A stretch of 64,000 nt of DNA from Actinomycetota bacterium (GTDB taxonomy: Bacteria > Actinomycetota > Actinomycetes > S36-B12 > CAIYMF01), in the NCBI GenBank assembly GCA_020161245.1, contig JAIUOK010000019.1:1-64000 (forward strand). Direction: 5' to 3'. The translations under genes were made by a program, and so were the position numbers. A model generated the notes under the pieces. It made no database searches, was not told where the DNA came from, and was given only the letters and a program-made list of their open reading frames with translations. Positions 1 through 64,000 of this stretch are shown here, one piece after another (the stretch's first letter is position 1; every line of letters begins with the position of its first letter).

Positions 1-948
1 CCGCCCGGGTGCGGCAAGACGCTCATCGCCAAGGCCGTGGCCAACTCGCTGGCCAAGAAGGTCGCGGAGGTCGAGGGCCGTCCCGAGGGCCGGTCGTTCT
101 TCCTCAACATCAAGGGCCCGGAGCTGCTCAACAAGTACGTCGGCGAGACCGAGCGGCACATCCGGCTGGTGTTCCAGCGCGCGCGGGAGAAGGCGTCCGA
201 GGGCATGCCCGTCATCGTCTTCTTCGACGAGATGGACTCGCTGTTCCGCACCCGCGGGTCCGGCGTCTCCAGCGACGTCGAGAACACGATCGTGCCGCAG
301 CTGCTCAGCGAGATCGACGGCGTCGAGGGGCTCGAGAACGTCATCGTCATCGGCGCGTCCAACCGCGAGGACATGATCGACCCCGCGATCCTGCGCCCCG
401 GCCGCCTCGACGTGAAGATCAAGATCGAGCGCCCCGACGCCCAGGGCGCCGGCGACATCATGGGCAAGTACCTGACGCCCGACCTCCCGCTGCACCCGGA
501 CGACCTCGCCGAGCACGGCGGCGACCCCGTGGCCACCTGCCAGGCGATGATCCAGCGCACGGTCGAGCGGATGTACAGCGAGACCGACGAGAACCGCTTC
601 CTCGAGGTCACCTACGCCAACGGCGACAAGGAGGTCCTGTACTTCAAGGACTTCAACTCCGGCGCCATGATCGAGAACATCGTCGCCCGCGCCAAGAAGA
701 TGGCGATCAAGGACCTCCTCGAGCTGCAGCAGCGCGGCATCCGCGTGCAGCACATGCTCGCCGCCTGCGTCGACGAGTTCCGCGAGAACGAGGACCTGCC
801 CAACACCACCAACCCCGACGACTGGGCGCGGATCTCGGGCAAGAAGGGCGAGCGGATCGTGTTCATCCGCACGCTCATCCAGGGCAAGCAGGGCACTCAG
901 CCCGGCCGGTCGATCGACACCGTCGCCAACACCGGCCAGTACCTCTAG
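1..948 (+). CDS. mpa: Proteasomal AAA+ ATPase (Mpa/ARC), C-terminal part
   Basis: The reading frame is open from the first base, so the N-terminus (coiled coil and OB domains in this family) lies outside the window. The visible part starts inside Walker A (PPGCGKT) and continues with Walker B ([10 protein letters not shown]) and the sensor/arginine-finger region (ASNRED, LRPGRLD). The protein ends in GQYL; the penultimate Tyr is the docking tail that family members insert into the 20S core. This hexameric unfoldase recognises pupylated substrates and feeds them to PrcAB. The next gene is dop, the usual order. The family assignment is firm; the symbol arc would be equally valid. Confidence 0.96.
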
Positions 949-1026
949 GTCGATGTCCCGCCAGCACCGCGCGGCGCCGGACCGGGGCTGGTCCCCGGCG
1001 TCCGGGCCGCGCGGCGCCCGCCGACG

Positions 1027-1032
1027 TAGGGT
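1027..1032 (+). promoter_or_regulatory. -10 element for dop, probably leaderless
   Basis: TAGGGT lies exactly 6 nt before the dop ATG, and no Shine-Dalgarno sequence fits between them. Transcription would therefore start at or next to the A of the start codon. The same spacing recurs at many genes in this window. Confidence 0.6.
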
Positions 1033-1038
1033 CGAGCC

Positions 1039-2550
1039 ATGACCGTGCACCGGATCATGGGCATCGAGACGGAGTACGGCGTCTCCGTGCCCGGGCACCC
1101 GCACGTCAACGCGATGCTCACCAGCAGCCAGGTGGTCACGGCGTATGCGGCCTCGGTGGTGCGTGGCAGCCGTGCGCGCTGGGACTACGACGAGGAGCAC
1201 CCGCTGCGCGACGCGCGGGGCTTCGACATGACCCGGGCCGAGGCAGACCCGACCCAGCTCACCGACGAGGACATGGGCCTGGCCAATCTCATCCTCACCA
1301 ACGGCGGCCGGCTCTACGTCGACCATGCGCACCCGGAGTACTCCAGCCCCGAGGTGAGCAACCCCCGCGACGGCGTCCTGTGGGACAAGGCGGGGGAGCG
1401 GATCATGGCGCGGGCTGCCGAGCTGGTGCGCCTGCTGCCCAACGCCCAGCCGGTGAACCTCTACAAGAACAACACCGACAACAAGGGCGCGTCGTACGGC
1501 ACGCACGAGAACTACCTCATGAGCCGGCAGACCCCGTTCGCCGAGGTGGTCAAGCACCTCACGCCGTTCTTCGTCACCCGCCAGGTCGTCACCGGCTCGG
1601 GCCGGGTGGGGCTCGGGCAGGACGGGCGCAAGCACGGGTTCCAGCTCTCGCAGCGGGCCGACTTCTTCGAGGTGGAGGTCGGGCTCGAGACCACCCTCAA
1701 GCGCCCGATCATCAACACCCGCGACGAGCCGCACGCCGATCCGGAGCGCTACCGGCGCCTGCATGTCATCGTCGGCGACGCCAACCTCGCCGAGGTGTCG
1801 ACCTACCTCAAGCTCGGCACCACGGCGCTCGTGCTCGCGATGCTCGAGGACGGGTTCCTCGTCGACCTCGACCTCGTCATGGACGACCCCGTCCGCGAGA
1901 TGCACCAGGTGTCGCACGACCCGACGCTGGCGCACCTGGTCACGCTGCGATCCGGGCGCCGGATGACCGCCGTCCAGGTGCAGCTGGAGTTCCTCGACCT
2001 GGCCCGCAAGCACGTCGAGGACCGGCTCGGATCCGACGTCGACCCCCAGACCGCCGACGTCCTGGCGCGCTGGGAGTCGGGGCTGACCCGACTGGAGTCC
2101 GACCCCATGAGCCTGGCGTCCGAGCTCGACTGGGTGGCCAAGCTGCAGGTGCTCGAGGGCTACCGCCGGCGCGACGGCGTCGACTGGGACGACGCCCGGC
2201 TGCACCTCGTCGACCTGCAGTACAGCGACGTCCGGCCCGACAAGGGGCTTGCCCAGCGGATGCAGGCCCGCGGCTCGCTCGTGCGCATCACCACCGACGC
2301 CGAGGTCGAGGCCGCCGTCGCCGGCGCGCCGCACGACACCCGGGCATGGTTCCGGGGCGAGTGCATGCGCCGGTACGCCGAGCACGTGGCGGCGGCGTCG
2401 TGGGACTCCGTCATCTTCGACGTCCCCGGGCGCGACGCCTTGCAGCGGGTGCCCACCCTCGAGCCCACCCGCGGCACGCGGGCCAGCGTGGGCGCGCTGC
2501 TCGACCGCTCGCCGGACGCGGCCTCCCTCCTCGCCGCCCTCAACACCTGA
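1039..2550 (+). CDS. dop: Pup deamidase/depupylase Dop
   Basis: This 503-residue protein of the carboxylate-amine ligase-like Dop/PafA family opens with [11 protein letters not shown], the nucleotide/metal-binding strand of the family. It also has the Dop-type insertion near residues 40-75 and NTRDEPHAD in the core. Dop converts the C-terminal Gln of Pup to Glu and also removes Pup from substrates. The Pup encoded next ends in GGQ, so this deamidation is required. It is paralogous to pafA at 4614, with which it shares the GIETEYGV and [10 protein letters not shown] blocks. The start is supported by the -10 box 6 nt upstream. Confidence 0.96.
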
Positions 2551-2554
2551 TCCC

Positions 2555-2606
2555 CGATCTGGTAGTCGGATCGCGCGGCAGAGCGCGCGATCCGACTACC
2601 AGATCG
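2555..2606 (+). repeat. Perfect 23-bp inverted repeat after dop
   Basis: Arms 2555-2577 and 2584-2606 are perfectly complementary around a 6-nt loop (GCAGAG). There is no T-tract after it, so it may be a factor-independent terminator lacking a U-run or a dispersed palindromic element. Its arm contains GTCGGATCGCGC, the same 12-mer found in the four repeats around the nuclease gene at 21.5 kb, which favours a repeat family. Confidence 0.85.
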
Positions 2607-2653
2607 AGTGCCGGCCGGGGGTGTTCGGAGCGGCGTGCGGGCAGCGGCGTGTA

Positions 2654-2659
2654 TAGGGT
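2654..2659 (+). promoter_or_regulatory. -10 element for pup-prcB-prcA
   Basis: TATAGGGT (TAGGGT at 2654-2659) lies about 55 nt before pup. Unlike most promoters here it leaves a leader containing a strong AGGAGG (2702-2707). It suggests that pup and the core subunits are transcribed separately from dop. Confidence 0.5.
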
Positions 2660-2712
2660 CGAGACGCAGGCCCGGGGAGCCCTTCGGGCACGTCAGCTCG
2701 CAGGAGGCCGCC

Positions 2713-2925
2713 ATGCCCACCCGTGACACCGGTGAGCACCAGCACCGCACGCGCGAGGGCGACGCCGATCAGGTCGAGGAGACCGTCGCCGCATCGTCCG
2801 ACCTCGCCGAGCGCAAGGAAGCCCTCGACGCCGACATCGACGCCATCCTCGAGGACATCGACGAGGCGCTCGAGACCAACGCCGAGGAGTTCGTGCGCGG
2901 CTTCGTCCAGAAGGGCGGCCAGTGA
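2713..2925 (+). CDS. pup: Prokaryotic ubiquitin-like protein Pup
   Basis: This 70-residue acidic, disorder-prone protein ends in KGGQ, the Gln form that must be deamidated by Dop before PafA links it to lysines. The helix-forming segment [18 protein letters not shown] matches the part of Pup that binds the ATPase coiled coil. The ATG at 2713 is chosen over longer upstream frames because AGGAGG sits 5 nt before it and the product length fits the family (60-70 residues). Its stop overlaps the prcB GTG. Confidence 0.97.
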
Positions 2926-3770
2926 GCGCTCCGCAGGGCCGGTACGGCGCGTCGCTGTCGCCGGCGTTCCTGGCCACCGGCTCGTCGTCGTTCGCCGAGT
3001 TCCTCGCCGGCCACGACCCCTCGCTGCTGCCTGCCGGGCGCGCGCTCCCGCCGGGCTCCGCGCCCGAGGCCGTGCACGGCACGACGATCGTCTCGCTGAC
3101 CTTCGGCGGCGGCGTCATCATGGCCGGCGACCGGCGCGCGACGATGGGCAACATCATCGCCCAGCGCGACATCGAGAAGGTCTTCCCGGCCGATGAGAGC
3201 AGCTGCGTCGGGATCGCGGGCACGGCGGGCCTCGCCGTGGAGATGGTCAAGCTCTTCCAGGTCGAGCTCGAGCACTACGAGAAGATCGAGGGCGCGCAGC
3301 TGTCTGTCGACGGCAAGGCCAACCGGCTCTCGACGCTGCTGCGCGGCAACCTCGGGATGGCCATGCAGGGCCTCGCCGTCGTCCCGCTGTTCGCCGGCTA
3401 CGACCCCGAGACCGGCGGCGGCCGCATCTTCAGCTACGACGTCACCGGCGGCCGCTACGAGGAGCACAGCCACCACAGCGTCGGCTCCGGGTCGCTGTTC
3501 GCCCGCGGGTCGCTCAAGAAGCTGTGGCGCGACGACCTCTCCGAGCGCGACGCCGTCGCGGTGGCGGTCGAGGCGCTCTACGACGCCGCCGACGACGACT
3601 CCGCGACCGGCGGCCCGGACCTCGCCCGCGGCATCCTGCCCGTCGTGGTGGTCGTCGACGTCGACGGCTACCGGCGGCTCGAGGAGCCCGAGCTCGACCC
3701 GATCGTGCGCGCGGTGGTCGGCGCCCGGCAGAACCGGCCCGACGGCCCGAACGCGCCCCTGACGGCCTGA
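2922..3770 (+). CDS. prcB: 20S proteasome beta subunit PrcB
   Basis: This is a 282-residue beta subunit with a propeptide of about 53 residues. The catalytic N-terminal Thr should be Thr54, in the context [10 protein letters not shown]. The downstream MAGDRRAT segment contains the Asp/Arg characteristic of active beta subunits. It forms the inner heptameric rings of the core particle. Translation starts at GTG inside the pup stop (GTGA overlap), which couples the two genes. prcA follows 10 bp after the stop. Confidence 0.97.
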
Positions 3771-3780
3771 GGAGCAGACC

Positions 3781-4524
3781 ATGAGCATGCCGTTCTACGT
3801 CTCGCCCGAGCAGGTCATCAAGGACAAGGCCGACTACGCCCGCAAGGGCATCGCCCGCGGCCGCAGCGTGGTGGTGCTGCAGTACGACCAGGGCCTGCTG
3901 TTCGTCGCGGAGAACCGCAGCCGGGCGCTGCACAAGATCTCCGAGATCTACGACCGGATCGCGTTCGCCGCCGTGGGCAAGTACAACGAGTTCGAGAACC
4001 TCCGGGTGGCGGGCGTGCGCCTCGCCGACCTGCGCGGCTACTCCTACGACCGGCGCGACGTCACCGGCCGCAGCCTGGCCAACGCCTACGCGCAGACGCT
4101 CGGCACCATCTTCACCGAGACGCAGAAGCCCTACGAGGTCGAGATCGTCGTCGCCGAGATCGGCGAGACGGTGCACGACGACCAGCTCTACCGCCTCACC
4201 TTCGACGGGTCGGTGGCCGACGAGCACGGCTTCGTGGCGATGGGCGGCAACGCCGACCAGATCACTGCCGCCCTGCGCGAGCGCTGGTCGGAGGGCATGG
4301 GCTTCGACGCCGCCCTGCGCCTCGCCGTCGAGCTGCTCGGCCAGACGCCGGTCAACGGCAGCGGCGAGACCGAGCAGCGGGTGCTCACGCCGGGGCAGCT
4401 CGAGGTGGCCGTGCTCGAGCGCCAGCGCCCCCGCCGCAAGTTCCGCCGGGTCGCCGGCCAGCGCCTCGCGGACGTCCTCGGCGTCGCCGACGACACCGAG
4501 GAGTCCGGCGGCGAGGTCCAGTAG
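3781..4524 (+). CDS. prcA: 20S proteasome alpha subunit PrcA
   Basis: This 247-residue alpha subunit has the N-terminal gate segment [20 protein letters not shown] typical of actinobacterial PrcA and no catalytic Thr. It forms the outer rings, gates the pore and receives the ATPase C-terminal tails. GAGGAG sits 6-7 nt before the ATG. The gene is in one transcription unit with pup and prcB. Confidence 0.96.
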
Positions 4525-4601
4525 CGGTCGCGGTAGCGCGTCGGACAGGACACGCCGGGGTCCCGATCCGGCCACGACCTGCCGGGCGGCCGGTCTCTGC
4601 G

Positions 4602-4607
4602 TAGGGT
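4602..4607 (+). promoter_or_regulatory. -10 element for pafA, probably leaderless
   Basis: TAGGGT lies exactly 6 nt before the pafA GTG at 4614. There is no Shine-Dalgarno sequence. It implies that the ligase gene has its own promoter, separate from prcA. Confidence 0.6.
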
Positions 4608-4613
4608 CGTGAC

Positions 4614-5984
4614 GTGGAGCGGCGGATCTTCGGGATCGAGACCGAGTACGGCGTCACCTGCACCTTCCGGGGGCAGCGGCGCCTCTCGCCGGACGAGGTC
4701 GCCCGCTACCTGTTCCGCCGGGTCGTCTCCTGGGGCCGCTCGAGCAACGTCTTCCTGCGCAACGGCGCACGCCTCTACCTCGACGTGGGCTCGCACCCGG
4801 AGTACGCGACGCCGGAGTGCGACGTCATCCCCGAGCTGGTCACCCACGACAAGGCGGGGGAGCGGATCCTCGAGGGCCTGCTGGTCGACGCCGAGCGCCG
4901 GCTTCAGGAGGAGGGCATCGCCGGCGACGTCTACCTGTTCAAGAACAACACCGACTCCGCCGGCAACTCCTACGGCTGCCACGAGAACTACCTGGTCGGC
5001 CGGCACGGGGAGTTCTCGCGCCTCGCCGACACGCTGATCCCGTTCCTGGTCTCGCGCCAGATCATCTGCGGCGCGGGCAAGGTGCTGCAGACCCCGCGCG
5101 GCGCGGTCTACTGCGTGAGCCAGCGGGCCGAGCACATCTGGGAGGGCGTCTCGAGCGCCACCACGCGCTCGCGGCCGATCATCAACACCCGCGACGAGCC
5201 CCACGCCGACGCGGAGCGCTACCGGCGCCTGCACGTCATCGTGGGCGACTCGAACATGAGCGAGACGACGACGATGCTCAAGGTCGGCTCGACCGACCTC
5301 GTGCTGCGGATGCTCGAGCACGGCACAGTGCTGCGCGACATGACGCTGGAGAACCCCATCCGGGCGATCCGCGAGATCAGCCACGACCCCACCGGCCGCA
5401 AGACCGTCCGGCTGGCCAACGGCCGCGAGCTGTCCGCGCTGCAGATCCAGACCGAGTTCCTCGAGCGGGCGCGTGACTTCGCCGAGCGGCGCGGTCTGCT
5501 CGCCGACCCCGACGGGATCCACGCCCGGGTACTCGACCTGTGGACCCGGGCCGTCACCGCAGTCGACACCGGCGACCTGTCGCTCGTGGAGCGCGAGATC
5601 GACTGGGTGATCAAGCTGCGCCTGCTCGAGCGCTACATGGCCAAGCACGACCTGCCGCTGTCGAGCCCGCGCATCGCGCAGATGGACCTCGCCTACCACG
5701 ACATCACCCGCACCCGCGGCCTCTACTACCTGCTCGAGAAGCGCGGCGCGGTGGCCCGCGTCAGCCACGACCTGGCGATCTTCCAGGCCAAGTCGGTGCC
5801 GCCGCAGACCACCCGGGCCAAGCTGCGGGGGGAGTTCATCAAGCGGGCGCAGGAGCGCCGCCGCGACTTCACCGTCGACTGGGTGCACCTCAAGCTCAAC
5901 GACCAGGCCCAGCGCACGGTGCTGTGCAAGGACCCTTTCAGGGCCGTCGACGAGCGGGTGGAGAAGCTCATCGCCTCCATGTGA
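4614..5984 (+). CDS. pafA: Pup-protein ligase PafA
   Basis: This 456-residue protein carries the same fold markers as Dop (FGIETEYGV at the N-terminus, [10 protein letters not shown] near residue 190) but lacks the Dop-specific insertion loop. That distinguishes ligase from deamidase. It activates Pup-Glu with ATP and joins it to substrate lysines. The GTG start is fixed by the conserved [13 protein letters not shown] beginning and the -10 box 6 nt upstream. With dop, pup, prcBA and the ATPase it completes the pathway. Confidence 0.96.
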
Positions 5985-6042
5985 GGCAGGGCGCCGTGCC
6001 GGTGGCGGGGGCGCCCCCGGTCTCGGGTTAGGGTCGTGGACC

Positions 6043-6657
6043 GTGACCTCCCTGCAGCGCCCTTCCCGCCGTCCCCGTCTCGCCGTCGCCGCGATCGCGG
6101 CGCTCTCGGCGTCCCTGGTGCTCGGTGCGTGCGCCGACCAGGGCAACAAGTCGCAGAACGCCTCGAACCCGTCGGCCACCTCGAGCTCGGCCCCGGCGCC
6201 GTCCGGCTCGACGTCGTTCGGCAGCGACCCCAGCGGCGTCGAGGTGACCGGCGGCTTCGGCGAGAAGCCCACCATCACCATCGGCGATCAGACCAAGGAC
6301 GTCACCGAGCTGCAGGTCATCGACCTGCAGGAGGGCACCGGGCCCGCGGTGGAGCCGGGCGCGCTGGTGCTCGCCGACTACGCCGGCTACGGCGCGATCA
6401 CCAAGAAGCAGTTCGACTCGTCGTTCGACCGCGGCCAGCCCGCGCAGTTCTCCCTCGACGGCGTCATCGTCGGCTGGACCGAGGGCCTGGTCGGGATGAA
6501 GAAGGGCGGCCGCCGCCTGCTCGTCATCCCGGCCGACAAGGCCTACGGCGCCAACCCGCCGAGCGCCGACATCGAGCCCAACGAGGTGCTCGTGTTCGTC
6601 GTCGACCTCGTCGACTTCCTCAACCCGGGCCAGACGCCCACCCCTGCCGCCTCCTGA
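6043..6657 (+). CDS. FKBP-type peptidyl-prolyl isomerase, lipoprotein
   Basis: The 204-residue protein has a lipoprotein signal (basic MTSLQRPSRRPR, hydrophobic core, lipobox LVLGAC with Cys30). A Ser/Ala/Pro-rich linker follows to about residue 65, then one FKBP domain with FDSSFDRG and the active-site loop GWTEGLVGMKKGGRRLLVIP. It is predicted to be anchored on the outer face of the membrane as a folding catalyst. TAGGGT at 6029-6034 lies 8 nt before the GTG. A second, cytoplasmic FKBP gene follows; FKBP genes at this position are common in actinobacterial proteasome loci. Confidence 0.9.
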   Translation: MTSLQRPSRRPRLAVAAIAALSASLVLGACADQGNKSQNASNPSATSSSAPAPSGSTSFGSDPSGVEVTGGFGEKPTITIGDQTKDVTELQVIDLQEGTGPAVEPGALVLADYAGYGAITKKQFDSSFDRGQPAQFSLDGVIVGWTEGLVGMKKGGRRLLVIPADKAYGANPPSADIEPNEVLVFVVDLVDFLNPGQTPTPAAS

Positions 6658-6723
6658 TGCGGTAGGAACGTCCTCCGGGCCCGCGTGCCCGCCGCCGCAC
6701 GACCGATCCCCGAGGAGAGACCC

Positions 6724-7083
6724 ATGGACAAGCCCGAGATCGAGTACGTCGGCGACGTCGCCCCGACCGAGCTCGTCATCACCGACATCGTCGTCGGCGA
6801 CGGCGCCGAGGCCCAGCCAGGCTCGGTCGTCGACGTCCACTACCTCGGGGTGGAGTTCGAGTCGCTCGAGGAGTTCGACTCCAGCTGGAGCCGCGGGCAG
6901 TCGGTCGAGTTCCCGCTGAACCGGCTCATCGCCGGCTGGCAGGAGGGCATCCCGGGCATGAAGGTCGGCGGCCGCCGCCAGCTGGTCTGCCCGCCGGAGC
7001 TCGCCTACGGCCCCGCGGGCGGCGGGCACCGCCTGTCGGGCAAGACGCTGGTCTTCGTCATCGACCTGATCGGCGTGAGCTAG
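6724..7083 (+). CDS. FKBP-type peptidyl-prolyl isomerase, cytoplasmic
   Basis: This 119-residue single FKBP domain has no signal peptide. It contains FDSSWSRG, GWQEGIPGMKVGGRRQLVCPP and a C-terminal LVFVIDLIGVS strand. It should catalyse proline cis-trans isomerisation in the cytoplasm. The ATG at 6724 is preceded by GAGGAGAGACCC, a better start than frames opening upstream. Its last codons lie in a 29-bp tandem duplication (7071-7128), which does not alter the protein because the stop falls in the first copy. Confidence 0.92.
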   Translation: MDKPEIEYVGDVAPTELVITDIVVGDGAEAQPGSVVDVHYLGVEFESLEEFDSSWSRGQSVEFPLNRLIAGWQEGIPGMKVGGRRQLVCPPELAYGPAGGGHRLSGKTLVFVIDLIGVS

Positions 7084-7128
7084 CGAACGCGCAACGTCGC
7101 GGCGTGAGCTAGCGAACGCGCAACGTCG
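7071..7128 (+). repeat. Two exact tandem copies of a 29-bp unit over the FKBP stop codon
   Basis: Copies 7071-7099 and 7100-7128 are identical, and five more bases of a third unit follow. The unit spans the last codons and TAG of the FKBP gene, so stop codons appear in both copies. It contains AGCTAGCGAACGCGC. No promoter or hairpin is obvious. It looks like a recent slippage duplication or a minisatellite. Confidence 0.95.
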
Positions 7129-7209
7129 CGGCGGGCGCCAGGCAGTAGCGCCGGACGGCACGACCGGCAGGGCCAGCACGGCAGGGGCGGACAGGGGAGC
7201 GGGGCAGCG

Positions 7210-8178
7210 ATGAGCCAGCGGGACCGCACGGAGCGGCTGCTCAACCTGCTCTTCGCGCTCATGGCCTTCCAGCGCCCCGTGCCCAAGAGCTACCTGCGCG
7301 AGTCGATCCAGGCCTACCAGGACAGCCCCTCCGACGAGGCGTTCGAGCGCATGTTCGAGCGCGACAAGGAGGAGCTGCGCTCGATGGGGGTCCCGATCAT
7401 CACGGTCGAGGGCGCCGACGGCGCGGGCGGCGTCGAGGGCTACCGCGTGGCCGCCGACGAGTACGCGCTGCCGCCGGTCGAGCTCACCCCGGAGGAGGCC
7501 GCGGTCGTCGGTCTGGCCGCCCGCGTGTGGGAGCAGGCCGCGCTCGGCCCGGCCGCGCAGAGCGCCGTGCGCAAGCTCGAGGCGCTCGGGGTCGGCGGAC
7601 TCGTCGAGGGACCGGTCGGCGTCGAGACCCGCGTGGCCACGGCCGAGCCGTTCTTCCCGGTGCTGCTCGAGGCGGTGCGCACCCGTCGGGCGGTGCGCTT
7701 CGACTACCGCAAGGGCGGCGATGCCGAGCCGGGCACCCGGCACGTCCAGCCGTGGGGCGCCACGTCCCGCCGCGGCCACTGGTACCTCGTCGGGCACGAC
7801 GTCGACCGCGGGGCCGGACGGGTCTTCCGTCTGTCGCGCGTGGTCGGCGGCGTGACGGCCGTCGGACCGGCCGGAGCCTTCGAGCGGCCTGCCGACCTCG
7901 ACGTCGCTGCGATGATCGCGTCCGCCGAGCCCGAGCCGCCGACAGCAACCGCCCGGCTCACCGTCCGCAAGGAGCGCGGCAACGCGCTGCGGCGCCGGGC
8001 GTCCCAGGTCACGCTGCGGACCGACGCCGACGAGATCGAGGTCCCGTACGCCGACGACGAGCGGTTCGCCCGCGAGCTCGTCGGGATGGGGGCCGACGTC
8101 GTCGTGCTCGATCCGCCGTCGCTGCGCGACGCCGTCGTCCGGCGGCTGCGCGCCGCCGCGGGGGAGGAGGCCCGATGA
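7210..8178 (+). CDS. pafB: WYL-domain transcriptional activator PafB
   Basis: This 322-residue protein has an N-terminal winged helix (RTERLLNLLFALM onward, residues 4-60), a central WYL domain around residues 150-230 (FDYR, GHWYLVGHD, RVFRLSRV) and a C-terminal WCX-type extension. PafB with PafC is the LexA-independent DNA-damage activator known from mycobacteria. Single-stranded DNA binding by WYL domains is family knowledge, not visible here. The stop overlaps the pafC ATG (ATGA). The gene starts 126 bp after the FKBP gene. Confidence 0.93.
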   Translation: MSQRDRTERLLNLLFALMAFQRPVPKSYLRESIQAYQDSPSDEAFERMFERDKEELRSMGVPIITVEGADGAGGVEGYRVAADEYALPPVELTPEEAAVVGLAARVWEQAALGPAAQSAVRKLEALGVGGLVEGPVGVETRVATAEPFFPVLLEAVRTRRAVRFDYRKGGDAEPGTRHVQPWGATSRRGHWYLVGHDVDRGAGRVFRLSRVVGGVTAVGPAGAFERPADLDVAAMIASAEPEPPTATARLTVRKERGNALRRRASQVTLRTDADEIEVPYADDERFARELVGMGADVVVLDPPSLRDAVVRRLRAAAGEEAR

Positions 8179-9167
8179 GCGCCGTGCGCCCGGACACCAC
8201 AGCCGCCGGCCGGCTGCAGCGGCTGCTGGCCCTCGTCCCGTGGCTGCGCACGCACGACGGCACCACCGTGGTGGCGGCGGCCGAGCACTTCGGGGTGAGC
8301 GTCGACACCCTCGTCGAGGACCTCAACCTGCTCATCGTGAGCGGGCTGCCCGGCTACGGGCCCGACCAGCTGGTCGACATCGACTTCTTCGACGACGAGG
8401 GCGAGATCACCGTCTCCAACCCCATCACCGTGATCGAGCCGCAGACCCTCGCGCGGCCGCTGCGGTTCTCGCCCGACGAGGCCGCCGCCCTGCTGGTCGC
8501 CCTGCGCCTGCTGGCCACGGTGCCCGGCCCGCACGACCGCGGCGCCATCGCCAGCGCCAGCGCGAAGCTCGAGAAGGCCGCGGGCGACGCCGTGCGCGCC
8601 GCGGAGGGCCTCGCCGTTCTCGTCGACGCCGGTGCCGCCCCGGCGGTGCGCGACGCGGTCGAGTCGGCGCTCGCCTCCGGGCGCCAGCTCCACATCGTCT
8701 ACGTGGGCGCCCTCGACGACCGCACCGAGCGCGACGTCGACCCGCTGCGGATCGTCTCGCTGGACGGGCGGGTCTACCTCGAGGCGTGGTGCCACCGCGC
8801 CGAGGCCATGCGCACGTTCCGGCTCGACCGGATCGAGTCGGCCGAGGTGCTCGCCGCCCCGGTGGCGGTGCCGAGCGACGCCGTGCCGCTCGACCTCCAG
8901 CGGGGGGTCCTGCGCCCCGAGGGCGCGCCGGTCACCCTGCTGCTCGCGCCGCAGGTCCGGTGGATCGCCGAGGAGCACCCCGTCGACGCCGTCGAGGAGG
9001 CCGGCGACGGGCGCCTGCGGGTCGTGCTGCCGCTGGCCGACGAGCGCTGGCTCGTACGGCTGCTGCTGCGGCACGGGTCGGCCATCGAGGTCCTCGACCG
9101 GCCTGACCTGGCCGAACGCGCCCGGGCCGACGCCCTCGCCGCCCTGGCGGCGTACTCCGCCGGCTGA
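8175..9167 (+). CDS. pafC: WYL-domain transcriptional activator PafC
   Basis: This 330-residue partner of PafB has a degenerate N-terminal HTH (RLLALVPWLRTHDGTT) and a WYL domain around residues 165-225 (LHIVYVG, RVYLEAWCHR, MRTFRLDRI). A C-terminal WCX-like region follows. In the family PafB and PafC work as a heterodimer. The ATG overlaps the pafB stop and GGGGAGGAGG lies just upstream, so the longer open frame reaching back into pafB is not coding. Confidence 0.93.
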   Translation: MSAVRPDTTAAGRLQRLLALVPWLRTHDGTTVVAAAEHFGVSVDTLVEDLNLLIVSGLPGYGPDQLVDIDFFDDEGEITVSNPITVIEPQTLARPLRFSPDEAAALLVALRLLATVPGPHDRGAIASASAKLEKAAGDAVRAAEGLAVLVDAGAAPAVRDAVESALASGRQLHIVYVGALDDRTERDVDPLRIVSLDGRVYLEAWCHRAEAMRTFRLDRIESAEVLAAPVAVPSDAVPLDLQRGVLRPEGAPVTLLLAPQVRWIAEEHPVDAVEEAGDGRLRVVLPLADERWLVRLLLRHGSAIEVLDRPDLAERARADALAALAAYSAG

Positions 9168-9327
9168 GCCCCGACCGATCGGACGACGGGTCCACGGGCC
9201 GGTCGTGACCGACCGGTGACCAAACCGGGGCGAAAATCCCCCGTTCGGGCTCAAGACCCCGGCCCCAGGCTGCCGAAGCCCTGTCTGTCAGGCCCGAGAG
9301 GGATGTCAGACCGGGAGGAGGCTCACG

Positions 9328-9672
9328 ATGGCCACCATCAAGGCGACCTGTCCGATGTGCGGTGACGTGGATCTCGCCCCTCGCCAGGTGCATGTCCGCG
9401 TCGTCGAGGCGATCGAGGACGCGCTATCGCGCCGCACCTACACCTTCGGCTGCCCGCTGTGCCACGAGGACGTCGAGAAGTCGGCCGACGAGGAGGTCGT
9501 GCGCCTGCTCTCGACCGCCGGTGTCGTGATCGAGCGCGTCGCCGTCCCCGCGGAGGCCCGCGAGAGCCACCACGGCGCACCCCTCGGCTACGACGACCTG
9601 CTCGACCTGGCCATGGCGCTCGAGGACACCGACGACGTCCTCGCCCTGTTCGCCGAGCAGCGCATCGCCTGA
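9328..9672 (+). CDS. Small zinc-ribbon protein, function unknown
   Basis: This 114-residue protein has two CxxC pairs, CPMC near residue 8 and CPLC near residue 42, which can form one zinc ribbon. An acidic helical C-terminus (LDLAMALEDTDDVLALFAEQ) follows. GGGAGGAGG sits 7-10 nt before the ATG. I recognise the arrangement as a conserved actinobacterial hypothetical near paf/tat genes but cannot name a role. A zinc ribbon of this size could contact nucleic acid or protein. Confidence 0.8.
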   Translation: MATIKATCPMCGDVDLAPRQVHVRVVEAIEDALSRRTYTFGCPLCHEDVEKSADEEVVRLLSTAGVVIERVAVPAEARESHHGAPLGYDDLLDLAMALEDTDDVLALFAEQRIA

Positions 9673-9749
9673 TCGCGCTCTCTCAGCACACTCTCAGCAC
9701 GACGGCTGCACCCGGCCCTACCCGGCTCTGACCTGCGGCTTCTCCTCCC

Positions 9750-9782
9750 GCGCGGGCGGACGGCGACCCCGTCCGCCCGCGC
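9750..9782 (+). terminator. GC-rich hairpin between the zinc-ribbon gene and tatA
   Basis: A 14-bp perfect stem (9750-9763 with 9769-9782) has a 5-nt loop and no T-tract. It lies 78 nt after the zinc-ribbon stop and before the likely tatA promoter, as expected for a terminator in high-GC actinobacteria. Confidence 0.7.
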
Positions 9783-9812
9783 GGCGCCGTGTCGGCCCGC
9801 GAAGGGTCGGGT

Positions 9813-9818
9813 TACCCT
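9813..9818 (+). promoter_or_regulatory. -10 element upstream of tatA
   Basis: TACCCT in the context GGGTTACCCTGTGACC lies after the terminator hairpin and about 54 nt before the tatA GTG. It is a plausible -10 box for tatA-tatC; no clear -35 is seen. Confidence 0.4.
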
Positions 9819-9871
9819 GTGACCAGCGCCCTGGCAGCACGCCGGGCCCGTCGTACGAGTGAGGCAGCGTC

Positions 9872-10231
9872 GTGGGAGCCCTGTTCGAGAAGCCGGCCTT
9901 CTGGGTCCTCATCCTCATCGTGCTGCTGCTCTTCGGCGCCAAGCGCCTGCCCGACCTCGCCCGCGGCGTCGGCCGCTCGATGCGCATCTTCAAGGCCGAG
10001 ACCGACGGCCTCAAGAGCGACCTCAAGGAGGGCAAGGACGGCGACGACACCGCCGCCCCTCAGGTCGCTGCCGCCCCTCAGGCTGCTGCTGCCCCGGCCC
10101 CCGCCGTCGAGGCGCCGGCAGCGCCCGCGGTCGACCCGTCCGCGCCTCGCTACCTCGTCGACCCGATCACGGGCGAGAAGGTGCTCGCTCAGCCGGTGCA
10201 GCCGCCGGCCGACGGCACCCCCCGCGCCTGA
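9872..10231 (+). CDS. tatA: Sec-independent translocase subunit TatA
   Basis: This 119-residue protein has a short N-terminal membrane helix (residues 8-22, WVLILIVLLL), then the TatA hinge FGAKRLPDLARGVG and an amphipathic helix. The C-terminal half is an Ala/Pro-rich disordered tail. TatA oligomers form the passage for folded, twin-arginine substrates. The GTG start gives the canonical MGALFEKPAFW beginning. tatC follows after about 45 nt. Confidence 0.93.
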   Translation: MGALFEKPAFWVLILIVLLLFGAKRLPDLARGVGRSMRIFKAETDGLKSDLKEGKDGDDTAAPQVAAAPQAAAAPAPAVEAPAAPAVDPSAPRYLVDPITGEKVLAQPVQPPADGTPRA

Positions 10232-10276
10232 CCTGCTCGCCCGAGCGCGTGAGCCCTCGCCGTGGTGGCAGGTGAC

Positions 10277-11167
10277 GTGAGCGCCGGCGCGCCCTCCGGG
10301 CGCAAGCGCCGGCGCCGCGCCTCCAACCCCGAAGGCGCGATGACGCTCTTCGAGCATCTCAAGGAGTTCCAGGTCCGGCTGTTCCGGGCGGTGCTCGGTA
10401 TCGCCGCCGGATGCGTCGTCGGCTGGATCTTCTACGACCAGATCTTCGCGTTCATCCGCGCGCCGTTCGACCAGGTCGTCGAGGAGGCCAAGGCCAACGG
10501 CCAGGAGATCGTGCTCGCCATCTCCGGCGTCAGCGAGGCCTTCACCCTGCAGCTGCAGATCGTGCTGGTGTCGGGCCTGATCATCTCCCTGCCGATCTGG
10601 CTGTACCAGCTTTGGCGGTTCCTGGCGCCGGGCCTCAAGGGCAACGAGAAGCGCTGGGCCTACGGCTTCGTGGTCGCCGCGACGCCGCTGTTCCTCCTCG
10701 GCGCCTACATCGCCTACGTCGCGATGCCGCCGCTGCTCGACCTGCTGCTCGGCTTCACGCCCGAGAACGTCGCCAACATCATCAACGTGAGCACGTACCT
10801 GTCGTTCACGGTCCAGCTGATGGTGTTCTTCGGCATCGGCGCGCTGGTCCCGCTCATCTTCGTGATGCTCAACTTCGCCGGCCTGCTCAGCGGCGCCGCG
10901 CTCGTGCGCGCGTGGCGCTGGCTGCTCATCGGGTGCCTGACGTTCGCGGCCGTGGCCACCCCCTCGCCCGACCCGGTCAACATGTTCCTCGTGGCGCTGC
11001 CGTTCATGGGCATCGTGGCGGTGGCGGTCGGGATCATGCTCGCCAACGACGCGCGCCGGCTGCGACGCACCCGCAAGGTCGCGGTGGCCGACGACGTCGC
11101 GTCGCCGCTGGAGCCCGCGGCCGTCGACCCCGACGACCTGCGTCCGAGCCCGATCGACGAGCCCTGA
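10277..11167 (+). CDS. tatC: Sec-independent translocase subunit TatC
   Basis: This TatC of about 296 residues has six predicted membrane segments. The family motif MTLFEHLKEFQVRLFRA is at the N-terminus, and FLAPGLKGNEKRW plus the glutamate-containing region follow. TatC recognises the twin-arginine signal and recruits TatA. In-frame GTG codons occur at 10262 and 10277. The second is chosen because GGCAGG lies just before it, but the 5-residue difference is uncertain. A charged C-terminal tail of about 50 residues is typical of actinobacterial TatC. Confidence 0.93.
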   Translation: MSAGAPSGRKRRRRASNPEGAMTLFEHLKEFQVRLFRAVLGIAAGCVVGWIFYDQIFAFIRAPFDQVVEEAKANGQEIVLAISGVSEAFTLQLQIVLVSGLIISLPIWLYQLWRFLAPGLKGNEKRWAYGFVVAATPLFLLGAYIAYVAMPPLLDLLLGFTPENVANIINVSTYLSFTVQLMVFFGIGALVPLIFVMLNFAGLLSGAALVRAWRWLLIGCLTFAAVATPSPDPVNMFLVALPFMGIVAVAVGIMLANDARRLRRTRKVAVADDVASPLEPAAVDPDDLRPSPIDEP

Positions 11168-11210
11168 CCCCGGCCCGGCCCAACCGCGGGCGTGCCGCGC
11201 CCCGCGCCGC

Positions 11211-11216
11211 TAAGGT
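11211..11216 (+). promoter_or_regulatory. -10 element for the diacylglycerol-kinase-like gene, probably leaderless
   Basis: TAAGGT lies exactly 6 nt before the GTG at 11223, with no Shine-Dalgarno sequence. Confidence 0.5.
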
Positions 11217-11222
11217 CCGCCC

Positions 11223-12143
11223 GTGAGCCGTCGCGTCGTCCTGCTCGTCAACCCGACCTCCGGCAAGGGCCGGGCTGCGTCGGGCGCTCCCGTGGTCGGC
11301 GCGCGGCTGCGCGACCGCGGGCTCGACGTCGTCCAGGTGCAGGGCACCGACGCCGAGCACGCCATGAGCTCGCTGCGCGAGGCCCTCGAGACGCCCACGG
11401 ACGCCGTCGTGGCCTGCGGCGGCGACGGGACGGTGCACCTGGCCCTGCAGGTCGTCGCGGGCACCGAGGTGCCGCTCGGGGTGGTGCCGCTGGGCACCGG
11501 CAACGACACGGCGACCCTGCTCGGGATGCCCAAGGACCCCGCGGCGTGCGCGGCGATCATCGGCAGCGCCCTCGAGCAGGGGGCGCACCGCGTCGTGGAC
11601 GCCGGGCACGTCGTCTCGGCCGACGGCGTCGCCCGCTGGTTCCTCGCGGTCATGTCCAGCGGCTTCGACTCGATGGTCAACGAGCGCGCGAACACGATGA
11701 CCTGGCCCGGCGGCCAGGCCCGCTACCTGCGGGCGATCCTGGCCGAGCTGCGGTCGTTCCAGCCGGTGCCCTACACGATGGTGCTCGACGCCGGCAACGA
11801 TCAGGAGCACCGCCACGAGGGCCGGGGCATGCTCGTGGCGGTCGGCAACGGCACCCAGTACGGCGGCGGCATGAAGGTCTGCCCGGGCGCCCTCCTGGAC
11901 GATGGGCTGCTCTCGGTGACCTTCCTCGACGAGCTGCCCACGATGACCTTCCTGCGCGTCTTCCCGACGGTCTACAAGGGCACCCATGTCCAGCGACCCG
12001 AGGTGCACGAGCACATGGCCCGCACGGTGCGGCTCGAGGCGCCCGGCCAGGTGGCCTACGCCGACGGCGAGCGGATCGGCCCGCTGCCTGTCGAGGTGGA
12101 GGTCCGGCCCGGCGCCGTGCGCCTGCTGGCGCCGCTGGTCTAG
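11223..12143 (+). CDS. Diacylglycerol/lipid kinase (DagK family)
   Basis: This 306-residue cytosolic lipid kinase has the nucleotide-binding elements VNPTSGKGRA near residue 10, CGGDGTVH near residue 64 and PLGTGNDTA near residue 90. The C-terminal beta domain ends with YADGERIGPLPVEVEV. It should phosphorylate diacylglycerol or a related lipid with ATP. The GTG start fits the MSRRVVLLVNP beginning. The gene sits between tatC and the helicase. The exact lipid substrate cannot be read from the sequence. Confidence 0.88.
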   Translation: MSRRVVLLVNPTSGKGRAASGAPVVGARLRDRGLDVVQVQGTDAEHAMSSLREALETPTDAVVACGGDGTVHLALQVVAGTEVPLGVVPLGTGNDTATLLGMPKDPAACAAIIGSALEQGAHRVVDAGHVVSADGVARWFLAVMSSGFDSMVNERANTMTWPGGQARYLRAILAELRSFQPVPYTMVLDAGNDQEHRHEGRGMLVAVGNGTQYGGGMKVCPGALLDDGLLSVTFLDELPTMTFLRVFPTVYKGTHVQRPEVHEHMARTVRLEAPGQVAYADGERIGPLPVEVEVRPGAVRLLAPLV

Positions 12144-12197
12144 CCGGGGCGCCGCGACTCGGGGCGGCCAGGAGCGGCCACCTGCGCGCGGAGCCCT

Positions 12198-12203
12198 TAG
12201 TGT
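12198..12203 (+). promoter_or_regulatory. -10 element for the helY-like helicase, probably leaderless
   Basis: TAGTGT lies exactly 6 nt before the ATG at 12210; no Shine-Dalgarno sequence is present. Confidence 0.5.
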
Positions 12204-12209
12204 CGAGGC

Positions 12210-15008
12210 ATGGAACCGGGCACGCAGACCGAGCCCTCGCCTGCCGATCGCTACGCGGCGTCGCGCGACCGCGCGGCCGAGGAGCGCACCGCTCTGCACG
12301 AGTTCCGCGGGCTCTACGATTTCGAGCTCGACCCGTTCCAGATCGAGGCCTGCCGGGCGCTGGAGGGCGGCGCGGGGGTCCTGGTCGCCGCCCCGACCGG
12401 CGCCGGGAAGACGATCGTGGGCGAGTTCGCCGTCCATCTCGCGCTGCGCCACGGGCAGAAGTGCTTCTACACGGCGCCGATCAAGGCGCTGTCGAACCAG
12501 AAGTACCACGACCTCGTCCAGCGCTACGGCGCCGACAAGGTGGGCCTGCTCACCGGCGACAACTCGGTCAACGGCGAGGCGCCCGTCGTCGTGATGACGA
12601 CCGAGGTGCTCCGCAACATGATCTACGCCGGATCGCACACCCTCGAGGGCCTGTCGTACGTCGTCATGGACGAGGTGCACTACCTCGCCGACCGGTTCCG
12701 CGGAGCCGTGTGGGAGGAGGTGATCATCCACCTGCCCGAGCACGTGGCCGTGGTGGCGCTGTCGGCCACGGTGAGCAACGCCGAGGAGTTCGGCGAGTGG
12801 CTCACCGAGGTGCGCGGCGAGACCGCCATCGTGGTGGAGGAGCACCGGCCGGTGCCGCTCTGGCAGAACGTGATGGCCGGCGACCGCCTCTACGACCTGT
12901 TCGTCGACGACGAGCAGACGCGCGTCAACCCCGAGCTCGTGCGCCTGGCCCGCGAGGATGCACGCATCCAGAAGATGGCGCGGGAGACCAAGCGCGAGAA
13001 CGACTCCCGGGCAGTGGGCCCGCGGCCCCAGCGCGGCGGGCGCCGCCCCCGCAGCGCGCTGGTGCCGCTGCGCTTCGAGATGGTGGAGCGTCTCAACCGC
13101 GAGCGGCTGCTCCCTGCCATCACGTTCATCTTCAGCCGCGTCGGCTGCTCGACCGCCGTCGAGCAGTGCCTCGCCGCGGGCCTGCGGCTCACGTCCAACG
13201 ACGAGCGCCTGCAGATCCGCGCCATCGTCGAGGAGCGCTGCGCCGACCTGCCCCAGGAGGACCTCCTCGTCCTGGGCTACCTCGACTGGCTCGACGGCCT
13301 CGAGCGCGGCTTCGCCTCCCACCACGCCGGCATGCTGCCGACCTTCAAGGAGACGGTGGAGGAGCTGTTCCAGAAGGGCCTGGTCAAGATGGTCTTCGCG
13401 ACCGAGACCCTGGCCCTCGGCATCAACATGCCGGCCAAGAGCGTGGTGCTCGAGAAGCTGGTGAAGTGGAACGGCGAGAGCCACGCCGACGTGACGCCGG
13501 GGGAGTACACCCAGCTCACCGGTCGCGCGGGGCGCCGCGGCATCGACATCGAGGGCAACGCCGTCGTCGTCTGGCACCAGGGCTTCGACCCCACGGCGCT
13601 CGCGGGTCTGGCCTCGACCCGCACGTATCCGCTGCGGTCGTCGTTCAAGCCGTCGTACAACATGGCGGTCAACCTCGTCGGGTCCGTGGGCCATCACGCC
13701 GCCCGCGAGCTGCTCGAGACCTCGTTCGCGCAGTTCCAGGCCGACCGTGCCGTGGTCGGGCTCGCGCGGCAGGTGCGCAAGCAGGAGGACGCCCTCGAGG
13801 GCTACCGCGAGGCCATGACCTGCCACCTCGGGGACTTCGCCGAGTACGCCGACCTGCGCCGCCAGCTGACCGACCGCGAGAAGGAGCTCTCCCGCGACGG
13901 GGCCATGCGCCGGCGCAACGCAGCCGCGGAGTCGTTGGCGAAGCTCAAGCCGGGCGACATCGTCGTCGTGCCCTCGGGGCGGCGATCCGGTGTGGCGGTC
14001 GTCCTCGACCCGGGCCTCACCGAGCGCGACGAGCCGCGCCCGACGGTGCTCACCCTCGACCGCCAGGTGAAGCGGCTGTCCGTCGTCGACTTCCCGGCGC
14101 CGGTGGAGCCGCTCGAGCGGATCCGCATCCCGAAGCTGTTCAACCCGCGCTCCGCCAACAGCCGGCGCGACCTCGCGAACCGGCTGCGCGACGTGGCCGG
14201 CGACGTCCGGGTCGACCGCCCGCGCAAGCAGCGCGGGGCCGACTCCGCCGACGACGCCCGGGTGAACGAGCTGCGCCGCCTCATCCGCCAGCACCCGTGC
14301 CACGGCTGCGACGAGCGCGAGGTGCACGCGCGCTGGGCCGAGCGCTACCAGCGCCTGCAGCGCGAGACGCGCGGGCTCGAGCGGCGCGTCGAGAACCGCA
14401 CCAACTCGATCGCCAAGCAGTTCGACCGTGTCTGCGCGATCCTGGCGCACCTCGGCTACCTGACCAGCGACGACGACGAGGCCCAGGTCACCGACGCAGG
14501 CCGGATGCTGCAGCGGCTCTACAACGACATGGACCTCGTGGCGGCCGAGTGCCTGCGGCAGGGGCTGTGGTCGGGCCTCACGGCGGCCGAGCTCGCGGCC
14601 TGCGCGTCCGTCCTGGTGTTCGAGGCCCGCCAGGCCGACGACGCCGTGCCGCCGCGCCTTCCGCAGGGCCGGGTCCGCGAGGTGCTCGCCGAGACGGTGA
14701 AGCTCTGGGGCGAGCTCAGCCACCTCGAGGCCGAGGAGCACCTGCAGTACCTCCGCGAGCCCGACCTCGGCTTCGCCTGGGCGGCCTACCGCTGGGCGTC
14801 GGGGCACCGGCTCGAGAGCGTGCTGCGCGACGCCGACCTGCAGGCCGGCGACTTCGTCCGCTGGTGCAAGCAGCTCGCCGACCTGCTCGGCCAGATCGCC
14901 GACGCGGCGGGCTCCCACCCCACACCGGACGGCGCCGCGCTGTCGCGCACGGCCCGCGACGCCGTCGACGCCGTCAAGCGCGGCGTCGTCTCGTTCACCA
15001 GCGTCTGA
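12210..15008 (+). CDS. helY: Ski2/Mtr4-type DEVH-box RNA helicase (HelY-like)
   Basis: This 932-residue superfamily 2 helicase has Q-type FELDPFQIEA, Walker A APTGAGKT (near residue 63), DEVH (DEVHYLADR), SATVSN and motif VI QLTGRAGRRG. The C-terminal half contains the DSHCT domain (LAHLGYLTSDDDEAQV, AAELAACASVLVFE). Relatives unwind structured RNA; in mycobacteria the orthologue is HelY. The length fits the family (about 900). A long antisense frame covers nearly the same stretch but has no homology and reflects GC bias. Confidence 0.92.
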   Translation: MEPGTQTEPSPADRYAASRDRAAEERTALHEFRGLYDFELDPFQIEACRALEGGAGVLVAAPTGAGKTIVGEFAVHLALRHGQKCFYTAPIKALSNQKYHDLVQRYGADKVGLLTGDNSVNGEAPVVVMTTEVLRNMIYAGSHTLEGLSYVVMDEVHYLADRFRGAVWEEVIIHLPEHVAVVALSATVSNAEEFGEWLTEVRGETAIVVEEHRPVPLWQNVMAGDRLYDLFVDDEQTRVNPELVRLAREDARIQKMARETKRENDSRAVGPRPQRGGRRPRSALVPLRFEMVERLNRERLLPAITFIFSRVGCSTAVEQCLAAGLRLTSNDERLQIRAIVEERCADLPQEDLLVLGYLDWLDGLERGFASHHAGMLPTFKETVEELFQKGLVKMVFATETLALGINMPAKSVVLEKLVKWNGESHADVTPGEYTQLTGRAGRRGIDIEGNAVVVWHQGFDPTALAGLASTRTYPLRSSFKPSYNMAVNLVGSVGHHAARELLETSFAQFQADRAVVGLARQVRKQEDALEGYREAMTCHLGDFAEYADLRRQLTDREKELSRDGAMRRRNAAAESLAKLKPGDIVVVPSGRRSGVAVVLDPGLTERDEPRPTVLTLDRQVKRLSVVDFPAPVEPLERIRIPKLFNPRSANSRRDLANRLRDVAGDVRVDRPRKQRGADSADDARVNELRRLIRQHPCHGCDEREVHARWAERYQRLQRETRGLERRVENRTNSIAKQFDRVCAILAHLGYLTSDDDEAQVTDAGRMLQRLYNDMDLVAAECLRQGLWSGLTAAELAACASVLVFEARQADDAVPPRLPQGRVREVLAETVKLWGELSHLEAEEHLQYLREPDLGFAWAAYRWASGHRLESVLRDADLQAGDFVRWCKQLADLLGQIADAAGSHPTPDGAALSRTARDAVDAVKRGVVSFTSV

Positions 15009-15040
15009 CCCGAGGGCCCTTGCTCGAGCGGCAGCGCGAG

Positions 15041-15070
15041 TGTTCGGTTTCAGCCGCCTGAAACCGAACA
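15041..15070 (+). repeat. Perfect 13-bp palindrome with 4-nt loop after the helicase
   Basis: Arms TGTTCGGTTTCAG (15041-15053) and its complement (15058-15070) flank CCGC. The arms are much richer in A/T than the surroundings and there is no T-run. It may terminate helY transcription or be a REP-like dispersed element; only one copy is in this window. Confidence 0.9.
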
Positions 15071-15221
15071 GTGAGGCTGTTACTCGACCCCTGGCCGGGT
15101 CACGGGTGCGTCACGGGACGGCGTCGGGGGAACCGGGCGGCGACGCTGCGGCGTCGGACCGGCGAGACTTCCTGCAGTGCCGCACCCGCGGCCCGGCCCG
15201 ACCGCCCGACGAGGGGACCGC

Positions 15222-16211
15222 ATGCACCGCGACGCCGAGCGCCGCCGCGCCCACCGCGGTGTCACGGGGCGGGCCGCCCGCGGGGTGACCGGCTGGCTGG
15301 CCGCTGTGCTGGCCGTGACCGGCCTCGCGCTGGCCGGCTGCGCCGACGCCCCGGACGGTCGGGGCGGCGGCCCGGCGCCGGTGCCCAGCGATCTCGCCGC
15401 CGCCCGCGCTGCCTGGGCCGCGAGCGGAGCCTCGGGCGAGTACCAGCTCCAGGTGGTCACGGCCTGCTTCTGCTCCCCGATCGCGGTCACCTCGACCGTC
15501 CGCGACGGCCAGGTCGTCGACCGCGACGCCTACCCGGTCCCTGAGGCCGGCGGCGGGGGCGGCACCGTCGACGCCGGGCTCGCGCGGTCGGTGCCGGCCA
15601 CGGTCGAGGCCCTCTTCGACGTCATCGAGGAGCAGTCCGGCGCTGCGGCGCAGAGCGTCACCTACAGCCGCGAGGGCGTGCCGGTGGCGATGTGGTTCGA
15701 CCCGGTCGAGAACGCGGTCGACGAGGAGTTCGGCTACGCCGTGACGCTGCACTCCGCCGCCGGCGGCTCGGTGCCGGCCGACGACGGCGTCTGGACGAAG
15801 GCAGAGCTGCCCGACGGCACGGCCTTCCCGGCCGACCTGCCCGTCACGGGCCACGGCAACGTGCAGGCCGTCCTCGTCGACGGGCGGATCTACCTCGGGC
15901 TCTGGGGCTCCTCGAGCTGCCCGGACGTGCCCCGCGGACTCGGGGCCACCGTGCGGGACGAGGGCGGCGCCCAGGTGGTGCGCGTCTTCGTCGAGGTGGA
16001 CGCCACCCAGCCCGACCGCCGCGCCTGCACGGCCGACTACGGGCCCACCGTGTATGCCGCCGCGCTTCCGTCCGAGGCCGCCACCACGGTCGGCGGCAGC
16101 GGGCCGGGTGCCCAGCCGGGCCTGCCCGTCGTCGTCACGACCGCCACGGGGACGCGCGACGCCACAGGCATCACCGTGGCCGCCGTCCAGGCCGCAGGGG
16201 CGCGCCCGTGA
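15222..16211 (+). CDS. Secreted lipoprotein with DUF6174-like segment
   Basis: This 329-residue protein has a lipoprotein signal ending in LALAGC (Cys40 from the chosen ATG). GAGGGG lies 6 nt before this ATG, favouring it over an upstream frame. Residues about 60-180 (AARAAWAASGASGEYQLQ, CFCSPIAVTSTVRDGQVV) resemble the DUF6174 family, small extracytoplasmic domains with a Cys pair. The C-terminal 150 residues have no family I recognise. It precedes another lipoprotein on the same strand (68 bp gap). Function unknown. Confidence 0.75.
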   Translation: MHRDAERRRAHRGVTGRAARGVTGWLAAVLAVTGLALAGCADAPDGRGGGPAPVPSDLAAARAAWAASGASGEYQLQVVTACFCSPIAVTSTVRDGQVVDRDAYPVPEAGGGGGTVDAGLARSVPATVEALFDVIEEQSGAAAQSVTYSREGVPVAMWFDPVENAVDEEFGYAVTLHSAAGGSVPADDGVWTKAELPDGTAFPADLPVTGHGNVQAVLVDGRIYLGLWGSSSCPDVPRGLGATVRDEGGAQVVRVFVEVDATQPDRRACTADYGPTVYAAALPSEAATTVGGSGPGAQPGLPVVVTTATGTRDATGITVAAVQAAGARP

Positions 16212-16279
16212 CCCGGGGCCCGGATTCGGGCCCGCCCGGCCGCGGCAGGTACCGTGCCGGGGACATCCAGGAGGAACGC

Positions 16280-16948
16280 GTGCGCACCACCCGTGCCGGC
16301 ATCGCCGTCACCGGCCTCGCGGCCGCCCTGCTGCTCGCCGCGTGCGGCGGCGGCTCGACCGCCGACCCGACCGCGTCCGCGTCGACGTCGTCGCCCGCGC
16401 CGTCCGCGTCGGCCACCGGCTCCGGCACGGCCTCGCCGGAGCCGTCGATCACGCTGAAGTCCTTCGAGGTACTGCCCGAGTCGGTGCTGCCGAAGGTCCC
16501 GAACTTCGCGTGGGTCGCGGCCGACGGCCAGGACGACCAGGTGCTCGCGCAGGGGCAGCAGCCGTCGGTGAACCTGGCGTTCTCCGGGGCGCTGGCCCGC
16601 CAGATGCTCTACTCCGGCCAGGAGGTCGGCGGCGTCCAGGTGTGGCGGTTCCGCGACGACACCCCGGTGAGCGGCCAGGTGCAGCTGCTCCAGTACATGG
16701 TGGGCGGCTTCGGGGGGCAGGGCACCACGCCGGTCACCGGCACGCTCAACGGCGTACCGGTGGTGCAGGTGGAGAAGGCGCGCGGCTCCAACGTCACCGG
16801 GGTCGGGTTCCTCACCGGCACCGACATGGTGCTGGTGTGGTCGCAGGCGGGCACGAAGGCCGCGCAGAGCCTCGCCGTCGCCTACCTCGGCGCGGCCGGC
16901 GTCAAGGGCGTCGTGCCCGAGGACTCGCCGTCGCCCTCCGCGTCCTGA
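16280..16948 (+). CDS. Secreted lipoprotein, unknown function
   Basis: This 222-residue lipoprotein has lipobox LLLAAC with Cys22, a Ser/Thr/Pro/Ala linker to about residue 55, then a beta-rich domain with no motif I recognise. The GTG at 16280 is set by a perfect AGGAGG (16269-16274) 5 nt upstream. The open frame extends further 5', but that part is antisense-like composition over the previous gene. It ends 7 bp from the convergent exonuclease gene. Confidence 0.8.
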   Translation: MRTTRAGIAVTGLAAALLLAACGGGSTADPTASASTSSPAPSASATGSGTASPEPSITLKSFEVLPESVLPKVPNFAWVAADGQDDQVLAQGQQPSVNLAFSGALARQMLYSGQEVGGVQVWRFRDDTPVSGQVQLLQYMVGGFGGQGTTPVTGTLNGVPVVQVEKARGSNVTGVGFLTGTDMVLVWSQAGTKAAQSLAVAYLGAAGVKGVVPEDSPSPSAS

Positions 16949-16954
16949 CGCGTC

Positions 16955-17887
16955 CTAGGCAGACGCCTGCTGCAGGGCGCCCAGCACGCGGTTGATCGAC
17001 GACCGCAGGCCCCAGCGGTCGCTCAGGTGCAGCAGCGCCTCGGGGTCGACGGGCTCGGCCGCGATGCGGTCGTCGTACTCGGGCACGGGCGCGTCATGGG
17101 CGACCTGCACCACGAGCGGCGCCACCGCGAGGTAGTCGGAGGCCGCCAGGATCTTGTCGTGGATGCCCGACCGCACCTGCGGGTCGCGGGCCCGCGCCGC
17201 TGCGATCACGGCGTCCAGCGAGCCGTAGATGCTCACCAGCGACGCCGCCGTCTTCTCGCCCACGCCGGGCACGCCCGGGAGGCCGTCGGAGGGGTCGCCG
17301 CGCAGCGCGGCGAAGTCGGCGTAGGACCGCCCGGGGATGCCGTACTTCGCGGCTACGGCGGCCTCGGTGTAGATGTCCGGCCGTCCGACGCCGCCCTTGG
17401 CGGTGTAGATGATGCGTACGCCGCGCTCATCGTCGACGAGCTGGAACAGGTCGCGGTCGCCGGTGACGACGTCGACCGGCACCTCGGCCCGGACCGCCAG
17501 CGTCCCGATGACGTCGTCGGCCTCGTAGCCGGGCGACCCGATGCGCGGGATCCCGATCGCCGCGAGGACGTCGGCGATGATCGGCACCTGCGGCTCGAGG
17601 GTGTCGGGAACCTCTTCGGCGTTGACCGACGGGTCTGCGACGCGGTGGGCCTTGTACGACGGGATCGCCGCGACGCGGAACTCCGGCCGCCAGTCGTCGT
17701 CCCAGCACGCCACCAGGCGCGTGGGCCCGTGATCGGTGACCAGCCGCGCGATGGAGTCGAGGAACCCGCGCACCGCGTTGACGGGAGTGCCGTCGGGCGC
17801 GACGACGTCCTCCTTCACGCCGTAGAACGCACGGAAGTACAGGGACGCGGAGTCGAGCAGCATGAGCTTCTCGGGACGGTCGGCCAC
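16955..17887 (-). CDS. 5'-3' exonuclease (FEN/Pol I N-terminal type)
   Basis: This 310-residue stand-alone flap-nuclease homologue has the acidic catalytic set spread over MLLDSASLYFRAFYG, ACWDD, YEADDVIGTLA and VTGDRDLFQLV. The H3TH motif LPGVPGVGEKTAASL follows. It should remove 5' flaps or RNA primers, complementing the Pol I exonuclease domain. The GTG at 17887 is chosen because TACGGT lies exactly 6 nt upstream on the minus strand, the leaderless spacing seen elsewhere. A longer in-frame extension exists but lacks support. Confidence 0.93.
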   Translation of the reverse strand: MADRPEKLMLLDSASLYFRAFYGVKEDVVAPDGTPVNAVRGFLDSIARLVTDHGPTRLVACWDDDWRPEFRVAAIPSYKAHRVADPSVNAEEVPDTLEPQVPIIADVLAAIGIPRIGSPGYEADDVIGTLAVRAEVPVDVVTGDRDLFQLVDDERGVRIIYTAKGGVGRPDIYTEAAVAAKYGIPGRSYADFAALRGDPSDGLPGVPGVGEKTAASLVSIYGSLDAVIAAARARDPQVRSGIHDKILAASDYLAVAPLVVQVAHDAPVPEYDDRIAAEPVDPEALLHLSDRWGLRSSINRVLGALQQASA

Positions 17888-17973
17888 AGGAGCACCGTAA
17901 CGAAGCGTCCCGACCGGCGAGCCGCGTCCGGAACGGCTCGCGGCGCCTCGCAGGCCGGGTGCACCATGTGCCG

Positions 17974-18342
17974 ATGGATGCAGCGCTGGCGCAGGCATGG
18001 GCGGCGGCCGTCGCCGCCAAGGACTGGGCGGCGGTCGCCGACCTGGTCGCTGACGACATCGACTTCCGCGGCATGACGCCGGGTCGGATCTGGGAGGCCT
18101 CGGACCCGGACGGCGTCGTGGACATCCTCGGCCAGTGGTTCGAGCCGACCGACCACGTCGAGGCGGTCGACGCCGTGGAGACGGACGCGTTCGCCGACCG
18201 GCAGCGCTCCGGCTACCGGCTGCAGGTGCGCAACGGCGACGGCCTGCACCTGGTGGAGCAGCAGGCCTACCTGGGGGAGAGGGACGGCCGGATCGCCTGG
18301 GCCCGCGTCGTCTGCTCCGGGTTCCGCCCCGTCGAGGGCTGA
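17974..18342 (+). CDS. SnoaL-like/NTF2-fold protein
   Basis: This protein of about 122 residues begins with the helix DAALAQAWAAAVAAKDWAAVADLVADDIDFRG, a typical NTF2-fold opening, and alternates helix and strand with WFEP and RVVCSGFRP at the end. Such folds serve as small-molecule enzymes or as binding domains. There is no catalytic signature to choose between them. A GTG 15 nt upstream is an alternative start. It is divergent from the exonuclease, whose start lies 86 bp away. Confidence 0.7.
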   Translation: MDAALAQAWAAAVAAKDWAAVADLVADDIDFRGMTPGRIWEASDPDGVVDILGQWFEPTDHVEAVDAVETDAFADRQRSGYRLQVRNGDGLHLVEQQAYLGERDGRIAWARVVCSGFRPVEG

Positions 18343-18413
18343 CCCTCCAGCGCCGCGTCGTCCGGCATGACGGCGCCGTCCCGCGGATGGCTGGCGCGGA
18401 CGGCGTCGCGGCG

Positions 18414-18419
18414 TAGGGT
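18414..18419 (+). promoter_or_regulatory. -10 element for the M24 peptidase gene, probably leaderless
   Basis: TAGGGT lies exactly 6 nt before the GTG at 18426. Confidence 0.55.
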
Positions 18420-18425
18420 CCTGCC

Positions 18426-19541
18426 GTGAGCAGCCACCCGCCGATCCAGGACCTCGCCGACCGCCTCGCCCGCGCGCAGGCCGCGACCCGCGCCCACGAG
18501 GTGGACGCGCTGCTCGTGAGCCCCGGGCCCGACCTGCGCTACCTCACCGGCTACGACGCGATCCCGCTCGAGCGGCTGACCTGCCTGGTGGTGCCGGCCG
18601 AGGGCGAGCCCAGCATCGTCGTGCCCTTCCTCGAGAAGCCGGCTGCCCAGGCCAGCCCCATCGGCGACCTCGGCCTCGAGGTGCTCACGTGGGGCGAGAC
18701 CGACGACCCGTACGGCCTGGTCGCCTCGCTGCTGCCCTCGCGCGGGCGGGCCGCGCTCGACAACCACATGTGGGCCGAGAAGGTGCTGCGGCTGCGCGAC
18801 GCCATGCCCGGCGTCGACCAGCTGCTCGCCGGCCAGGTGCTGCGCGAGCTGCGGGTGCGCAAGACCCCCGACGAGGTCGAAGCACTGCGCCGGGCGGGTG
18901 CTGCCATCGACCGGGTGCACGCGCGGGTGCACGAGTGGCTGCGCCCCGGCCGTACCGAGGCGGAGGTCGGCAAGGACATCGCCGACGCGATCCTCGCCGA
19001 GGGCCACGTGACGGTCGACTTCGTCATCGTCGCGAGCGGCCCCAACGGGGCGAGCCCGCACCACGAGGTGAGCGACCGCGTGATCGAGGCTGGCGATCCC
19101 GTCGTCGTCGACATCGGCGGGACGATGCCGGACGGCTACTGCTCCGACGAGACCCGGACGTACTCGGTCGGCGAGCCGCCGGCGGAGTTCGCGGAGTACT
19201 ACGCCGTCCTTCTCGCGGCGCAGCAGGCCGCGTGCGAGCACGTGCGCCCCGGCGTCTCGTGCGAGTCGGTCGACGCCGCCGCGCGCCAGGTGATCGCCGA
19301 CGCCGGCTACGGCGAGTACTTCATCCACCGCACCGGCCACGGCATCGGGCTCGAGACCCACGAGGAGCCCTACATCGTGTCGGGCAACACCGAGCTGCTC
19401 GAGCCCGGTATGGCGTTCTCGATCGAGCCCGGGATCTACCTGCCCGGCAAGCACGGCGCCCGCATCGAGGACATCGTCGTCTGCGGCGAGTCCTCCGGCG
19501 AGCGCGTGAACCTCCGTCCGCGGGAGCTGGTGGTGCTCTGA
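18426..19541 (+). CDS. M24-family Xaa-Pro aminopeptidase-like protein
   Basis: This 371-residue protein has a creatinase N-terminal domain (residues 1-135) and an M24 pita-bread domain. The five metal ligands are visible: Asp in VVDIGG, Asp in CSDETRT, His in HRTGHGIGLETHEEPY, Glu in SIEPGIY and Glu in ARIEDIV. It should be a dinuclear metal peptidase acting on Xaa-Pro peptides or a related amide. Its stop shares a base with the ATG of the acyl-CoA dehydrogenase (TGATG), so the two are coupled. The link to the nearby lysine genes is possible but unproven. Confidence 0.92.
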   Translation: MSSHPPIQDLADRLARAQAATRAHEVDALLVSPGPDLRYLTGYDAIPLERLTCLVVPAEGEPSIVVPFLEKPAAQASPIGDLGLEVLTWGETDDPYGLVASLLPSRGRAALDNHMWAEKVLRLRDAMPGVDQLLAGQVLRELRVRKTPDEVEALRRAGAAIDRVHARVHEWLRPGRTEAEVGKDIADAILAEGHVTVDFVIVASGPNGASPHHEVSDRVIEAGDPVVVDIGGTMPDGYCSDETRTYSVGEPPAEFAEYYAVLLAAQQAACEHVRPGVSCESVDAAARQVIADAGYGEYFIHRTGHGIGLETHEEPYIVSGNTELLEPGMAFSIEPGIYLPGKHGARIEDIVVCGESSGERVNLRPRELVVL

Positions 19542-20698
19542 TGGCCCTGTCGATCTCGCCCGCCGACCGCCTGCTGCCCAGCGAGGAAGCCGAGGCGCTG
19601 CTGGACCTCACCCGGGAGATCGCCGATGCGGAGCTCGCGCCCCGCGTGGCCGATGCGGAGCGCGAGGGACGCTTCTTCCGCGAGGAGCTGCGGACGCTCG
19701 GCAAGGCCGGGCTGCTCTCGCTGCCCTACCCCGAGGAGTGGGGCGGCGGCGGACAGCCCTACGAGGTCTACCTGCAGGTGCTCGAGGAGCTCGCCGGCGC
19801 GTGGCTGTCGGTCGGCATCTCGGTGTCGGTGCACTCGCTCGCGTGCTTCCCGGTGGCGCAGTTCGGCACCGACGAGCAGAAGCAGCGGTGGCTCCCGGAG
19901 ATGCTGGGCGGCGAGCTGCTCGGCGCGTACTGCCTCTCCGAGCCGCAGTCCGGGTCCGACGCCGCGGCGCTGCAGACCCGCGCCGTCCTCGACGGCCCCG
20001 ACTACGTCGTCAGCGGAACCAAGGCGTGGATCACCCACGGCGGCGTGGCGGACTTCTACAACCTCATGGTGCGCACGTCCGACGACGGCGCCCGGGGTAT
20101 CTCGTGCCTGCTCGCCGACGCCTCGACGCCGGGCCTGTCGTCCGCGCCGCCCGAGCGCAAGATGGGGGCCAAGGCGTCGCGCACCGCGCAGGTGCTGCTC
20201 GACTCCGCCCGCGTCCCGTCCGACCGGCTGATCGGCGCGGAGGGCCAGGGGTTCAGGATCGCTCTGGCGGCGCTCGACGCCGGGCGTCTCGGCATCGCGG
20301 CGTGCGCCGTCGGCCTCGCGCAGGCCGCCCTCGACGCGGCCGCGGCGTACGCGAAGGAGCGGCGCCAGTTCGGCCGGGCGATCGGCGACTTCCAGGGCAT
20401 CCAGTTCATGCTCGCCGACATGGCCACGCAGGTGTCTGCGGCCCGGTCGCTCGTGCTCTCCGCCTCCCGTCTCAAGGACGCGGGCCGCCCGTTCGGCGTC
20501 GAGGCGGCCAAGGCCAAGCTGTTCGCCACCGACGCCGCCATGAAGGTGACCACGGACGCCGTCCAGGTCTTCGGCGGGTACGGCTACGTCGAGGACTTCC
20601 CGGTGGAGCGCTACATGCGCGAGGCCAAGGTGCTCCAGATCGTCGAGGGCACCAACCAGGTCCAGCGGATGGTGATCGGCCGCTCGCTGACCTCCTGA
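19541..20698 (+). CDS. Acyl-CoA dehydrogenase
   Basis: This 385-residue FAD enzyme has CLSEPQSGSDAAAL and WITHGG in the middle domain. The C-terminal helical bundle contains RRQFGRAIGDFQGIQ, VFGGYGYVEDFPVERY and IVEGTNQVQRMVIG, where the Glu is the usual catalytic base of short-chain enzymes. It should oxidise a short- or branched-chain acyl-CoA, passing electrons to ETF. The ATG overlaps the M24 stop. Because kal downstream yields crotonyl-CoA, a C4 acyl-CoA role fits the neighbourhood, but chain length is inference. Confidence 0.93.
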   Translation: MALSISPADRLLPSEEAEALLDLTREIADAELAPRVADAEREGRFFREELRTLGKAGLLSLPYPEEWGGGGQPYEVYLQVLEELAGAWLSVGISVSVHSLACFPVAQFGTDEQKQRWLPEMLGGELLGAYCLSEPQSGSDAAALQTRAVLDGPDYVVSGTKAWITHGGVADFYNLMVRTSDDGARGISCLLADASTPGLSSAPPERKMGAKASRTAQVLLDSARVPSDRLIGAEGQGFRIALAALDAGRLGIAACAVGLAQAALDAAAAYAKERRQFGRAIGDFQGIQFMLADMATQVSAARSLVLSASRLKDAGRPFGVEAAKAKLFATDAAMKVTTDAVQVFGGYGYVEDFPVERYMREAKVLQIVEGTNQVQRMVIGRSLTS

Positions 20699-20853
20699 GG
20701 GCCTCTCCCGGCCCCCGATCGGCAGCGTCCGGGTAACGACTTGGGGACGGGACACCCGGGCGTTGCGGTCGTGGCGCCAGGGGAGCGGCCCCGTTGGCTA
20801 GGGTCGGCTCGGGACGGGCGAGCGCCCGGACGCCGTTGGACGAGAGGCGCGCC

Positions 20854-21294
20854 GTGGAGGAGATCGACCGGGCGATCGTCCGCCTGCTCGCGGGCGACGG
20901 GAGGATGTCCTACACCGACCTCGGCAAGGCCACCGGCCTGTCGACGTCGGCCGTCCACCAACGCGTGCGCCGGCTCGAGCAGCGCGGCGTCATCAAGGGC
21001 TACACCGTCGTCGTCGACCACGACCAGCTCGGCCTGCCGCTGACCGCGCTCATCTCGATCAAGCCGATCGACCCGGCCGCGCCGGACGACGCCCCGCAGC
21101 GGCTCGAGGACGTCTCGGCCATCGAGGCCTGCTACTCGGTGGCCGGCGACGAGTCCTACGTCCTCAAGGTGCGGGTCGGGTCGCCGTCCGACCTCGAGGC
21201 CCTGCTCGCCGAGATCCGCGCCAAGGCCAACGTGAGCACCCGCACCAGCGTCGTCCTGTCCACCCCCTACGAGAACCGACCCCCCGCCCTCTGA
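20854..21294 (+). CDS. Lrp/AsnC-family transcriptional regulator
   Basis: The 146-residue protein opens EEIDRAIVRLLAGDGRMSYTDLGKATGLSTSAVHQRVRRL, a classic AsnC winged helix. An RAM effector domain follows (GYTVVVDHDQLGL, YSVAGDESYVLKV). Members bind amino acids and act locally. Flanked by lysine-degradation genes, it is a good candidate lysine-responsive regulator of kamA/kdd, though that is inference. GAGAGG sits 7 nt before the GTG. A TTG 60 nt upstream is in frame but less likely. TAGGGT at 20798-20803 is a probable -10. Confidence 0.9.
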   Translation: MEEIDRAIVRLLAGDGRMSYTDLGKATGLSTSAVHQRVRRLEQRGVIKGYTVVVDHDQLGLPLTALISIKPIDPAAPDDAPQRLEDVSAIEACYSVAGDESYVLKVRVGSPSDLEALLAEIRAKANVSTRTSVVLSTPYENRPPAL

Positions 21295-21309
21295 CCCCCA
21301 GGCCGCCGA

Positions 21310-21416
21310 GCTGGGGGTTGATTCGCGTCGTAGGGAGCGCGATCCGACCCCCAACTCGAGAAGCCCGGTAGTTGGGGGTTGATTCGCGTCGTAGGGAGCG
21401 CGATCCGACCCCCAAC
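21310..21416 (+). repeat. Palindromic repeat pair upstream of the nuclease gene (2 x 46 bp, 61-bp period)
   Basis: Two units, 21310-21355 and 21371-21416, are separated by a 15-bp spacer. Each can fold: TTGGGGGT...ACCCCCAA outer stem, CGCG inner stem and a central GTCGTAGGG loop region. The units differ only in the second base (C/T). Reverse strand reads GTCGGATCGCGCTCCC. They lie between the Lrp gene and the nuclease gene at 21509. A matching pair is downstream. Confidence 0.97.
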
Positions 21417-21508
21417 CGCCTGGACTGCTGATCCAGATCCGGCGCGTCGTCCACAGCCAGCGTCCGCTGCGACGCCGTCGCGTCGTCGGCGGAGGCGACG
21501 GTTCCGGC

Positions 21509-22468
21509 ATGTCTGGACGTACCCGCCCCCTTCAGAGCATCCCCGGGCTCTTCGAGGTCGCCGACCGGCAGTGCGCAGTCGTGCATCGAAGCCAGCTCGC
21601 TGAACTGGGCGTGACGCGCCACCACGTGCGGCGCCAGCTGCAGGCGCAGCGCTGGCAGGCGGTGGGGCCACGCGTCATCGTCGTCATCACCGGTGTGCTC
21701 ACACCGGAGCAGGAGCGGTGGGTCGGCCAGCTCCACGTCGGGCTCGACTCGGTCCTGCATGGCCGTACTGCGCTGGAGCACTCGGGGTTGGTCGGGTGGG
21801 AGGTCTCGGCCGTCCACGTTGCCAGCGGCCACGACGACCGGGTTCCCCGGCTCGAGGGCGTCGTGCGCCATCGGATCCGCACGCTGGACGAGGCCGAGGT
21901 GCGCCTGGTCCGCGGCCTCAGGTGCCACACGCCGGCCCGGGCGGCGATCGAGGCGGCTGCGGCCGAGCGCAACGCGAGGGCTGCGGCGGGCCTGGTGGTC
22001 GCAGTCGTGCAGCAGCGGCTCACGACGGCTGCCGAGATCCTCCGGTGCCTCGACCGCACTCCGCTGGTCCGCCACGCTCAGCTGCTGCGCGTGACCGCGT
22101 CCGACGCCGCCTCGGGCAGCGAGTCGGTCACCGAGGCCGACGTCCTGCGTCTGCTGCGGCGCGCAGGTCTCCCCGAACCGCGTCGGCAGGTGATCATCCC
22201 GACGCCGGAGGGGGACCGCCGCTACGACCTCGTGGCCGACCTTCCCGACGGCAGCTTCCTCGTTGTCGAAGTGGACGGCCCGCACCACCTCGATCCCCGG
22301 GTCGCTGCGGCAGATGCGGCCAAAGACGCCGCGGTGCTTGCTGCCGGCGGCCGGACGCTGCACATCCCGTGGTACCTGGTGCGCTCGGACGCGGATCGCA
22401 TCGTGCGGCAGCTCGAGGCCATCTGGCAGGCGGCTCGTGCCCGAGCTGGGGGTCGATACGCGTCGTAG
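21509..22468 (+). CDS. AbiEi-like HTH plus DUF559/Vsr-type nuclease domain protein
   Basis: This is a 319-residue protein. The N-terminal 60 residues (VVHRSQLAELGVTRHHVRRQL) form an AbiEi-antitoxin-like winged helix. The C-terminal domain (SVTEADVLRLLRRAGLPEPRRQ, YDLVADLPDGSFLVVEVDG, HIPWYLV) matches DUF559, a Vsr-like PD-(D/E)XK fold. Candidate catalytic residues are Asp240, Glu254 and Asp256, followed by GPHH. Actinobacterial databases often label such proteins as AbiEi family, but no toxin gene is adjacent. It is bracketed by two palindromic repeat pairs, and its last codons and TAG lie inside the third repeat unit. It interrupts an otherwise metabolic block, suggesting insertion. Function unknown. 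Confidence 0.8.
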   Translation: MSGRTRPLQSIPGLFEVADRQCAVVHRSQLAELGVTRHHVRRQLQAQRWQAVGPRVIVVITGVLTPEQERWVGQLHVGLDSVLHGRTALEHSGLVGWEVSAVHVASGHDDRVPRLEGVVRHRIRTLDEAEVRLVRGLRCHTPARAAIEAAAAERNARAAAGLVVAVVQQRLTTAAEILRCLDRTPLVRHAQLLRVTASDAASGSESVTEADVLRLLRRAGLPEPRRQVIIPTPEGDRRYDLVADLPDGSFLVVEVDGPHHLDPRVAAADAAKDAAVLAAGGRTLHIPWYLVRSDADRIVRQLEAIWQAARARAGGRYAS

Positions 22469-22551
22469 AGAGCGCGATCCGACCCCCAACGCGGGAGGCT
22501 CGCAGGTTGGGGGTCGATACGCGTCGTAGAGAGCGCGATCCGACCCCCAAC
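22445..22551 (+). repeat. Palindromic repeat pair downstream of the nuclease gene (2 x 46 bp, 61-bp period)
   Basis: Units 22445-22490 and 22506-22551 have the same 15-bp spacing as the upstream pair. They differ from it at three internal positions (TTGATTCG versus TCGATACG, TAGGGAG versus TAGAGAG). Within the pair the units differ only in the second base. The hairpins also sit between convergent genes (nuclease + and kamA -), so they could double as a bidirectional terminator. Confidence 0.97.
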
Positions 22552-22576
22552 TCGAGGGGGGTGAGAGGGATGCGGG

Positions 22577-24019
22577 TCAGGAGTGGATCTCGCGGCTGAC
22601 GCCGTCGGGGTGGGTCTCCTCGACGCGGTGGGCGCTCCACCAGGCCTGGCCGGCCTCGGGCAGGGTGTGGATCGGGTCGTAGTACTCGTACGAGCGCGAC
22701 AGCGCCTCGGCGTCCTCGGTCTCGATGCCGGTGCGGTAGTTCTTGGTCCAGTAGGTGATGCCGCGCTCGCGGTCGTACTCGTGGACCTGGTGCACCCAGC
22801 GCTTGCCGACGTAGGGGACGTCGCACACGATGCGCGGCGTGGCGAACCCGGGCAGGTAGCCCATGATCCCGTGCTGCAGCGCCTGCGCCTCCCACACCGC
22901 GAGCCGCCAGTGCTCGGCGTTGGGGATCATGTCGCACATGTAGAAGTAGTACGGCATGATCCCGGCGCCATCGAGCAGCGAGAAGCACAGGTCGAGCAGC
23001 TTGTCGACGGAGTCGTTGACGCCGCGCAGGAGCACTCCCTGGTTGCGGACGTCGCGGACGCCGGCCTCGAGCATCGCGCGGGTCGCCTCGGCGACGAGCG
23101 GCGTGACCGTCTGGTGCGAGTTGACGTGCGTGTGGATCGCGAGGCCGACCCCGCGACGACGGGCCGTGGAGGCCACGCGCTCCATGCCGGCGCGGACGTC
23201 GTCCTGCAGCCAGTGCTGCGGCATCGCGGCGAACGCCTTGGTGGCCAGGCGGATGTCGCGGATGTTGTCGATCTCCAGCAGAGCCGACACGAACGACTCC
23301 AGCCGGGCCCACGGCAGGTTGGCGACGTCGCCGCCGGAGACGACGACGTCGCGCACGCCGGGGGAGCGGCGCAGGTACTCGAGCATGTCCTCGAGACGGG
23401 CGTCTGGCTTGGCGACGAACTTGAGCTTGTCGACCTGCGGCGTGCTGTTGCCGACGAGGTCCATGCGCGTGCAGTGGCCGCAGTACTGCGGGCACGTGGG
23501 CAGCAGCTCGGCGAGGACCTTGGTGGGGTAGCGGTGGGTGAGGCCCTCCACAGCCCACATCTCGTGCTCGTGCAGCGAGTCGCGCGTGGCGTGCGGGTGG
23601 CTGATCCAGTCCGTGCGGCGGTCGCTGAGCACCGGGAGCATGTAGCGGCGGACGGGATCGGCGTAGAAGGCGTCGGTGAGCGAGCCGGGCCCGGACGGCG
23701 CGACGTCGGGCGCCATCGTGTTGAGCATCTGCGGCGGCACGAGCATCGACATCGTGGCGGCACGCGCGATGTCGGCCTCGAGGTCGTCGTAGAACCGATC
23801 GTCGACGAGGTCGCCGAGCACACCGCGCAGCTGCCCGACGTTCTTCACGCAGTGGCTGCGCTGCCACTGCGCCGAGCGCCACTCGTCCTCGGTGACGTCG
23901 GCCCATCCCGGGAAGCGCCGCCAGTCGGGCTCGACCAGCGGGTGGTAGCCGTAGGAGTACGGCTGGGGCAGCGCACCGCCGTCGGCAGCCTCGACGGCGC
24001 CGGCAAGGGTCTCGGTCAC
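22577..24019 (-). CDS. kamA: Lysine 2,3-aminomutase (KamA-type radical SAM enzyme)
   Basis: The 480-residue protein carries the radical SAM cluster motif TCPQYCGHCTR (Cys176, Cys180, Cys183). Lysine-binding aspartates are in YYFYMCD and VCDVP, and a Lys in VPYVGKRW aligns with the PLP lysine. Clostridial KamA has PGGGGK there, so the loop is divergent and one residue shorter. It should convert L-lysine to L-beta-lysine, the first step of the pathway whose later genes are divergent to the right. The GTG at 24019 has GGGAGG 4 nt upstream. Related beta-amino-acid mutases are an alternative, but the context argues for lysine. Confidence 0.88.
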   Translation of the reverse strand: MTETLAGAVEAADGGALPQPYSYGYHPLVEPDWRRFPGWADVTEDEWRSAQWQRSHCVKNVGQLRGVLGDLVDDRFYDDLEADIARAATMSMLVPPQMLNTMAPDVAPSGPGSLTDAFYADPVRRYMLPVLSDRRTDWISHPHATRDSLHEHEMWAVEGLTHRYPTKVLAELLPTCPQYCGHCTRMDLVGNSTPQVDKLKFVAKPDARLEDMLEYLRRSPGVRDVVVSGGDVANLPWARLESFVSALLEIDNIRDIRLATKAFAAMPQHWLQDDVRAGMERVASTARRRGVGLAIHTHVNSHQTVTPLVAEATRAMLEAGVRDVRNQGVLLRGVNDSVDKLLDLCFSLLDGAGIMPYYFYMCDMIPNAEHWRLAVWEAQALQHGIMGYLPGFATPRIVCDVPYVGKRWVHQVHEYDRERGITYWTKNYRTGIETEDAEALSRSYEYYDPIHTLPEAGQAWWSAHRVEETHPDGVSREIHS

Positions 24020-24126
24020 GGGGCCTCCCGGAGGGACGGACGCGCGCCCCGACCGGTCGGCCGGACACGCGCGTGGACTCGGAGGGAGGATACGGGAAGG
24101 CATCCGTCTATGGCAGCATTCGACAG

Positions 24127-24166
24127 CAGGATTTCCGCCGTGGGAGCGACAACGGCTGAGATCCTG
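24127..24166. promoter_or_regulatory. Imperfect inverted repeat in the kamA-kdd divergent region
   Basis: Arms CAGGATTTCCGCCGT (24127-24141) and ACGGCTGAGATCCTG (24152-24166) match at 13 of 15 positions around a 10-bp centre. It lies midway between the two divergent start codons. It is a candidate operator, possibly for the Lrp-type regulator at 20854, whose family binds such sites. Confidence 0.5.
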
Positions 24167-24276
24167 TCGTGATCTCCGGCGAGGCGAGGCTCGGCAGACC
24201 CGGTATGCGGGACGGCGACGGCACGCCCCGCCAGGAGCGAGACAGCGGCACCTGCCGCAGGGAAGGATCGGCCAGC

Positions 24277-25344
24277 GTGAGCGAGAGGCACCCCGTGAGC
24301 CCGGTCGGCCTGCACCGCGTCCTCGAGCCGAGCGGCGTGCTGCCGCAGGCCGCCTGGCGCCTCGACGCCTCGCCCGAGCTGCACGAGGGCGAGATCCGCA
24401 TCCGGGTCGAGCGGCTCAACCTCGACGCCGCCAGCTTCCGACAGCTGTCCGACAAGCACTTCGGCGACGGCGCGAAGGTGCGCGACGAGGTGCTCGAGAT
24501 CGTGCGCACCCGCGGCAAGATGCACAACCCCGTCACGGGCTCGGGCGGCATGCTCGTGGGCGTCGTCGAGGAGGTCGGGCCCGGCGCCCACCACGACGTC
24601 GAGGTCGGCGACCGCATCACCACGCTCGTCTCGCTCACCCTCACCCCGCTGCGCATCGACGACGCGCTCGAGCAGTGGGACGGGCTGTCCGAGCAGGTGC
24701 CCTGCGACGGCCACGCGATCCTGTTCCAGCGCACGATCCTGGCCAAGGTCCCCGCCGACCTCCCCGGGCCGCTCGCGATGGCCGTGATGGATGTGTGCGG
24801 CGCGCCTGCGCTCACCGCCCGGGTGGTGCAGCGCTACGTCGACGCCGGCACGCCTCCCACGGTCGCCGTCGTCGGGGGCGCGGGCAAGAGCGGCTCGCTC
24901 TCGCTCGCGGCCGCCCGGCGCGCGGGCGCTCAGCGCACCGTCGGCGTCGTCCCGGTGATGCGCGAGGCGGAAGCGCTCGAGCGCGCCGGCCTGGCCGACA
25001 CCGTGGTGCTCGCCGACGCCCGCGACCCCGTCGGCCTGTCCGACGCCGTGGAGAACGCGTTCGGCGACGTCGCCGACATCGTCGTCGTGTGCGTCGACGT
25101 CCCCGGCTGCGAGCACGGCGCGGTGCTGTCGTGCGGCGACGGCGGCACGATCATCTTTTTCTCGATGGCGACGTCGTTCGCGGCCGCGGCGCTCGGCGCC
25201 GAGGGCCTCGCCGCCGACGTCACGATGCTCATCGGCAACGGCTTCACGCCGGGCCACGCCGAGCTGGCCTTCGACCTGCTGCGCAGCGACGCCGGCGTGC
25301 GCTCCCTGTTCGAGGCGCGGCTCGCTGCGGAGGGCCACGCGTGA
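24277..25344 (+). CDS. kdd: L-erythro-3,5-diaminohexanoate dehydrogenase
   Basis: The 355-residue protein matches the Kdd family: RLDASPELHEGEIRI at the N-terminus, RGKMHNPVTGSGGM, LVSLTLTPLRIDD and a nucleotide-binding VVGGAGKSGSLSLAAARRAG. It should oxidatively deaminate 3,5-diaminohexanoate to 3-keto-5-aminohexanoate with NAD(P)+. The GTG at 24277 is chosen for GGAAGGA 9 nt upstream and a length near the family's 345-350; an in-frame ATC-rich extension to 24169 is improbable. It overlaps the amidohydrolase gene by GTGA. Confidence 0.9.
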   Translation: MSERHPVSPVGLHRVLEPSGVLPQAAWRLDASPELHEGEIRIRVERLNLDAASFRQLSDKHFGDGAKVRDEVLEIVRTRGKMHNPVTGSGGMLVGVVEEVGPGAHHDVEVGDRITTLVSLTLTPLRIDDALEQWDGLSEQVPCDGHAILFQRTILAKVPADLPGPLAMAVMDVCGAPALTARVVQRYVDAGTPPTVAVVGGAGKSGSLSLAAARRAGAQRTVGVVPVMREAEALERAGLADTVVLADARDPVGLSDAVENAFGDVADIVVVCVDVPGCEHGAVLSCGDGGTIIFFSMATSFAAAALGAEGLAADVTMLIGNGFTPGHAELAFDLLRSDAGVRSLFEARLAAEGHA

Positions 25345-26888
25345 GCCTGCTGCTGACGGGCGGCCGCGCCCTGGTCGACGGCGCGATCCGCGAGGCCGAC
25401 GTCGTGGTCGCCGACGGCGTGCTCGCCCACGTCGGGCCGCGGGGGAGCGCACCGGCAGCCGCGCGGGTCCTGCACCTCGACGGCGCCCTGCTGCTGCCCG
25501 CGTTCGTCGACGGCCATGTGCACACGACCGACACCGGGCTCATGCTCGCGGGCCTCGACCTCACCGGCGTCCGGTCGAAGACCGAGCTGCTCGACCTCGT
25601 GGCCCAGCGCACGAAGCAGCTGCGCGGCCGCACGGTCCTCGGCCACGGCTGGGACGAGACCACCTGGCCCGTGCGCGACCTCCCCACGGCTGCCGAGCTC
25701 GACCGGGCGTCGTACGGCTCCTTGGTCTACCTCTCCCGGGTCGACGTGCACTCGGCGCTCGTCAGCGGCGCGATGCTGGCCTCGACGCCGCAGGCGGAGG
25801 GACTCGAGGGCTGGTCGGCCGACGGCTGGGTGCGGCGCGAGGCGCACAACGCGATCCGCGGTACGGCGCTGGGCACCGTGACCGGCACCCAGACCACCGA
25901 GGTGCAGCGACTGGCGCTGCGATCGGCTGCGGCTCACGGCATCGCCGCGGTGCACGAGATGGCCGGCCCCGACATCTCCGGGGAGGACGACGCAGCTTCG
26001 CTGCTGGCCCTGGCGAGGTCGGAGGACCTGCCCGAGGTCACGGTGTACTGGGGCCAGCTCGCGAGCACCGGTGGCCTCGACGTCATGCGCCGGCTCGGCG
26101 CCCACGGCGCGGCCGGCGACCTCTCGGTCGACGGCGCCATCGGCTCGCGCACCGCGTGCCTGCGCCACAGCTACCACGACGAGGCGACCACGGGCGCGCT
26201 CTACATCGACGCCACGAGCATCGCCGACCACCTCGTCACCTGCTCGCGCGAGGGCGTGCAGGCCGGGTTCCACGTCATCGGCGATGGCGCGATGGACGCC
26301 GTCGTGGCAGGTCTGCGCGCGGCCGCCGACGCGGTGGGCCTCGACGCCGTGCGGGCGCTGCGCCACCGCCTCGAGCACGCCGAGATGTGCGACGCCGACG
26401 CCGTGGCGGCCCTCGCCGAGCACGGCGTCATCGCCTCGGTGCAGCCGGCCTTCGATGCGTTCTGGGGCGGCGCCCACGGTATGTACGTCGACCGCCTCGG
26501 CCCCGACCGCGGCCCCGGCCTCAACCCGTTCGCCGATCTGCAGCGGGCCGGCGTGCCGCTGGTGCTCGGCAGCGACTCGCCGGTGACGCCGTTCGACCCG
26601 TGGGGCGGTGTGCGCGGCGCGGTGCTCCACCGCACCGAGAGCCAGCGCATCGATGTCTCCACCGCGTTCGACGCGCACACCCGCGCAGGCCACGACTCCG
26701 TGGGCGACACGGCGTCGGGCACCCTCGCTGAGGGCGCGCCCGCCACGTACGCGATCTGGGCCGCCGCGCTCGTCGACGACGCCGGCTGGCCCGACCTGAC
26801 CACCGGCCTCACGCCCACCTGCCTGCGCACGGTCTCGCGGGGCACGGTGCTGCACGACGCCGGCGCACTCGAGGAGGTGGCGGCATGA
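25341..26888 (+). CDS. Amidohydrolase family 3 (YtcJ-like) metal hydrolase
   Basis: This 515-residue TIM-barrel hydrolase has metal-site motifs FVDGHVHTTD, DGAIGSRTA, FHVIGDGAMD, RLEHAEM and VLGSDSPVTPFDPW. It is placed by 4-bp overlaps on both sides inside the kdd-kamD-kamE-kal operon, so it is surely co-expressed with lysine degradation. No such step exists in the clostridial pathway. It occupies the place where the cleavage enzyme gene kce might be expected, but the fold is unrelated to Kce. A role on an N-acylated or lactam intermediate is possible but unproven. Confidence 0.88.
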   Translation: MSLLLTGGRALVDGAIREADVVVADGVLAHVGPRGSAPAAARVLHLDGALLLPAFVDGHVHTTDTGLMLAGLDLTGVRSKTELLDLVAQRTKQLRGRTVLGHGWDETTWPVRDLPTAAELDRASYGSLVYLSRVDVHSALVSGAMLASTPQAEGLEGWSADGWVRREAHNAIRGTALGTVTGTQTTEVQRLALRSAAAHGIAAVHEMAGPDISGEDDAASLLALARSEDLPEVTVYWGQLASTGGLDVMRRLGAHGAAGDLSVDGAIGSRTACLRHSYHDEATTGALYIDATSIADHLVTCSREGVQAGFHVIGDGAMDAVVAGLRAAADAVGLDAVRALRHRLEHAEMCDADAVAALAEHGVIASVQPAFDAFWGGAHGMYVDRLGPDRGPGLNPFADLQRAGVPLVLGSDSPVTPFDPWGGVRGAVLHRTESQRIDVSTAFDAHTRAGHDSVGDTASGTLAEGAPATYAIWAAALVDDAGWPDLTTGLTPTCLRTVSRGTVLHDAGALEEVAA

Positions 26889-28480
26889 GCCGCAGTCCCT
26901 ACGTCACGGCGTCGAACGACCCGCGGCGCATGCTCGACCTCGATCCGGCGACGATCCGCGCGGCCCGGTCGTTGGCGCGCAAGGCCGGGGCGCCGGTCGT
27001 GAGGATGGCCAAGCAGCACACAACCGTGTCCGTCGAGCGCGCCACTCTGCGACTTGCCGGCCTCGAGGGCGCCGACGTCGAGGGCATCCCGTGGGTCAAC
27101 CGGCTCGTCGACGTCGTGCGCGAGCAGGTCGGCCTCGAGCACGGCGTCGCGCTGCCCGTCTGGGACGCGATGCACCGCACCGGCGACGACCTGCTCACGG
27201 TCGCGCAGAAGGCGGCATCGGGCTCGGTGCAGCTGCGGCTGCCGGAGGGCCGCGACGCAGCCCGCGCCGGGCGCAGCGCCCGAACGCAGCTGTCGCGGGG
27301 CATCCGCCGCATCGATGCGCAGCGCGCGGCCCGCGACCGGATGATCGGCAAGTACGGCGACCCGCCCGCGCCGTGGATCTACCTCATCGTCGCCACCGGC
27401 GACATCTACGAGGACATGCCGCAGGCCCAGGCTGCGGCGCGAGAAGGCGCCGACGTCATCGCCGTCATCCGTTCCACCGGTCAGTCGCTGCTCGACTACG
27501 TGCCGGAGGGCCCCACCCGCGAGGGCTACGCCGGCACCTACGCCACCCAGGCCAACTTCCGCCTCATGCGGGCCGCCCTCGACGAGACCAGCAAGGAGCT
27601 CGGGCGCTACGTCCGGCTGACCAACTACGCGTCGGGCCTGTGCATGCCGGAGATCGCGACCCTCGCCGGTCTCGAGCGGCTCGACATGATGCTCAACGAC
27701 TCGATGTACGGGATCCTCTTCCGCGACATCAACCCGGTGCGCACCTTCGTCGACCAGCGCTTCTCCCGCCAGATCCACGCGCGGGCCGGGATCGTCATCA
27801 ACACCGGCGAGGACAACTACCTCACCACCGCCGACGCCGTGGACGCCGCACACACCGTCACCGTGAGCCAGCTGCTCAACGAGTACTTCGCCAAGGAGGC
27901 CGGGCTCGAGGACTGGCAGCTCGGGCTCGGGCACGCGTTCGAGATCAACCCCGAGATCCCGGACTCCTTCCGGCTCGAGCTCGCCCACGCGATGCTCGCC
28001 CGCGCGCTGTTCCCCGACGCACCGCTGAAGTGGATGCCGCCCACCAAGCACATGACGGGCGATGTCTTCCGCGGCTACCTGCTCGACGGCTTCTTCAACC
28101 TCGCGGGCGCGCTCACCGGCCAGGGGATCCTGCTCGTCGGCATGATGACCGAGGCCGTTGTCACCCCGTGGCTGTCCGACCGCGACCTGGCGCTGCAGAA
28201 CGTCCGGTACGTGTTCAACGCAGCCGGCAACCTACGCGAGGACTTCCGCCCGGCGCCCGACGGCTTCATCGCGCATCGTGCGCGCCAGGTGCTGGGGGAG
28301 GCGGTCGATCTGCTCGACCGCATCGTCGACGACACCCTGCTCGAGGCCATCGCCGACGGCACGTTCGGCCTCATGAAGCGCCCCGCTGACCACGGGCGCG
28401 GCCTCGACGGCGTGGTCCGCAAGGCCCCCGACTACCTCAACCCCGCGGCCGACCTGCTCGAGGAGGGGGCGACCCGATGA
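26885..28480 (+). CDS. kamD: Lysine 5,6-aminomutase alpha subunit
   Basis: This 531-residue large subunit of the B12/PLP-dependent enzyme contains PWIYLIVATGDIYEDMPQA, TNYASGLCMPEIA, MLNDSMYGILFRDIN, INTGEDNYLTTADA and PTKHMTGDVFRGY, long blocks conserved in KamD. With KamE it moves the terminal amino group of beta-lysine to C5. The length is close to the clostridial protein (about 516). ATGA overlaps join it to the amidohydrolase before and kamE after. It makes the pathway dependent on adenosylcobalamin. Confidence 0.95.
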   Translation: MSRSPYVTASNDPRRMLDLDPATIRAARSLARKAGAPVVRMAKQHTTVSVERATLRLAGLEGADVEGIPWVNRLVDVVREQVGLEHGVALPVWDAMHRTGDDLLTVAQKAASGSVQLRLPEGRDAARAGRSARTQLSRGIRRIDAQRAARDRMIGKYGDPPAPWIYLIVATGDIYEDMPQAQAAAREGADVIAVIRSTGQSLLDYVPEGPTREGYAGTYATQANFRLMRAALDETSKELGRYVRLTNYASGLCMPEIATLAGLERLDMMLNDSMYGILFRDINPVRTFVDQRFSRQIHARAGIVINTGEDNYLTTADAVDAAHTVTVSQLLNEYFAKEAGLEDWQLGLGHAFEINPEIPDSFRLELAHAMLARALFPDAPLKWMPPTKHMTGDVFRGYLLDGFFNLAGALTGQGILLVGMMTEAVVTPWLSDRDLALQNVRYVFNAAGNLREDFRPAPDGFIAHRARQVLGEAVDLLDRIVDDTLLEAIADGTFGLMKRPADHGRGLDGVVRKAPDYLNPAADLLEEGATR

Positions 28481-29241
28481 CGACGTCGAAGAGCATCGTG
28501 CGGCCGTACGGCGACACCACCGGCGACGGCATGGTGCAGCTGTCGTTCACCCTGCCGCTGCCTCACGACAAGCGGGCAGAGGGCGCTGCGCTGCAGCTGG
28601 CCAAGAAGATGGGGATGGACCCCGCGATGGTGGTCCACGCCAAGGCCATGGGTCCGGACTTCACCTTCTTCGTCGTCTACGGATCCGTGCAGCACCTCGT
28701 CGACGTGCGCGAGGTCCAGGTGGTCGAGCGCGACTACCCGCTGCTGTCTCCCAAGGAGATCAACGCCGCGATCAAGAAGACGCTGCGCCGGCCGCTCGTC
28801 GTCGTCGGGGCCTGCATCGGCACCGACGCCCACACCGTGGGCATCGACGCGATCCTCAACATCAAAGGCTTCGCGGGCGAGAAGGGGCTGGAGTACTACT
28901 CCGAGATCACCGTGGTGAACCTCGGCGCGCAGGTGGCCGTGCCCGACCTCGTGGAGCAGGCGCGCGTGCACCGGGCCGACGCCGTCCTGGTCTCGCAGGT
29001 GGTCACCCAGCGCGACGCCCACCTGCACAACACCCGCGAGATGAGCGCGGCCTTCCGCGAGGCGTTCCCCGCGGACCGGCGCCCGCTGCTGGTCGTGGGC
29101 GGGCCGCGCTTCGACGAGACTATGACCGCCGAGCTCGGCGTCGACCGCATCTTCGGCAAGGGCACCACACCCGCCGAGGTGGCCTCCTACCTCGTGTCGG
29201 CCCTCGTCCCGGCTCCCACCACCCGGAAGAAGGCATCGTGA
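28477..29241 (+). CDS. kamE: Lysine 5,6-aminomutase beta subunit
   Basis: The 254-residue subunit has a Rossmann B12 domain with base-off motif ACIGTDAHTVGIDAILN; His119 should coordinate cobalt. Lys130 (NIKG) lies 11 residues later. In the clostridial enzyme I recall His133 and Lys144, also 11 apart, the latter holding PLP. So both key residues appear present. It pairs with KamD and overlaps kal by GTGA. Confidence 0.95.
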   Translation: MTTSKSIVRPYGDTTGDGMVQLSFTLPLPHDKRAEGAALQLAKKMGMDPAMVVHAKAMGPDFTFFVVYGSVQHLVDVREVQVVERDYPLLSPKEINAAIKKTLRRPLVVVGACIGTDAHTVGIDAILNIKGFAGEKGLEYYSEITVVNLGAQVAVPDLVEQARVHRADAVLVSQVVTQRDAHLHNTREMSAAFREAFPADRRPLLVVGGPRFDETMTAELGVDRIFGKGTTPAEVASYLVSALVPAPTTRKKAS

Positions 29242-29627
29242 GCGACGACCCGCGCCTCGGAATGTCGGTGACCCACCGGCGGTACGTCCCCTACTCGCAC
29301 GCTCACTACGGCGGCAACCTCGTGGACGGCGCCTACGTGCTTGCGATGTTCGGCGACGTCGCGACCGAGCTCTGCATCCGCACCGACGGCGACGAGGGCC
29401 TGTTCGCGGGCTACGACGACGTCGCGTTCCGCGCGCCGGTGATGGGCGGCGACGTCCTCGAGGCGACGGCCACCGTGACCCGCGTCGGCACCCGGTCGCG
29501 CGGTGTCGCGTTCGAGGCGCGCGTGGTGTGCCGGGCCGAGCCGGAGCGCGGTGCATCGTCCGCCTCGGTGCTCGCCGAGCCGCTCGTGGTCACGTCCGCC
29601 ACGGGCACGGTCGTCGTCCCGGGCTGA
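29238..29627 (+). CDS. kal: L-3-aminobutyryl-CoA ammonia-lyase (Kal), hotdog fold
   Basis: This 129-residue hotdog protein contains YVPYSHAHYGGNLVDGAYVL and the strand-rich DDVAFRAPVMGGDVLEA. Kal removes ammonia from 3-aminobutyryl-CoA to give crotonyl-CoA, the last dedicated step of lysine fermentation. Its position as the final coupled gene after kamE matches clostridial and fusobacterial clusters. A general hotdog thioesterase is less likely given the context. Confidence 0.9.
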   Translation: MSDDPRLGMSVTHRRYVPYSHAHYGGNLVDGAYVLAMFGDVATELCIRTDGDEGLFAGYDDVAFRAPVMGGDVLEATATVTRVGTRSRGVAFEARVVCRAEPERGASSASVLAEPLVVTSATGTVVVPG

Positions 29628-29658
29628 CGGGGGAGCCGGCGTCGGGCAGGATCGGCCC

Positions 29659-30102
29659 ATGCGCGACCTCCTCGACCGCGTCCGCGGCGGCATGACCACG
29701 GGGACGCTCGTCTGCGTGGTGCTCGCCCTGCTGTGGTCGCTGCTGGTGCTGGTCGCCGCATTCGTCGCACCGGTCTACGGGTCGTCGTCGTGCGCGGGAG
29801 TGGTCGGCGGACCGTCGCAGTGCGTCGACTCCACCCGCACCATGGTCGAGGTCAACGGCGTCACCGCCGTCGTCGTCATGCTGATCCCGCTCGTCGTCAC
29901 GGTCGTGGTGGCACTGGGGCTGGGCAACGGCAGCCGCGCCGGCATGACTGCGGCCTGGACGGCGTCGGTCATCCTGGCCGTGCTGACCCTGCTCGCGCTG
30001 CTCTCTGTCGGGGTCGTGTGGGTCCCGGTCGTGGTGCTGCTCCTGCTGGCATGCGTGCTGATGCAGACCTACCGGGCGCGGCTGCGCTACGAGGCCGCCT
30101 GA
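29659..30102 (+). CDS. Small integral membrane protein, unknown
   Basis: This 147-residue protein has three or four hydrophobic segments (about 15-38, 68-90, 95-135 as one or two helices). The first extracellular loop contains two Cys (SSCAGVVGGPSQC), which could form a disulfide. CAGGAT lies 6 nt before the ATG, the leaderless spacing. No family recognised. Confidence 0.7.
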   Translation: MRDLLDRVRGGMTTGTLVCVVLALLWSLLVLVAAFVAPVYGSSSCAGVVGGPSQCVDSTRTMVEVNGVTAVVVMLIPLVVTVVVALGLGNGSRAGMTAAWTASVILAVLTLLALLSVGVVWVPVVVLLLLACVLMQTYRARLRYEAA

Positions 30103-30112
30103 TCGGACCGCG

Positions 30113-30448
30113 TCACGCCTTCGGAGGCAGCGTCCTCACGAAGGCGAGGGCCCGCTCGGTCCACCGGGAGAGCTGGGCCCTTGTGCGCAGAGCCTCGGAC
30201 GGCACCCGGACCCAGCCGTCCATCTCGCGCCCGCGCATCACCATGGGCTCGGCCGGGCCCTTCGCGAGCAGCGTGCCGGTATCGGCGGGGTCGACGCGCA
30301 CGAGCGCCCCGCCCTGACCGCTCGCGGCGATCGCCATATGGCCGTCGAGCAGGAACGCCAGCCCGCCGAACATCCGCTTCTCGCTGATCCCGCGCTCGCC
30401 GGCCACGAGCTCGCGGATCCGCTCGGCCAGCCCCTCGTCGTACGCCAT
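30113..30448 (-). CDS. TfoX/Sxy N-terminal domain protein
   Basis: This 111-residue protein matches the TfoX N-terminal domain: EKRMFGGLAFLLDGHMAIAAS, then LVRVDP and a C-terminal helix (LRTRAQLSRWTERALAFV). The domain is linked to competence regulation in proteobacteria; stand-alone actinobacterial copies have no assigned role. The ATG at 30448 starts the conserved MAYDEGLAERIREL. Confidence 0.88.
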   Translation of the reverse strand: MAYDEGLAERIRELVAGERGISEKRMFGGLAFLLDGHMAIAASGQGGALVRVDPADTGTLLAKGPAEPMVMRGREMDGWVRVPSEALRTRAQLSRWTERALAFVRTLPPKA

Positions 30449-30582
30449 GGCCCGACGCTAGACCCGGCTGCCCACACCGTCCCGTGCCGTGGGCCGTACC
30501 CGGCCGATGTTGCCGAACCGGCTGCGGGCCCGACCGGACGGCGGCAGACTCCGCGCTGGCTCACGACTTCGGGGGGATCTCG

Positions 30583-32085
30583 ATGACCGTCTCCACTGCT
30601 CGCCTCCGCACTGCTCTGCTCTCCGCAGTGCCCGGTGCGGCCCTCGTCGCGGGGTTGCTCATGCCAGCAACCGTCGCCTCAGCCGCGGTGCTGCCGCCTG
30701 CGGACGGCGTCATCACGGCCATCGACGAGTTCGTGCTCGAGCCGCCGATCGGCGACTGCTGCGGCCCTGGCTCGGACCCCATGGACTACGGGGTCTGGTC
30801 GCCAGACGGGGCCAGGATGGCGATGATCAGCGCAGACTCGAGGCTCGTGATCCTCGACGCTGTTGCCAAGAAGCTCTACCCCCGCGGCAACGTGGCCCTC
30901 GACCTCCAGAGCCGCCCCAGCTGGAACCCGCAGGGCAATGGCGTGGCCGTCGCGTCGGGTGGCGACATCGTCGTCCTGTCGGCCGCCACGGGGTCGATCA
31001 GCCGCAACCTCACGAGCACACCCGCGATCACCGAGCGGAACCCCACGTGGAGCCCCAGCCGCATCATCGCGTTCGAGACGCCGGCGGGCGTCTACGCGGT
31101 GGGGGACACGGGTGGGACTCCGGTGCTGCGTGTCGCGGGTGCGTCGCACCCGCGCTTCTCACCGGACGGCAAGCACCTGGCGTATCTGAAGGCGGGCCAC
31201 CTCTTCTACTCGAAGCCCGACGGCACGGGCGAGGTCGACGCCAACCTCGACGTCGTCGACTTCGACTGGTCGCCCGACAGCACCCGGTTCGTCGCGCTCA
31301 TGAGCGACGCGACCGGATGGGGGAGCACCGACACCTGGGTCACGACTCTGACCGGCGCAGGTGTGCGGCCCGTGGCTAGCCCGGGCAGCTCTGCGAAGTC
31401 CTTCTCCTGGCAGCCCGTGCCCCGTCCCACCGCCGCGATGGCCAGCCCCACCCGGGTGTTCTCGACGAGCGGCGGAATCCCGGTGGGGTGGACGACCAGC
31501 AAGGTCGGCATGTTCGGCACCGTCGCCGACGTGCGCTATCGGTCCATGCCGGCGCTGGGCGGCCCGATCTCGTCGTTCAGGCCGCTGCGCACGGGGACCT
31601 ACGCCAGCGCCTCGCCCTTCGGCGCTGCGCCCGGGACCCGGTACTGCTTCTCCGTGCGGTCCCGCATCCCGAAGCTGTCGCTGACGAGCAGCTGGAGCAC
31701 TCCGCGGTGCACGGTCGTGCCCGTCGACGACCGTGCCCTTGTGGCGACCGGGCCCTGGGCGCGCACGGCGCAGAAGGGATGGCTCGCCGGCACCGGGAGC
31801 GTGACCACGACGAAGGGCGCGACCCTCACCAGCCGGAGCGGTCTGATCCGGCGCGCGGGCGTGGTCGCCACGACCTGCCCGACGTGCGGACGGATCGCCA
31901 TCTCGGTAGGCGGCACCCGCATCGGCACCCTGTCGCTGTACTCGGCCACGACGCAGCGCCGACTGCTGACGGTCCCCATCTCGACGGTGCCCACCGGCAA
32001 GGTCAGCATCGTGGTCCTCTCGTCGGGGAAGAAGGTCGCCATCGACGGTCTTGCTGTCGACTCCTGGGTCGACAACCCGGCCTGA
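30583..32085 (+). CDS. Secreted beta-propeller (TolB/PD40-like) protein
   Basis: This 500-residue protein has a Sec signal peptide ending near ATVASAAVLPP. The N-terminal half is built of repeats typical of PD40 propellers (YGVWSPDGARMAMIS, PSWNPQGNGVAVASGG, PRFSPDGKHLAYLKAG, DFDWSPDSTRFVALM). The C-terminal half is beta-rich with a CPTC pair and no family I recognise. GGGGGG lies 5-10 nt before the ATG. It is probably an extracellular or envelope binding protein; ligand unknown. Confidence 0.8.
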   Translation: MTVSTARLRTALLSAVPGAALVAGLLMPATVASAAVLPPADGVITAIDEFVLEPPIGDCCGPGSDPMDYGVWSPDGARMAMISADSRLVILDAVAKKLYPRGNVALDLQSRPSWNPQGNGVAVASGGDIVVLSAATGSISRNLTSTPAITERNPTWSPSRIIAFETPAGVYAVGDTGGTPVLRVAGASHPRFSPDGKHLAYLKAGHLFYSKPDGTGEVDANLDVVDFDWSPDSTRFVALMSDATGWGSTDTWVTTLTGAGVRPVASPGSSAKSFSWQPVPRPTAAMASPTRVFSTSGGIPVGWTTSKVGMFGTVADVRYRSMPALGGPISSFRPLRTGTYASASPFGAAPGTRYCFSVRSRIPKLSLTSSWSTPRCTVVPVDDRALVATGPWARTAQKGWLAGTGSVTTTKGATLTSRSGLIRRAGVVATTCPTCGRIAISVGGTRIGTLSLYSATTQRRLLTVPISTVPTGKVSIVVLSSGKKVAIDGLAVDSWVDNPA

Positions 32086-32128
32086 GGTCCGCGGCCGCGA
32101 AGGGCGTACGGGCGGCGCCGACCGGCCG

Positions 32129-32134
32129 TAGGGT
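32129..32134 (+). promoter_or_regulatory. -10 element for the yciO-like gene, probably leaderless
   Basis: TAGGGT lies exactly 6 nt before the ATG at 32141. Confidence 0.55.
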
Positions 32135-32140
32135 CGCTGC

Positions 32141-32761
32141 ATGGCCAGGTACTTCGACGTGCACCCGGACAACCCGCAGCCGCGGCTGATCACGCAGATC
32201 GTGGACCTGTTGCGCGACGGCGCGCTCATCGTCTACCCGACGGACTCGTGCTACGCCTTCGGCGCCACGATGGGCAACGGCGAGGCGCTCGAGCGGATCC
32301 GCACGATCCGCCATCTCGACGCCAAGCACAACTTCACCCTCGTGTGCGCGGACTTCAGCCAGCTCGGCCACTACGTGCACGTCAGCAACGCGATGTTCCG
32401 CACCGTGAAGTCGGCGACCCCGGGCAGCTACACGTTCGTGCTCCCGGCCACGCGCGAGGTGCCGCGGCGCATGCTGCAGCCCAAGAAGCACACGGTCGGG
32501 GTCCGCATCCCGAAGCACGTCGTGACCCAGGCGATCATCGCGGAGCTCGGCGAGCCGATCCTGTCGAGCACGCTGTTCATGCCGGGCGACGCCGAGCCGA
32601 TGACCGTGGGCTGGGAGATCAAGGAGCGCCTCGACCACCTCGTCGACGCCGTGGTCGACTCCGGAGACTGCGGCATGGAGCCCACGACCGTCGTCGACCT
32701 GACGGGGGAGGAGCCCGAGGTCGTGCGCGTGGGCGCGGGCGACCCGTCGCGCTTCGAGTGA
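32141..32761 (+). CDS. YrdC/Sua5-fold protein, YciO subfamily
   Basis: This 206-residue single-domain YrdC-fold protein has PTDSCYAFG, IRHLDAKHNFTLVC, ATPGSYTFVLPATREVP and VGVRIPKH. It has the same length as E. coli YciO (206) and shares its FDVHPDNPQPR-type N-terminus. The fold binds ATP and threonine in true Sua5 proteins. Whether YciO-type members make threonylcarbamoyl-AMP for tRNA t6A in vivo is uncertain, so I name only the subfamily. Confidence 0.88.
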   Translation: MARYFDVHPDNPQPRLITQIVDLLRDGALIVYPTDSCYAFGATMGNGEALERIRTIRHLDAKHNFTLVCADFSQLGHYVHVSNAMFRTVKSATPGSYTFVLPATREVPRRMLQPKKHTVGVRIPKHVVTQAIIAELGEPILSSTLFMPGDAEPMTVGWEIKERLDHLVDAVVDSGDCGMEPTTVVDLTGEEPEVVRVGAGDPSRFE

Positions 32762-32880
32762 CAGCTCCAGTCGTCCCGGGCTGCGGGACGAGAGGGGTGA
32801 CGTGGGCGTGTCCGGCGTACCGGGGACGGCCTCACGGCCTAGGTTGCGCAGGACCTTGTCCGTGACCCTGTGGGGGGACC

Positions 32881-35340
32881 ATGCGACGGCCTCGCCGTGC
32901 CATTTCCGCTCTCGCCGCCACCGCGCTCGCCGCGGGTCTGGTGGCCGTGGCTGCGCCGCCGGCGCACGCCGCTGACATCCGCACCATCAACCTGCTCAAC
33001 ATCAACGACTTCCATGGCCGCATCGACTCCAACACCGTCAAGGTGGCCGGGACGATCGAGCAGCTCCGAGCGGCGTCGGGGGAGGCCAGCACCCTGCTGC
33101 TCTCCGCCGGGGACAACATCGGTGCATCGCTGTTCGCCTCCGCGTCGCAGGACGACCTTCCCACCATCGACGTGCTCAACGCGCTCGAGCTCCAGTCGAC
33201 GGCGCTGGGCAACCACGAGTTCGATCGAGGCCGCGACCTGCTCGGCAGCCTGATCGAGCCGCGTGCGGCCTTCCCGTTCCTGGGCGCGAACGTGTACCTG
33301 AAGGGCACCACCACCCCGGCGTTCGACGAGTTCTCGCTGGCGACGGTGAACGGCGTGACCGTCGGCGTCATCGGGGTCGTCACGCAGGAGACGCCGAGCC
33401 TCGTGTCGCCCGGCGGAATCGCGACCCTCGACTTCGGGGACCCGGTCGCGGCCGTGAACCGCGTCGCCGACGAGCTCACCGACGGCGATGTCGCCAACGG
33501 CGAGGCCGACGTCATCGTCGCCCAGTACCACGAAGGGGCCCAGGGCGGCGGCCCGCTCGCGACCGAGGTCGCGGCGAGCCCGGTGTTCGCGCGGATCGTC
33601 AACGAGACCTCGCCGAAGGTCGACGCGATCTTCAACGGCCACACCCACCAGACGTACGCCTACAGCGCCCCTGTGCCCGGAGGCGGCACCCGCCCGGTCG
33701 TGCAGACCGGCAGCTACGGGGCCAACATCGGCCAGGTCGTGCTGTCGTACGACGCCGACACCGACACGGTGGCGTCGTTCACCGCCGCGAACGTCGCGCG
33801 CACGGCGACCGCCGACGCCACGCTCATCAGCGCCTACCCCCGCGTCGCGGCCGTGAGCACGATCGTGACGGCGGCGCTGAACGAGGCGGCTGTCGTGGGC
33901 GGCAAGCCCATCGGGAGCGTCACCGCCGACATCACCACGGCCTACATCGGCGCCGCCCGCGACGACCGCGCGTCGGAGTCGACACTGGGCGGCCTCGTGG
34001 CCGACTCCCTGGTGGCGTCGCTGTCCGACCCGCTCATCGGCGGCGCCGAGATCGGCGTGGTCAACCCCGGCGGCCTGCGCAACGAGCTGCTGTACAGCCC
34101 CGACGGCGTCATCACCTTCGCGGAGGCCAACGCGGTCCTGCCGTTCGTGAACAACCTCTGGACGACCACGCTCACCGGTGCCCAGTTCAAGACACTGCTC
34201 GAGCAGCAGTGGCAGCGCGACGCGAACGGCAACGTCCCGTCGAGGTCGTACCTGCAGCTCGGGCTGTCGAGCAACGTGTCGTACACCTTCGACCCGGCCC
34301 GGCCCGAGGGCGACCGCATCACCTCCATCCGGGTGGACGGCGCACCGATCGATCCGGCACGCGGATACCGCGTGGGAGCGTTCAGCTTCCTCGTGCAGGG
34401 CGGCGACAACTTCCACGTCATGAAGCAGGGCACGGGGGTCCGCGACAGCGGCCTCATCGACCGTGATGCCTGGATCGCCTACCTGGGCGCCAACTCGCCC
34501 GTGTCGCCGTCGTTCGCCCGCCGCAGCGTCCAGGTCAGCGGGGCGCCGTCGACGCCCGTGCTCACGTCGGACCCCGTGTCCTTCACGGTCTCCAAGCTCG
34601 ACCTCACCTCGCTCGGGAGCCCGGCCAACACCGTCCTGACGGCGACGTCGGGCGGCGAGGAGCTGGGCAGCTTCGCCGTGACCGCCGGTGCGGCCACGGT
34701 GTCGTTCACCGTGCCGGACTCGTGGGTCGGGCCGCGCGAGATCGTGCTCACAGCCAGCCCGTCCGGCACCACCACGGTCGTGCCGATCACGGTCGCCCAG
34801 AGGCCGCTGACGCCGGCCACGCCGTCGATCTCGGGCACCGCGGTGTACGGCCAGGTCCTCTCGGCGGTCGTCGACCCGTGGGGCCCGGCACCGGTCGCGC
34901 TGTCCTACCAGTGGCTGCGCAACGGCGAGCCGATCCCCGGCGCGACAGGCACGACCTACCGGGCCGGGGTCGACGACGTCGGCACGGCGCTCTCGGTGTC
35001 GGTGACGGGCAGCCGTCCCGGCTACGCGACGGAGACGCGAACCAGCGCGCCCGTCGCGGTCGCGCCGGCGTCGCTGACACGCACGCCGCAGCCGGTGATC
35101 CTGGGCAAGGCCAAGGTCGGAAGCACCCTGTACGCCTACGCCGGTTCCTGGCGGCCGTACCCCGTGGCGCTGTCCTACCAGTGGCTGCGCAACGGCGAGC
35201 CGATCCCCGGGGCGACGTCCTGGCGCTACACGCCGCGGCGCGGTGACCGCGGGGACCGCCTCTCGGTGGCCGTGACCGGCAGCAAGCCGGGCTACGCCAG
35301 CGTCACCCGCATCAGCGAGCCCACGTCCCGGGTCCGCTGA
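32881..35340 (+). CDS. Secreted 5'-nucleotidase/metallophosphoesterase with C-terminal repeats
   Basis: This 819-residue protein has a signal peptide cleaved near PPAHAAD. The metallophosphoesterase domain contains NINDFHGRI, AGDNIGAS, LGNHEFDRG and FNGHTHQTY. The 5'-nucleotidase C-domain (residues about 330-540) has NPGGLRNELLY and FVNNLWTTTLTG. Then come a beta-sandwich region and two 90-residue repeats, each with SYQWLRNGEPIPGAT. It should hydrolyse extracellular nucleotides to nucleosides and phosphate. There is no LPxTG sorting signal, so release or cell-wall binding by the repeats is likely. A terminator follows. Confidence 0.92.
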   Translation: MRRPRRAISALAATALAAGLVAVAAPPAHAADIRTINLLNINDFHGRIDSNTVKVAGTIEQLRAASGEASTLLLSAGDNIGASLFASASQDDLPTIDVLNALELQSTALGNHEFDRGRDLLGSLIEPRAAFPFLGANVYLKGTTTPAFDEFSLATVNGVTVGVIGVVTQETPSLVSPGGIATLDFGDPVAAVNRVADELTDGDVANGEADVIVAQYHEGAQGGGPLATEVAASPVFARIVNETSPKVDAIFNGHTHQTYAYSAPVPGGGTRPVVQTGSYGANIGQVVLSYDADTDTVASFTAANVARTATADATLISAYPRVAAVSTIVTAALNEAAVVGGKPIGSVTADITTAYIGAARDDRASESTLGGLVADSLVASLSDPLIGGAEIGVVNPGGLRNELLYSPDGVITFAEANAVLPFVNNLWTTTLTGAQFKTLLEQQWQRDANGNVPSRSYLQLGLSSNVSYTFDPARPEGDRITSIRVDGAPIDPARGYRVGAFSFLVQGGDNFHVMKQGTGVRDSGLIDRDAWIAYLGANSPVSPSFARRSVQVSGAPSTPVLTSDPVSFTVSKLDLTSLGSPANTVLTATSGGEELGSFAVTAGAATVSFTVPDSWVGPREIVLTASPSGTTTVVPITVAQRPLTPATPSISGTAVYGQVLSAVVDPWGPAPVALSYQWLRNGEPIPGATGTTYRAGVDDVGTALSVSVTGSRPGYATETRTSAPVAVAPASLTRTPQPVILGKAKVGSTLYAYAGSWRPYPVALSYQWLRNGEPIPGATSWRYTPRRGDRGDRLSVAVTGSKPGYASVTRISEPTSRVR
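34897..35210 (+). repeat. 44-bp identical repeat in the nucleotidase C-terminus
   Basis: Positions 34897-34940 and 35167-35210 are identical over 44 bp, 270 bp apart, within repeats that differ elsewhere. They encode ALSYQWLRNGEPIPG. Recent duplication or gene conversion is likely. Confidence 0.95.
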
Positions 35341-35350
35341 CGCAGCACCT

Positions 35351-35386
35351 CCGACGGCCCGCACCCTCCGGGGTGCGGGCCGTCGG
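35351..35386 (+). terminator. Strong hairpin after the nucleotidase gene
   Basis: A 16-bp perfect GC-rich stem (35351-35366 with 35371-35386) has a 4-nt loop and starts 11 nt after the stop codon. There is no T-tract. Confidence 0.85.
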
Positions 35387-35464
35387 CACGTTCGAGGGAT
35401 CCGGTCGGCTGCGCAGCGCGTCCATGCCAGGGCGGGCCGTCACGGCAGCCCGCGACGGCTGACG

Positions 35465-35470
35465 TAGCCT
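35465..35470 (+). promoter_or_regulatory. -10 element for lnt, probably leaderless
   Basis: TAGCCT lies exactly 6 nt before the ATG at 35477. A CGGAGG just before the ATG is too close to serve as a normal ribosome site. Confidence 0.5.
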
Positions 35471-35476
35471 CGGAGG

Positions 35477-37189
35477 ATGCCGGTGACCGGAGACGACGCC
35501 CTCGCGCACAGCGAGGGCCTCGACGACGTCCCCGGGGTCGACGGCGTCGCACCCGAGCCGCGCCGAAGGCGCGTGCCGTCGGTCACGACGATGCTGCGCG
35601 CCGCCGGCTCGCTGTTCGCCGGGGCGCTGCTGGTGCTGTCGTTCCCGCCCTACGACGTCGTGTGGCTCGCGCCGCCGTCGCTCGCCCTGATGACGCTGTG
35701 CTGGCACGGCGTCCGGGCTCGCACCGGGTTCTGGCTCGGGTTCCTGTCCGGGTTCGCGTTCCTCGCGCTGCACGTGCAGTGGATGCGCGTGGTGGGCGAC
35801 GACGCCTGGATGCTGCTGACCGTCGTCTTCGCGCTCTTCTACGGCCTGGTCGGCGCGGGCGTGGCGGCCACGAGCCGGCTGCGGCTGTGGTGGCTGGCCG
35901 TGCCGCTGACGTGGGTGCTGTCGGAGGCGATCCGCGACCGGGTGCCGCTCGGCGGCTTCCCGTGGGGCCGGCTCGCGTTCGGCCAGACCTCGACCAGCCT
36001 CACGCCGTACGCCGCGATCGCAGGCGCCCCTGCCGTGACGTTCGCGGTCGCGCTGGTCGGCGCGCTGCTGGCCTACGCCGTCGTCGTGCGGCACGACGTC
36101 CGCAGGGTCGGGGCGGCGCTCGCCGCGGTGGCTGTCGTGTGCACGGCCGGCCTGCTGGTCCCGCGTCCCACCGACGGCCAGGCGACCGGCGGCCAGCCGG
36201 CGACCGCGGTCGCCGCCGTGGTGCAGGGCGGCGTCGCCGAGCCGGGCCTGGACTTCCTGGGCGAGCGCGAGCAGGTGCTGAAGAACCACGTGGCCGAGAC
36301 CGAGCGGCTCGCCGCCGACGTCGCCGCGGGGACCGTCCCGGCGCCCGAGCTCGTCATCTGGCCGGAGAACTCCAGCGACATCGACCCCCTCGTCGACCAG
36401 GGCGCGTCCTCGCGGATCCAGCAGGCGGTCGACGCCGTCGACGTGCCGGTGCTGGTGGGGGCCGTCGTCACCAAGCCCGACGATCCGGACTACATCTGGA
36501 ACACCGGCATCGTGTGGCAGCCGACGTCGACGGGGACGCCGGGCCCGAGCGACTTCTACGTCAAGCAGCACCCGGTGCCCTTCGGCGAATGGATCCCGTT
36601 CCGCTCGGTCCTCGCCCAGCTGATCGGACGCTTCGACCGGATCCCGCGCGACTTCGCCCCGGGCAGCAGTACGGGAGTGATGCAGGTCGGCCCGGCGCGT
36701 CTCGGCGACCTCATCTGCTTCGAGGTCGCCTACGACGAGCTCGGCAGGGCGGCGGTCCGCGGCGACGGTGTGCAGGGCGAGCTCGCCGGCCAGGGCGCGC
36801 GCATCCTCGCCGTGCAGACCAACAACGCCACCTACAACCTCACCGGCCAGCCCCAGCAGCAGCTGGCGATGTCGAGGCTGCGCGCCGTCGAGCACGGGCG
36901 CGCCGTGCTCATCGCCTCCACGAGCGGGATCACCGCCATCGTGCGTCCCGACGGCTCCCTCGACGGCGAGATCGGCGAGCTGGCCAGCGGCTACCTCGTG
37001 CGGACGGTGCCGCTGCGCGACGACCTCACGGTGTCCGACCGCGTCGGCGCGGTGCCCGAGCTGCTCGCGGCGGCGGCGGCGATCGTGCTCTGGGTCACGG
37101 CCGTCGCCGCGGGCCGCGGCGGTCGGCGCAGGGAAACGGCGTCCGGAGACGTAGGCTCGGGAGCACCCAGAAACGAGGAGACCCCGTGA
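35477..37189 (+). CDS. lnt: Apolipoprotein N-acyltransferase
   Basis: This 570-residue protein has about seven membrane helices before residue 220, then a nitrilase-like domain. The catalytic triad is visible as Glu in VIWPENSSD, Lys in FYVKQHPVPFGEWIP and Cys in LGDLICFEVAYDE. It N-acylates the lipid-modified Cys of lipoproteins; several lipoproteins are encoded in this window. The final stop overlaps the mannosyltransferase GTG. In mycobacteria Lnt and Ppm1 are fused or adjacent, which this arrangement mirrors. Confidence 0.93.
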   Translation: MPVTGDDALAHSEGLDDVPGVDGVAPEPRRRRVPSVTTMLRAAGSLFAGALLVLSFPPYDVVWLAPPSLALMTLCWHGVRARTGFWLGFLSGFAFLALHVQWMRVVGDDAWMLLTVVFALFYGLVGAGVAATSRLRLWWLAVPLTWVLSEAIRDRVPLGGFPWGRLAFGQTSTSLTPYAAIAGAPAVTFAVALVGALLAYAVVVRHDVRRVGAALAAVAVVCTAGLLVPRPTDGQATGGQPATAVAAVVQGGVAEPGLDFLGEREQVLKNHVAETERLAADVAAGTVPAPELVIWPENSSDIDPLVDQGASSRIQQAVDAVDVPVLVGAVVTKPDDPDYIWNTGIVWQPTSTGTPGPSDFYVKQHPVPFGEWIPFRSVLAQLIGRFDRIPRDFAPGSSTGVMQVGPARLGDLICFEVAYDELGRAAVRGDGVQGELAGQGARILAVQTNNATYNLTGQPQQQLAMSRLRAVEHGRAVLIASTSGITAIVRPDGSLDGEIGELASGYLVRTVPLRDDLTVSDRVGAVPELLAAAAAIVLWVTAVAAGRGGRRRETASGDVGSGAPRNEETP

Positions 37190-37971
37190 CCGAGCCGATC
37201 TTCGGCGACCTCGGCCGCATCGTCGTAGTGATCCCGACGTACAACGAGCGCGAGAACCTCCCGCTCATCGTCGGCCGCGTGCGCGCGGCCCTGCCCGAGG
37301 TGCACATCCTCGTGGCCGACGACAACAGCCCCGACGGCACCGGCGACATCGCCGACGAGCTCGCGGCGGCCGACGACCACATCCATGTGATGCACCGGGC
37401 CGGCAAGCAGGGCCTCGGGGCGGCCTATCTCGCCGGCTTCGACTGGGCCCTCGAGCACGGCTACGACGTCGTCGTCGAGATGGACGCCGACGGCTCCCAC
37501 CAGCCCGAGCAGCTCCACCTGCTGCTCGAGGCGCTCCGCGACGCCGACCTCGTGCTGGGCTCGCGCTACGTGCGCGGCGGTTCGGTCGTGAACTGGCCGA
37601 AGTCGCGCGAGGTGCTGTCCAAGGGCGGCAACATCTACACCCGCGTCATGCTGGGCATCCCGCTGCGGGACGCCACCGGCGGGTACCGCGCCTTCCGCGC
37701 GGAGACCCTCCGCAAGCTCGACCTCACCGGCGTCGAGTCCAAGGGCTACTGCTTCCAGGTCGACCTCGCCCGCCGGACCGTGCAGGCGGGCCTGCGCGTC
37801 CGCGAGGTGCCGATCGAGTTCGTCGAGCGCGCCATCGGCGACTCGAAGATGGACCAGCGGATCGTCACCGAGGCGCTGTGGCGCGTGACGGTCTGGGGCG
37901 CGCAGGACAAGGCCGAGAAGGTCCGCCGCGCGGTGTCCGGCCGCAAGGCGCACGACCACGGCGGCTGGTGA
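37186..37971 (+). CDS. Polyprenol-phosphate mannosyltransferase (GT2, Ppm1/Dpm1-like)
   Basis: This 261-residue GT-A enzyme has VVIPTYNERENLPLIVG, VADDNSPDGTGD, VVEMDADGSHQPEQL (metal-binding DxD) and LDLTGVESKGYCFQVDL. There are no membrane helices, as in the Dpm1 catalytic domain. It should transfer mannose from GDP-mannose to polyprenyl phosphate for lipoglycan or protein mannosylation. GTG overlaps the lnt stop and GAGGAG lies 5-7 nt upstream. GlcNAc or glucose donors cannot be excluded. Confidence 0.92.
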   Translation: MTEPIFGDLGRIVVVIPTYNERENLPLIVGRVRAALPEVHILVADDNSPDGTGDIADELAAADDHIHVMHRAGKQGLGAAYLAGFDWALEHGYDVVVEMDADGSHQPEQLHLLLEALRDADLVLGSRYVRGGSVVNWPKSREVLSKGGNIYTRVMLGIPLRDATGGYRAFRAETLRKLDLTGVESKGYCFQVDLARRTVQAGLRVREVPIEFVERAIGDSKMDQRIVTEALWRVTVWGAQDKAEKVRRAVSGRKAHDHGGW

Positions 37972-37975
37972 CCCT

Positions 37976-38497
37976 ATGGGCGCCTGGTTCATCCTCGTCT
38001 TCGCGGTGTACTGCGTCGCGGAGTGGGTGGCGGCCTCGTGGCTGGCCAGCTACATCGGCTGGCTCGGCGTCGTGGTGGTCGTGGCCCTGTTCATCGTCGT
38101 CGGCACCGCCGTGATGCGGCGGGCGGGGCGCCGCGCGGCCAGGTCGATGTCGCCCGCGTACGTCGACGGCATGGGCGTCGTGCAGGGCGCGCCCGACCCG
38201 AAGCAGGTCGCGCGCGACACCGGCGACGCCGGGCTGCTGTTCCTCGCGGGCGGCCTTATCGCGCTGCCCGGGCTCATCACCAGTGCCATCGGGCTGGTGC
38301 TCCTCGTCCCACCGGTGCGCCGCTTCGTCGGCGGGCGGGTGTCGAAGTCGATCCGGGCCCGTGCCGAGCGTGCCGGCATGCGCTTCTCCGGCTCGGTCAC
38401 CACCGTGCAGGGCAGCGTCGTCCGCGAGGACCAGGTCCCGCCGCCGCGAGGGGAGATCCTCTCCGGGGAGATCGTCCGCGACGACGACGACCGCTAG
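37976..38497 (+). CDS. fxsA: FxsA-family membrane protein
   Basis: This 173-residue protein has N-terminal helices (WFILVFAVYCVAEWVAASWLA, LGVVVVVALFIVVGTAVM) and a central GDAGLLFLAGGLIALPGLITSAIGLVLLVPPVRRF block, the FxsA signature. A charged tail follows. In E. coli FxsA affects phage exclusion; the general role is unknown. It begins 4 bp after the mannosyltransferase stop, so it belongs to the lnt operon. Confidence 0.88.
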   Translation: MGAWFILVFAVYCVAEWVAASWLASYIGWLGVVVVVALFIVVGTAVMRRAGRRAARSMSPAYVDGMGVVQGAPDPKQVARDTGDAGLLFLAGGLIALPGLITSAIGLVLLVPPVRRFVGGRVSKSIRARAERAGMRFSGSVTTVQGSVVREDQVPPPRGEILSGEIVRDDDDR

Positions 38498-38510
38498 CCC
38501 CCGAGCAGCC

Positions 38511-38545
38511 CGAAGGGCCCGGCGCCGATGGCGCCGGGCCCTTCG
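38511..38545 (+). terminator. Bidirectional terminator between fxsA and rbpA
   Basis: A 16-bp perfect stem (38511-38526 with 38530-38545) has a 3-nt loop (GAT), between the convergent fxsA and rbpA genes. Confidence 0.88.
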
Positions 38546-38584
38546 CGGAGGGGGAGTCCCTGGGTGTGTCCGTGCGTCCCGTCG

Positions 38585-38935
38585 TCAGGCCGACTTGGAG
38601 ACGGTGCGGCTGTCGCGGAGCAGCTCGAGGCGCTCCTGCAGCAGGATCTCGAGGTCCTCGATGCTGCGGCGCTCGAGGAGCATGTCCCAGTGGGTGCGGG
38701 CGGGCTTCACGGGCTTGGCCTCGGGACGCTCGCCGTCGCGGATGAGAGCCTCGGCACCGCAGGTGCCGCACTCCCAGAGGGCCGGGACCTCGGCCTCGAT
38801 GCTGAACGGCATCGAGGTCGTGTGGCCCTGGGGGCAGTCGTAGTGGACGATCTGGCGCGGAGCGAGCTCGACGTGGTCGTCGGTCTCGTAGCTGGTCGCG
38901 CCGAGTCGCGTGCCGCGGAGGGCTCCGTCGCTCAT
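38585..38935 (-). CDS. rbpA: RNA polymerase-binding protein RbpA
   Basis: This 116-residue protein has the RbpA core: basic linker preceded by LGATSYETDDHVELAPRQ, a zinc-ribbon-like zone (YDCPQGH and WECGTCGAEAL) and the sigma-binding C-terminus (THWDMLLERRSIEDLEILLQERL). It stabilises open complexes with the principal sigma factor and is specific to actinobacteria. AAGGA sits 6 nt before the ATG at 38935; much longer upstream frames are not supported. Confidence 0.96.
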   Translation of the reverse strand: MSDGALRGTRLGATSYETDDHVELAPRQIVHYDCPQGHTTSMPFSIEAEVPALWECGTCGAEALIRDGERPEAKPVKPARTHWDMLLERRSIEDLEILLQERLELLRDSRTVSKSA

Positions 38936-39149
38936 GGTGATCCTTCTCGCCAACGCCGGCCGAGGGGCGGCCGGTCTCGATGTCCTCAACGGATAGGGAC
39001 GCAGCAGGTGTTCCCGGGGATCCCTGCCGTCACACGTCGTCCGGTATCCGGAGCGGGCGGCCGGGTCCGGAGCGGTTCCGCCTCGGGCGGATCGTCGCAG
39101 GTCAGCCGGTCGGAGTGCGCTCCGGCGAGGCCTGTGCTGGGCTGACCGC

Positions 39150-39539
39150 ATGACCGACGTCACCCAGGAGGCGGCCGCCCGGACGGCGCAGGCGCTCGAG
39201 CGGTCCGTACCGGTGCTGGCGGCGGTGCGTCTCGGCCTGGCGGCCCTGTGCGCGGTGCGGCCGGGGGAGTCGCGCCTGGTCGGGGCCCGCGAGCTGGCCC
39301 TGGGCCTGGGCACCCTGGACGCCCGGCGGCGGGGCGCCCCGACGTCCGGCTGGGTCGCGGCCATGGCGGTGTCCGACGGCGGTGACGCGCTGGCCTTCCT
39401 CGGCGAGGCCGTGCGGCCGGACCCCGAGGGCATGGCCGGCGGCAGCCGCAGCAAGGCCCTGTGGCTCGCCGCGTTCGGGGCCTCCGGGCTCGTCGCAGAA
39501 GGGCTGACCGCGTACGCGCTGCGGCGCCGCGGACTGTGA
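39150..39539 (+). CDS. Hypothetical protein with two weak membrane segments
   Basis: The 129-residue protein is Ala/Leu/Arg-rich, with hydrophobic segments near 21-36 and 103-120 and a GGDALAFLGEA stretch between. I recognise no family. It is convergent with the MFS gene (6-bp gap). Codon usage looks coding, but the start lacks a clear ribosome site. Confidence 0.55.
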   Translation: MTDVTQEAAARTAQALERSVPVLAAVRLGLAALCAVRPGESRLVGARELALGLGTLDARRRGAPTSGWVAAMAVSDGGDALAFLGEAVRPDPEGMAGGSRSKALWLAAFGASGLVAEGLTAYALRRRGL

Positions 39540-39545
39540 CCCCCG

Positions 39546-40913
39546 CTAGAGGACGGCGGGTGCGGCGTTGCCGGCGTCGGCGATGCCCCGGCGGACGTCC
39601 ACGCGGGTGAGGATGAGGCCGCCCACGACGAAGAAGACGATGAGCAGGATGATCGCCACGCGGTACGACCCGGTGACCTGGTGGGCGATGCCGAACGCCA
39701 GCGTGCCCAGCCAGGACGTGCCTCGCTCCATCGCCTGGTACAGCGAGAAGTACTCGGCCTCGCGGCCACGCGGGATCAGCTGGGAGTACAGCGAGCGCGA
39801 CAGCGCCTGCGTGCCGCCGAGCACGAGTCCGATGGCGGCGGCGAGCGCCAGGAACATCCCGAGGCTCCCAGCGGGCAGCAGGAAGCCGCCGATGATGACG
39901 AACACCCACGCCACGATGCTGCCGAGGATGACGCGCTTCGCGCCGTGCCGGTAGGCGAGGCGGCCGAGCAGCAGCGCCCCGAAGATGGCGACGATCTGGA
40001 CGACGAGGATCGCCAGGAACAGCGACTGGTTCTCGAACCCGAGCTCCTCGGCGCCGTACACCGACGACGCGTAGATCACCGTCTGGACGCCGTCGTTGAA
40101 GAACAGGTAGGCGACGAGGAACAGCAGCGTCATCGGGAAGGCCCGAGCGTGCTTGAGCGTGTGCCAGAGCTGCGTGAAGCTGCGGCCCAGCGTGCCCCCC
40201 GTGAGCGGCTCGACGTTCACGGGCGGCCGGTTGCGCAGCCGGAGGAAAGGCACGAACGTGAACCCGGCCCACCAGATCGCCGCGGAGAGCATGCAGACGC
40301 GGGCGGCGACGCCCTGGTCCTCCATGACGAACAGCACGCCGAAGTTGACGATCAGCAGCACGGCCCCGCCGACATAGCCGAACGCCCAGCCGCGGCTGGA
40401 GACCCGGTCGCGCTCGTCGGGGGTGGCGATCTCGATGAGGATGGCGTCGTAGACGACGAGGCTCGCGCCGAGGCACAACGACGCGGTCATCATGGCGACC
40501 ACGCCGAGCTGCCAGTTGCCGCCGGTCACGAAGAACAGCAGCGCCGCGAAGAACGACCCGGCCCAGGCGAAGCCCGCGAGCAGGCGCTTCTTGCGGGCGC
40601 TGCGGTCGGCGATGGCGCCGACCACGGGCAGGACGAACGCCGACAGGATCGTGGTCAGCGTGATGGCGTAGAAGTACAGGGACCCGGCGGAGACGTCGAT
40701 GCCCAGGATCCGCAGCGGGATCGCGCAGTCGCCCTCGCTGGTGCCGCAGGCCGCGGTCTTGGCCACGGCGGTGAGGTAGGGGCCCGCGAGCACGGTCGCC
40801 GTCGTCGTGACGAAGGCCGAGTTCGCGAAGTCGTACCAGTACCAGCCGCGCTGCTCGCGCGCCCGCTCGACGGGGTCGATCTGCGCCGCGTCGTTGACCG
40901 CTGTGCCGGACAT
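39546..40913 (-). CDS. MFS transporter, UMF1/Atg22-like
   Basis: This 455-residue protein of about 12 membrane helices has the UMF1 family opening REQRGWYWYDFANSAFVTT and LPVVGAIADRSARKKRLL. UMF1 proteins are related to the vacuolar amino-acid effluxer Atg22, so export of amino acids or other small solutes is plausible. The ATG at 40913 is chosen because AGGAGG lies 5 nt upstream; an in-frame ATG 24 nt earlier lacks this. Confidence 0.88.
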   Translation of the reverse strand: MSGTAVNDAAQIDPVERAREQRGWYWYDFANSAFVTTTATVLAGPYLTAVAKTAACGTSEGDCAIPLRILGIDVSAGSLYFYAITLTTILSAFVLPVVGAIADRSARKKRLLAGFAWAGSFFAALLFFVTGGNWQLGVVAMMTASLCLGASLVVYDAILIEIATPDERDRVSSRGWAFGYVGGAVLLIVNFGVLFVMEDQGVAARVCMLSAAIWWAGFTFVPFLRLRNRPPVNVEPLTGGTLGRSFTQLWHTLKHARAFPMTLLFLVAYLFFNDGVQTVIYASSVYGAEELGFENQSLFLAILVVQIVAIFGALLLGRLAYRHGAKRVILGSIVAWVFVIIGGFLLPAGSLGMFLALAAAIGLVLGGTQALSRSLYSQLIPRGREAEYFSLYQAMERGTSWLGTLAFGIAHQVTGSYRVAIILLIVFFVVGGLILTRVDVRRGIADAGNAAPAVL

Positions 40914-41050
40914 GGGCACCTCCTCGCGCGGCATCATCCTCGCGGGAGGGCCGGGCCGGGGGAGGCTCGCCGAAGATCGCCGGTCGGCCGCGTCGCCGAC
41001 GTCGGCCGTTCGCCCCGCCGTCGAGCGGCGTTGGGCGGCAGGATGGTCCC

Positions 41051-41434
41051 GTGGACCTGCGAGTGCTGCCCGAGCGGCTGTCGGTGTGCAAGCTCCCCGT
41101 CGGCGCGCCGTGGCCGTCCCCGGCGCCCGGTACGTCGTTCTGGTCGGTGACGCGCACCGCTGGCGAGATGTCGGTCGTGTGCCCGGAGGACGAGGCGCCG
41201 GCCGGCGAGCAGGTGTCGGTCGAGCCCGACTGGCGGGCGCTCGAGGTCGCGGGCCCGCTCGAGTTCTCGATGGTCGGCGTGATGGCGGGCCTGACGGCGC
41301 CGTTGGCCGATGTCGACGTCTCGGTGTTCGTAGTCTCCACCTACGACACCGACTACGTCCTGGTGCATGCCGCCGCGCTCGAGCGCGCCGTCGAGGCGCT
41401 GCGCGCAGCCGGGCACACGGTCCACGCGGGCTGA
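41051..41434 (+). CDS. ACT-domain protein (amino-acid sensing)
   Basis: This 127-residue protein has tandem ACT-like folds: VCKLPVGAPWP, TRTAGEMSVVCPED, LEVAGPLEFSMVGVMAGLTAPLADVDVSVFVVSTYDTDYVLV. It matches the small ACT proteins (often labelled CASTOR/ACT) that bind amino acids. CAGGAT lies 6 nt before the GTG, the leaderless spacing. Ligand not known. Confidence 0.85.
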   Translation: MDLRVLPERLSVCKLPVGAPWPSPAPGTSFWSVTRTAGEMSVVCPEDEAPAGEQVSVEPDWRALEVAGPLEFSMVGVMAGLTAPLADVDVSVFVVSTYDTDYVLVHAAALERAVEALRAAGHTVHAG

Positions 41435-41448
41435 GATGCGGCGACGGC

Positions 41449-41580
41449 TCAGGCCTCGTCGTCGGTGACCTCCATCGGTCCCGAGCCGTCCATCTCCAGG
41501 GGCGCGTCCTCGGCGCCGTCGGCCTGATCGGTGGCCGCGCCTGCGGCCTCGTCCACCTCGTCGAGCGGCTGCTCGCTCAT
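41449..41580 (-). CDS. Small acidic protein, unknown
   Basis: This 43-residue, strongly acidic peptide (MSEQPLDEVDEAAGA...MEVTDDEA) starts at the ATG at 41580, with AGGAGG 5-7 nt upstream. No fold or family is recognised. It is convergent with the ACT gene (14 bp apart). Low complexity makes it a moderate call. Confidence 0.5.
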   Translation of the reverse strand: MSEQPLDEVDEAAGAATDQADGAEDAPLEMDGSGPMEVTDDEA

Positions 41581-41612
41581 GCCCTGCCTCCTGCCTGCGG
41601 CGCGCCCGGGAC

Positions 41613-41651
41613 GAGGACGTCCCCGCCTCGAATCGAGACGGGGACGTCCTC
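41613..41651. promoter_or_regulatory. Long inverted repeat in the 510-bp gene-free stretch 41581-42090
   Basis: Arms GAGGACGTCCCCG (41613-41625) and its exact complement (41639-41651) enclose a second palindrome CTCGA-A-TCGAG. It lies just upstream of the ribosome site of the small acidic gene, in the region divergent to the RsbW-like operon. It could be an operator or 5'-UTR hairpin. The rest of 41652-42090 is GC-rich with no gene, no TAGGGT box and no clear promoter. Confidence 0.6.
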
Positions 41652-42090
41652 CGTGCGTCCTGGCCACCCCCAGCGTGCCCGGGACGCGCGCGCGCTGCTC
41701 CCGCGCGCTGGCTCATGGAGCCCGGCGTCCGCCGGGCCTGGTACGGGTGTGCGGGGCGGGCGGCGGAGAGGGGGGACGTCGCCGCCGCCCGCCCGGGAAC
41801 CGCGCCGGCTCGCACCAGTGCGCGGCTCCGGACGCGCGTTACCCGGGCGCGCGCACCCCCAAACATGGGACGCGCGACGATTCCGGAACCAGCAGGGCCG
41901 CCGCTCCCGCTGGACTGCTGCGGCGGGGGATCGGCGCAGGTCACAGCGCCGACCGCAGGGTCGCGGGGTTTGCCGGTCGCTGCGCCTGGAAAGGCTGGGT
42001 GTGCGACCGGCCAGCCGCCGGGCGCCGGGGGAGCGGTTTCCCCCGCCAGCAGGGGCCGCGGTCCCGCCTAGGGAGAGCGAGCCCCTCGTC

Positions 42091-42522
42091 ATGTCGGTTC
42101 CCGGCGCTCTGGCCGGCGGGACGGCGTGGTTCCTGTACGAGACCACGACCGCGGCCCTGCCGCAGTGGTCGTGGCGGCGGGAGCTGGCCACCGTCCTGGA
42201 GGAGGTGCCCGCCCCGACCTGGTCGGTCGACGACGTCGTCCTGGTGGCCGGCGAGCTGGTCGCCAACGCCGTCGAGCACGGGGGAGGGGCGCACCGGCTC
42301 CGGGTGACCGGGACGCCGCGGGGCGTCCTGGTGGAGGTGCGCGACCCGGCCGAGCAGGGCCCGCGCCCGCAGCCGGTCTCGCTCGAGTCCGAGCGGGGAC
42401 GGGGGCTCTCGATCGTGGGAGCACTGTCCGACGAGTGGGGGTGGCGGCCCGAGCCGCCCGATGGCAAGGCCGTCTGGGCGCGGATCGGGCAGGTCGAGGA
42501 CGAACGAGGAGATGCCGCATGA
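42091..42522 (+). CDS. RsbW-like histidine-kinase-fold ATPase (anti-sigma/serine kinase type)
   Basis: This 143-residue GHKL ATPase domain has the N box VAGELVANAVEHGGG and the G box RGRGLSIVGALSDEWGW. Such domains act as anti-sigma factors or serine kinases toward STAS proteins. A STAS protein lies 2.7 kb downstream (45255), a plausible partner. The ATG overlaps nothing upstream and follows GGGAGAGCGAG; longer upstream frames are not coding-like. Its stop overlaps the next gene (ATGA). Confidence 0.85.
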   Translation: MSVPGALAGGTAWFLYETTTAALPQWSWRRELATVLEEVPAPTWSVDDVVLVAGELVANAVEHGGGAHRLRVTGTPRGVLVEVRDPAEQGPRPQPVSLESERGRGLSIVGALSDEWGWRPEPPDGKAVWARIGQVEDERGDAA

Positions 42523-43583
42523 CCACGATGGAGCCGCTGCTCGTCCGGCTGCTCACGAGCCCGGCGGAGGGGACGCCCGACTGGGACGTCGAGAGGCTGG
42601 TCGAGGCGGTCGCCCGGCTCGGCCACGAGGTCCGGGCCGTGCCCGTGACGCCGGGCGACGTGCACGACGACCCCGACGGCGCCGCCGTGGTGCAGGCCTT
42701 CGGGTGGGACGCCGCCCGCGCTGCGGCAGGCGCCGCGGACACGACGGGCACGCCCTGGGTGTTCACGCCCGTGACGGCCGCCCCGTCCCACGGCGTGATC
42801 GACCTGCGCGACAACGACGAGCTGGGGTCGCTCGCGCGCTCCGCGGACGCCGTCGCCGTCAGCACCACCGACCAGGAGCGCCACGTCAACCAGCTCGGCG
42901 TCTCGAGGGCGCGCACGCATGTGCTGCCGCTCGGGATCGACGCCGACCTCTTCTCGCGCAGCGGGCCGGCCGCGAACCGCACCGGCCGCTTCCGCATCGT
43001 GTGCGAGGCCCTGCGTGCGTCGGACGGCGTCCTCGACGCGGTGGCCGCGCTCGAGGCGCTCCCCGACGCCGAGCTCATGGTGCTGATCCCGGTCCCGCGC
43101 ACCGACATCGACACGGTGCCCCACCTCGTGGCGGTCCGCGATGCTGCCGAGCACGCCGGGGTGCGCGACCGGGTCGCGTTCTACACGCCGGGGGAGGACC
43201 GCGAGCGCGCCTGGCTGCTGCGCTCGGCCGACGCCGTCGTGTCCGTCCCGCTGGTGCCGGGCGCCCACCGCATCGTGCTCGAGGCGATGTCCTGCGGACG
43301 CCCGGTGGTCAGCACGCCGGTCGGCGGCGCCCGCGACCTCGTCGTGCACGGCGTCACCGGGCTGCACGTGACCTCGGGCGACGGCCGGGCGCTGCTCGGC
43401 GCGCTGCGCCAGCTGCAGTCCGAGCCGTTCACCGTCGAGGCCATGGGATCGGCCGGCGCCGACCGCGTGCTGTCGCGCTACGCCTGGGACCGCGCCGCGG
43501 CGGAGTTCGCCGGGCTGTGGGCCCGGTGCGCGGCGTCGTCGGGGGCCGAGGTCGCGCCGACCCCCGTGGACGCCACCGCCTGA
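42519..43583 (+). CDS. Glycosyltransferase family 4-like protein
   Basis: This 354-residue GT-B protein retains the C-terminal signature: VLPLGIDADLF, AWLLRSADAVVSVPLVPGAHRIVLEAMSCGRPVVSTPVGG, DLVVHGVTGLHV. The N-terminal domain is short. GT4 enzymes retain the Glu in VLEAMSCG, which contacts the sugar nucleotide. It is translationally coupled to the RsbW-like gene. Acceptor and sugar unknown. Confidence 0.85.
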   Translation: MTTMEPLLVRLLTSPAEGTPDWDVERLVEAVARLGHEVRAVPVTPGDVHDDPDGAAVVQAFGWDAARAAAGAADTTGTPWVFTPVTAAPSHGVIDLRDNDELGSLARSADAVAVSTTDQERHVNQLGVSRARTHVLPLGIDADLFSRSGPAANRTGRFRIVCEALRASDGVLDAVAALEALPDAELMVLIPVPRTDIDTVPHLVAVRDAAEHAGVRDRVAFYTPGEDRERAWLLRSADAVVSVPLVPGAHRIVLEAMSCGRPVVSTPVGGARDLVVHGVTGLHVTSGDGRALLGALRQLQSEPFTVEAMGSAGADRVLSRYAWDRAAAEFAGLWARCAASSGAEVAPTPVDATA

Positions 43584-43610
43584 ACGCCCCGTCGACCCCG
43601 AGGAGGGGCC

Positions 43611-43802
43611 ATGAGCGAGAACGACCCGACCAGACCGCCGACGCCGGACCCGGTCCTCCCCGGACCGCCCGTGCCGGACGAGCCCGTGACCCCGACGGTG
43701 CCGCCGACCCCGGTGCCCCCCGAGGTGCCGCAGCCGCCCGGCCCGCCCGTCGTCCCCGGCGAACCGCCGGTGAGCCCGCCGTCCAGCGAGGAGACGCCAT
43801 GA
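43611..43802 (+). CDS. Proline-rich small protein
   Basis: This 63-residue protein is about one-third Pro with alternating Val/Pro (VPPTPVPPEVPQPPGPPVVPG), so likely extended and unstructured. GAGGAGGGGCC lies directly before the ATG, and the stop overlaps the next ATG (ATGA), both supporting translation. No function known. Confidence 0.6.
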   Translation: MSENDPTRPPTPDPVLPGPPVPDEPVTPTVPPTPVPPEVPQPPGPPVVPGEPPVSPPSSEETP

Positions 43803-44044
43803 CCACCGGATCCAGCACGCCCGAGACGCTGCGACCCCGCGGCGACGGGCCCGACAGCAGCGCCGGTGACCCGGACGGGTCGGCCGCACGCGTGCTCGAC
43901 GAGCGCGAGAGCATCGCCGAGGGCTCCGCATCCGACCAGCCGGGCACCGGCTCCGGCGCGCAGCCGGGCGAACGGGGTGCCGACGTCGCGGAGGAGTCCG
44001 GGTACACGACCGAGCTGGAGCAGGGCGCGTCGCAGCGCCCGTAG
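43799..44044 (+). CDS. Small acidic hydrophilic protein, unknown
   Basis: This 81-residue disordered-looking protein is rich in Ser, Gly, Glu and Asp (ARVLDERESIAEGSASDQ). The start is coupled to the proline-rich gene with GAGGAG upstream. No family recognised. It may be a hydrophilin-like stress protein given its neighbours. Confidence 0.55.
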   Translation: MTTGSSTPETLRPRGDGPDSSAGDPDGSAARVLDERESIAEGSASDQPGTGSGAQPGERGADVAEESGYTTELEQGASQRP

Positions 44045-44252
44045 ATGTCTGCGCGAAGAGGGGCGGGGCCGGACGGCCCCGCCCCTCCGGCATGCGCGGC
44101 CAAACCTCCCGTCGCCTGGCGGACGTGTGCGTCTCACCACAGGACTCCGTGCAGCGCAACGGGTTTCGCGCCTGAGGGCTCGGGCACAGATCCGCGGACA
44201 GCGATGAACACGGAGGGGCGACTCGGGCTCCCCGCGAGGCAAGGAGGACGCC

Positions 44253-44426
44253 ATGGGCGCCGACGACAAGCTCAAGAACGCCGCCGAGAACGCGGGCGGG
44301 AAGATCAAGGAGATGGCCGGCAAGGTCACCGACAACGAGCGCCTCGAAGCCGAGGGCAAGGCCGACCAGAGCAAGGCCGACGTCAAGCAGGCCGGCGAGA
44401 AGGTCAAGGACGCGTTCAAGGGCTGA
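44253..44426 (+). CDS. CsbD-family stress protein
   Basis: This 57-residue protein is too short for most gene callers but is clear: GADDKLKNAAENAGGKIKE, KVTDNERLEAEGKADQ and GEKVKDAFKG form the CsbD-like repeat. CsbD belongs to the general-stress regulon in Bacillus; molecular role unknown. AAGGAGG sits 6 nt before the ATG. A weak hairpin (44515-44521 with 44529-44535) lies in the 227-bp gap after it, which otherwise holds nothing I can identify. Confidence 0.9.
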   Translation: MGADDKLKNAAENAGGKIKEMAGKVTDNERLEAEGKADQSKADVKQAGEKVKDAFKG

Positions 44427-44653
44427 CCGGCCCGGACGACCCGCCGACGGCAGGGCAGCGATGCTCCGCTTCAGCGATCCGCCCTGGGCTCGCGGCGCGC
44501 GGCCGGCACGACAGGCGGCCCCTGCGAAGGGCCGCGGAGCGCTGGCCGCCCCGCCCGCCCGGGGCGCTACCACCCACGAACGACCCGACGGTCCGACCGG
44601 ACCGCGACCCCTGGCGGGGGACCCCGTCGAGGGCACACCGGAGAGGCACTGAC

Positions 44654-45247
44654 ATGGGTTCCTACGAGCACACCGTCGAGATCGACCGGCCCGTCCGCTA
44701 CGTCTACGACCAGTGGACGCAGTTCGAGTCCTACCCGCAGTTCATGGACGACGTCGAGTGGGTCCGCCAGACGGCCGACGACATGACGCGCTGGCGCGTC
44801 AGCATCGGCGGGATCACCCGCGAGTACGACGCGCGCATCCTCGAGCAGCACCCCGACGAGGTCATCAGCTGGATGAGCATCGAGGGCCCCGAGCAGGGCG
44901 GCACCGTCACCTTCGTGCCGCTCGACATGGCGCGCACGCGCGTCACCCTGCGCATGGACTTCGACCCGCACGGCTTCGCGGAGAAGGCGGGCGACTCCCT
45001 CGGCTTCATCGAGTCGAGCGTGAAGAAGTCCGCGGAGGAGTTCAAGCGCTTCATGGAGTCGCGCGAGGCGCCCACCGGCGGTTGGCGCGGCGAGATCGTC
45101 GAGGGGCGCACGGCGGGCATGTCGCCCGCGGCCGAGCGCTCGGCCAGCGGCCTGGGGCTCACCGACCCCGCCGGCTCGGGCACCGACACCGACCCGCAGG
45201 TCGACCTCCGCGGCATGCCGACGGACACCGGCCGCCGCACGACGTGA
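44654..45247 (+). CDS. SRPBCC (polyketide cyclase/dehydrase-like) protein
   Basis: This 197-residue protein has a START-like fold: HTVEIDRPVRYVYDQWTQFESYPQFMDDVE, ARILEQHPDEVISWMSIEGPEQGGTVTF and an amphipathic final helix (KKSAEEFKRFMESRE). A disordered tail of about 50 residues follows. The fold binds lipids or other hydrophobic molecules. The ATG at 44654 fits the conserved start of the domain. The next gene (STAS) follows after 7 bp. Confidence 0.88.
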   Translation: MGSYEHTVEIDRPVRYVYDQWTQFESYPQFMDDVEWVRQTADDMTRWRVSIGGITREYDARILEQHPDEVISWMSIEGPEQGGTVTFVPLDMARTRVTLRMDFDPHGFAEKAGDSLGFIESSVKKSAEEFKRFMESREAPTGGWRGEIVEGRTAGMSPAAERSASGLGLTDPAGSGTDTDPQVDLRGMPTDTGRRTT

Positions 45248-45254
45248 GCCGGCG

Positions 45255-45692
45255 ATGAGCAGCGCTGCGGGCTCCTCCCCGCCGTCGCGCTCAGGCACCC
45301 CCGTCGGCAGCGACCTCCCGCGCAGCTGGACCCCCGTGGCCCGGCTGCTCGGGGACGCCGAGCCGGCGGGGGAGCCGGCCGACCGGACCGCGGCCCACGC
45401 GGCCGTGGTCTCCCTCCACGGCGACCTCGACATCGTCCACGCCGCCGGGGTGGGCGAGGCCCTCGCGTCGGTACCGGTCGAGGACGACCTGGTGGTCGAC
45501 CTGACCGACGTGGCGTTCCTCGACTCGGTCGGGCTGAGCCAGTTGGTCGCCACCGCGCGCGCCCACCGCACCGCGGCGTCGCAGATGTCGCTCTACGGGC
45601 CGAGCCCCGCCGTGCAGCGGCTGCTGCAGGTGACCCGGCTCGACGCGCTGCTGCCGACCAGGCGGCAGCACCCCCACGACGGAAGGACCTGA
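45255..45692 (+). CDS. STAS-domain protein (anti-anti-sigma factor-like)
   Basis: This 145-residue protein has a STAS domain from about residue 48: AVVSLHGDLDIVHAAG, LVVDLTDVAFLDSVGLSQLV. Ser91 in the DSVGL motif is the usual phosphorylation site. It may be switched by the RsbW-like ATPase at 42091; pairing is inference from proximity. The next gene begins 2 bp after its stop. Confidence 0.9.
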   Translation: MSSAAGSSPPSRSGTPVGSDLPRSWTPVARLLGDAEPAGEPADRTAAHAAVVSLHGDLDIVHAAGVGEALASVPVEDDLVVDLTDVAFLDSVGLSQLVATARAHRTAASQMSLYGPSPAVQRLLQVTRLDALLPTRRQHPHDGRT

Positions 45693-45694
45693 CC

Positions 45695-45925
45695 ATGGTC
45701 GAGCTGCGGGCGCTGTTGGCGTCGGGGGCCACCCCCGGCCCCACGTCGACCACCATCCCCGCGACCGGCACCACCGGCGACGCGGGCGCGATGCTGGCGT
45801 TCGGGGCAGCCGGGTTCGCGGTCATCCTGCTCGTGCTCTACCTGATCGGCCGCTCCGCGCGGTCGAAGCGGGAGCGCGACAAGGCCGCGGGCCGCACGGG
45901 CGGCCGCATCGGGACCGAGGCCTGA
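45695..45925 (+). CDS. Small single-pass membrane protein
   Basis: This 76-residue protein has one hydrophobic helix (about 33-52, MLAFGAAGFAVILLVLYLIG) followed by a basic stretch (RSARSKRERDK), giving a cytoplasmic C-terminus. GGAAGGA precedes the ATG and the gene follows STAS by 2 bp. Function unknown. The 113-bp gap after it has lower GC around 45950-45985, likely the promoter of the next gene. Confidence 0.65.
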   Translation: MVELRALLASGATPGPTSTTIPATGTTGDAGAMLAFGAAGFAVILLVLYLIGRSARSKRERDKAAGRTGGRIGTEA

Positions 45926-46038
45926 GCCCGGTCCCGCACGACGGCTCCTGGTGAACTATTCGTACAGACCCACCCGATTCGAACATCCACCCCACGACAT
46001 CCCGTCCGGCGCGCGGCGCCGCGGCCGGAGGAGGAACC

Positions 46039-46374
46039 ATGCGACGCCTCATCACCCTGACCGCCGGGTTCGCGGCCGGCTACGTGCTCGGCGCCAAGGC
46101 CGGCCACGAGCGCTACGAGCAGATCGCCGACAAGGCGGCCTCGCTGTGGGCGGGCGCCCGCGAGCAGGTCGACGCCCGGCGTGCCGGCAGCCGGCGCGGC
46201 CGCCCGGACCCGGCCGTCGACCTGACGCGGCGCGGCGAGCGCGAGGACCACAGCACGGTGCTCGCCGAGATGAACGGCGCCCAGGACGACGCGGCGCACA
46301 CGGCCATGCGCCGCGAGGCGGCGGCGTCGTCGACCGTCCAGGACGGCGCCTCCTTCTCCACCGCTCCGCGATAG
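46039..46374 (+). CDS. YtxH-like small protein
   Basis: This 111-residue protein starts MRRLITLTAGFAAGYVLGAKAGHERYEQIADKA, the pattern of actinobacterial YtxH-like proteins (a short hydrophobic N-terminus with GY-LG-KAG-ERYE). The C-terminal two-thirds is charged and probably disordered. GGAGGAGG precedes the ATG. Its TAG is immediately followed by the dif-like site. No molecular function known. Confidence 0.75.
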   Translation: MRRLITLTAGFAAGYVLGAKAGHERYEQIADKAASLWAGAREQVDARRAGSRRGRPDPAVDLTRRGEREDHSTVLAEMNGAQDDAAHTAMRREAAASSTVQDGASFSTAPR

Positions 46375-46402
46375 ACATCCGATAAGGGACATTATGTAAA
46401 GC
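46375..46402 (+). other. Candidate dif site (XerC/XerD recombination site)
   Basis: The 28 bp read left arm ACATCCGATAA, centre GGGACA, right arm TTATGTAAAGC. That is the 11-6-11 layout of dif. As I recall it, the right arm matches the Bacillus dif arm (TTATGTAAACT) at 9 of 11 positions and the left arm (ACTTCCTAGAA) at 8 of 11. The site is strikingly AT-rich for this genome and intergenic. Gene orientation flips around it. An Xer-dependent mobile-element attachment site is the alternative. Confidence 0.7.
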
Positions 46403-46486
46403 AGACCGAGCGAGAGGCGGCCGGATCTCCGCGCCGCCGCTCCCCTCGGCACTGCACCTGCATGCGCACCGCATGCCAGCACGACG

Positions 46487-46519
46487 GACGAGCGCCGGGC
46501 CAGGGGCCCGGCGCTCGTC
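46487..46519. terminator. Terminator hairpin after the RES gene
   Basis: A 15-bp perfect stem (46487-46501 with 46505-46519) has a 3-nt loop (AGG), 15 nt beyond the RES stop on the minus strand. It would insulate the dif-like site from leftward transcription. Confidence 0.85.
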
Positions 46520-46534
46520 GCCTGCTGCGGGCGT

Positions 46535-47101
46535 TCAGCCCGGGACGTCGGCGGCGGCCGGCTCGTGGCGCCACGCGCCGAACGGCTGCACGGGCCCGGT
46601 GACCTCGGCGCGGGCGCCGCGGGCCGGGAACCAGGCGAGCTCCTGGCCGTCGTCGGCCGCCGCGGACCGGCTCAGCACCCCGCGCAGGTGCGCCGCCCGG
46701 ACGGCGCGGGCGGCACGCCGGCACTCCGACCACGGCACCTCGCCGCCGCGGGCCCGGCGCGGGTAGGTCCGGGGCAGGCCGAGGGCCTGCAGGCCGACGT
46801 CGGTGGTGGCGTCCGCGACGCGCTGGCGGGCGGGGAGCCCGACCGGCACGAGCACGAACGGCGCGTCGTCGCGCAGGTCCTCCGGGTCGATGGCGGTCCC
46901 CTGCAGCATCCGGCCGACCTGCGCCCGGGCTGTGGCTGTGTCCGCGTTGAGGTAGAGCGTCGGCCCGTCCCCCGGCGTGTTCCAGCGCCCGCCGGTGCGA
47001 TCTGCCCACGTCGGGTCGACGGGGTCGTCCCAGGCGAGGTCCGCGACGCGCCACCAGGTGCGGCCGTCGTCCAGCCGCACGGTGCGCGGCCCCGGCGTCA
47101 C
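46535..47101 (-). CDS. RES-domain toxin (NAD+-targeting type), divergent
   Basis: The 188-residue protein resembles RES toxins: WWRVADLAW, DRTGGRWNTPG, GPTLYLNADTATARAQV and a final GVLSRSAAADDGQELAWFP. Known RES toxins such as MbcT degrade NAD+. The canonical Glu in the helix after the tyrosine strand appears to be Gln (TARAQV), so activity is uncertain. The GTG overlaps the Xre antitoxin stop (GTGA), the standard antitoxin-first order. Call based on motifs and context. Confidence 0.72.
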   Translation of the reverse strand: MTPGPRTVRLDDGRTWWRVADLAWDDPVDPTWADRTGGRWNTPGDGPTLYLNADTATARAQVGRMLQGTAIDPEDLRDDAPFVLVPVGLPARQRVADATTDVGLQALGLPRTYPRRARGGEVPWSECRRAARAVRAAHLRGVLSRSAAADDGQELAWFPARGARAEVTGPVQPFGAWRHEPAAADVPG

Positions 47102-47544
47102 GGCTGCACGCGCCGCAGGTCGAGCATCCGGGCGACCCCCGCGCGCACCTCGGCGTAGCGGCCCTCCTCGGCCAGCTGCAGCAGCGACCTGCCGCCGAGC
47201 ACCTCCGCCGGGCGCCGCACCACGGCAGGGATCCGCTCGCGGCGCACGTAGCGCTCGAGGACGTCGGTGGCGGCCACCAGGTCGGCCAGGGCGACGGCGC
47301 GGTCGTCGGGCACGCCGCTCCCCCGCCACTTCGACACTGCCTGGCGGGTGACGCCGAAGACGCGCCCTGCGGCGGCCGCCGACAGGTCCCACGTCGCCAG
47401 CAGGCGCTCGAGCGGCGCGCTGCGCACCCGGGCGTCGAGCGCCCGCAGGAACTCCTGCGTCCACGGGTCGTCGACGCTGGTGGAGATCTCGGCTGCGACG
47501 CTCGCGGGGTCGAGGCGCCGCAGCGCCGATACGGTCCTGCTCAT
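47098..47544 (-). CDS. Xre/MbcA/ParS-type antitoxin
   Basis: The protein of about 148 residues has an HTH (LSAAAAGRVFGVTRQAVSKWRGSG) and the C-terminal MbcA/ParS region (RPAEVLGGRSLLQLAEEGRYAEV) that caps RES toxins. It should bind its own promoter; repeated CAACCG motifs lie just upstream. The ATG at 47544 has GGGAGG 11 nt upstream; a GTG at 47571 is an in-frame alternative. Confidence 0.82.
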   Translation of the reverse strand: MSRTVSALRRLDPASVAAEISTSVDDPWTQEFLRALDARVRSAPLERLLATWDLSAAAAGRVFGVTRQAVSKWRGSGVPDDRAVALADLVAATDVLERYVRRERIPAVVRRPAEVLGGRSLLQLAEEGRYAEVRAGVARMLDLRRVQP

Positions 47545-47576
47545 GCCTCCAGCATCCTCCCGCGGGCGCACAGGCG

Positions 47577-47640
47577 CAACCGGATGACAACCGCATGTGG
47601 CAACCGGTTGTCAATCAGAGAAGCAACCGTCCGTCAACCG
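47577..47640. promoter_or_regulatory. Probable operator of the RES/Xre pair: five CAACCG iterons
   Basis: CAACCG occurs at 47577, 47588, 47601, 47624 and 47635; the middle copy forms the palindrome CAACCGGTTG. Spacings are 11, 13, 23 and 11 bp, about one or two helical turns. The cluster starts 33 bp upstream of the antitoxin ATG. Confidence 0.65.
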
Positions 47641-47659
47641 GTGATCCGCGGCCGTAGAG

Positions 47660-47706
47660 CCGGTGCGGGCGGGGCCCCGTCCCTCCGAGGGCCCCGCCCG
47701 CACCGG
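47660..47706. terminator. Terminator hairpin after the 14-TM exporter
   Basis: An 18-bp perfect stem (47660-47677 with 47689-47706) has an 11-nt loop, directly after the minus-strand exporter stop at 47711. Confidence 0.85.
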
Positions 47707-47710
47707 TCGG

Positions 47711-49375
47711 TCAGGCTGCCGCTGCAGCCTCGGCGGCGGGCTCCGGCGGGCCGTCGCCGCCCTCCTCGCGCGCCGGTGCGCTGGCGGGCAGGCCCAGCGT
47801 GGCCAGCAGGCCGAGCAGCACGAAGCCGGCGGCGGTGAAGGCGGTCCAGCTGATCGCGGTGGAGAAGGCCTCGCTCGCGGCGGCGGCGACCGCCTCTCCC
47901 CCGGGCTGCTGCGCCAGCGCGGGGATCGCGGTTCCCGCCGACTCGGTCACGACGTCGGAGATCTGCTGGCGCGTGGCGGCATCGAGGCCCGGCACAGCCT
48001 CGAGGTTGGTCTCGGTCTGCGCCGACAGCGTGACGAACAGGACCGTGCCGAGGATGGCGGTGCCGAGGGCCGAGCCGATCTGCCGGGCCGTGCTCTGCGT
48101 GCCGCTGGCCTGGCCGCTCTTGCGGCGCGGGACGTCGGCGAGGATGAGGCCGGTGAGCTGCGCGCTGGCGTAGCCGACGCCGACGCCGTAGATGATCAGC
48201 CAGAACGCGATGATCCAGCCGCTGGCCGTCGGCGACAGCACGAGGCCGAGGCCGAGGATGGCTACCGCCTCGAGCGCCATGCCCAGGCGGGCCACGAAGC
48301 GCTGCGAGCGCGCCTCGGCCATCCGGGCCGACGTCGGTCCCGCCACGAACGCGCCGAGCGCCAGCGTGGCCAGCATGGCGCCGGCGCCGAAGGCCGAGTA
48401 GCCCAGGACGCTCTGGAGGAACAGCGGCAGCGAGAACAGGATGCCGAACTCGCCGAGGCTGACGATGAGCGCGGCGATGCTGCCGAGGCTGAACGTGCCG
48501 ATGCGGAACAGCGACAGGTCGAGCAGCGCCACCTGGCCGAGGCGCGCGCGGCGGGCCTCCCACCACACCAGCGCACCGATGCCGATGACGGCGATGGCGA
48601 AGGCCCACATCACCGGGGAGATGGCGCCCTCGGGGAAGGTCATGCGCGCGAACGTGACGTCGCGGATGGTGGTGACCCATCCGTAGTTGCGGCCCTCGAT
48701 GAGGCCGAAGACCAGCGCGCCGATGCCGATGGCGGAGAGCAGGGCGCCGACGACGTCGAAGCCCTTCTCGATGTGGTCGTCCTTGCTCTCGGGCACCTTC
48801 AGCAGCGAGCCGACGACGATGACGACGACGATCGGGATGTTGATGTAGAAGGCCCACCGCCAGGAGTGGTGCTCGGTCAGCCAGCCGCCGAGGAGGGGGC
48901 CGATCGCGGCCATGCCGCCGATGATCGATCCGTAGATGGCGAAGGCGACGAGCCGCGCACGTCCGACGTAGATGGAGTTCACCAGCGACAGCGACGCCGG
49001 CGACATCATCGCGCCGCCGACCCCCTGCAGGGCCCGGGCCGCGATCAGTGCGTCGCCGCTGTTCGTCCGGGCCGCCAGGATCGAGGCGATGCCGAAGATG
49101 ACCGCGCCGGTGACGAACACCCTGCGGCGCCCGATCCGGTCGCCCACGCGCCCGGCGATGATGAGCAGCGCCGCGAAGATGAGCGCGTAGACGGCGTTGA
49201 CCCACTCGGCGTCGATCGAGTTGATGCCGAGGTCCTTGATGATGCTCGGGAGCGAGACGTTGACGATCGTCGCGTCCATGATGAACATCGCCGTGCCGAG
49301 GCCGATGAACAGCATCGGCACCCAGCTGGTGCGGGGGGCGGCGGTCGTCTCGGGCGATGCGGTCGTGTCGCTCAC
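47711..49375 (-). CDS. MFS drug exporter, EmrB/QacA-type (14 TM)
   Basis: This 554-residue protein of the DHA2 family has FIMDATIVNVSLPSI, motif A GRVGDRIGRRRVFV, motif C-like GIGPLLGGW-type AAIGPLLGGWLTEHHSWRWAF, and about 14 helices. It should be a proton-driven exporter of toxic compounds. The GTG at 49375 starts MSDTTASPETT; an upstream in-frame ATG-like extension lacks support. A CTAGA-CCA-TCTAG palindrome 11 bp upstream may be an operator for a TetR- or MarR-type repressor not encoded nearby. Confidence 0.9.
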   Translation of the reverse strand: MSDTTASPETTAAPRTSWVPMLFIGLGTAMFIMDATIVNVSLPSIIKDLGINSIDAEWVNAVYALIFAALLIIAGRVGDRIGRRRVFVTGAVIFGIASILAARTNSGDALIAARALQGVGGAMMSPASLSLVNSIYVGRARLVAFAIYGSIIGGMAAIGPLLGGWLTEHHSWRWAFYINIPIVVVIVVGSLLKVPESKDDHIEKGFDVVGALLSAIGIGALVFGLIEGRNYGWVTTIRDVTFARMTFPEGAISPVMWAFAIAVIGIGALVWWEARRARLGQVALLDLSLFRIGTFSLGSIAALIVSLGEFGILFSLPLFLQSVLGYSAFGAGAMLATLALGAFVAGPTSARMAEARSQRFVARLGMALEAVAILGLGLVLSPTASGWIIAFWLIIYGVGVGYASAQLTGLILADVPRRKSGQASGTQSTARQIGSALGTAILGTVLFVTLSAQTETNLEAVPGLDAATRQQISDVVTESAGTAIPALAQQPGGEAVAAAASEAFSTAISWTAFTAAGFVLLGLLATLGLPASAPAREEGGDGPPEPAAEAAAAA

Positions 49376-49386
49376 GGGAGAGAACG

Positions 49387-49399
49387 CTAGACCATCTAG
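49387..49399. promoter_or_regulatory. CTAGA-N3-TCTAG palindrome upstream of the exporter
   Basis: A 13-bp perfect palindrome starts 11 bp upstream of the exporter GTG, in an AT-richer pocket that probably overlaps its -10 region. It is a candidate repressor site. Confidence 0.45.
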
Positions 49400-49451
49400 T
49401 GAACCCCGCACGTCGGAGGGGCGGTGACCTGCGTCCGCCGGTGTCCCCGGG

Positions 49452-50696
49452 TCAGGTGACCAGCAGGATGCCCAGGCACATCTCGTCGGTCGTGCCCTCG
49501 CCCCACACCACGTAGCGGTCGGGCACGTCCTGCAGCGCCGGAAGCTTGTCGCGCAGCGTCGCGTCGTGCGTGCAGGTGACGGTGACGGTGTCGCCCGGCT
49601 CGAGCGTCACGGGCTTGGTCAGCGGCTGCGCCGACTGGTTGTCGAAGTCCCACACCGGGATGTCGAGCAGGGTCGTCTCGCGGGCCGTGCCGGCGTTGGC
49701 CACGATCGTGATGCTCTTGCCGAGCAGGTGCATGTGGCCCGCCGCAGCGCGCACGGTGGTCGCGGCGCGGATCGGGCGCACGCAGGTCTGCGTCTCCCCC
49801 GCCCGAGGCGCGAACGGGTCCCCGCCGCACAGCAGCTGCAGCCCGCCGATCTGCCGCTGCGCGCCGGCTCCGAAACGGCGCGTGACGTCGAGGACGGCGC
49901 TCCCCCGCTCGCACAGCGGCCCGGACTGGCCGGGCGCGCAGGGCAGCTCGACCGGTGCCGGCAGGAGCATCGTGCGCATGGGCACGAGGTCGGCGCGGCT
50001 GGAGACCCGCAGCCGCACGTGGGTGCTGTCGGCTGCGGCGTCGCCCTGCGCCACCCGCAGGTTGTAGTGCATCTGGATCACCACGCGGCTGCCCGCAGCG
50101 AGCGGCACGCCGACGTCCTCGCTGAAGCGGTTCTCGCGGCCGCCCGGCGCCCAGCCGGCCAGCCAGGGGGCGGCGTCGAGCCCGCTCACGGCCTGCGCGT
50201 TCGACGACGACGCCGCGATCCCGGGGCCGCCGAAGCACTGCCAGCCGGGCTGCGCGTCCTCGGCATCCTTGGCCAGCGCCGACTGCACCTGGTCGGGCTC
50301 CACTCGGAACACGATGGAGTGGTGCACGACCGCCGGGTTCCCCGGCAGGAACTGCACGCCGGTGACGAACGAGTCGGCCGCGATGCCGGGGTCGGCGAGG
50401 AAGCACCGGTAGTCGTCCGTACCGCCCGCGGGTGCGCTGGGCGTGTAGACCCCGCCGGGCAGCTCGTCGGCGACACCGACCTCGACGAACCGCTCGCCCT
50501 CGCGCAGCGGCGCCGGCGACGGCGGCGGGGAGGCGCTGACGCTGTGGCCGCCGCCGTGCCCGGCGTCCGACGTCGACCCGCCCTCGGACGGCCCGGCCGA
50601 CGCGCCGTGGTCGTGGCTGCCCGTGGCGGCGCATGCGGCCAGCACGAGCGCGCCCGCGACGAGGGCCGCTGCGCGGGCCGACCGGACGAGGAGCAT
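49452..50696 (-). CDS. Copper type II monooxygenase-like lipoprotein (PHM/DBH superfamily)
   Basis: This 414-residue lipoprotein (lipobox LVLAAC, Cys22) has a His-rich linker, then two jelly-roll domains. All ligands expected from animal peptidylglycine hydroxylase are present in order: His125-His126 (VVHHSIVF), His210 (QMHYN), His321 and His323 (GHMHLLG) and Met406 (DEMCLG). It may therefore hydroxylate a substrate using copper and a reductant, outside the membrane. TACCCT lies 7 nt before the ATG (leaderless-like). Substrate unknown. Confidence 0.82.
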   Translation of the reverse strand: MLLVRSARAAALVAGALVLAACAATGSHDHGASAGPSEGGSTSDAGHGGGHSVSASPPPSPAPLREGERFVEVGVADELPGGVYTPSAPAGGTDDYRCFLADPGIAADSFVTGVQFLPGNPAVVHHSIVFRVEPDQVQSALAKDAEDAQPGWQCFGGPGIAASSSNAQAVSGLDAAPWLAGWAPGGRENRFSEDVGVPLAAGSRVVIQMHYNLRVAQGDAAADSTHVRLRVSSRADLVPMRTMLLPAPVELPCAPGQSGPLCERGSAVLDVTRRFGAGAQRQIGGLQLLCGGDPFAPRAGETQTCVRPIRAATTVRAAAGHMHLLGKSITIVANAGTARETTLLDIPVWDFDNQSAQPLTKPVTLEPGDTVTVTCTHDATLRDKLPALQDVPDRYVVWGEGTTDEMCLGILLVT

Positions 50697-50764
50697 GCGA
50701 GCGAGGGTACGTCGTCAGCGGACCCCCGCTGCGCAGATCCGTCCGGCCGGGCGAGGATGGACCC

Positions 50765-51076
50765 ATGGCCGGTGACGACGAGCTCGAGCGCCTCCTCCGC
50801 GAGGTCGACGCGACCCTGTCCGGGACCCCCGCGAAGCCCGCGGCCGCCGCGGGCAAGGAGGTGGCCGGGCAGCGCGACGCCGTGCCGGCGGGCCGGGTGC
50901 GGCGCGGTCTGCGCACCGGCCTCGTCGCCGGGGCCATCAGCGGCGTGGTGGTGGGCGCCGGCACGTTCCTCATCGCCTGGCTGCCCGGCACGCAGAGCGT
51001 GACCAGCGCCGCGGTCGGCGCGTTCCTCGGCGCGTTCGGCACCGGCGCGGTGCTCGCCGCGACCCGCAAGGGGTAG
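50765..51076 (+). CDS. Small membrane protein, unknown
   Basis: This 103-residue protein has a hydrophilic N-terminus (DDELERLLREVDATLSG), a basic segment and two hydrophobic helices (about 50-73, 80-98) rich in Gly/Ala. GAGGAT lies 6 nt before the ATG, the leaderless spacing. No family recognised. Confidence 0.65.
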   Translation: MAGDDELERLLREVDATLSGTPAKPAAAAGKEVAGQRDAVPAGRVRRGLRTGLVAGAISGVVVGAGTFLIAWLPGTQSVTSAAVGAFLGAFGTGAVLAATRKG

Positions 51077-51087
51077 GCGCCCGGCGG

Positions 51088-51669
51088 CTAGAGGTTCCAG
51101 CCCGCGATCACGGGCGTCTCGCGCTCGTGCGCCAGGACGCCGACGCCTGCCGGTCCGAGCGCGAACGAGCGCCCGCGCTCGGCGGGGAGCCCGAGGTGCA
51201 CGGCGGTGAGGATGCGCAGCACGTGCGCGTGCGCGACCAGGACCGCGGTGCCGCCTGCCGCGACCACGGGTGCGCAGCGGGCCAGCACCCGGGCGGTGCG
51301 CTCCCCCACCGCGTCGACGGTCTCGCCGAGCCCGGACGTCGTGTCCCACACGTCCCAGCCCGGGTCGCCGAGCGTCTCGCGGATCTCGGCGGTGGTGCGC
51401 CCCTCGTAGCTGCCGTAGTCCCACTCGAGCAGGTCGTCGTCGCGCTCGGGCTGCAGTCCGAGGAGCTCGGCGGTGCGCCAGGCGCGGTGCAGCGGGCTCG
51501 CGAGCACGAGCGCGGGGTCCACATCGGCGAGCTTGGGCCGCGCTGCTATCGCGGCCGCCTCGCCGGCCCGGCTCAGCGGGATGTCGGTGCGGCCGGTGTG
51601 CCGGCGTGCCGCACTCCACTCGGTGTCGGCATGCCGCACGACGACGATCCGGCCCTCTGCGTCGCTCAC
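51088..51669 (-). CDS. Histidine phosphatase (phosphoglycerate mutase-like)
   Basis: This 193-residue protein has the catalytic VVVRHADTEWSAARRHTG (RHA variant of RHG), RAWRTAELLG, WDYGSYEGRT (acid Glu) and VLVAHAHVLRIL. The family removes phosphate from sugars, nucleotides or acyl phosphates. The GTG at 51669 is 19 bp from the divergent decarboxylase start, and CAGGCT lies 7 nt upstream on this strand. Confidence 0.9.
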   Translation of the reverse strand: MSDAEGRIVVVRHADTEWSAARRHTGRTDIPLSRAGEAAAIAARPKLADVDPALVLASPLHRAWRTAELLGLQPERDDDLLEWDYGSYEGRTTAEIRETLGDPGWDVWDTTSGLGETVDAVGERTARVLARCAPVVAAGGTAVLVAHAHVLRILTAVHLGLPAERGRSFALGPAGVGVLAHERETPVIAGWNL

Positions 51670-51675
51670 GCTGGC

Positions 51676-51682
51676 TAGCCTG
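51676..51682. promoter_or_regulatory. Overlapping divergent -10 elements
   Basis: On the + strand TAGCCT (51676-51681) lies 7 nt before the GTG at 51689. On the - strand CAGGCT (51682-51677) lies 7 nt before the GTG at 51669. The two genes would share one 19-bp promoter window. Confidence 0.45.
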
Positions 51683-51688
51683 CCAGTC

Positions 51689-52927
51689 GTGGAGACCCAG
51701 GGAAGGCCAGTCGACGACGTCCTCGCCGAGCTCGATCTCGCGCGGGGCAAGGATCCCGACCCGCACGGCGCGCACCTGTTCGGGCTGACCTACCCCACGG
51801 GCGACGCCGAGATCGAACGGCTCTGCCACGCCGTGCACGACCGGATGCTCTACAGCAACGCGCTCAACCCCTTCCGCTTCCCGGAGCAGTCGAGGCTGTC
51901 CGAGGAGGTGGTGCGCGCGGTGGCCGGGCTGGTGCACCTGCCCCGCGAGGGCGGCGGCACGACGACGTCGGGCGGCACCGAGTCGATCCTCATGGCCGTG
52001 CTCGTGGCCAGGCAGCGCGCCCGCGCCCGAGGCGTCGAGCGCCCCGTCGTCGTGGCCCCGGCCTCGGCCCATCCGGCCTACGCCAAGGCAGCCCACTTCC
52101 TCGACCTCGACTACCGGCAGGCCCCGCTCGACCCGACGACGCTCGCGGTCGATGTGGGGGCGCTGCGCGGACTGGTCGACGAGCGGACCGCGCTGGTCGT
52201 CGCGTCGGCGTTCTCGTACCCGCACGGCGTGATGGACGACGTCGCGGCCGTGGCGGCCCTCGCGGCCGAGCACGGTGCCGGCTGCCATGTCGACGCCTGC
52301 GTCGGCGGGATGGTGCTGCCCTTCCTGGACGGCGAACTCCCGGCGTGGGATTTCGGAGTTCCAGGCGTCACCAGCATGTCGGTCGACCTGCACAAGTACG
52401 GCTTCGTGCCGAAGGGGTGCTCGGTGGTCCTGCACGCCCTGCCCGACTGGGCCGGCCACCAGTGGTTCGTCTACGACCAGTGGCCCGCGGGCCTGTACGG
52501 CTCCCCCGCCGTCGCGGGTGCGAAGTCCGCGGCGCCGGTCCTCGCGGCGTGGGCCGTCATGCAGCACCTCGGGCTCGACGGCTACCGCCGCGTCGTCGCG
52601 GGGATGGTGGAGGCCGCCGGCCGGATCCGCGAGGGCTTCGAGTCGGTCGACGGCGTCGTCGTGAACGGCTCGCCGGTCGGCACTGTGATGTCGTGGCGCT
52701 CCGAGCGCCCCGAGCTCTCGTTGTTCGCCGCCGCCGACCTGCTGGAGCAGCGCGGCTGGTTCCTCAACCGGCTCACGGGGACGGGCGGTGGCGAGCCCGG
52801 GCTGCACGTGATGGTGTCGCCGGCGCACGAGCACGTCATCGACCAGCTCGTGCCGGACTTCGTCGACTGCTGCGAGGACGCCGTACGCGCCGGTGTCCAG
52901 TCCGACGACGCGGGCCGCTACGCCTGA
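51689..52927 (+). CDS. PLP-dependent decarboxylase/sphingosine-1-phosphate lyase-like enzyme
   Basis: This 412-residue fold-type I enzyme has GGTTTSGGTESILMAVL, SAFSYPHGVMDDV, CHVDACVGG and the PLP lysine Lys236 in SVDLHKYGFVPKG. The overall pattern is closest to the S1P lyase/glutamate decarboxylase group. Bacterial members act on sphingoid phosphates, tyrosine, aspartate or other amino acids; the substrate is not readable here. The start is the GTG at 51689; a longer frame upstream overlaps the divergent gene. The stop overlaps the convergent methyltransferase gene by 10 bp. Confidence 0.87.
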   Translation: METQGRPVDDVLAELDLARGKDPDPHGAHLFGLTYPTGDAEIERLCHAVHDRMLYSNALNPFRFPEQSRLSEEVVRAVAGLVHLPREGGGTTTSGGTESILMAVLVARQRARARGVERPVVVAPASAHPAYAKAAHFLDLDYRQAPLDPTTLAVDVGALRGLVDERTALVVASAFSYPHGVMDDVAAVAALAAEHGAGCHVDACVGGMVLPFLDGELPAWDFGVPGVTSMSVDLHKYGFVPKGCSVVLHALPDWAGHQWFVYDQWPAGLYGSPAVAGAKSAAPVLAAWAVMQHLGLDGYRRVVAGMVEAAGRIREGFESVDGVVVNGSPVGTVMSWRSERPELSLFAAADLLEQRGWFLNRLTGTGGGEPGLHVMVSPAHEHVIDQLVPDFVDCCEDAVRAGVQSDDAGRYA

Positions 52928-53715
52928 CCGAGCGCGTAGAACGCGACCGCGCTGGCGGCCGCCACGTTGAGGCTGTCGACGCCGGCCGCCATCGGGATGC
53001 GCACGCGCGTGGTGCAGCGCTCGAACGCGGCGTCCGTGAGGCCGTCGCCCTCCGTGCCCAGCACCACCGCCGCGCGCTCCGGCACGGCCATCGTGCGCAG
53101 GTCGTGGCCCGCCGGGTCAGGTGAGAGCGCGAGGGTCTCGAACCCCTTCTCCCGCAGCAGGTCCAGGGCGTCCGGCCACGGCTCGGCGCGGGTCCACGGC
53201 ACAGCGAACACCGAGCCCATCGACACCTTGACGCTGCGCCGGTACAGCGGGTCGGCGCACTCGGGGCTCACCAGCACCGCGTCCATGCCGAGCGCCGCGG
53301 CATTGCGGAACACCGCGCCCACGTTGGTGTGGTCGACGAGGTCCTCGAGCACCGCGACCCGTCGGGCCGTCGCCAGGACCTCGTCCAGCTCAGGCAGCGG
53401 ACGGCGCTGCATCGACGCCAGCGCCCCCCGGTGCACGCGGTAGCCCGTGAGGCCCTGCAGCACCGCGTCGTCGGCGAGATAGACGTCGACGTCATGGCGG
53501 TGGAGCAGCGGCCGCAGGGGCTCGAGCCAGCGCTCGGCCATGAGCAGCGAACGGGGCTCGAAGCCGGCCGCGAGCGCGCGGACGATGACCTTCTCGCCCT
53601 CGGCGAGGAACAGCCCCTCGGCCGGCTCGCGGACGCGTCGCAGCGAGACGTCGGTGAGCCCGGTGTAGTCGCGCAGCCGCGGGTCGCCCGCGTCGTCGAC
53701 GTGGACGACCCGCAC
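52918..53715 (-). CDS. SpoU/TrmH-type RNA ribose methyltransferase
   Basis: This 265-residue SPOUT protein has an RNA-binding N-terminal domain (EGLFLAEGEKVIVRAL) and knot motifs ARRVAVLEDLVDHTNVGAVFRNAAALGMDAVLV, AAVVLGTEGDGLT and IPMAAGVDSLNVAAASAVAFYAL. It should 2'-O-methylate rRNA or tRNA using SAM; the target nucleotide is unknown. The GTG at 53715 lies 5 bp after the SPFH stop, suggesting one transcript. Confidence 0.93.
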   Translation of the reverse strand: MRVVHVDDAGDPRLRDYTGLTDVSLRRVREPAEGLFLAEGEKVIVRALAAGFEPRSLLMAERWLEPLRPLLHRHDVDVYLADDAVLQGLTGYRVHRGALASMQRRPLPELDEVLATARRVAVLEDLVDHTNVGAVFRNAAALGMDAVLVSPECADPLYRRSVKVSMGSVFAVPWTRAEPWPDALDLLREKGFETLALSPDPAGHDLRTMAVPERAAVVLGTEGDGLTDAAFERCTTRVRIPMAAGVDSLNVAAASAVAFYALGQA

Positions 53716-53720
53716 TCCGA

Positions 53721-54614
53721 TCAGGCCTCGGCGTCGTCCTTGCGGAACGCCGACGACAGGCTGTCCATGGCCCTCGTGAGCTCCGCGGGGACGACCCACA
53801 CCTTGTTGGCCGTGCCGTTGGCGATGCTCGGCAGCTGCTGCAGGTACTGGTAGGCCAGCACCTTCTCGTCCGGGTTGCCGGCGTGGATGGCGTCGAAGAC
53901 CTTCTGGATGGCCTGCGCCTCGCCGTCCGCGCGCAGCACCTGGGCCTGGGCGTCGCCCTCGGCTCGCAGGATCTGCGACTGCTTCTCGCCCTCGGCGGTG
54001 AGGATCTGGCTCTGCTTGAAGCCCTCGGCGGTGAGGATCGCGGCGCGCTTCTCGCGCTCGGCGCGCATCTGCTTCTCCATCGACTCCTGCACGCTCGCGG
54101 GCGGGTCGATGGCCTTGAGCTCGACGCGGTTGACGCGGATGCCCCACTTTCCGGTGGCCTCGTCGAGGACGCCGCGCAGCGCGTTGTTGATCGACTCGCG
54201 CGAGGTGAGGGTCTGCTCGAGGTCCATGCCGCCGATGACGTTGCGCAGCGTCGTGACGGTGAGCTGCTCGATACCGGTGATGGGGCTCGCGATCTCGTAC
54301 ATCGCGGCCTTCGGGTCGGTGACCGTGAAGTAGATGACCGAGTCGATGTTCACCACGAGGTTGTCCTGCGTGATCACCGACGACGGCGGGAACGACACGA
54401 CCTGCTCGCGCATGTCGACCAGCGGCTTGAGCCGGTCGATGTAGGGCACCAGCAGCGACAGGCCGGGGCTCAGGGTGCGGTGGTAGCGGCCGAGGCGCTC
54501 GACGATCCCCGCGCGCGCCTGCGGCACGATCCGCACCGACTTGGCGATCGTGACGATCACCAGGATGACGATGACGAGCGCGATGACCGCGCCGACGACG
54601 GTTCCGGTCTCCAT
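53721..54614 (-). CDS. SPFH/Band-7 (stomatin-like) membrane protein
   Basis: This 297-residue protein has an N-terminal membrane helix (VVGAVIALVIVILVIVTIA) and a Band-7 domain (VERLGRYHRTLSPGLSLLVPYIDRL, LDEATGKWGIRVNRVELKAIDPP). A long coiled coil with KQSQILTAEGEKQSQILRAEG follows. It forms oligomers that organise membranes. AGAGG precedes the ATG at 54614. The adjacent NfeD-like gene is its usual partner. Confidence 0.94.
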   Translation of the reverse strand: METGTVVGAVIALVIVILVIVTIAKSVRIVPQARAGIVERLGRYHRTLSPGLSLLVPYIDRLKPLVDMREQVVSFPPSSVITQDNLVVNIDSVIYFTVTDPKAAMYEIASPITGIEQLTVTTLRNVIGGMDLEQTLTSRESINNALRGVLDEATGKWGIRVNRVELKAIDPPASVQESMEKQMRAEREKRAAILTAEGFKQSQILTAEGEKQSQILRAEGDAQAQVLRADGEAQAIQKVFDAIHAGNPDEKVLAYQYLQQLPSIANGTANKVWVVPAELTRAMDSLSSAFRKDDAEA

Positions 54615-54694
54615 GCCCTCTGATTCCCCTCTCGGACGCCGTGCCCGCGGCGTCGCTGCCCCCGCGGCGCCGTGCCGCGGGGTGGTGCTCCGGT

Positions 54695-55117
54695 CTAGTC
54701 GACCAGGACGGTGGCTCCGTCGATCCTGATGACGCGGACGCTCTCGCCCGCTTCGATCGTGCGCTGGTCGTCGATGGCCCGTGCCGACCACACCTCGCCT
54801 GCGAGCTTCACCCGGCCGCTGCGCCCGTCGACGCGGTCGAGCACCTCGGCCTCGCGGCCGACCAGCGCGTCGGTACCGGTGCGGATCTCGGGCGGCGTGC
54901 GGCGGTGCCGGCGGGCGATCGGCCGGACTCCGAAGACCAGGCCGATGGACACCACCGCGAAGACGCCCACCTGCACGCTGACGGGAGCGCCGACAGCGGC
55001 CGCCGCCGTGGCGGCACCGGTGCCGCCCGCGATGAGGCCGAGGACCAGCGTGGTCGTGAGCATCTCGCCCACGAGCAGCACGCCGGTCGCGATGAGCCAC
55101 CAGACCCAGGCGTCCAT
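54695..55117 (-). CDS. NfeD-like membrane protein
   Basis: This 140-residue protein has a membrane part (about 5-65: WLIATGVLLVGEMLTTTLVLGLIAGG) and a C-terminal OB-fold (DALVGREAEVLDRVDGRSGRVKLAGEVWSARAID). NfeD proteins pair with stomatins, which follow 80 bp downstream. This is the short form without the serine-protease domain. Confidence 0.93.
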   Translation of the reverse strand: MDAWVWWLIATGVLLVGEMLTTTLVLGLIAGGTGAATAAAAVGAPVSVQVGVFAVVSIGLVFGVRPIARRHRRTPPEIRTGTDALVGREAEVLDRVDGRSGRVKLAGEVWSARAIDDQRTIEAGESVRVIRIDGATVLVD

Positions 55118-55219
55118 GCCTCGATCCTAGGTGCCCCCGACCCCCGCGCCACGCGAATACGTGCGCGCGTCGGCCGTTCGGGACACGGTTGCGACGTCGC
55201 GCGCGTCGGGCACCGCTCC

Positions 55220-56002
55220 TCAGACGGCGCGCGCGTACCAGCGGTCGCCGCGGGTATCGACCTCGAGGGGCAGGCCGAAGGTCTCGGTGAGGTTCTCAGA
55301 CGTGAGCACGTCGGCGAGCGGCCCAGCGGCGACGACCGCCCCCTTGCGCAGCAGCATCCCGTGGGTGAAGCCGACCGGGATCTCCTCGACGTGGTGCGTG
55401 ACGAGGATCGTCGTGGGCGCGTACGGGTCGGCTGCGATCTCTCCGAGGCGGCGCACGAGGTCCTCGCGGCCGCCGAGGTCGAGCCCCGCCGCCGGCTCGT
55501 CGAGGAGGAGCAGCTCCGGGTCGACCATGAGCGCACGGGCCACGAGCACGCGCTTGCGCTCGCCCTCCGACAGGGTGCCGAAGGTCCGCTGGGCGAGGTG
55601 CCCCACGCCGAGCTGGTCGAGGAGCTGCTGGGCGCGCCCGTGGTCGTCGATCTCGTAGCGCTCGCGCCAGCGGCCGGCCACCGCGTACGCCGCCGTCACG
55701 ACGACGTCGGCCACGAGCTCGGACGGCGGCACCAGCTCGGTGAGCGTCGGGCTGGCCACACCGATGCGCGGACGCAGCTCGAAGACGTCGGTGCGGCCGA
55801 GGGTCTCGTCGAGGACCTCGGCGGTGCCGCGGGTGGGGTGGATGAGCGTGGCGGCGATGGCCAGGAGGGTCGTCTTGCCCGCGCCGTTGGGCCCGAGGAT
55901 GGCCCACCGCTCGCCCTCGGCGACGTCCCACGACACGTGGTCGACGATGGCGACGCCTCCGCGCACGACGTCGACGTCGAGGAACCGCAGGACGTCGCTC
56001 AC
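55220..56002 (-). CDS. ABC transporter ATP-binding protein
   Basis: This 260-residue ATPase has Walker A GPNGAGKTT, signature LSEGERKRVLVARAL (unusual E for the second G-Q segment), Walker B LLLLDEPAAGLDL and switch His in LVTHHVEEIP. No permease gene is adjacent, so it could be an orphan or a ModF/YlmA-type ATPase. TAGGGT lies 7 nt before the GTG on the minus strand. Confidence 0.88.
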   Translation of the reverse strand: MSDVLRFLDVDVVRGGVAIVDHVSWDVAEGERWAILGPNGAGKTTLLAIAATLIHPTRGTAEVLDETLGRTDVFELRPRIGVASPTLTELVPPSELVADVVVTAAYAVAGRWRERYEIDDHGRAQQLLDQLGVGHLAQRTFGTLSEGERKRVLVARALMVDPELLLLDEPAAGLDLGGREDLVRRLGEIAADPYAPTTILVTHHVEEIPVGFTHGMLLRKGAVVAAGPLADVLTSENLTETFGLPLEVDTRGDRWYARAV

Positions 56003-56009
56003 GCCGTGA

Positions 56010-56040
56010 ACCCTAGTGTCCCGGCGCGGCCTCGTAGGGT
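56010..56040. promoter_or_regulatory. Divergent leaderless-type -10 boxes
   Basis: TAGGGT on the - strand (56015-56010) lies 7 nt before the ABC ATPase GTG at 56002. TAGGGT on the + strand (56035-56040) lies 6 nt before the GTG at 56047. Confidence 0.55.
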
Positions 56041-56046
56041 TGCGGG

Positions 56047-56865
56047 GTGCCGACGCCGTCCCGCGCCGCGCTCCCCCGCGCGGCCCTGCTGACCCTCTGG
56101 GGCAACGCGCACCTGCGCGGCTCCGCGAGCCTCGACGACGCGGCCGCCCACGCCGTCGGCGCGGACGCGCTGCACCGCGTGGTCGGCGTCCCCGGCGAGG
56201 ACGGCGACGTGCCGATCGGCATCGCGCTCGCCCGGCTGCGGCTGTCGGGCGTCGAGGCGCTGCGCGTGGTGCTGCCCGAGCCCGGCGACCCCACCGGCCT
56301 GCCCGGACCGGCGGCGTTCAACGTCGACGCCGTCGCTGCGGGCGAGGCCGTCATCACTGTCTCCCGGCCCGGCGCCCCGGCGCTGGCGCTGGTCCCGGCG
56401 GTCGCCCCGTCGGAGGGCGGCGACGTCGTGCGGTGGGACGTCGTCGAGGTGGGCCCGTCGGCCCACCCGCACGGGCTGCCCACCCTCTCGGAGGCCGAGC
56501 GGCAGCTCGCCGAGTCGCTCATCGAGGCCACGGAGGCGCTCGCAGCGCTCGACCTCGCGCGCGGCCGGGAGGAGGTGGCCGGCCGGCTGCAGTCGCTGGA
56601 GCGCCGCGTCTCGCGGCTCGACCTCCCGGGCTCCCTGTCGCCGCGCGCGCAGCGCGCGGTCGTGCAGGCGGCGCGGCTGCTGGGCATCCTCGAGGTCGCG
56701 GCGTCGACGCCGGGCGCGGAGGTCACGGCCGGCGAGGCGCAGGCGCGCGAGGCCACCCTGCGGCCCCTGCGACGGGCGGCCCGCCATGCGCTGTGCGCCG
56801 CCTGCAGCGCCGAGGCCGAGCCTGCTCACGAGCCTGCCCCCGGGCCGAAGGCCTGGCGCCGATAG
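56047..56865 (+). CDS. Conserved hypothetical protein
   Basis: The 272-residue protein has an Ala/Leu/Arg-rich composition and no catalytic motif I can name. An N-terminal alpha/beta part (LLTLWGNAHLRGSASLDDAAAHAVGADALHRVVGVPGED) precedes a helical second half (LSEAERQLAESLIEATEALAALDLARGREEVA). It lies before serB with a 12-bp gap. I have the impression of a widely conserved actinobacterial family of unknown role. Confidence 0.72.
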   Translation: MPTPSRAALPRAALLTLWGNAHLRGSASLDDAAAHAVGADALHRVVGVPGEDGDVPIGIALARLRLSGVEALRVVLPEPGDPTGLPGPAAFNVDAVAAGEAVITVSRPGAPALALVPAVAPSEGGDVVRWDVVEVGPSAHPHGLPTLSEAERQLAESLIEATEALAALDLARGREEVAGRLQSLERRVSRLDLPGSLSPRAQRAVVQAARLLGILEVAASTPGAEVTAGEAQAREATLRPLRRAARHALCAACSAEAEPAHEPAPGPKAWRR

Positions 56866-56877
56866 CCTGGGCGCCTC

Positions 56878-58122
56878 ATGGCGTACGACGACGACGAGCA
56901 GCCGCGCACCCTGCTGATCACCCTCACCGGCACCGACCGGCCCGGCGTCACCGCCACCCTCACCGCGGCGCTCGCGGCGCACGAGGTCGAGATCCTCGAC
57001 GTCGAGCAGGTGGTCATCCGGGGCCGGCTCACCCTCGGCGTCCTGCTCGGCCCCGCGGTCGAGCACGGCGCGGCCCTCGAGCTCGATGCCGCCGCGGCCA
57101 CGTCGCGCGCGGTCGGCAACGAGCTCGGCATGGACGTCGGCATCACCCTCGGGGCGGCCGAGCACCAGCCCGGGCGCCGCAACCGGCTGCTGGTGACGGT
57201 GCTCGGCCACCCGCTGCGCCCCTCCGCGCTGTCCGGGATCGCCCGGCGGATCTCCCAGCTCGGCGGCAACATCGACAGGATCGTGCGCACGGCGTCGTAC
57301 CCGGTGACCGCGATCGAGCTCAGCGTCTCCGGCGCCGACCAGCGCGATCTGCGGGCGGCGCTGGCGGAGGAGTCGGCCGCGCTCGGCGTCGACGTGGCGG
57401 TGCAGCGCCGGGTGCTGCGCGGCCGCGGCACCTATCTCGTCGTCATGGACGTCGACTCCACCCTCATCCAGGACGAGGTCATCGAGCTCATCGCGCGCCA
57501 CGCCGGCTGCGAGGACGAGGTGCGCGAGGTGACCGAGCGCGCCATGCGGGGCGAGCTCGACTTCGCGCAGTCGCTGCACGCCAGGGTGGCCCTGCTCGAG
57601 GGGGTGCCCGCGACGGCCCTCGACGAGGTGCGTGCGGCCGTTCGGCTCACCCCGGGCGCGCGCACCCTCGTGCGGACCCTGACCCGTCTCGGCTTCCGGG
57701 TGGCGGTGGTGTCGGGCGGCTTCTCGGCCGTCGTCGACCCGCTCGCCGACGAGCTCGGCATCCACCACGCGCGCGCCAACGTCCTCGAGGTCGTCGACGG
57801 GGTGCTCACCGGGCGCGTCGTCGGCGACGTCGTCGACCGTGCCGCGAAGGCCCGCTACCTGCGCGAGTTCGCCGAGCTCGACGGCATCCCGCTCGACCGC
57901 ACGGTGGCGATCGGCGACGGTGCCAACGACCTCGACATGCTCGCGGCCGCCGGCCTCGGGATCGCCTTCAACGCCAAACCGGTGGTTCGGGCGCAGGCTG
58001 ATACGGGGCTCAACGTGCCGTTCCTGGACCCGGTGCTCTACCTGCTCGGCATCACGCGCGAGGAGATCGAGCAGGCCGACGCCGACGCGGGCACGCCGAC
58101 GCCCGCCCCCCCGGTGCGCTGA
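56878..58122 (+). CDS. serB: Phosphoserine phosphatase with N-terminal ACT domains
   Basis: This 414-residue protein has two N-terminal ACT-like domains (ITLTGTDRPGVTATL at about 14, VLGHPLRPSALSGIARRI at about 108). The HAD domain follows: MDVDSTLIQDE (Asp191, Asp193), VSGGFSAVVDPLA and AIGDGANDLDMLAAAG. It catalyses the last step of serine synthesis. ACT domains suggest serine feedback, as in mycobacterial SerB2. TAGCCT lies 9 nt before the ATG. Confidence 0.95.
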   Translation: MAYDDDEQPRTLLITLTGTDRPGVTATLTAALAAHEVEILDVEQVVIRGRLTLGVLLGPAVEHGAALELDAAAATSRAVGNELGMDVGITLGAAEHQPGRRNRLLVTVLGHPLRPSALSGIARRISQLGGNIDRIVRTASYPVTAIELSVSGADQRDLRAALAEESAALGVDVAVQRRVLRGRGTYLVVMDVDSTLIQDEVIELIARHAGCEDEVREVTERAMRGELDFAQSLHARVALLEGVPATALDEVRAAVRLTPGARTLVRTLTRLGFRVAVVSGGFSAVVDPLADELGIHHARANVLEVVDGVLTGRVVGDVVDRAAKARYLREFAELDGIPLDRTVAIGDGANDLDMLAAAGLGIAFNAKPVVRAQADTGLNVPFLDPVLYLLGITREEIEQADADAGTPTPAPPVR

Positions 58123-58136
58123 CCGGGGCCACCCCG

Positions 58137-58478
58137 CTACTTCTGCGACGTCCCGGTCACCTGGCTGACGGTGCCGTCGGCCTTCACGGTGCAGACGGGG
58201 TTGTCGGCCGAGCTGGTGAGCTTCACGGTGAAGGTCTGGCTGGTCTCGCTGAAGTCGGAGCTGGCCACGGTGAAGCCGCCCTCGGGCGGGGCGTCGTAGA
58301 TCTCGGCGATGCGGTTGAGGCAGCTCTTCACGGCCTCGCCGGCGCTGATGCGGTCGTCCTGCCGGATCGCGTTGAACAGCAGCACGCCGCCGACGGCGAG
58401 CACCACGACCACGACGACGATGAGCAGCTCCATGCCGCGGAAACCGCTGCGTTCCTGCTCGGGCTGCTGGCTGCTCAC
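58137..58478 (-). CDS. Small membrane-anchored protein, unknown
   Basis: This protein of about 113 residues has one N-terminal membrane helix (MELLIVVVVVVLAVGGVLLF) and a small extracytoplasmic domain with two Cys (AVKSCLNRI, NPVCTVKADG). That suggests a disulfide. It has no enzyme motif. A GTG at 58478 is the likely start. Convergent with serB (14-bp gap). Confidence 0.65.
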   Translation of the reverse strand: MSSQQPEQERSGFRGMELLIVVVVVVLAVGGVLLFNAIRQDDRISAGEAVKSCLNRIAEIYDAPPEGGFTVASSDFSETSQTFTVKLTSSADNPVCTVKADGTVSQVTGTSQK

Positions 58479-58518
58479 GGCTCGCGAGCATGCCACACCG
58501 GCACCCTGCCGCCCGTGC

Positions 58519-59196
58519 TCAGGGCTGCGGCGGCGCGGGCGCCACGAGGCCGTGGTCGTAGGCGTAGATGACGGCCTGCACCCGTCCGCGCAGGCCGAGC
58601 TTGGCCAGCACCGCCCCGACGTGGGTCTTGACGGTGGCCTCCGATACGACGAGCCGGTCGGCGATCTCGGCGTTGGACAGCCCCTCGGCCACAGCCACGA
58701 GCACCTCGCGCTCGCGCGGGGTCAGGGCGCCGAGCGGGCCGCCCTCCGCAGGCGACGCACCCGGCACCGGCAGCGCGGCCGCATGCAGCTCCAGCAGCCG
58801 GCGCGTGATCCGCGGGGAGACGACGGCGTCGCCGCTGGCGACGGCACGGATCGCGCGGACGAGCTCGTCCACCGGCACGTCCTTGAGCAGGAAGCCGCTG
58901 GCCCCCGCATGGAGGGCGGCGAAGGCATGCTCGTCGAGGTCGAACGTCGTGATGACGAGGACGCCCGCGTCCGGGTCGGCGGCGACGATGCGGCGGGTCG
59001 CCTCCACGCCGTCGAGCACCGGCATGCGTACGTCCATGAGCACCACATCGGGCCGCTGCGCCGCGGCCTGACGAACCGCGTCGGATCCGTCGATCGCCTC
59101 GCCCGCGACCTCGATGCCCTCGCACTCCTCGAGGACCATCCGCAGGCCGGAGCGCATGAGCGCCTGGTCATCGGCGATGAGGACCCGGACCGTCAT
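58519..59196 (-). CDS. Response regulator, NarL/LuxR type
   Basis: This 225-residue protein has a receiver with Asp55 (VVLMDVRMP) and Lys in FLLKDVP, and a LuxR-type HTH (LTPREREVLVAVAEGLSNAEIADRLVVSEATVKTHV). Phosphorylated by the adjacent kinase, it should bind DNA as a dimer. The ATG overlaps the kinase stop (ATGA). Target genes unknown. Confidence 0.95.
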   Translation of the reverse strand: MTVRVLIADDQALMRSGLRMVLEECEGIEVAGEAIDGSDAVRQAAAQRPDVVLMDVRMPVLDGVEATRRIVAADPDAGVLVITTFDLDEHAFAALHAGASGFLLKDVPVDELVRAIRAVASGDAVVSPRITRRLLELHAAALPVPGASPAEGGPLGALTPREREVLVAVAEGLSNAEIADRLVVSEATVKTHVGAVLAKLGLRGRVQAVIYAYDHGLVAPAPPQP

Positions 59197-60467
59197 GCCG
59201 CGCCGCCGGTGGTGAAGGGGATCCGCGCGGACACCCGCCAGCCGGCCTCGGCGGGCCCGGCCTCGAGCGTCCCTCCGTAGAGCGCTGCCCGCTCCCGCAT
59301 CCCCGCGATGCCGTACCCGTGCCCTGTCACGGGGTGCGGAGCGCCGTCGTCGAGGACCGTCAGCTCGACGGCGTCGTCGAGGACCGTGACGCCGACGGAG
59401 GCGAGCGTGGCGGACTCGGAGTGCTTGAGCGCGTTCGTCAGCGACTCCTGCACGATCCGGTAGGCCGTGACGTCGGGTCCCCGTGGCACCGCGCCCGGAT
59501 CGCCGACGACGTCGAGATGCACGGGCAGGCCGGACCTCTCCACGGCGGCCGCGAGGACGCCGAGCTGGCGGAGGCCGAGCACGTCGCGCGGGCCGGCCTG
59601 GTCGGCCCGCAGGACGCCGAGGAGCCGTCGCATCTCCTCCAGCGACTCGCGCCCGGTGCGCGACACCTGCTCGAGCGCAGGACGCGCCGATTCCGGGTCG
59701 CGGGCGAGCTTGAGGGCCGCCGCGTCGGACATCCGGACCATCACCGCCAGGCTGTGGGCGACGACGTCGTGCAGCTCTCGGGCGATGCGGGCACGCTCCT
59801 CCGCAGCCGCGAGCTCGGCCTGCTGCGCGCTCTGCTTCTCGAGCTGCTCGGCCCGCTCCACCAGCGCAGCGACCGTCTGCCGCCTCGCCCGCAGCGCCAC
59901 GCCGAGCAGCAGCGCGGCGGCCACGGGCGCGGACAGCAGCACGACCGAGGTGAGCCACGGCAGGCCCAGCGATGCGGCGAAGTCCCAACGGGCCGAAGCC
60001 ATCACGACGCCACCCTCGAGGACTGCCGCTGCGGCCAGCGAGACGCGCAGCCGGTACCTCGAGGCGACGGTGCACAGGTACACGAGCAGGACGACATCGG
60101 CGGCGAGAGTCACGCCGAGCGCCCACTGCACCAGTGCCACGCCACACGCCGCGAGGAACGCTGCAACCGGCCACCGGGGGCGCACCAGCAGCGGCAGGAG
60201 CAGCGCGGCGGTGAGGGCGAACCGGATCCAGAACCCGCCGTCGGGCTGGCGCGCCCAGTAGCGCAGCTGCGGGAGTGCCACGAGCACCATCGCGACCGCC
60301 AGCGCGACGTCGAGCAGCCAGGGCCGGCCGGAGGCCCAGCGCGAGAAGCGCTCCGGCAGCTCTCTGCCGCCTGCGAGCGCGGGCGCGTCTGCGGAGAACC
60401 GCACCCACCAGCCCGTGCTCGGGCCCGAAGCGCCTGCCGCTGCCATGCCGCGATTATCCGTGCTCAC
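59193..60467 (-). CDS. Sensor histidine kinase (HisKA_3)
   Basis: This 424-residue kinase has several membrane helices (about 50-70, 82-135, 145-190), then the dimerisation helix ARIARELHDVVAHSLAVMV with His233, and the ATPase domain (IVQESLTNALKHS, VLDDG, GYGIAGMRERAALYGG). It is NarL-type and pairs with the downstream regulator. Start GTG overlaps the stop of the preceding membrane protein gene; an internal ATG 21 nt later is possible. Confidence 0.93.
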   Translation of the reverse strand: MSTDNRGMAAAGASGPSTGWWVRFSADAPALAGGRELPERFSRWASGRPWLLDVALAVAMVLVALPQLRYWARQPDGGFWIRFALTAALLLPLLVRPRWPVAAFLAACGVALVQWALGVTLAADVVLLVYLCTVASRYRLRVSLAAAAVLEGGVVMASARWDFAASLGLPWLTSVVLLSAPVAAALLLGVALRARRQTVAALVERAEQLEKQSAQQAELAAAEERARIARELHDVVAHSLAVMVRMSDAAALKLARDPESARPALEQVSRTGRESLEEMRRLLGVLRADQAGPRDVLGLRQLGVLAAAVERSGLPVHLDVVGDPGAVPRGPDVTAYRIVQESLTNALKHSESATLASVGVTVLDDAVELTVLDDGAPHPVTGHGYGIAGMRERAALYGGTLEAGPAEAGWRVSARIPFTTGGAA

Positions 60468-61210
60468 CCGTAGAACATCGTGATCGCGACCGGGGCCAGT
60501 GCCGCCTGCGAGTTCCCCATCACCATGAGCATGAGGACGGTGCAGACGAGCGCGGACCCTGCGAGCCCCGCGAGGAGCCCGGCGGAGCGCGCCAGGCTCG
60601 GGCGCGACCGCCGCGAGACCCGGACCGTGCGCCGCAGCAGCGCAGCCGTCGCGGCGCACGCGAGCACGAGCAGGAGACTCGTGAGGGCGGCCTTGGGCGC
60701 CTGCCAGTCGAGCCGCCCCGCCACCGCCCGCGCCACGTCGTCGGGCATGGCGGCCGAGCCCGAGCGGAGCCAGTCCGCGTAGGCGCCGTGCACCTCGGCC
60801 CGATGGCCGCCGGACGCCGCGCCGCCCAGCGACGCGACGGCGCCCTCGAAGCCGCGGGCGGGTGCTGCTGCGGTACCGATGTTGGCTGCCACCACGACGG
60901 CCAGCATGGCCGCCAGCGCTCCCCCGCCCAGGGCCAGGAGCACCAGGGCAACCCGCTCCAGCGTCCACCGCCGGCCCTCGCGCGGCGGGACCCTGCGGGC
61001 GCGCCGCACGGACCACACGACCACCACGAGCAGCGCCGCCGTCAGCAGTCCGCCCACCACGGCCAGCGCCAGGTGGTAGCGCGCGTAGTCGGCGATCACG
61101 GCGTCGAGCGCCGCGTTGGTGGCCCTGCCCTGGCCGAGCGCCCGCTCGAGCACCTGCTGCAGCTGGTCGTCCACGTCCCGCATCTCCTCGTCCGCCGGTG
61201 CCTGGTGCAC
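60464..61210 (-). CDS. Integral membrane protein, possible sensor accessory
   Basis: This 248-residue protein has about four membrane helices (46-68, 88-110, 175-192, 212-236) and one extracytoplasmic domain of about 60 residues (AAPARGFEGAVASLGG...AVAGRLDW). It is the first gene of an operon with the kinase and regulator (GTGA overlap), so it may transmit the signal. No family recognised. The GTG start is favoured by TAGCGT 12 nt upstream; an ATG 27 nt later is possible. Confidence 0.72.
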   Translation of the reverse strand: MHQAPADEEMRDVDDQLQQVLERALGQGRATNAALDAVIADYARYHLALAVVGGLLTAALLVVVVWSVRRARRVPPREGRRWTLERVALVLLALGGGALAAMLAVVVAANIGTAAAPARGFEGAVASLGGAASGGHRAEVHGAYADWLRSGSAAMPDDVARAVAGRLDWQAPKAALTSLLLVLACAATAALLRRTVRVSRRSRPSLARSAGLLAGLAGSALVCTVLMLMVMGNSQAALAPVAITMFYG

Positions 61211-61304
61211 CCGGCCACGACGACGCTAGGAAGTGCCGGCCCGGCCGGCATCGGCCGCAGGACGGGTCTTCGCCGCGCGCGCCTCCACCCTGAGGATGAG
61301 GCGG

Positions 61305-61772
61305 TCAGCGCAGGCGCAGGCGCATGAGCGGGAGGGTGGTGCCCGGGCGAAGCGCCGAGGAGCGGACGGCGTAGCGCGTGCACCCCATCGCGGCGTAGAA
61401 GGGCTCGGCGTTCGGGTCGGACTCGAGGTCGAGACGGTCGTGGCCCACCGAGCGCGCGTGGGCGACGGCGGCCTCGAAGAGCTGGGCGCCGAGGCCGCGG
61501 CGCTGCCAGGACGGATCGACCCAGAGGTCCTCGAGCCAGCAGTGGTCGCCACGGTCCTGCACCATGGCGAACCCGAGCAGCTCCCCCGACTCCGGCTCGG
61601 CGACCAGGACCGTCGACCCCGGCGCATCGAAGGGCCCGAGCATCGAGTCGCGGAACGACGCCAGGAAGGCGTCGTCGTAGCCCCAGACGCCCTTGGCGCG
61701 GATGGCCAGATCCATCAGCGCCGGCGTGAGCCCGGCGGCCTCGGCCGGCGTCAGCGCGCGGACGGCGGTCAT
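61305..61772 (-). CDS. GNAT-family acetyltransferase
   Basis: This 155-residue GNAT fold has LGFAMVQDRGDHCWLEDLWVDPSWQRRGLGAQLFEAAVAHARS with the acetyl-CoA pyrophosphate loop QRRGLG, and LESDPNAEPFYAAMG. It should acetylate a small molecule or protein amine. The ATG overlaps the SixA-like stop (ATGA). An in-frame upstream extension would lie over the neighbouring gene and is rejected. Confidence 0.92.
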   Translation of the reverse strand: MTAVRALTPAEAAGLTPALMDLAIRAKGVWGYDDAFLASFRDSMLGPFDAPGSTVLVAEPESGELLGFAMVQDRGDHCWLEDLWVDPSWQRRGLGAQLFEAAVAHARSVGHDRLDLESDPNAEPFYAAMGCTRYAVRSSALRPGTTLPLMRLRLR

Positions 61773-62311
61773 CCGCGCGGGACGTGGAAGACGGCGAGGT
61801 GGGCGCACCGCGCGGTGAGCGCGGCCCACGGCACCGGCACGTCGAGGACCGCGATGCCCGACGTCGGGTACTTGCTCGCCAGGGTCGCGGCGGCCTCGGG
61901 GTCCGACGTCCCGGCGAGGTGCGACACCAGGTCCTCGCAGCCGGGGTTGTGGCCCACGAGGACGGCGGTCGTCGCCCGCTCCGGCAGCTCGCGGAGGACG
62001 CCGACGAGGGTGCCGGCCGAGGCGTCGTAGATCCGCGGGTCGATGGTCAGCGGCCCTGGCGAGTCGACGTCGTAGCCGGCCGCGCCGATGTAGCCGAGCG
62101 GGCCCGCGACCAGGGTCCAGGTGCCGCGGGTCCTCCGGGCGCTCGAGACGACGACGTGGTCGGGCAGGCCCACGTTCTCGCGGAGCCAGGCGCCGGCAGC
62201 CTTCGCGTCGCGGACGCCGCGCTCGGCGAGAGGGCGGTCGTGGTCGAGCACGCCAGGCGGGTACGCCGACTTCGCGTGGCGCAGGACGACGAGGCGGTGC
62301 GGCGCGGTCAC
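61769..62311 (-). CDS. SixA-type phosphohistidine phosphatase
   Basis: This 180-residue histidine phosphatase has LVVLRHAKSAYPPG (RHAKS of the SixA group), SSARRTRGTW and VLVGHNPGCEDLVSHLAG. SixA enzymes dephosphorylate histidine phosphotransfer proteins; actinobacterial substrates are unknown. It is coupled by 4-bp overlaps to both the K+ channel gene upstream and the GNAT gene downstream. Confidence 0.92.
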   Translation of the reverse strand: MTAPHRLVVLRHAKSAYPPGVLDHDRPLAERGVRDAKAAGAWLRENVGLPDHVVVSSARRTRGTWTLVAGPLGYIGAAGYDVDSPGPLTIDPRIYDASAGTLVGVLRELPERATTAVLVGHNPGCEDLVSHLAGTSDPEAAATLASKYPTSGIAVLDVPVPWAALTARCAHLAVFHVPRG

Positions 62312-63360
62312 TGGGCGTGGGCCCTCTCGTGGAGCGCCTCGACCTGGTCGGCCGTGCCGACGACGATGAGCACGTCGCCGACGTCGAGCGCCCGGTCGGG
62401 GTCGGGGTTGGTCACGAACTTCGCATGGCTGCGCAGCGCCAGCAGGATGGCGCCGGTGCCCTCCTCGGCCCGGGTCTCCGAGACGCGGGTGCCGACGAGC
62501 GGCGACCCGGCGTGCACCTCGATGTCGCTGAGCCGGAACTCGTGGCGGCCCTCGTGCATGACGACGTCGAGGAAGTCGACGACGTCGGGCGAGTCGGCGA
62601 ACGCGGCGATGCGGTTGCCGCCGAGGCGCTGCGGGTTGACGACGCGGTCGGCGCCCGCGCGCATGAACTTGGCCTCGGCGTCGTCGGTGCGCGAGCGCGC
62701 GATGACGAACAGCTCGGGGTTGATGCTGCGCGCCGTCAGCACGGCGAACACCGACGCCGGGTCGTCGTTGAGCGACGCCACGAGCGTCTTCGCGCGCAGC
62801 ACGCCCGCGGCCCGCAGCACGTCGTCGTCGGTCGCGTCGCCGATGACGTGCGGCAGCGGGCAGTGCTCGACCCGTGCCTCGTCGGTGTCGATGACGACGA
62901 CGTCCATCCCGTTATTGGCCAGCTGCTCGGCGGCTGCACGCCCGACGCGGCCGTAGCCGCAGACGATGGCGTGGCCTTCGAGCTGGTCGATGTCGCGCTG
63001 CATGCGCCGACGCCCCCAGACGTTGCCGAGCTGGCCCTCCATGACCAGCTCGAGGGTGAGCGTGAGGGCGTACAGCACAGTGCCGACGCCCACCAGCGCC
63101 AGGATGATCGTGTAGATCATCTGGGCGCTGTTGAAGTGGACGACCTCGCGGAATCCGATCGTCGTGACGGTCGTGACTGTCTGATAGAGCGCGTCGAGCG
63201 GCGTGATGCCCAGCGCGACGTAGCCCATGGTGCCGACGATGACCACGACGACGATCGCCGCCATGGCCTTGGCCATCCGTTGCGAGTTCGCCGACCGGTA
63301 GCGGTAGGGGCGGGCTACGACGTTGTCGTAGCGCCGGAGACCGCGAGCCGACCTGACCAC
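62308..63360 (-). CDS. Two-TM potassium channel with RCK (TrkA-N/TrkA-C) domains
   Basis: This 350-residue protein has TM1 about 31-52, a pore loop with filter TVTTIGF (canonical TVGYG altered), and TM2 about 80-107. An RCK Rossmann domain (AIVCGYGRVGRAAAEQL, VIDTDEARVEHC) and a C-terminal TrkA-C domain (VGTRVSETRAEEGTGAILLALR) follow. It should conduct K+ under control of nucleotide or ion binding. Filter position Tyr is Phe. The GTG start precedes a basic cytosolic segment. Confidence 0.9.
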   Translation of the reverse strand: MVRSARGLRRYDNVVARPYRYRSANSQRMAKAMAAIVVVVIVGTMGYVALGITPLDALYQTVTTVTTIGFREVVHFNSAQMIYTIILALVGVGTVLYALTLTLELVMEGQLGNVWGRRRMQRDIDQLEGHAIVCGYGRVGRAAAEQLANNGMDVVVIDTDEARVEHCPLPHVIGDATDDDVLRAAGVLRAKTLVASLNDDPASVFAVLTARSINPELFVIARSRTDDAEAKFMRAGADRVVNPQRLGGNRIAAFADSPDVVDFLDVVMHEGRHEFRLSDIEVHAGSPLVGTRVSETRAEEGTGAILLALRSHAKFVTNPDPDRALDVGDVLIVVGTADQVEALHERAHAQ

Positions 63361-63429
63361 GGCCTCAGGATGCCCGAGAGGGGCACCTCGTCACGCGGCG
63401 ACCCGCGTGATGTCCCGTACGCCGGTGCC

Positions 63430-64000
63430 TCAGGCGCCCATCGCGTGCACGCCGCCGTCGACGTGGACGATCTCGGCGGTGGTCTTGGGGAACCAGTCCG
63501 ACAGCAGCGCCACGCAGGCGCGGGCGGCCGGCTCGGGGTCGCCGAGGTCCCAGCCGATCGGCGCCCGGGTCGACCAGACGTCGTCGAAGGCGTCGAAGCC
63601 GGGGATGGACTTCGCGGCCGTGGTCTTGATGGGGCCGGCGGCCACGAGGTTGACGCGCACGCCCTGGGGGCCGAGGTCGCGGGCGAGGTAGCGCGCGGTC
63701 GACTCGAACGCCGCCTTCGCGACGCCCATCCAGTCGTACTTCGGCCAGGCGACCTGGGCGTCGAAGTCGAGGCCTACCACCGACGACGTGCGGCCCTCGC
63801 CGACCATGAGCGGCAGGCAGGCGACCGTCAGCGCCTTGAGCGAGTACGCCGACACGTGCACGGCCGTCGCGACGTCCTCCCACGCGGTGTTGAGGAAGTT
63901 GCCGCCGAGCGCCGCCTCCGGCGCGAAGCCGATCGAGTGCAGGACGCCGTCGATCCCGTCGACGTGCGTGCGCAGCTCGTCGGCGAGGCCGTCGAGGTGC
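63430..64000 (-). CDS. fabI: Enoyl-ACP reductase FabI/InhA-type, C-terminal part
   Basis: The visible 190 residues start at the right window edge (frame open at 63999) and end in VDGGVHAMGA. They contain GVLHSIGFAPEAALGG, Tyr/Lys active site in PKYDWMGVAKAAFES (YDWMGVAK) and VNLVAAGPIKTTAAKSIPG. This is the NADH-dependent short-chain dehydrogenase that completes each round of fatty-acid elongation. The N-terminal nucleotide-binding part lies outside. It is transcribed toward the K+ channel gene, 69 bp away. Confidence 0.95.
   Translation of the reverse strand, partial: HLDGLADELRTHVDGIDGVLHSIGFAPEAALGGNFLNTAWEDVATAVHVSAYSLKALTVACLPLMVGEGRTSSVVGLDFDAQVAWPKYDWMGVAKAAFESTARYLARDLGPQGVRVNLVAAGPIKTTAAKSIPGFDAFDDVWSTRAPIGWDLGDPEPAARACVALLSDWFPKTTAEIVHVDGGVHAMGA

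Follow-up and report, generated by a model that had tools for sequence, protein, structure and literature searches.

REP-like palindromes rank among the most frequent non-coding repeats in bacteria and, to our knowledge, RAYTs (TnpA-REP) are their only known dedicated partners. The locus described here resembles the REP/REPIN and RAYT systems in that short palindromes are dispersed and form pairs of fixed geometry, in that a gene of single or few copies is flanked by its cognate repeat, and in that several repeat–gene lineages occur per genome, the repeat type matching the gene lineage. It differs from them in its enzyme, a Vsr-like PD-(D/E)XK nuclease with an AbiEi-like part and without an HUH/Y1 domain, in the size of its repeats (approximately 48 bp, with long stems) and in the tandem direct pairs found in its clade. 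The CGTC-tagged REPs of alpha-Proteobacteria are likewise dispersed palindromes, of other sequence and size than the repeats studied here, and have been reported without a dedicated transposase (PMC3733652). In a survey of TnpA-Y1 proteins, the Actinobacteridae had subclass 1.1 only, despite their large genomes (PMC6006769).

Vsr-like catalytic domains also occur in mobile genes, an example being the homing endonuclease I-Bth0305I (EDxHD). DUF559 proteins, which share the Vsr-like fold, are usually annotated as unknown or mismatch-repair-like. The DUF559/Vsr-like proteins described so far (NGO0050, Caulobacter VsrA, Vsr) have been studied as mismatch-repair-like nucleases rather than as repeat partners, and a Caulobacter DUF559 protein caused DNA damage in vivo (PMC12907096). 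AbiEi proteins, the antitoxins of the type IV toxin–antitoxin system AbiE, are known to bind inverted repeats (PMC7319586).

Here we describe a nuclease gene bracketed by two pairs of palindromes in a 64,000-nucleotide stretch of an Actinomycetota genome, the whole of which is called the window. We consider it probable that these palindromes are a REP-like family with its own dedicated nuclease, analogous to REP/RAYT and with an unrelated enzyme. This suggests that bacteria evolved a second type of repeat-and-enzyme partnership independently. Within an open-access library, no paper was found that links a DUF559/Vsr-type nuclease to palindromic repeats or that describes such a REP-type partnership involving a non-homologous enzyme.

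Results and Discussion

Nuclease gene and protein structure

The nuclease gene (positions 21509–22468, forward strand) encodes a protein of 319 amino acids, for which a structure was modelled with AlphaFold2 from an alignment of 38 homologues (mean pLDDT 94.5). Residues 6–201 (21524–22111) adopted an AbiEi antitoxin-like fold, consisting of a winged helix–turn–helix and a second domain, with AbiEi of Streptococcus agalactiae as the best match (6y8q, Z 12.8); the N-terminal part also matched the AbiEi antitoxin profile of PADLOC (1.4e-11). Residues 204–311 (22118–22441) formed a PD-(D/E)XK nuclease domain that matched 3hrl (NGO0050; Z 11.8), I-Bth0305I (Z 11.7) and Vsr (Z 10.2). Profile and fold thus agree with the first-pass annotation, which had proposed an AbiEi-like HTH and a DUF559/Vsr-like nuclease domain from the sequence. 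In Pfam, DUF559 was not significant for the window protein itself, and a paralogue (L053) scored above the curated cut-off for PF04480 (DUF559). Residues E209, D240 and H260 were conserved without exception in the 38 homologues, and E254 and D256 in >90% of them, the pattern expected of an active Vsr-type nuclease, as which the protein is predicted to function.

The protein has the fold and catalytic residues of the known DUF559/Vsr-like nucleases, from which it differs by its additional N-terminal part. Compared with AbiE systems, the AbiEi-like part is fused to a nuclease, and no AbiEii toxin gene was present beside the window gene, whose neighbours encode an Lrp-type regulator and KamA. The gene resembles that of I-Bth0305I in carrying a Vsr-like catalytic domain; it differs in lying outside any intron and in being flanked by dispersed palindromes. 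Membership of the RAYTs was rejected because the defining HUH transposase is missing; Pfam gave no Y1 transposase match for the window protein.

Palindromes at the locus

Two tandem pairs of palindromes, both with a period of 61 bp, enclosed the gene. The upstream pair consisted of unit A1 (21309–21356, with a 44-bp core at 21311–21354) and unit A2 (21370–21417, core 21372–21415), the start codon following approximately 90 bp further on. The spacer between them (21357–21369) had letters that differed among loci while the period of 61–62 bp was retained. The downstream pair consisted of unit B1 (22444–22491, core 22446–22489), which contains the TAG stop codon of the gene (22466–22468), and unit B2 (22505–22552, 44-bp core 22507–22550). 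Within a pair, the cores were identical except for the first base (C/T); between the pairs, exactly three further core positions differed. In all four units, hairpin folding was more favourable than in shuffled sequences (z −3.5 to −6.2). These data bear out what had been noticed at first, namely four palindromes in two tandem pairs of 61-bp period, alike within each pair and different at three positions between pairs, with the gene ending inside a repeat. The tetranucleotide GTAG, which is unpaired at the hairpin foot in REP/RAYT systems, was absent from this position in the window palindromes and was found in the loop only.

A TCCACAG motif was located upstream of the gene (21450–21456, position −59). 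It lay 59–60 bp 5' of the start in most close homologues and 85–97 bp before the matched start in others, and it recalls either a promoter element or the core of a DnaA box. Elsewhere in the window, at 2560–2601, a near-perfect palindrome (TGGTAGTCGGATCGCGCGGCAGAGCGCGCGATCCGACTACCA) shared the GTCGGATCGCGC core and had unlike outer bases.

Repeat families and their genes

The palindrome pattern of the window occurred at 41 places in its own 4.29-Mb genome, on both strands and many contigs, and was absent from the 16 other genomes of the family. A reversed pattern used as a control had no matches, so the 41 matches are not due to chance. The same genome encodes two paralogues (C33 and C59) with 48–49% identity to the window protein. 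Their flanks carried an unrelated palindrome, TTTGGATGGGTGA-N20-TCACCCATCCAAA, which was found at 69 places in this genome and at none in the 16 others; at the C59 copy, the contig end cuts the downstream unit after its first bases. A third palindrome was present in pairs on both sides of a nuclease gene in a genome of another genus (G013), where it occurred at 16 places, four of them belonging to the gene itself, and it was absent from the other genomes. A fourth type, with the motif TGAATGTGCCCC...GCGCTAG, made up the mostly inverted flanks of a distant gene clade. It had 14–46 matches in each of the six genomes that carry a gene of this clade (G000, G001, G004, G006, G007 and G009), none in ten others and three in G014, a genome that is 72% complete (Fisher p 0.0006). 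Co-variation of repeat and gene, which had been put forward for examination, was therefore found for the window gene, for its paralogues at 48% identity with a different repeat, and for the third and fourth families with their own gene clades; no case of abundant repeats in a genome lacking any such gene was encountered.

The association also held across gene copies. For 36 copies with enough sequence, the upstream and downstream sides were compared within 350 bp (score at least 40). Both sides shared a repeat in 30 of the 36 copies, in comparison with 1 of 107 control intervals from the same loci; a control with mismatched flanks was also run. Flanking repeats are thus the rule for this gene rather than the exception. 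Within 350 bp, six copies lacked a strong repeat common to both sides; one of these (L074) had it 446 bp downstream. In another copy (L064), the nuclease gene was shortened (513 bp matched) and still bracketed by direct palindromes, possibly representing a decaying element.

The flanking repeats varied from gene copy to gene copy. In a tree of 39 copies, sister proteins from different genomes had similar repeats, whereas distant paralogues within one genome had dissimilar ones. When the upstream repeat of one copy was compared with the downstream repeat of another (score 40), this score was reached by 8 of 13 cross-genome pairs with >60% protein identity and by 14% of the 56 pairs with 45–60% identity. 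It was reached by none of the 642 cross-genome pairs below 45% identity and, within genomes, by none of the 28 pairs below 60% (permutation: 0 of 2000). The identity of a repeat therefore tracks the gene lineage rather than the genome.

IS elements are known to insert into REP sequences (PMC1525189), and the nuclease gene might similarly be an opportunist that entered repeats spread by another system. Insertion into foreign repeats was rejected because a gene lineage keeps its repeat type from genome to genome, whereas paralogues of the same genome have different types; repeats were also lacking where the gene clade was absent, and we regard this explanation as highly improbable.

The palindromes could instead be operators of an autoregulated nuclease whose AbiEi-like domain represses its own promoter, with the dispersed copies representing a regulon or protective bound sites that the protein does not move. 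AbiEi antitoxins autoregulate via inverted repeats (PMC7319586), the distance from the upstream palindromes to the gene is rather constant, and the TCCACAG motif is placed at −59/−60. Repeats are, however, present downstream of the gene as well, there are tens of pairs with fixed geometry, and relatives without the gene have no repeats. A regulon is also not expected to produce short paired units with unrelated spacers in many places. Autoregulation alone is insufficient to account for the downstream repeats, the pairs and the dispersal, and we consider the operator explanation unlikely.

The window protein had no tblastn match in plasmids, the window palindrome had only a weak 28-base match in phages, and a scan of genome contigs with the back-translated motif found eight relatives only.

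Geometry of the repeat pairs

Tandem arrays contained 28 of the 41 window-type palindromes. Neighbouring units (n = 15) were spaced by 61 bp in 13 cases and by 62 bp in two, and the spacer sequences differed between loci. The G013 palindrome, although unrelated in sequence, also formed tandem direct pairs, with a period of 59–61 bp. The short gene-free units of the distant clade were inverted pairs with a start spacing of either 65–66 bp (12 cases) or 76–78 bp (nine cases), two classes that are 11 bp, or approximately one helical turn, apart; a few pairs had longer spacings (98, 122, 123, 133 and 155 bp). In G007, the spacers of the inverted pairs were mostly unrelated in sequence. That the spacing is fixed and the spacer sequence variable suggests a protein holding on to two repeats in double-stranded DNA. 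Because pairs may have been copied whole, the individual cases are not independent of one another. The inverted pairs L148–L167 fell into two length classes of 108–109 bp and 119–121 bp. One pair (L165) retained the internal CCCCCGCTCGTCCACAG stretch of a gene-bearing element, as would a deletion derivative of such an element, which is what its sequence may indicate.

This geometry bears on another explanation, according to which the locus is a classical transposon with MITEs as its short non-autonomous derivatives, the DUF559-type protein being the transposase and the hairpins the ends, with nothing specific to REPs. The inverted ends that surround the gene in the distant clade would fit, as would its gene-free inverted pairs of 108–121 bp, one of them with internal element sequence. 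In the clade of the window, by contrast, the gene is flanked by tandem pairs that are direct or self-palindromic, unlike terminal inverted repeats, and units are also dispersed singly. Neither a DDE nor an HUH domain was found, and no target-site duplications were seen by eye in flanks that are strongly diverged between species. A classical transposon seems to us an improbable description, if marginally less so than operators, and its boundary with a REP-like partnership is partly a matter of wording.

The kamA–lrp site

In the window, the nuclease gene and its palindromes lie between a gene for an Lrp-type regulator and kamA. All 11 members of the genus have kamA, which in ten of them stands next to the Lrp-type gene in convergent orientation. 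The gap between the two genes was filled by a nuclease gene with palindromes in G000, G004 and G007 (1132–1282 bp). In the seven other members it measured 16–221 bp and contained neither the gene nor its repeats, so that the empty sites to be looked for in relatives do exist. At this site, G004 and G007 carry copies with 51% and 39% identity to the window copy, and the palindromes of these copies were unlike those of the window. Either the copies are old and have evolved fast or they arrived independently, and the tree supports neither over the other. Lone palindromes of unrelated sequence were observed in the gene-free gap of two members (L121 in G003 and L124 in G006), so this convergent intergenic site may favour palindromes in general. 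Among the loci compared, no excision product was identified and no repeat was caught moving.

Proposed mechanism

The REP/RAYT-like partnership suggested by the first-pass annotation gained support from the dispersal, the co-variation and the empty sites; by inference, the nuclease would move or maintain the repeats. These observations, together with the association of gene and repeat, the lineage matching, the patchy presence at kamA–lrp, the pair geometry and the nuclease fold, can be read as follows. The AbiEi-like part would bind its cognate palindrome in double-stranded form. It would probably do so as a dimer or by engaging two units simultaneously, as suggested by the constant spacing within repeat pairs and by the known binding of AbiEi to inverted repeats. 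The Vsr/DUF559-type domain would nick or cut beside the repeat or at the target, as its fold and conserved catalytic residues suggest. Repair of the break could then copy single repeats or repeat pairs to a new place and, rarely, the whole repeat–gene–repeat unit. The protein could also bind the repeats for some other purpose. Its present-day role may be either selfish spread or a domesticated function for the host.

DUF559 genes in other phyla

Palindromes of the CCCTCTCCC type are abundant in such proteobacterial and Deinococcus genomes as are considered here, and we know of no explanation for their source. DUF559 genes of Caulobacter, Azospirillum, Sphingobium, Sphingomonas, Deinococcus and Neisseria were flanked by CCCTCTCCC-type palindromes or by other repeats; the CCCTCTCCC-type flanks were observed at alpha-proteobacterial and Deinococcus loci (L049, L050, L051, L052, L131, L132, L133 and L134). 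In Sphingomonas parapaucimobilis, the gene had a gene of the NAD(P) transhydrogenase operon on each side. The Neisseria gene (L130, 1453–1842) was identical to that of the solved structure 3hrl (NGO0050) in the part compared, and a repeat containing a CTCTCCC palindrome was present in direct orientation on either side of it. The DUF559 loci of Methylobacterium and Sinorhizobium had no clear two-sided repeat match.

We regard DUF559 genes of other phyla as leads to further repeat partners, and a DUF559 gene as a lead to the partner of the CGTC-tagged REPs. It is a tentative proposal, to which we give slightly less than even weight, that the DUF559/Vsr-like nucleases form a further superfamily of REP mobilisers, independent of the first and spread across bacterial phyla, and that they include the missing partners of the CCCTCTCCC-type palindromes. 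A second type of enzyme in the same arrangement would open the origin of such repeats to testing and provide DUF559 proteins with a concrete substrate. The several repeat–nuclease pairs of unlike sequence within one genome amount to a natural experiment on specificity.
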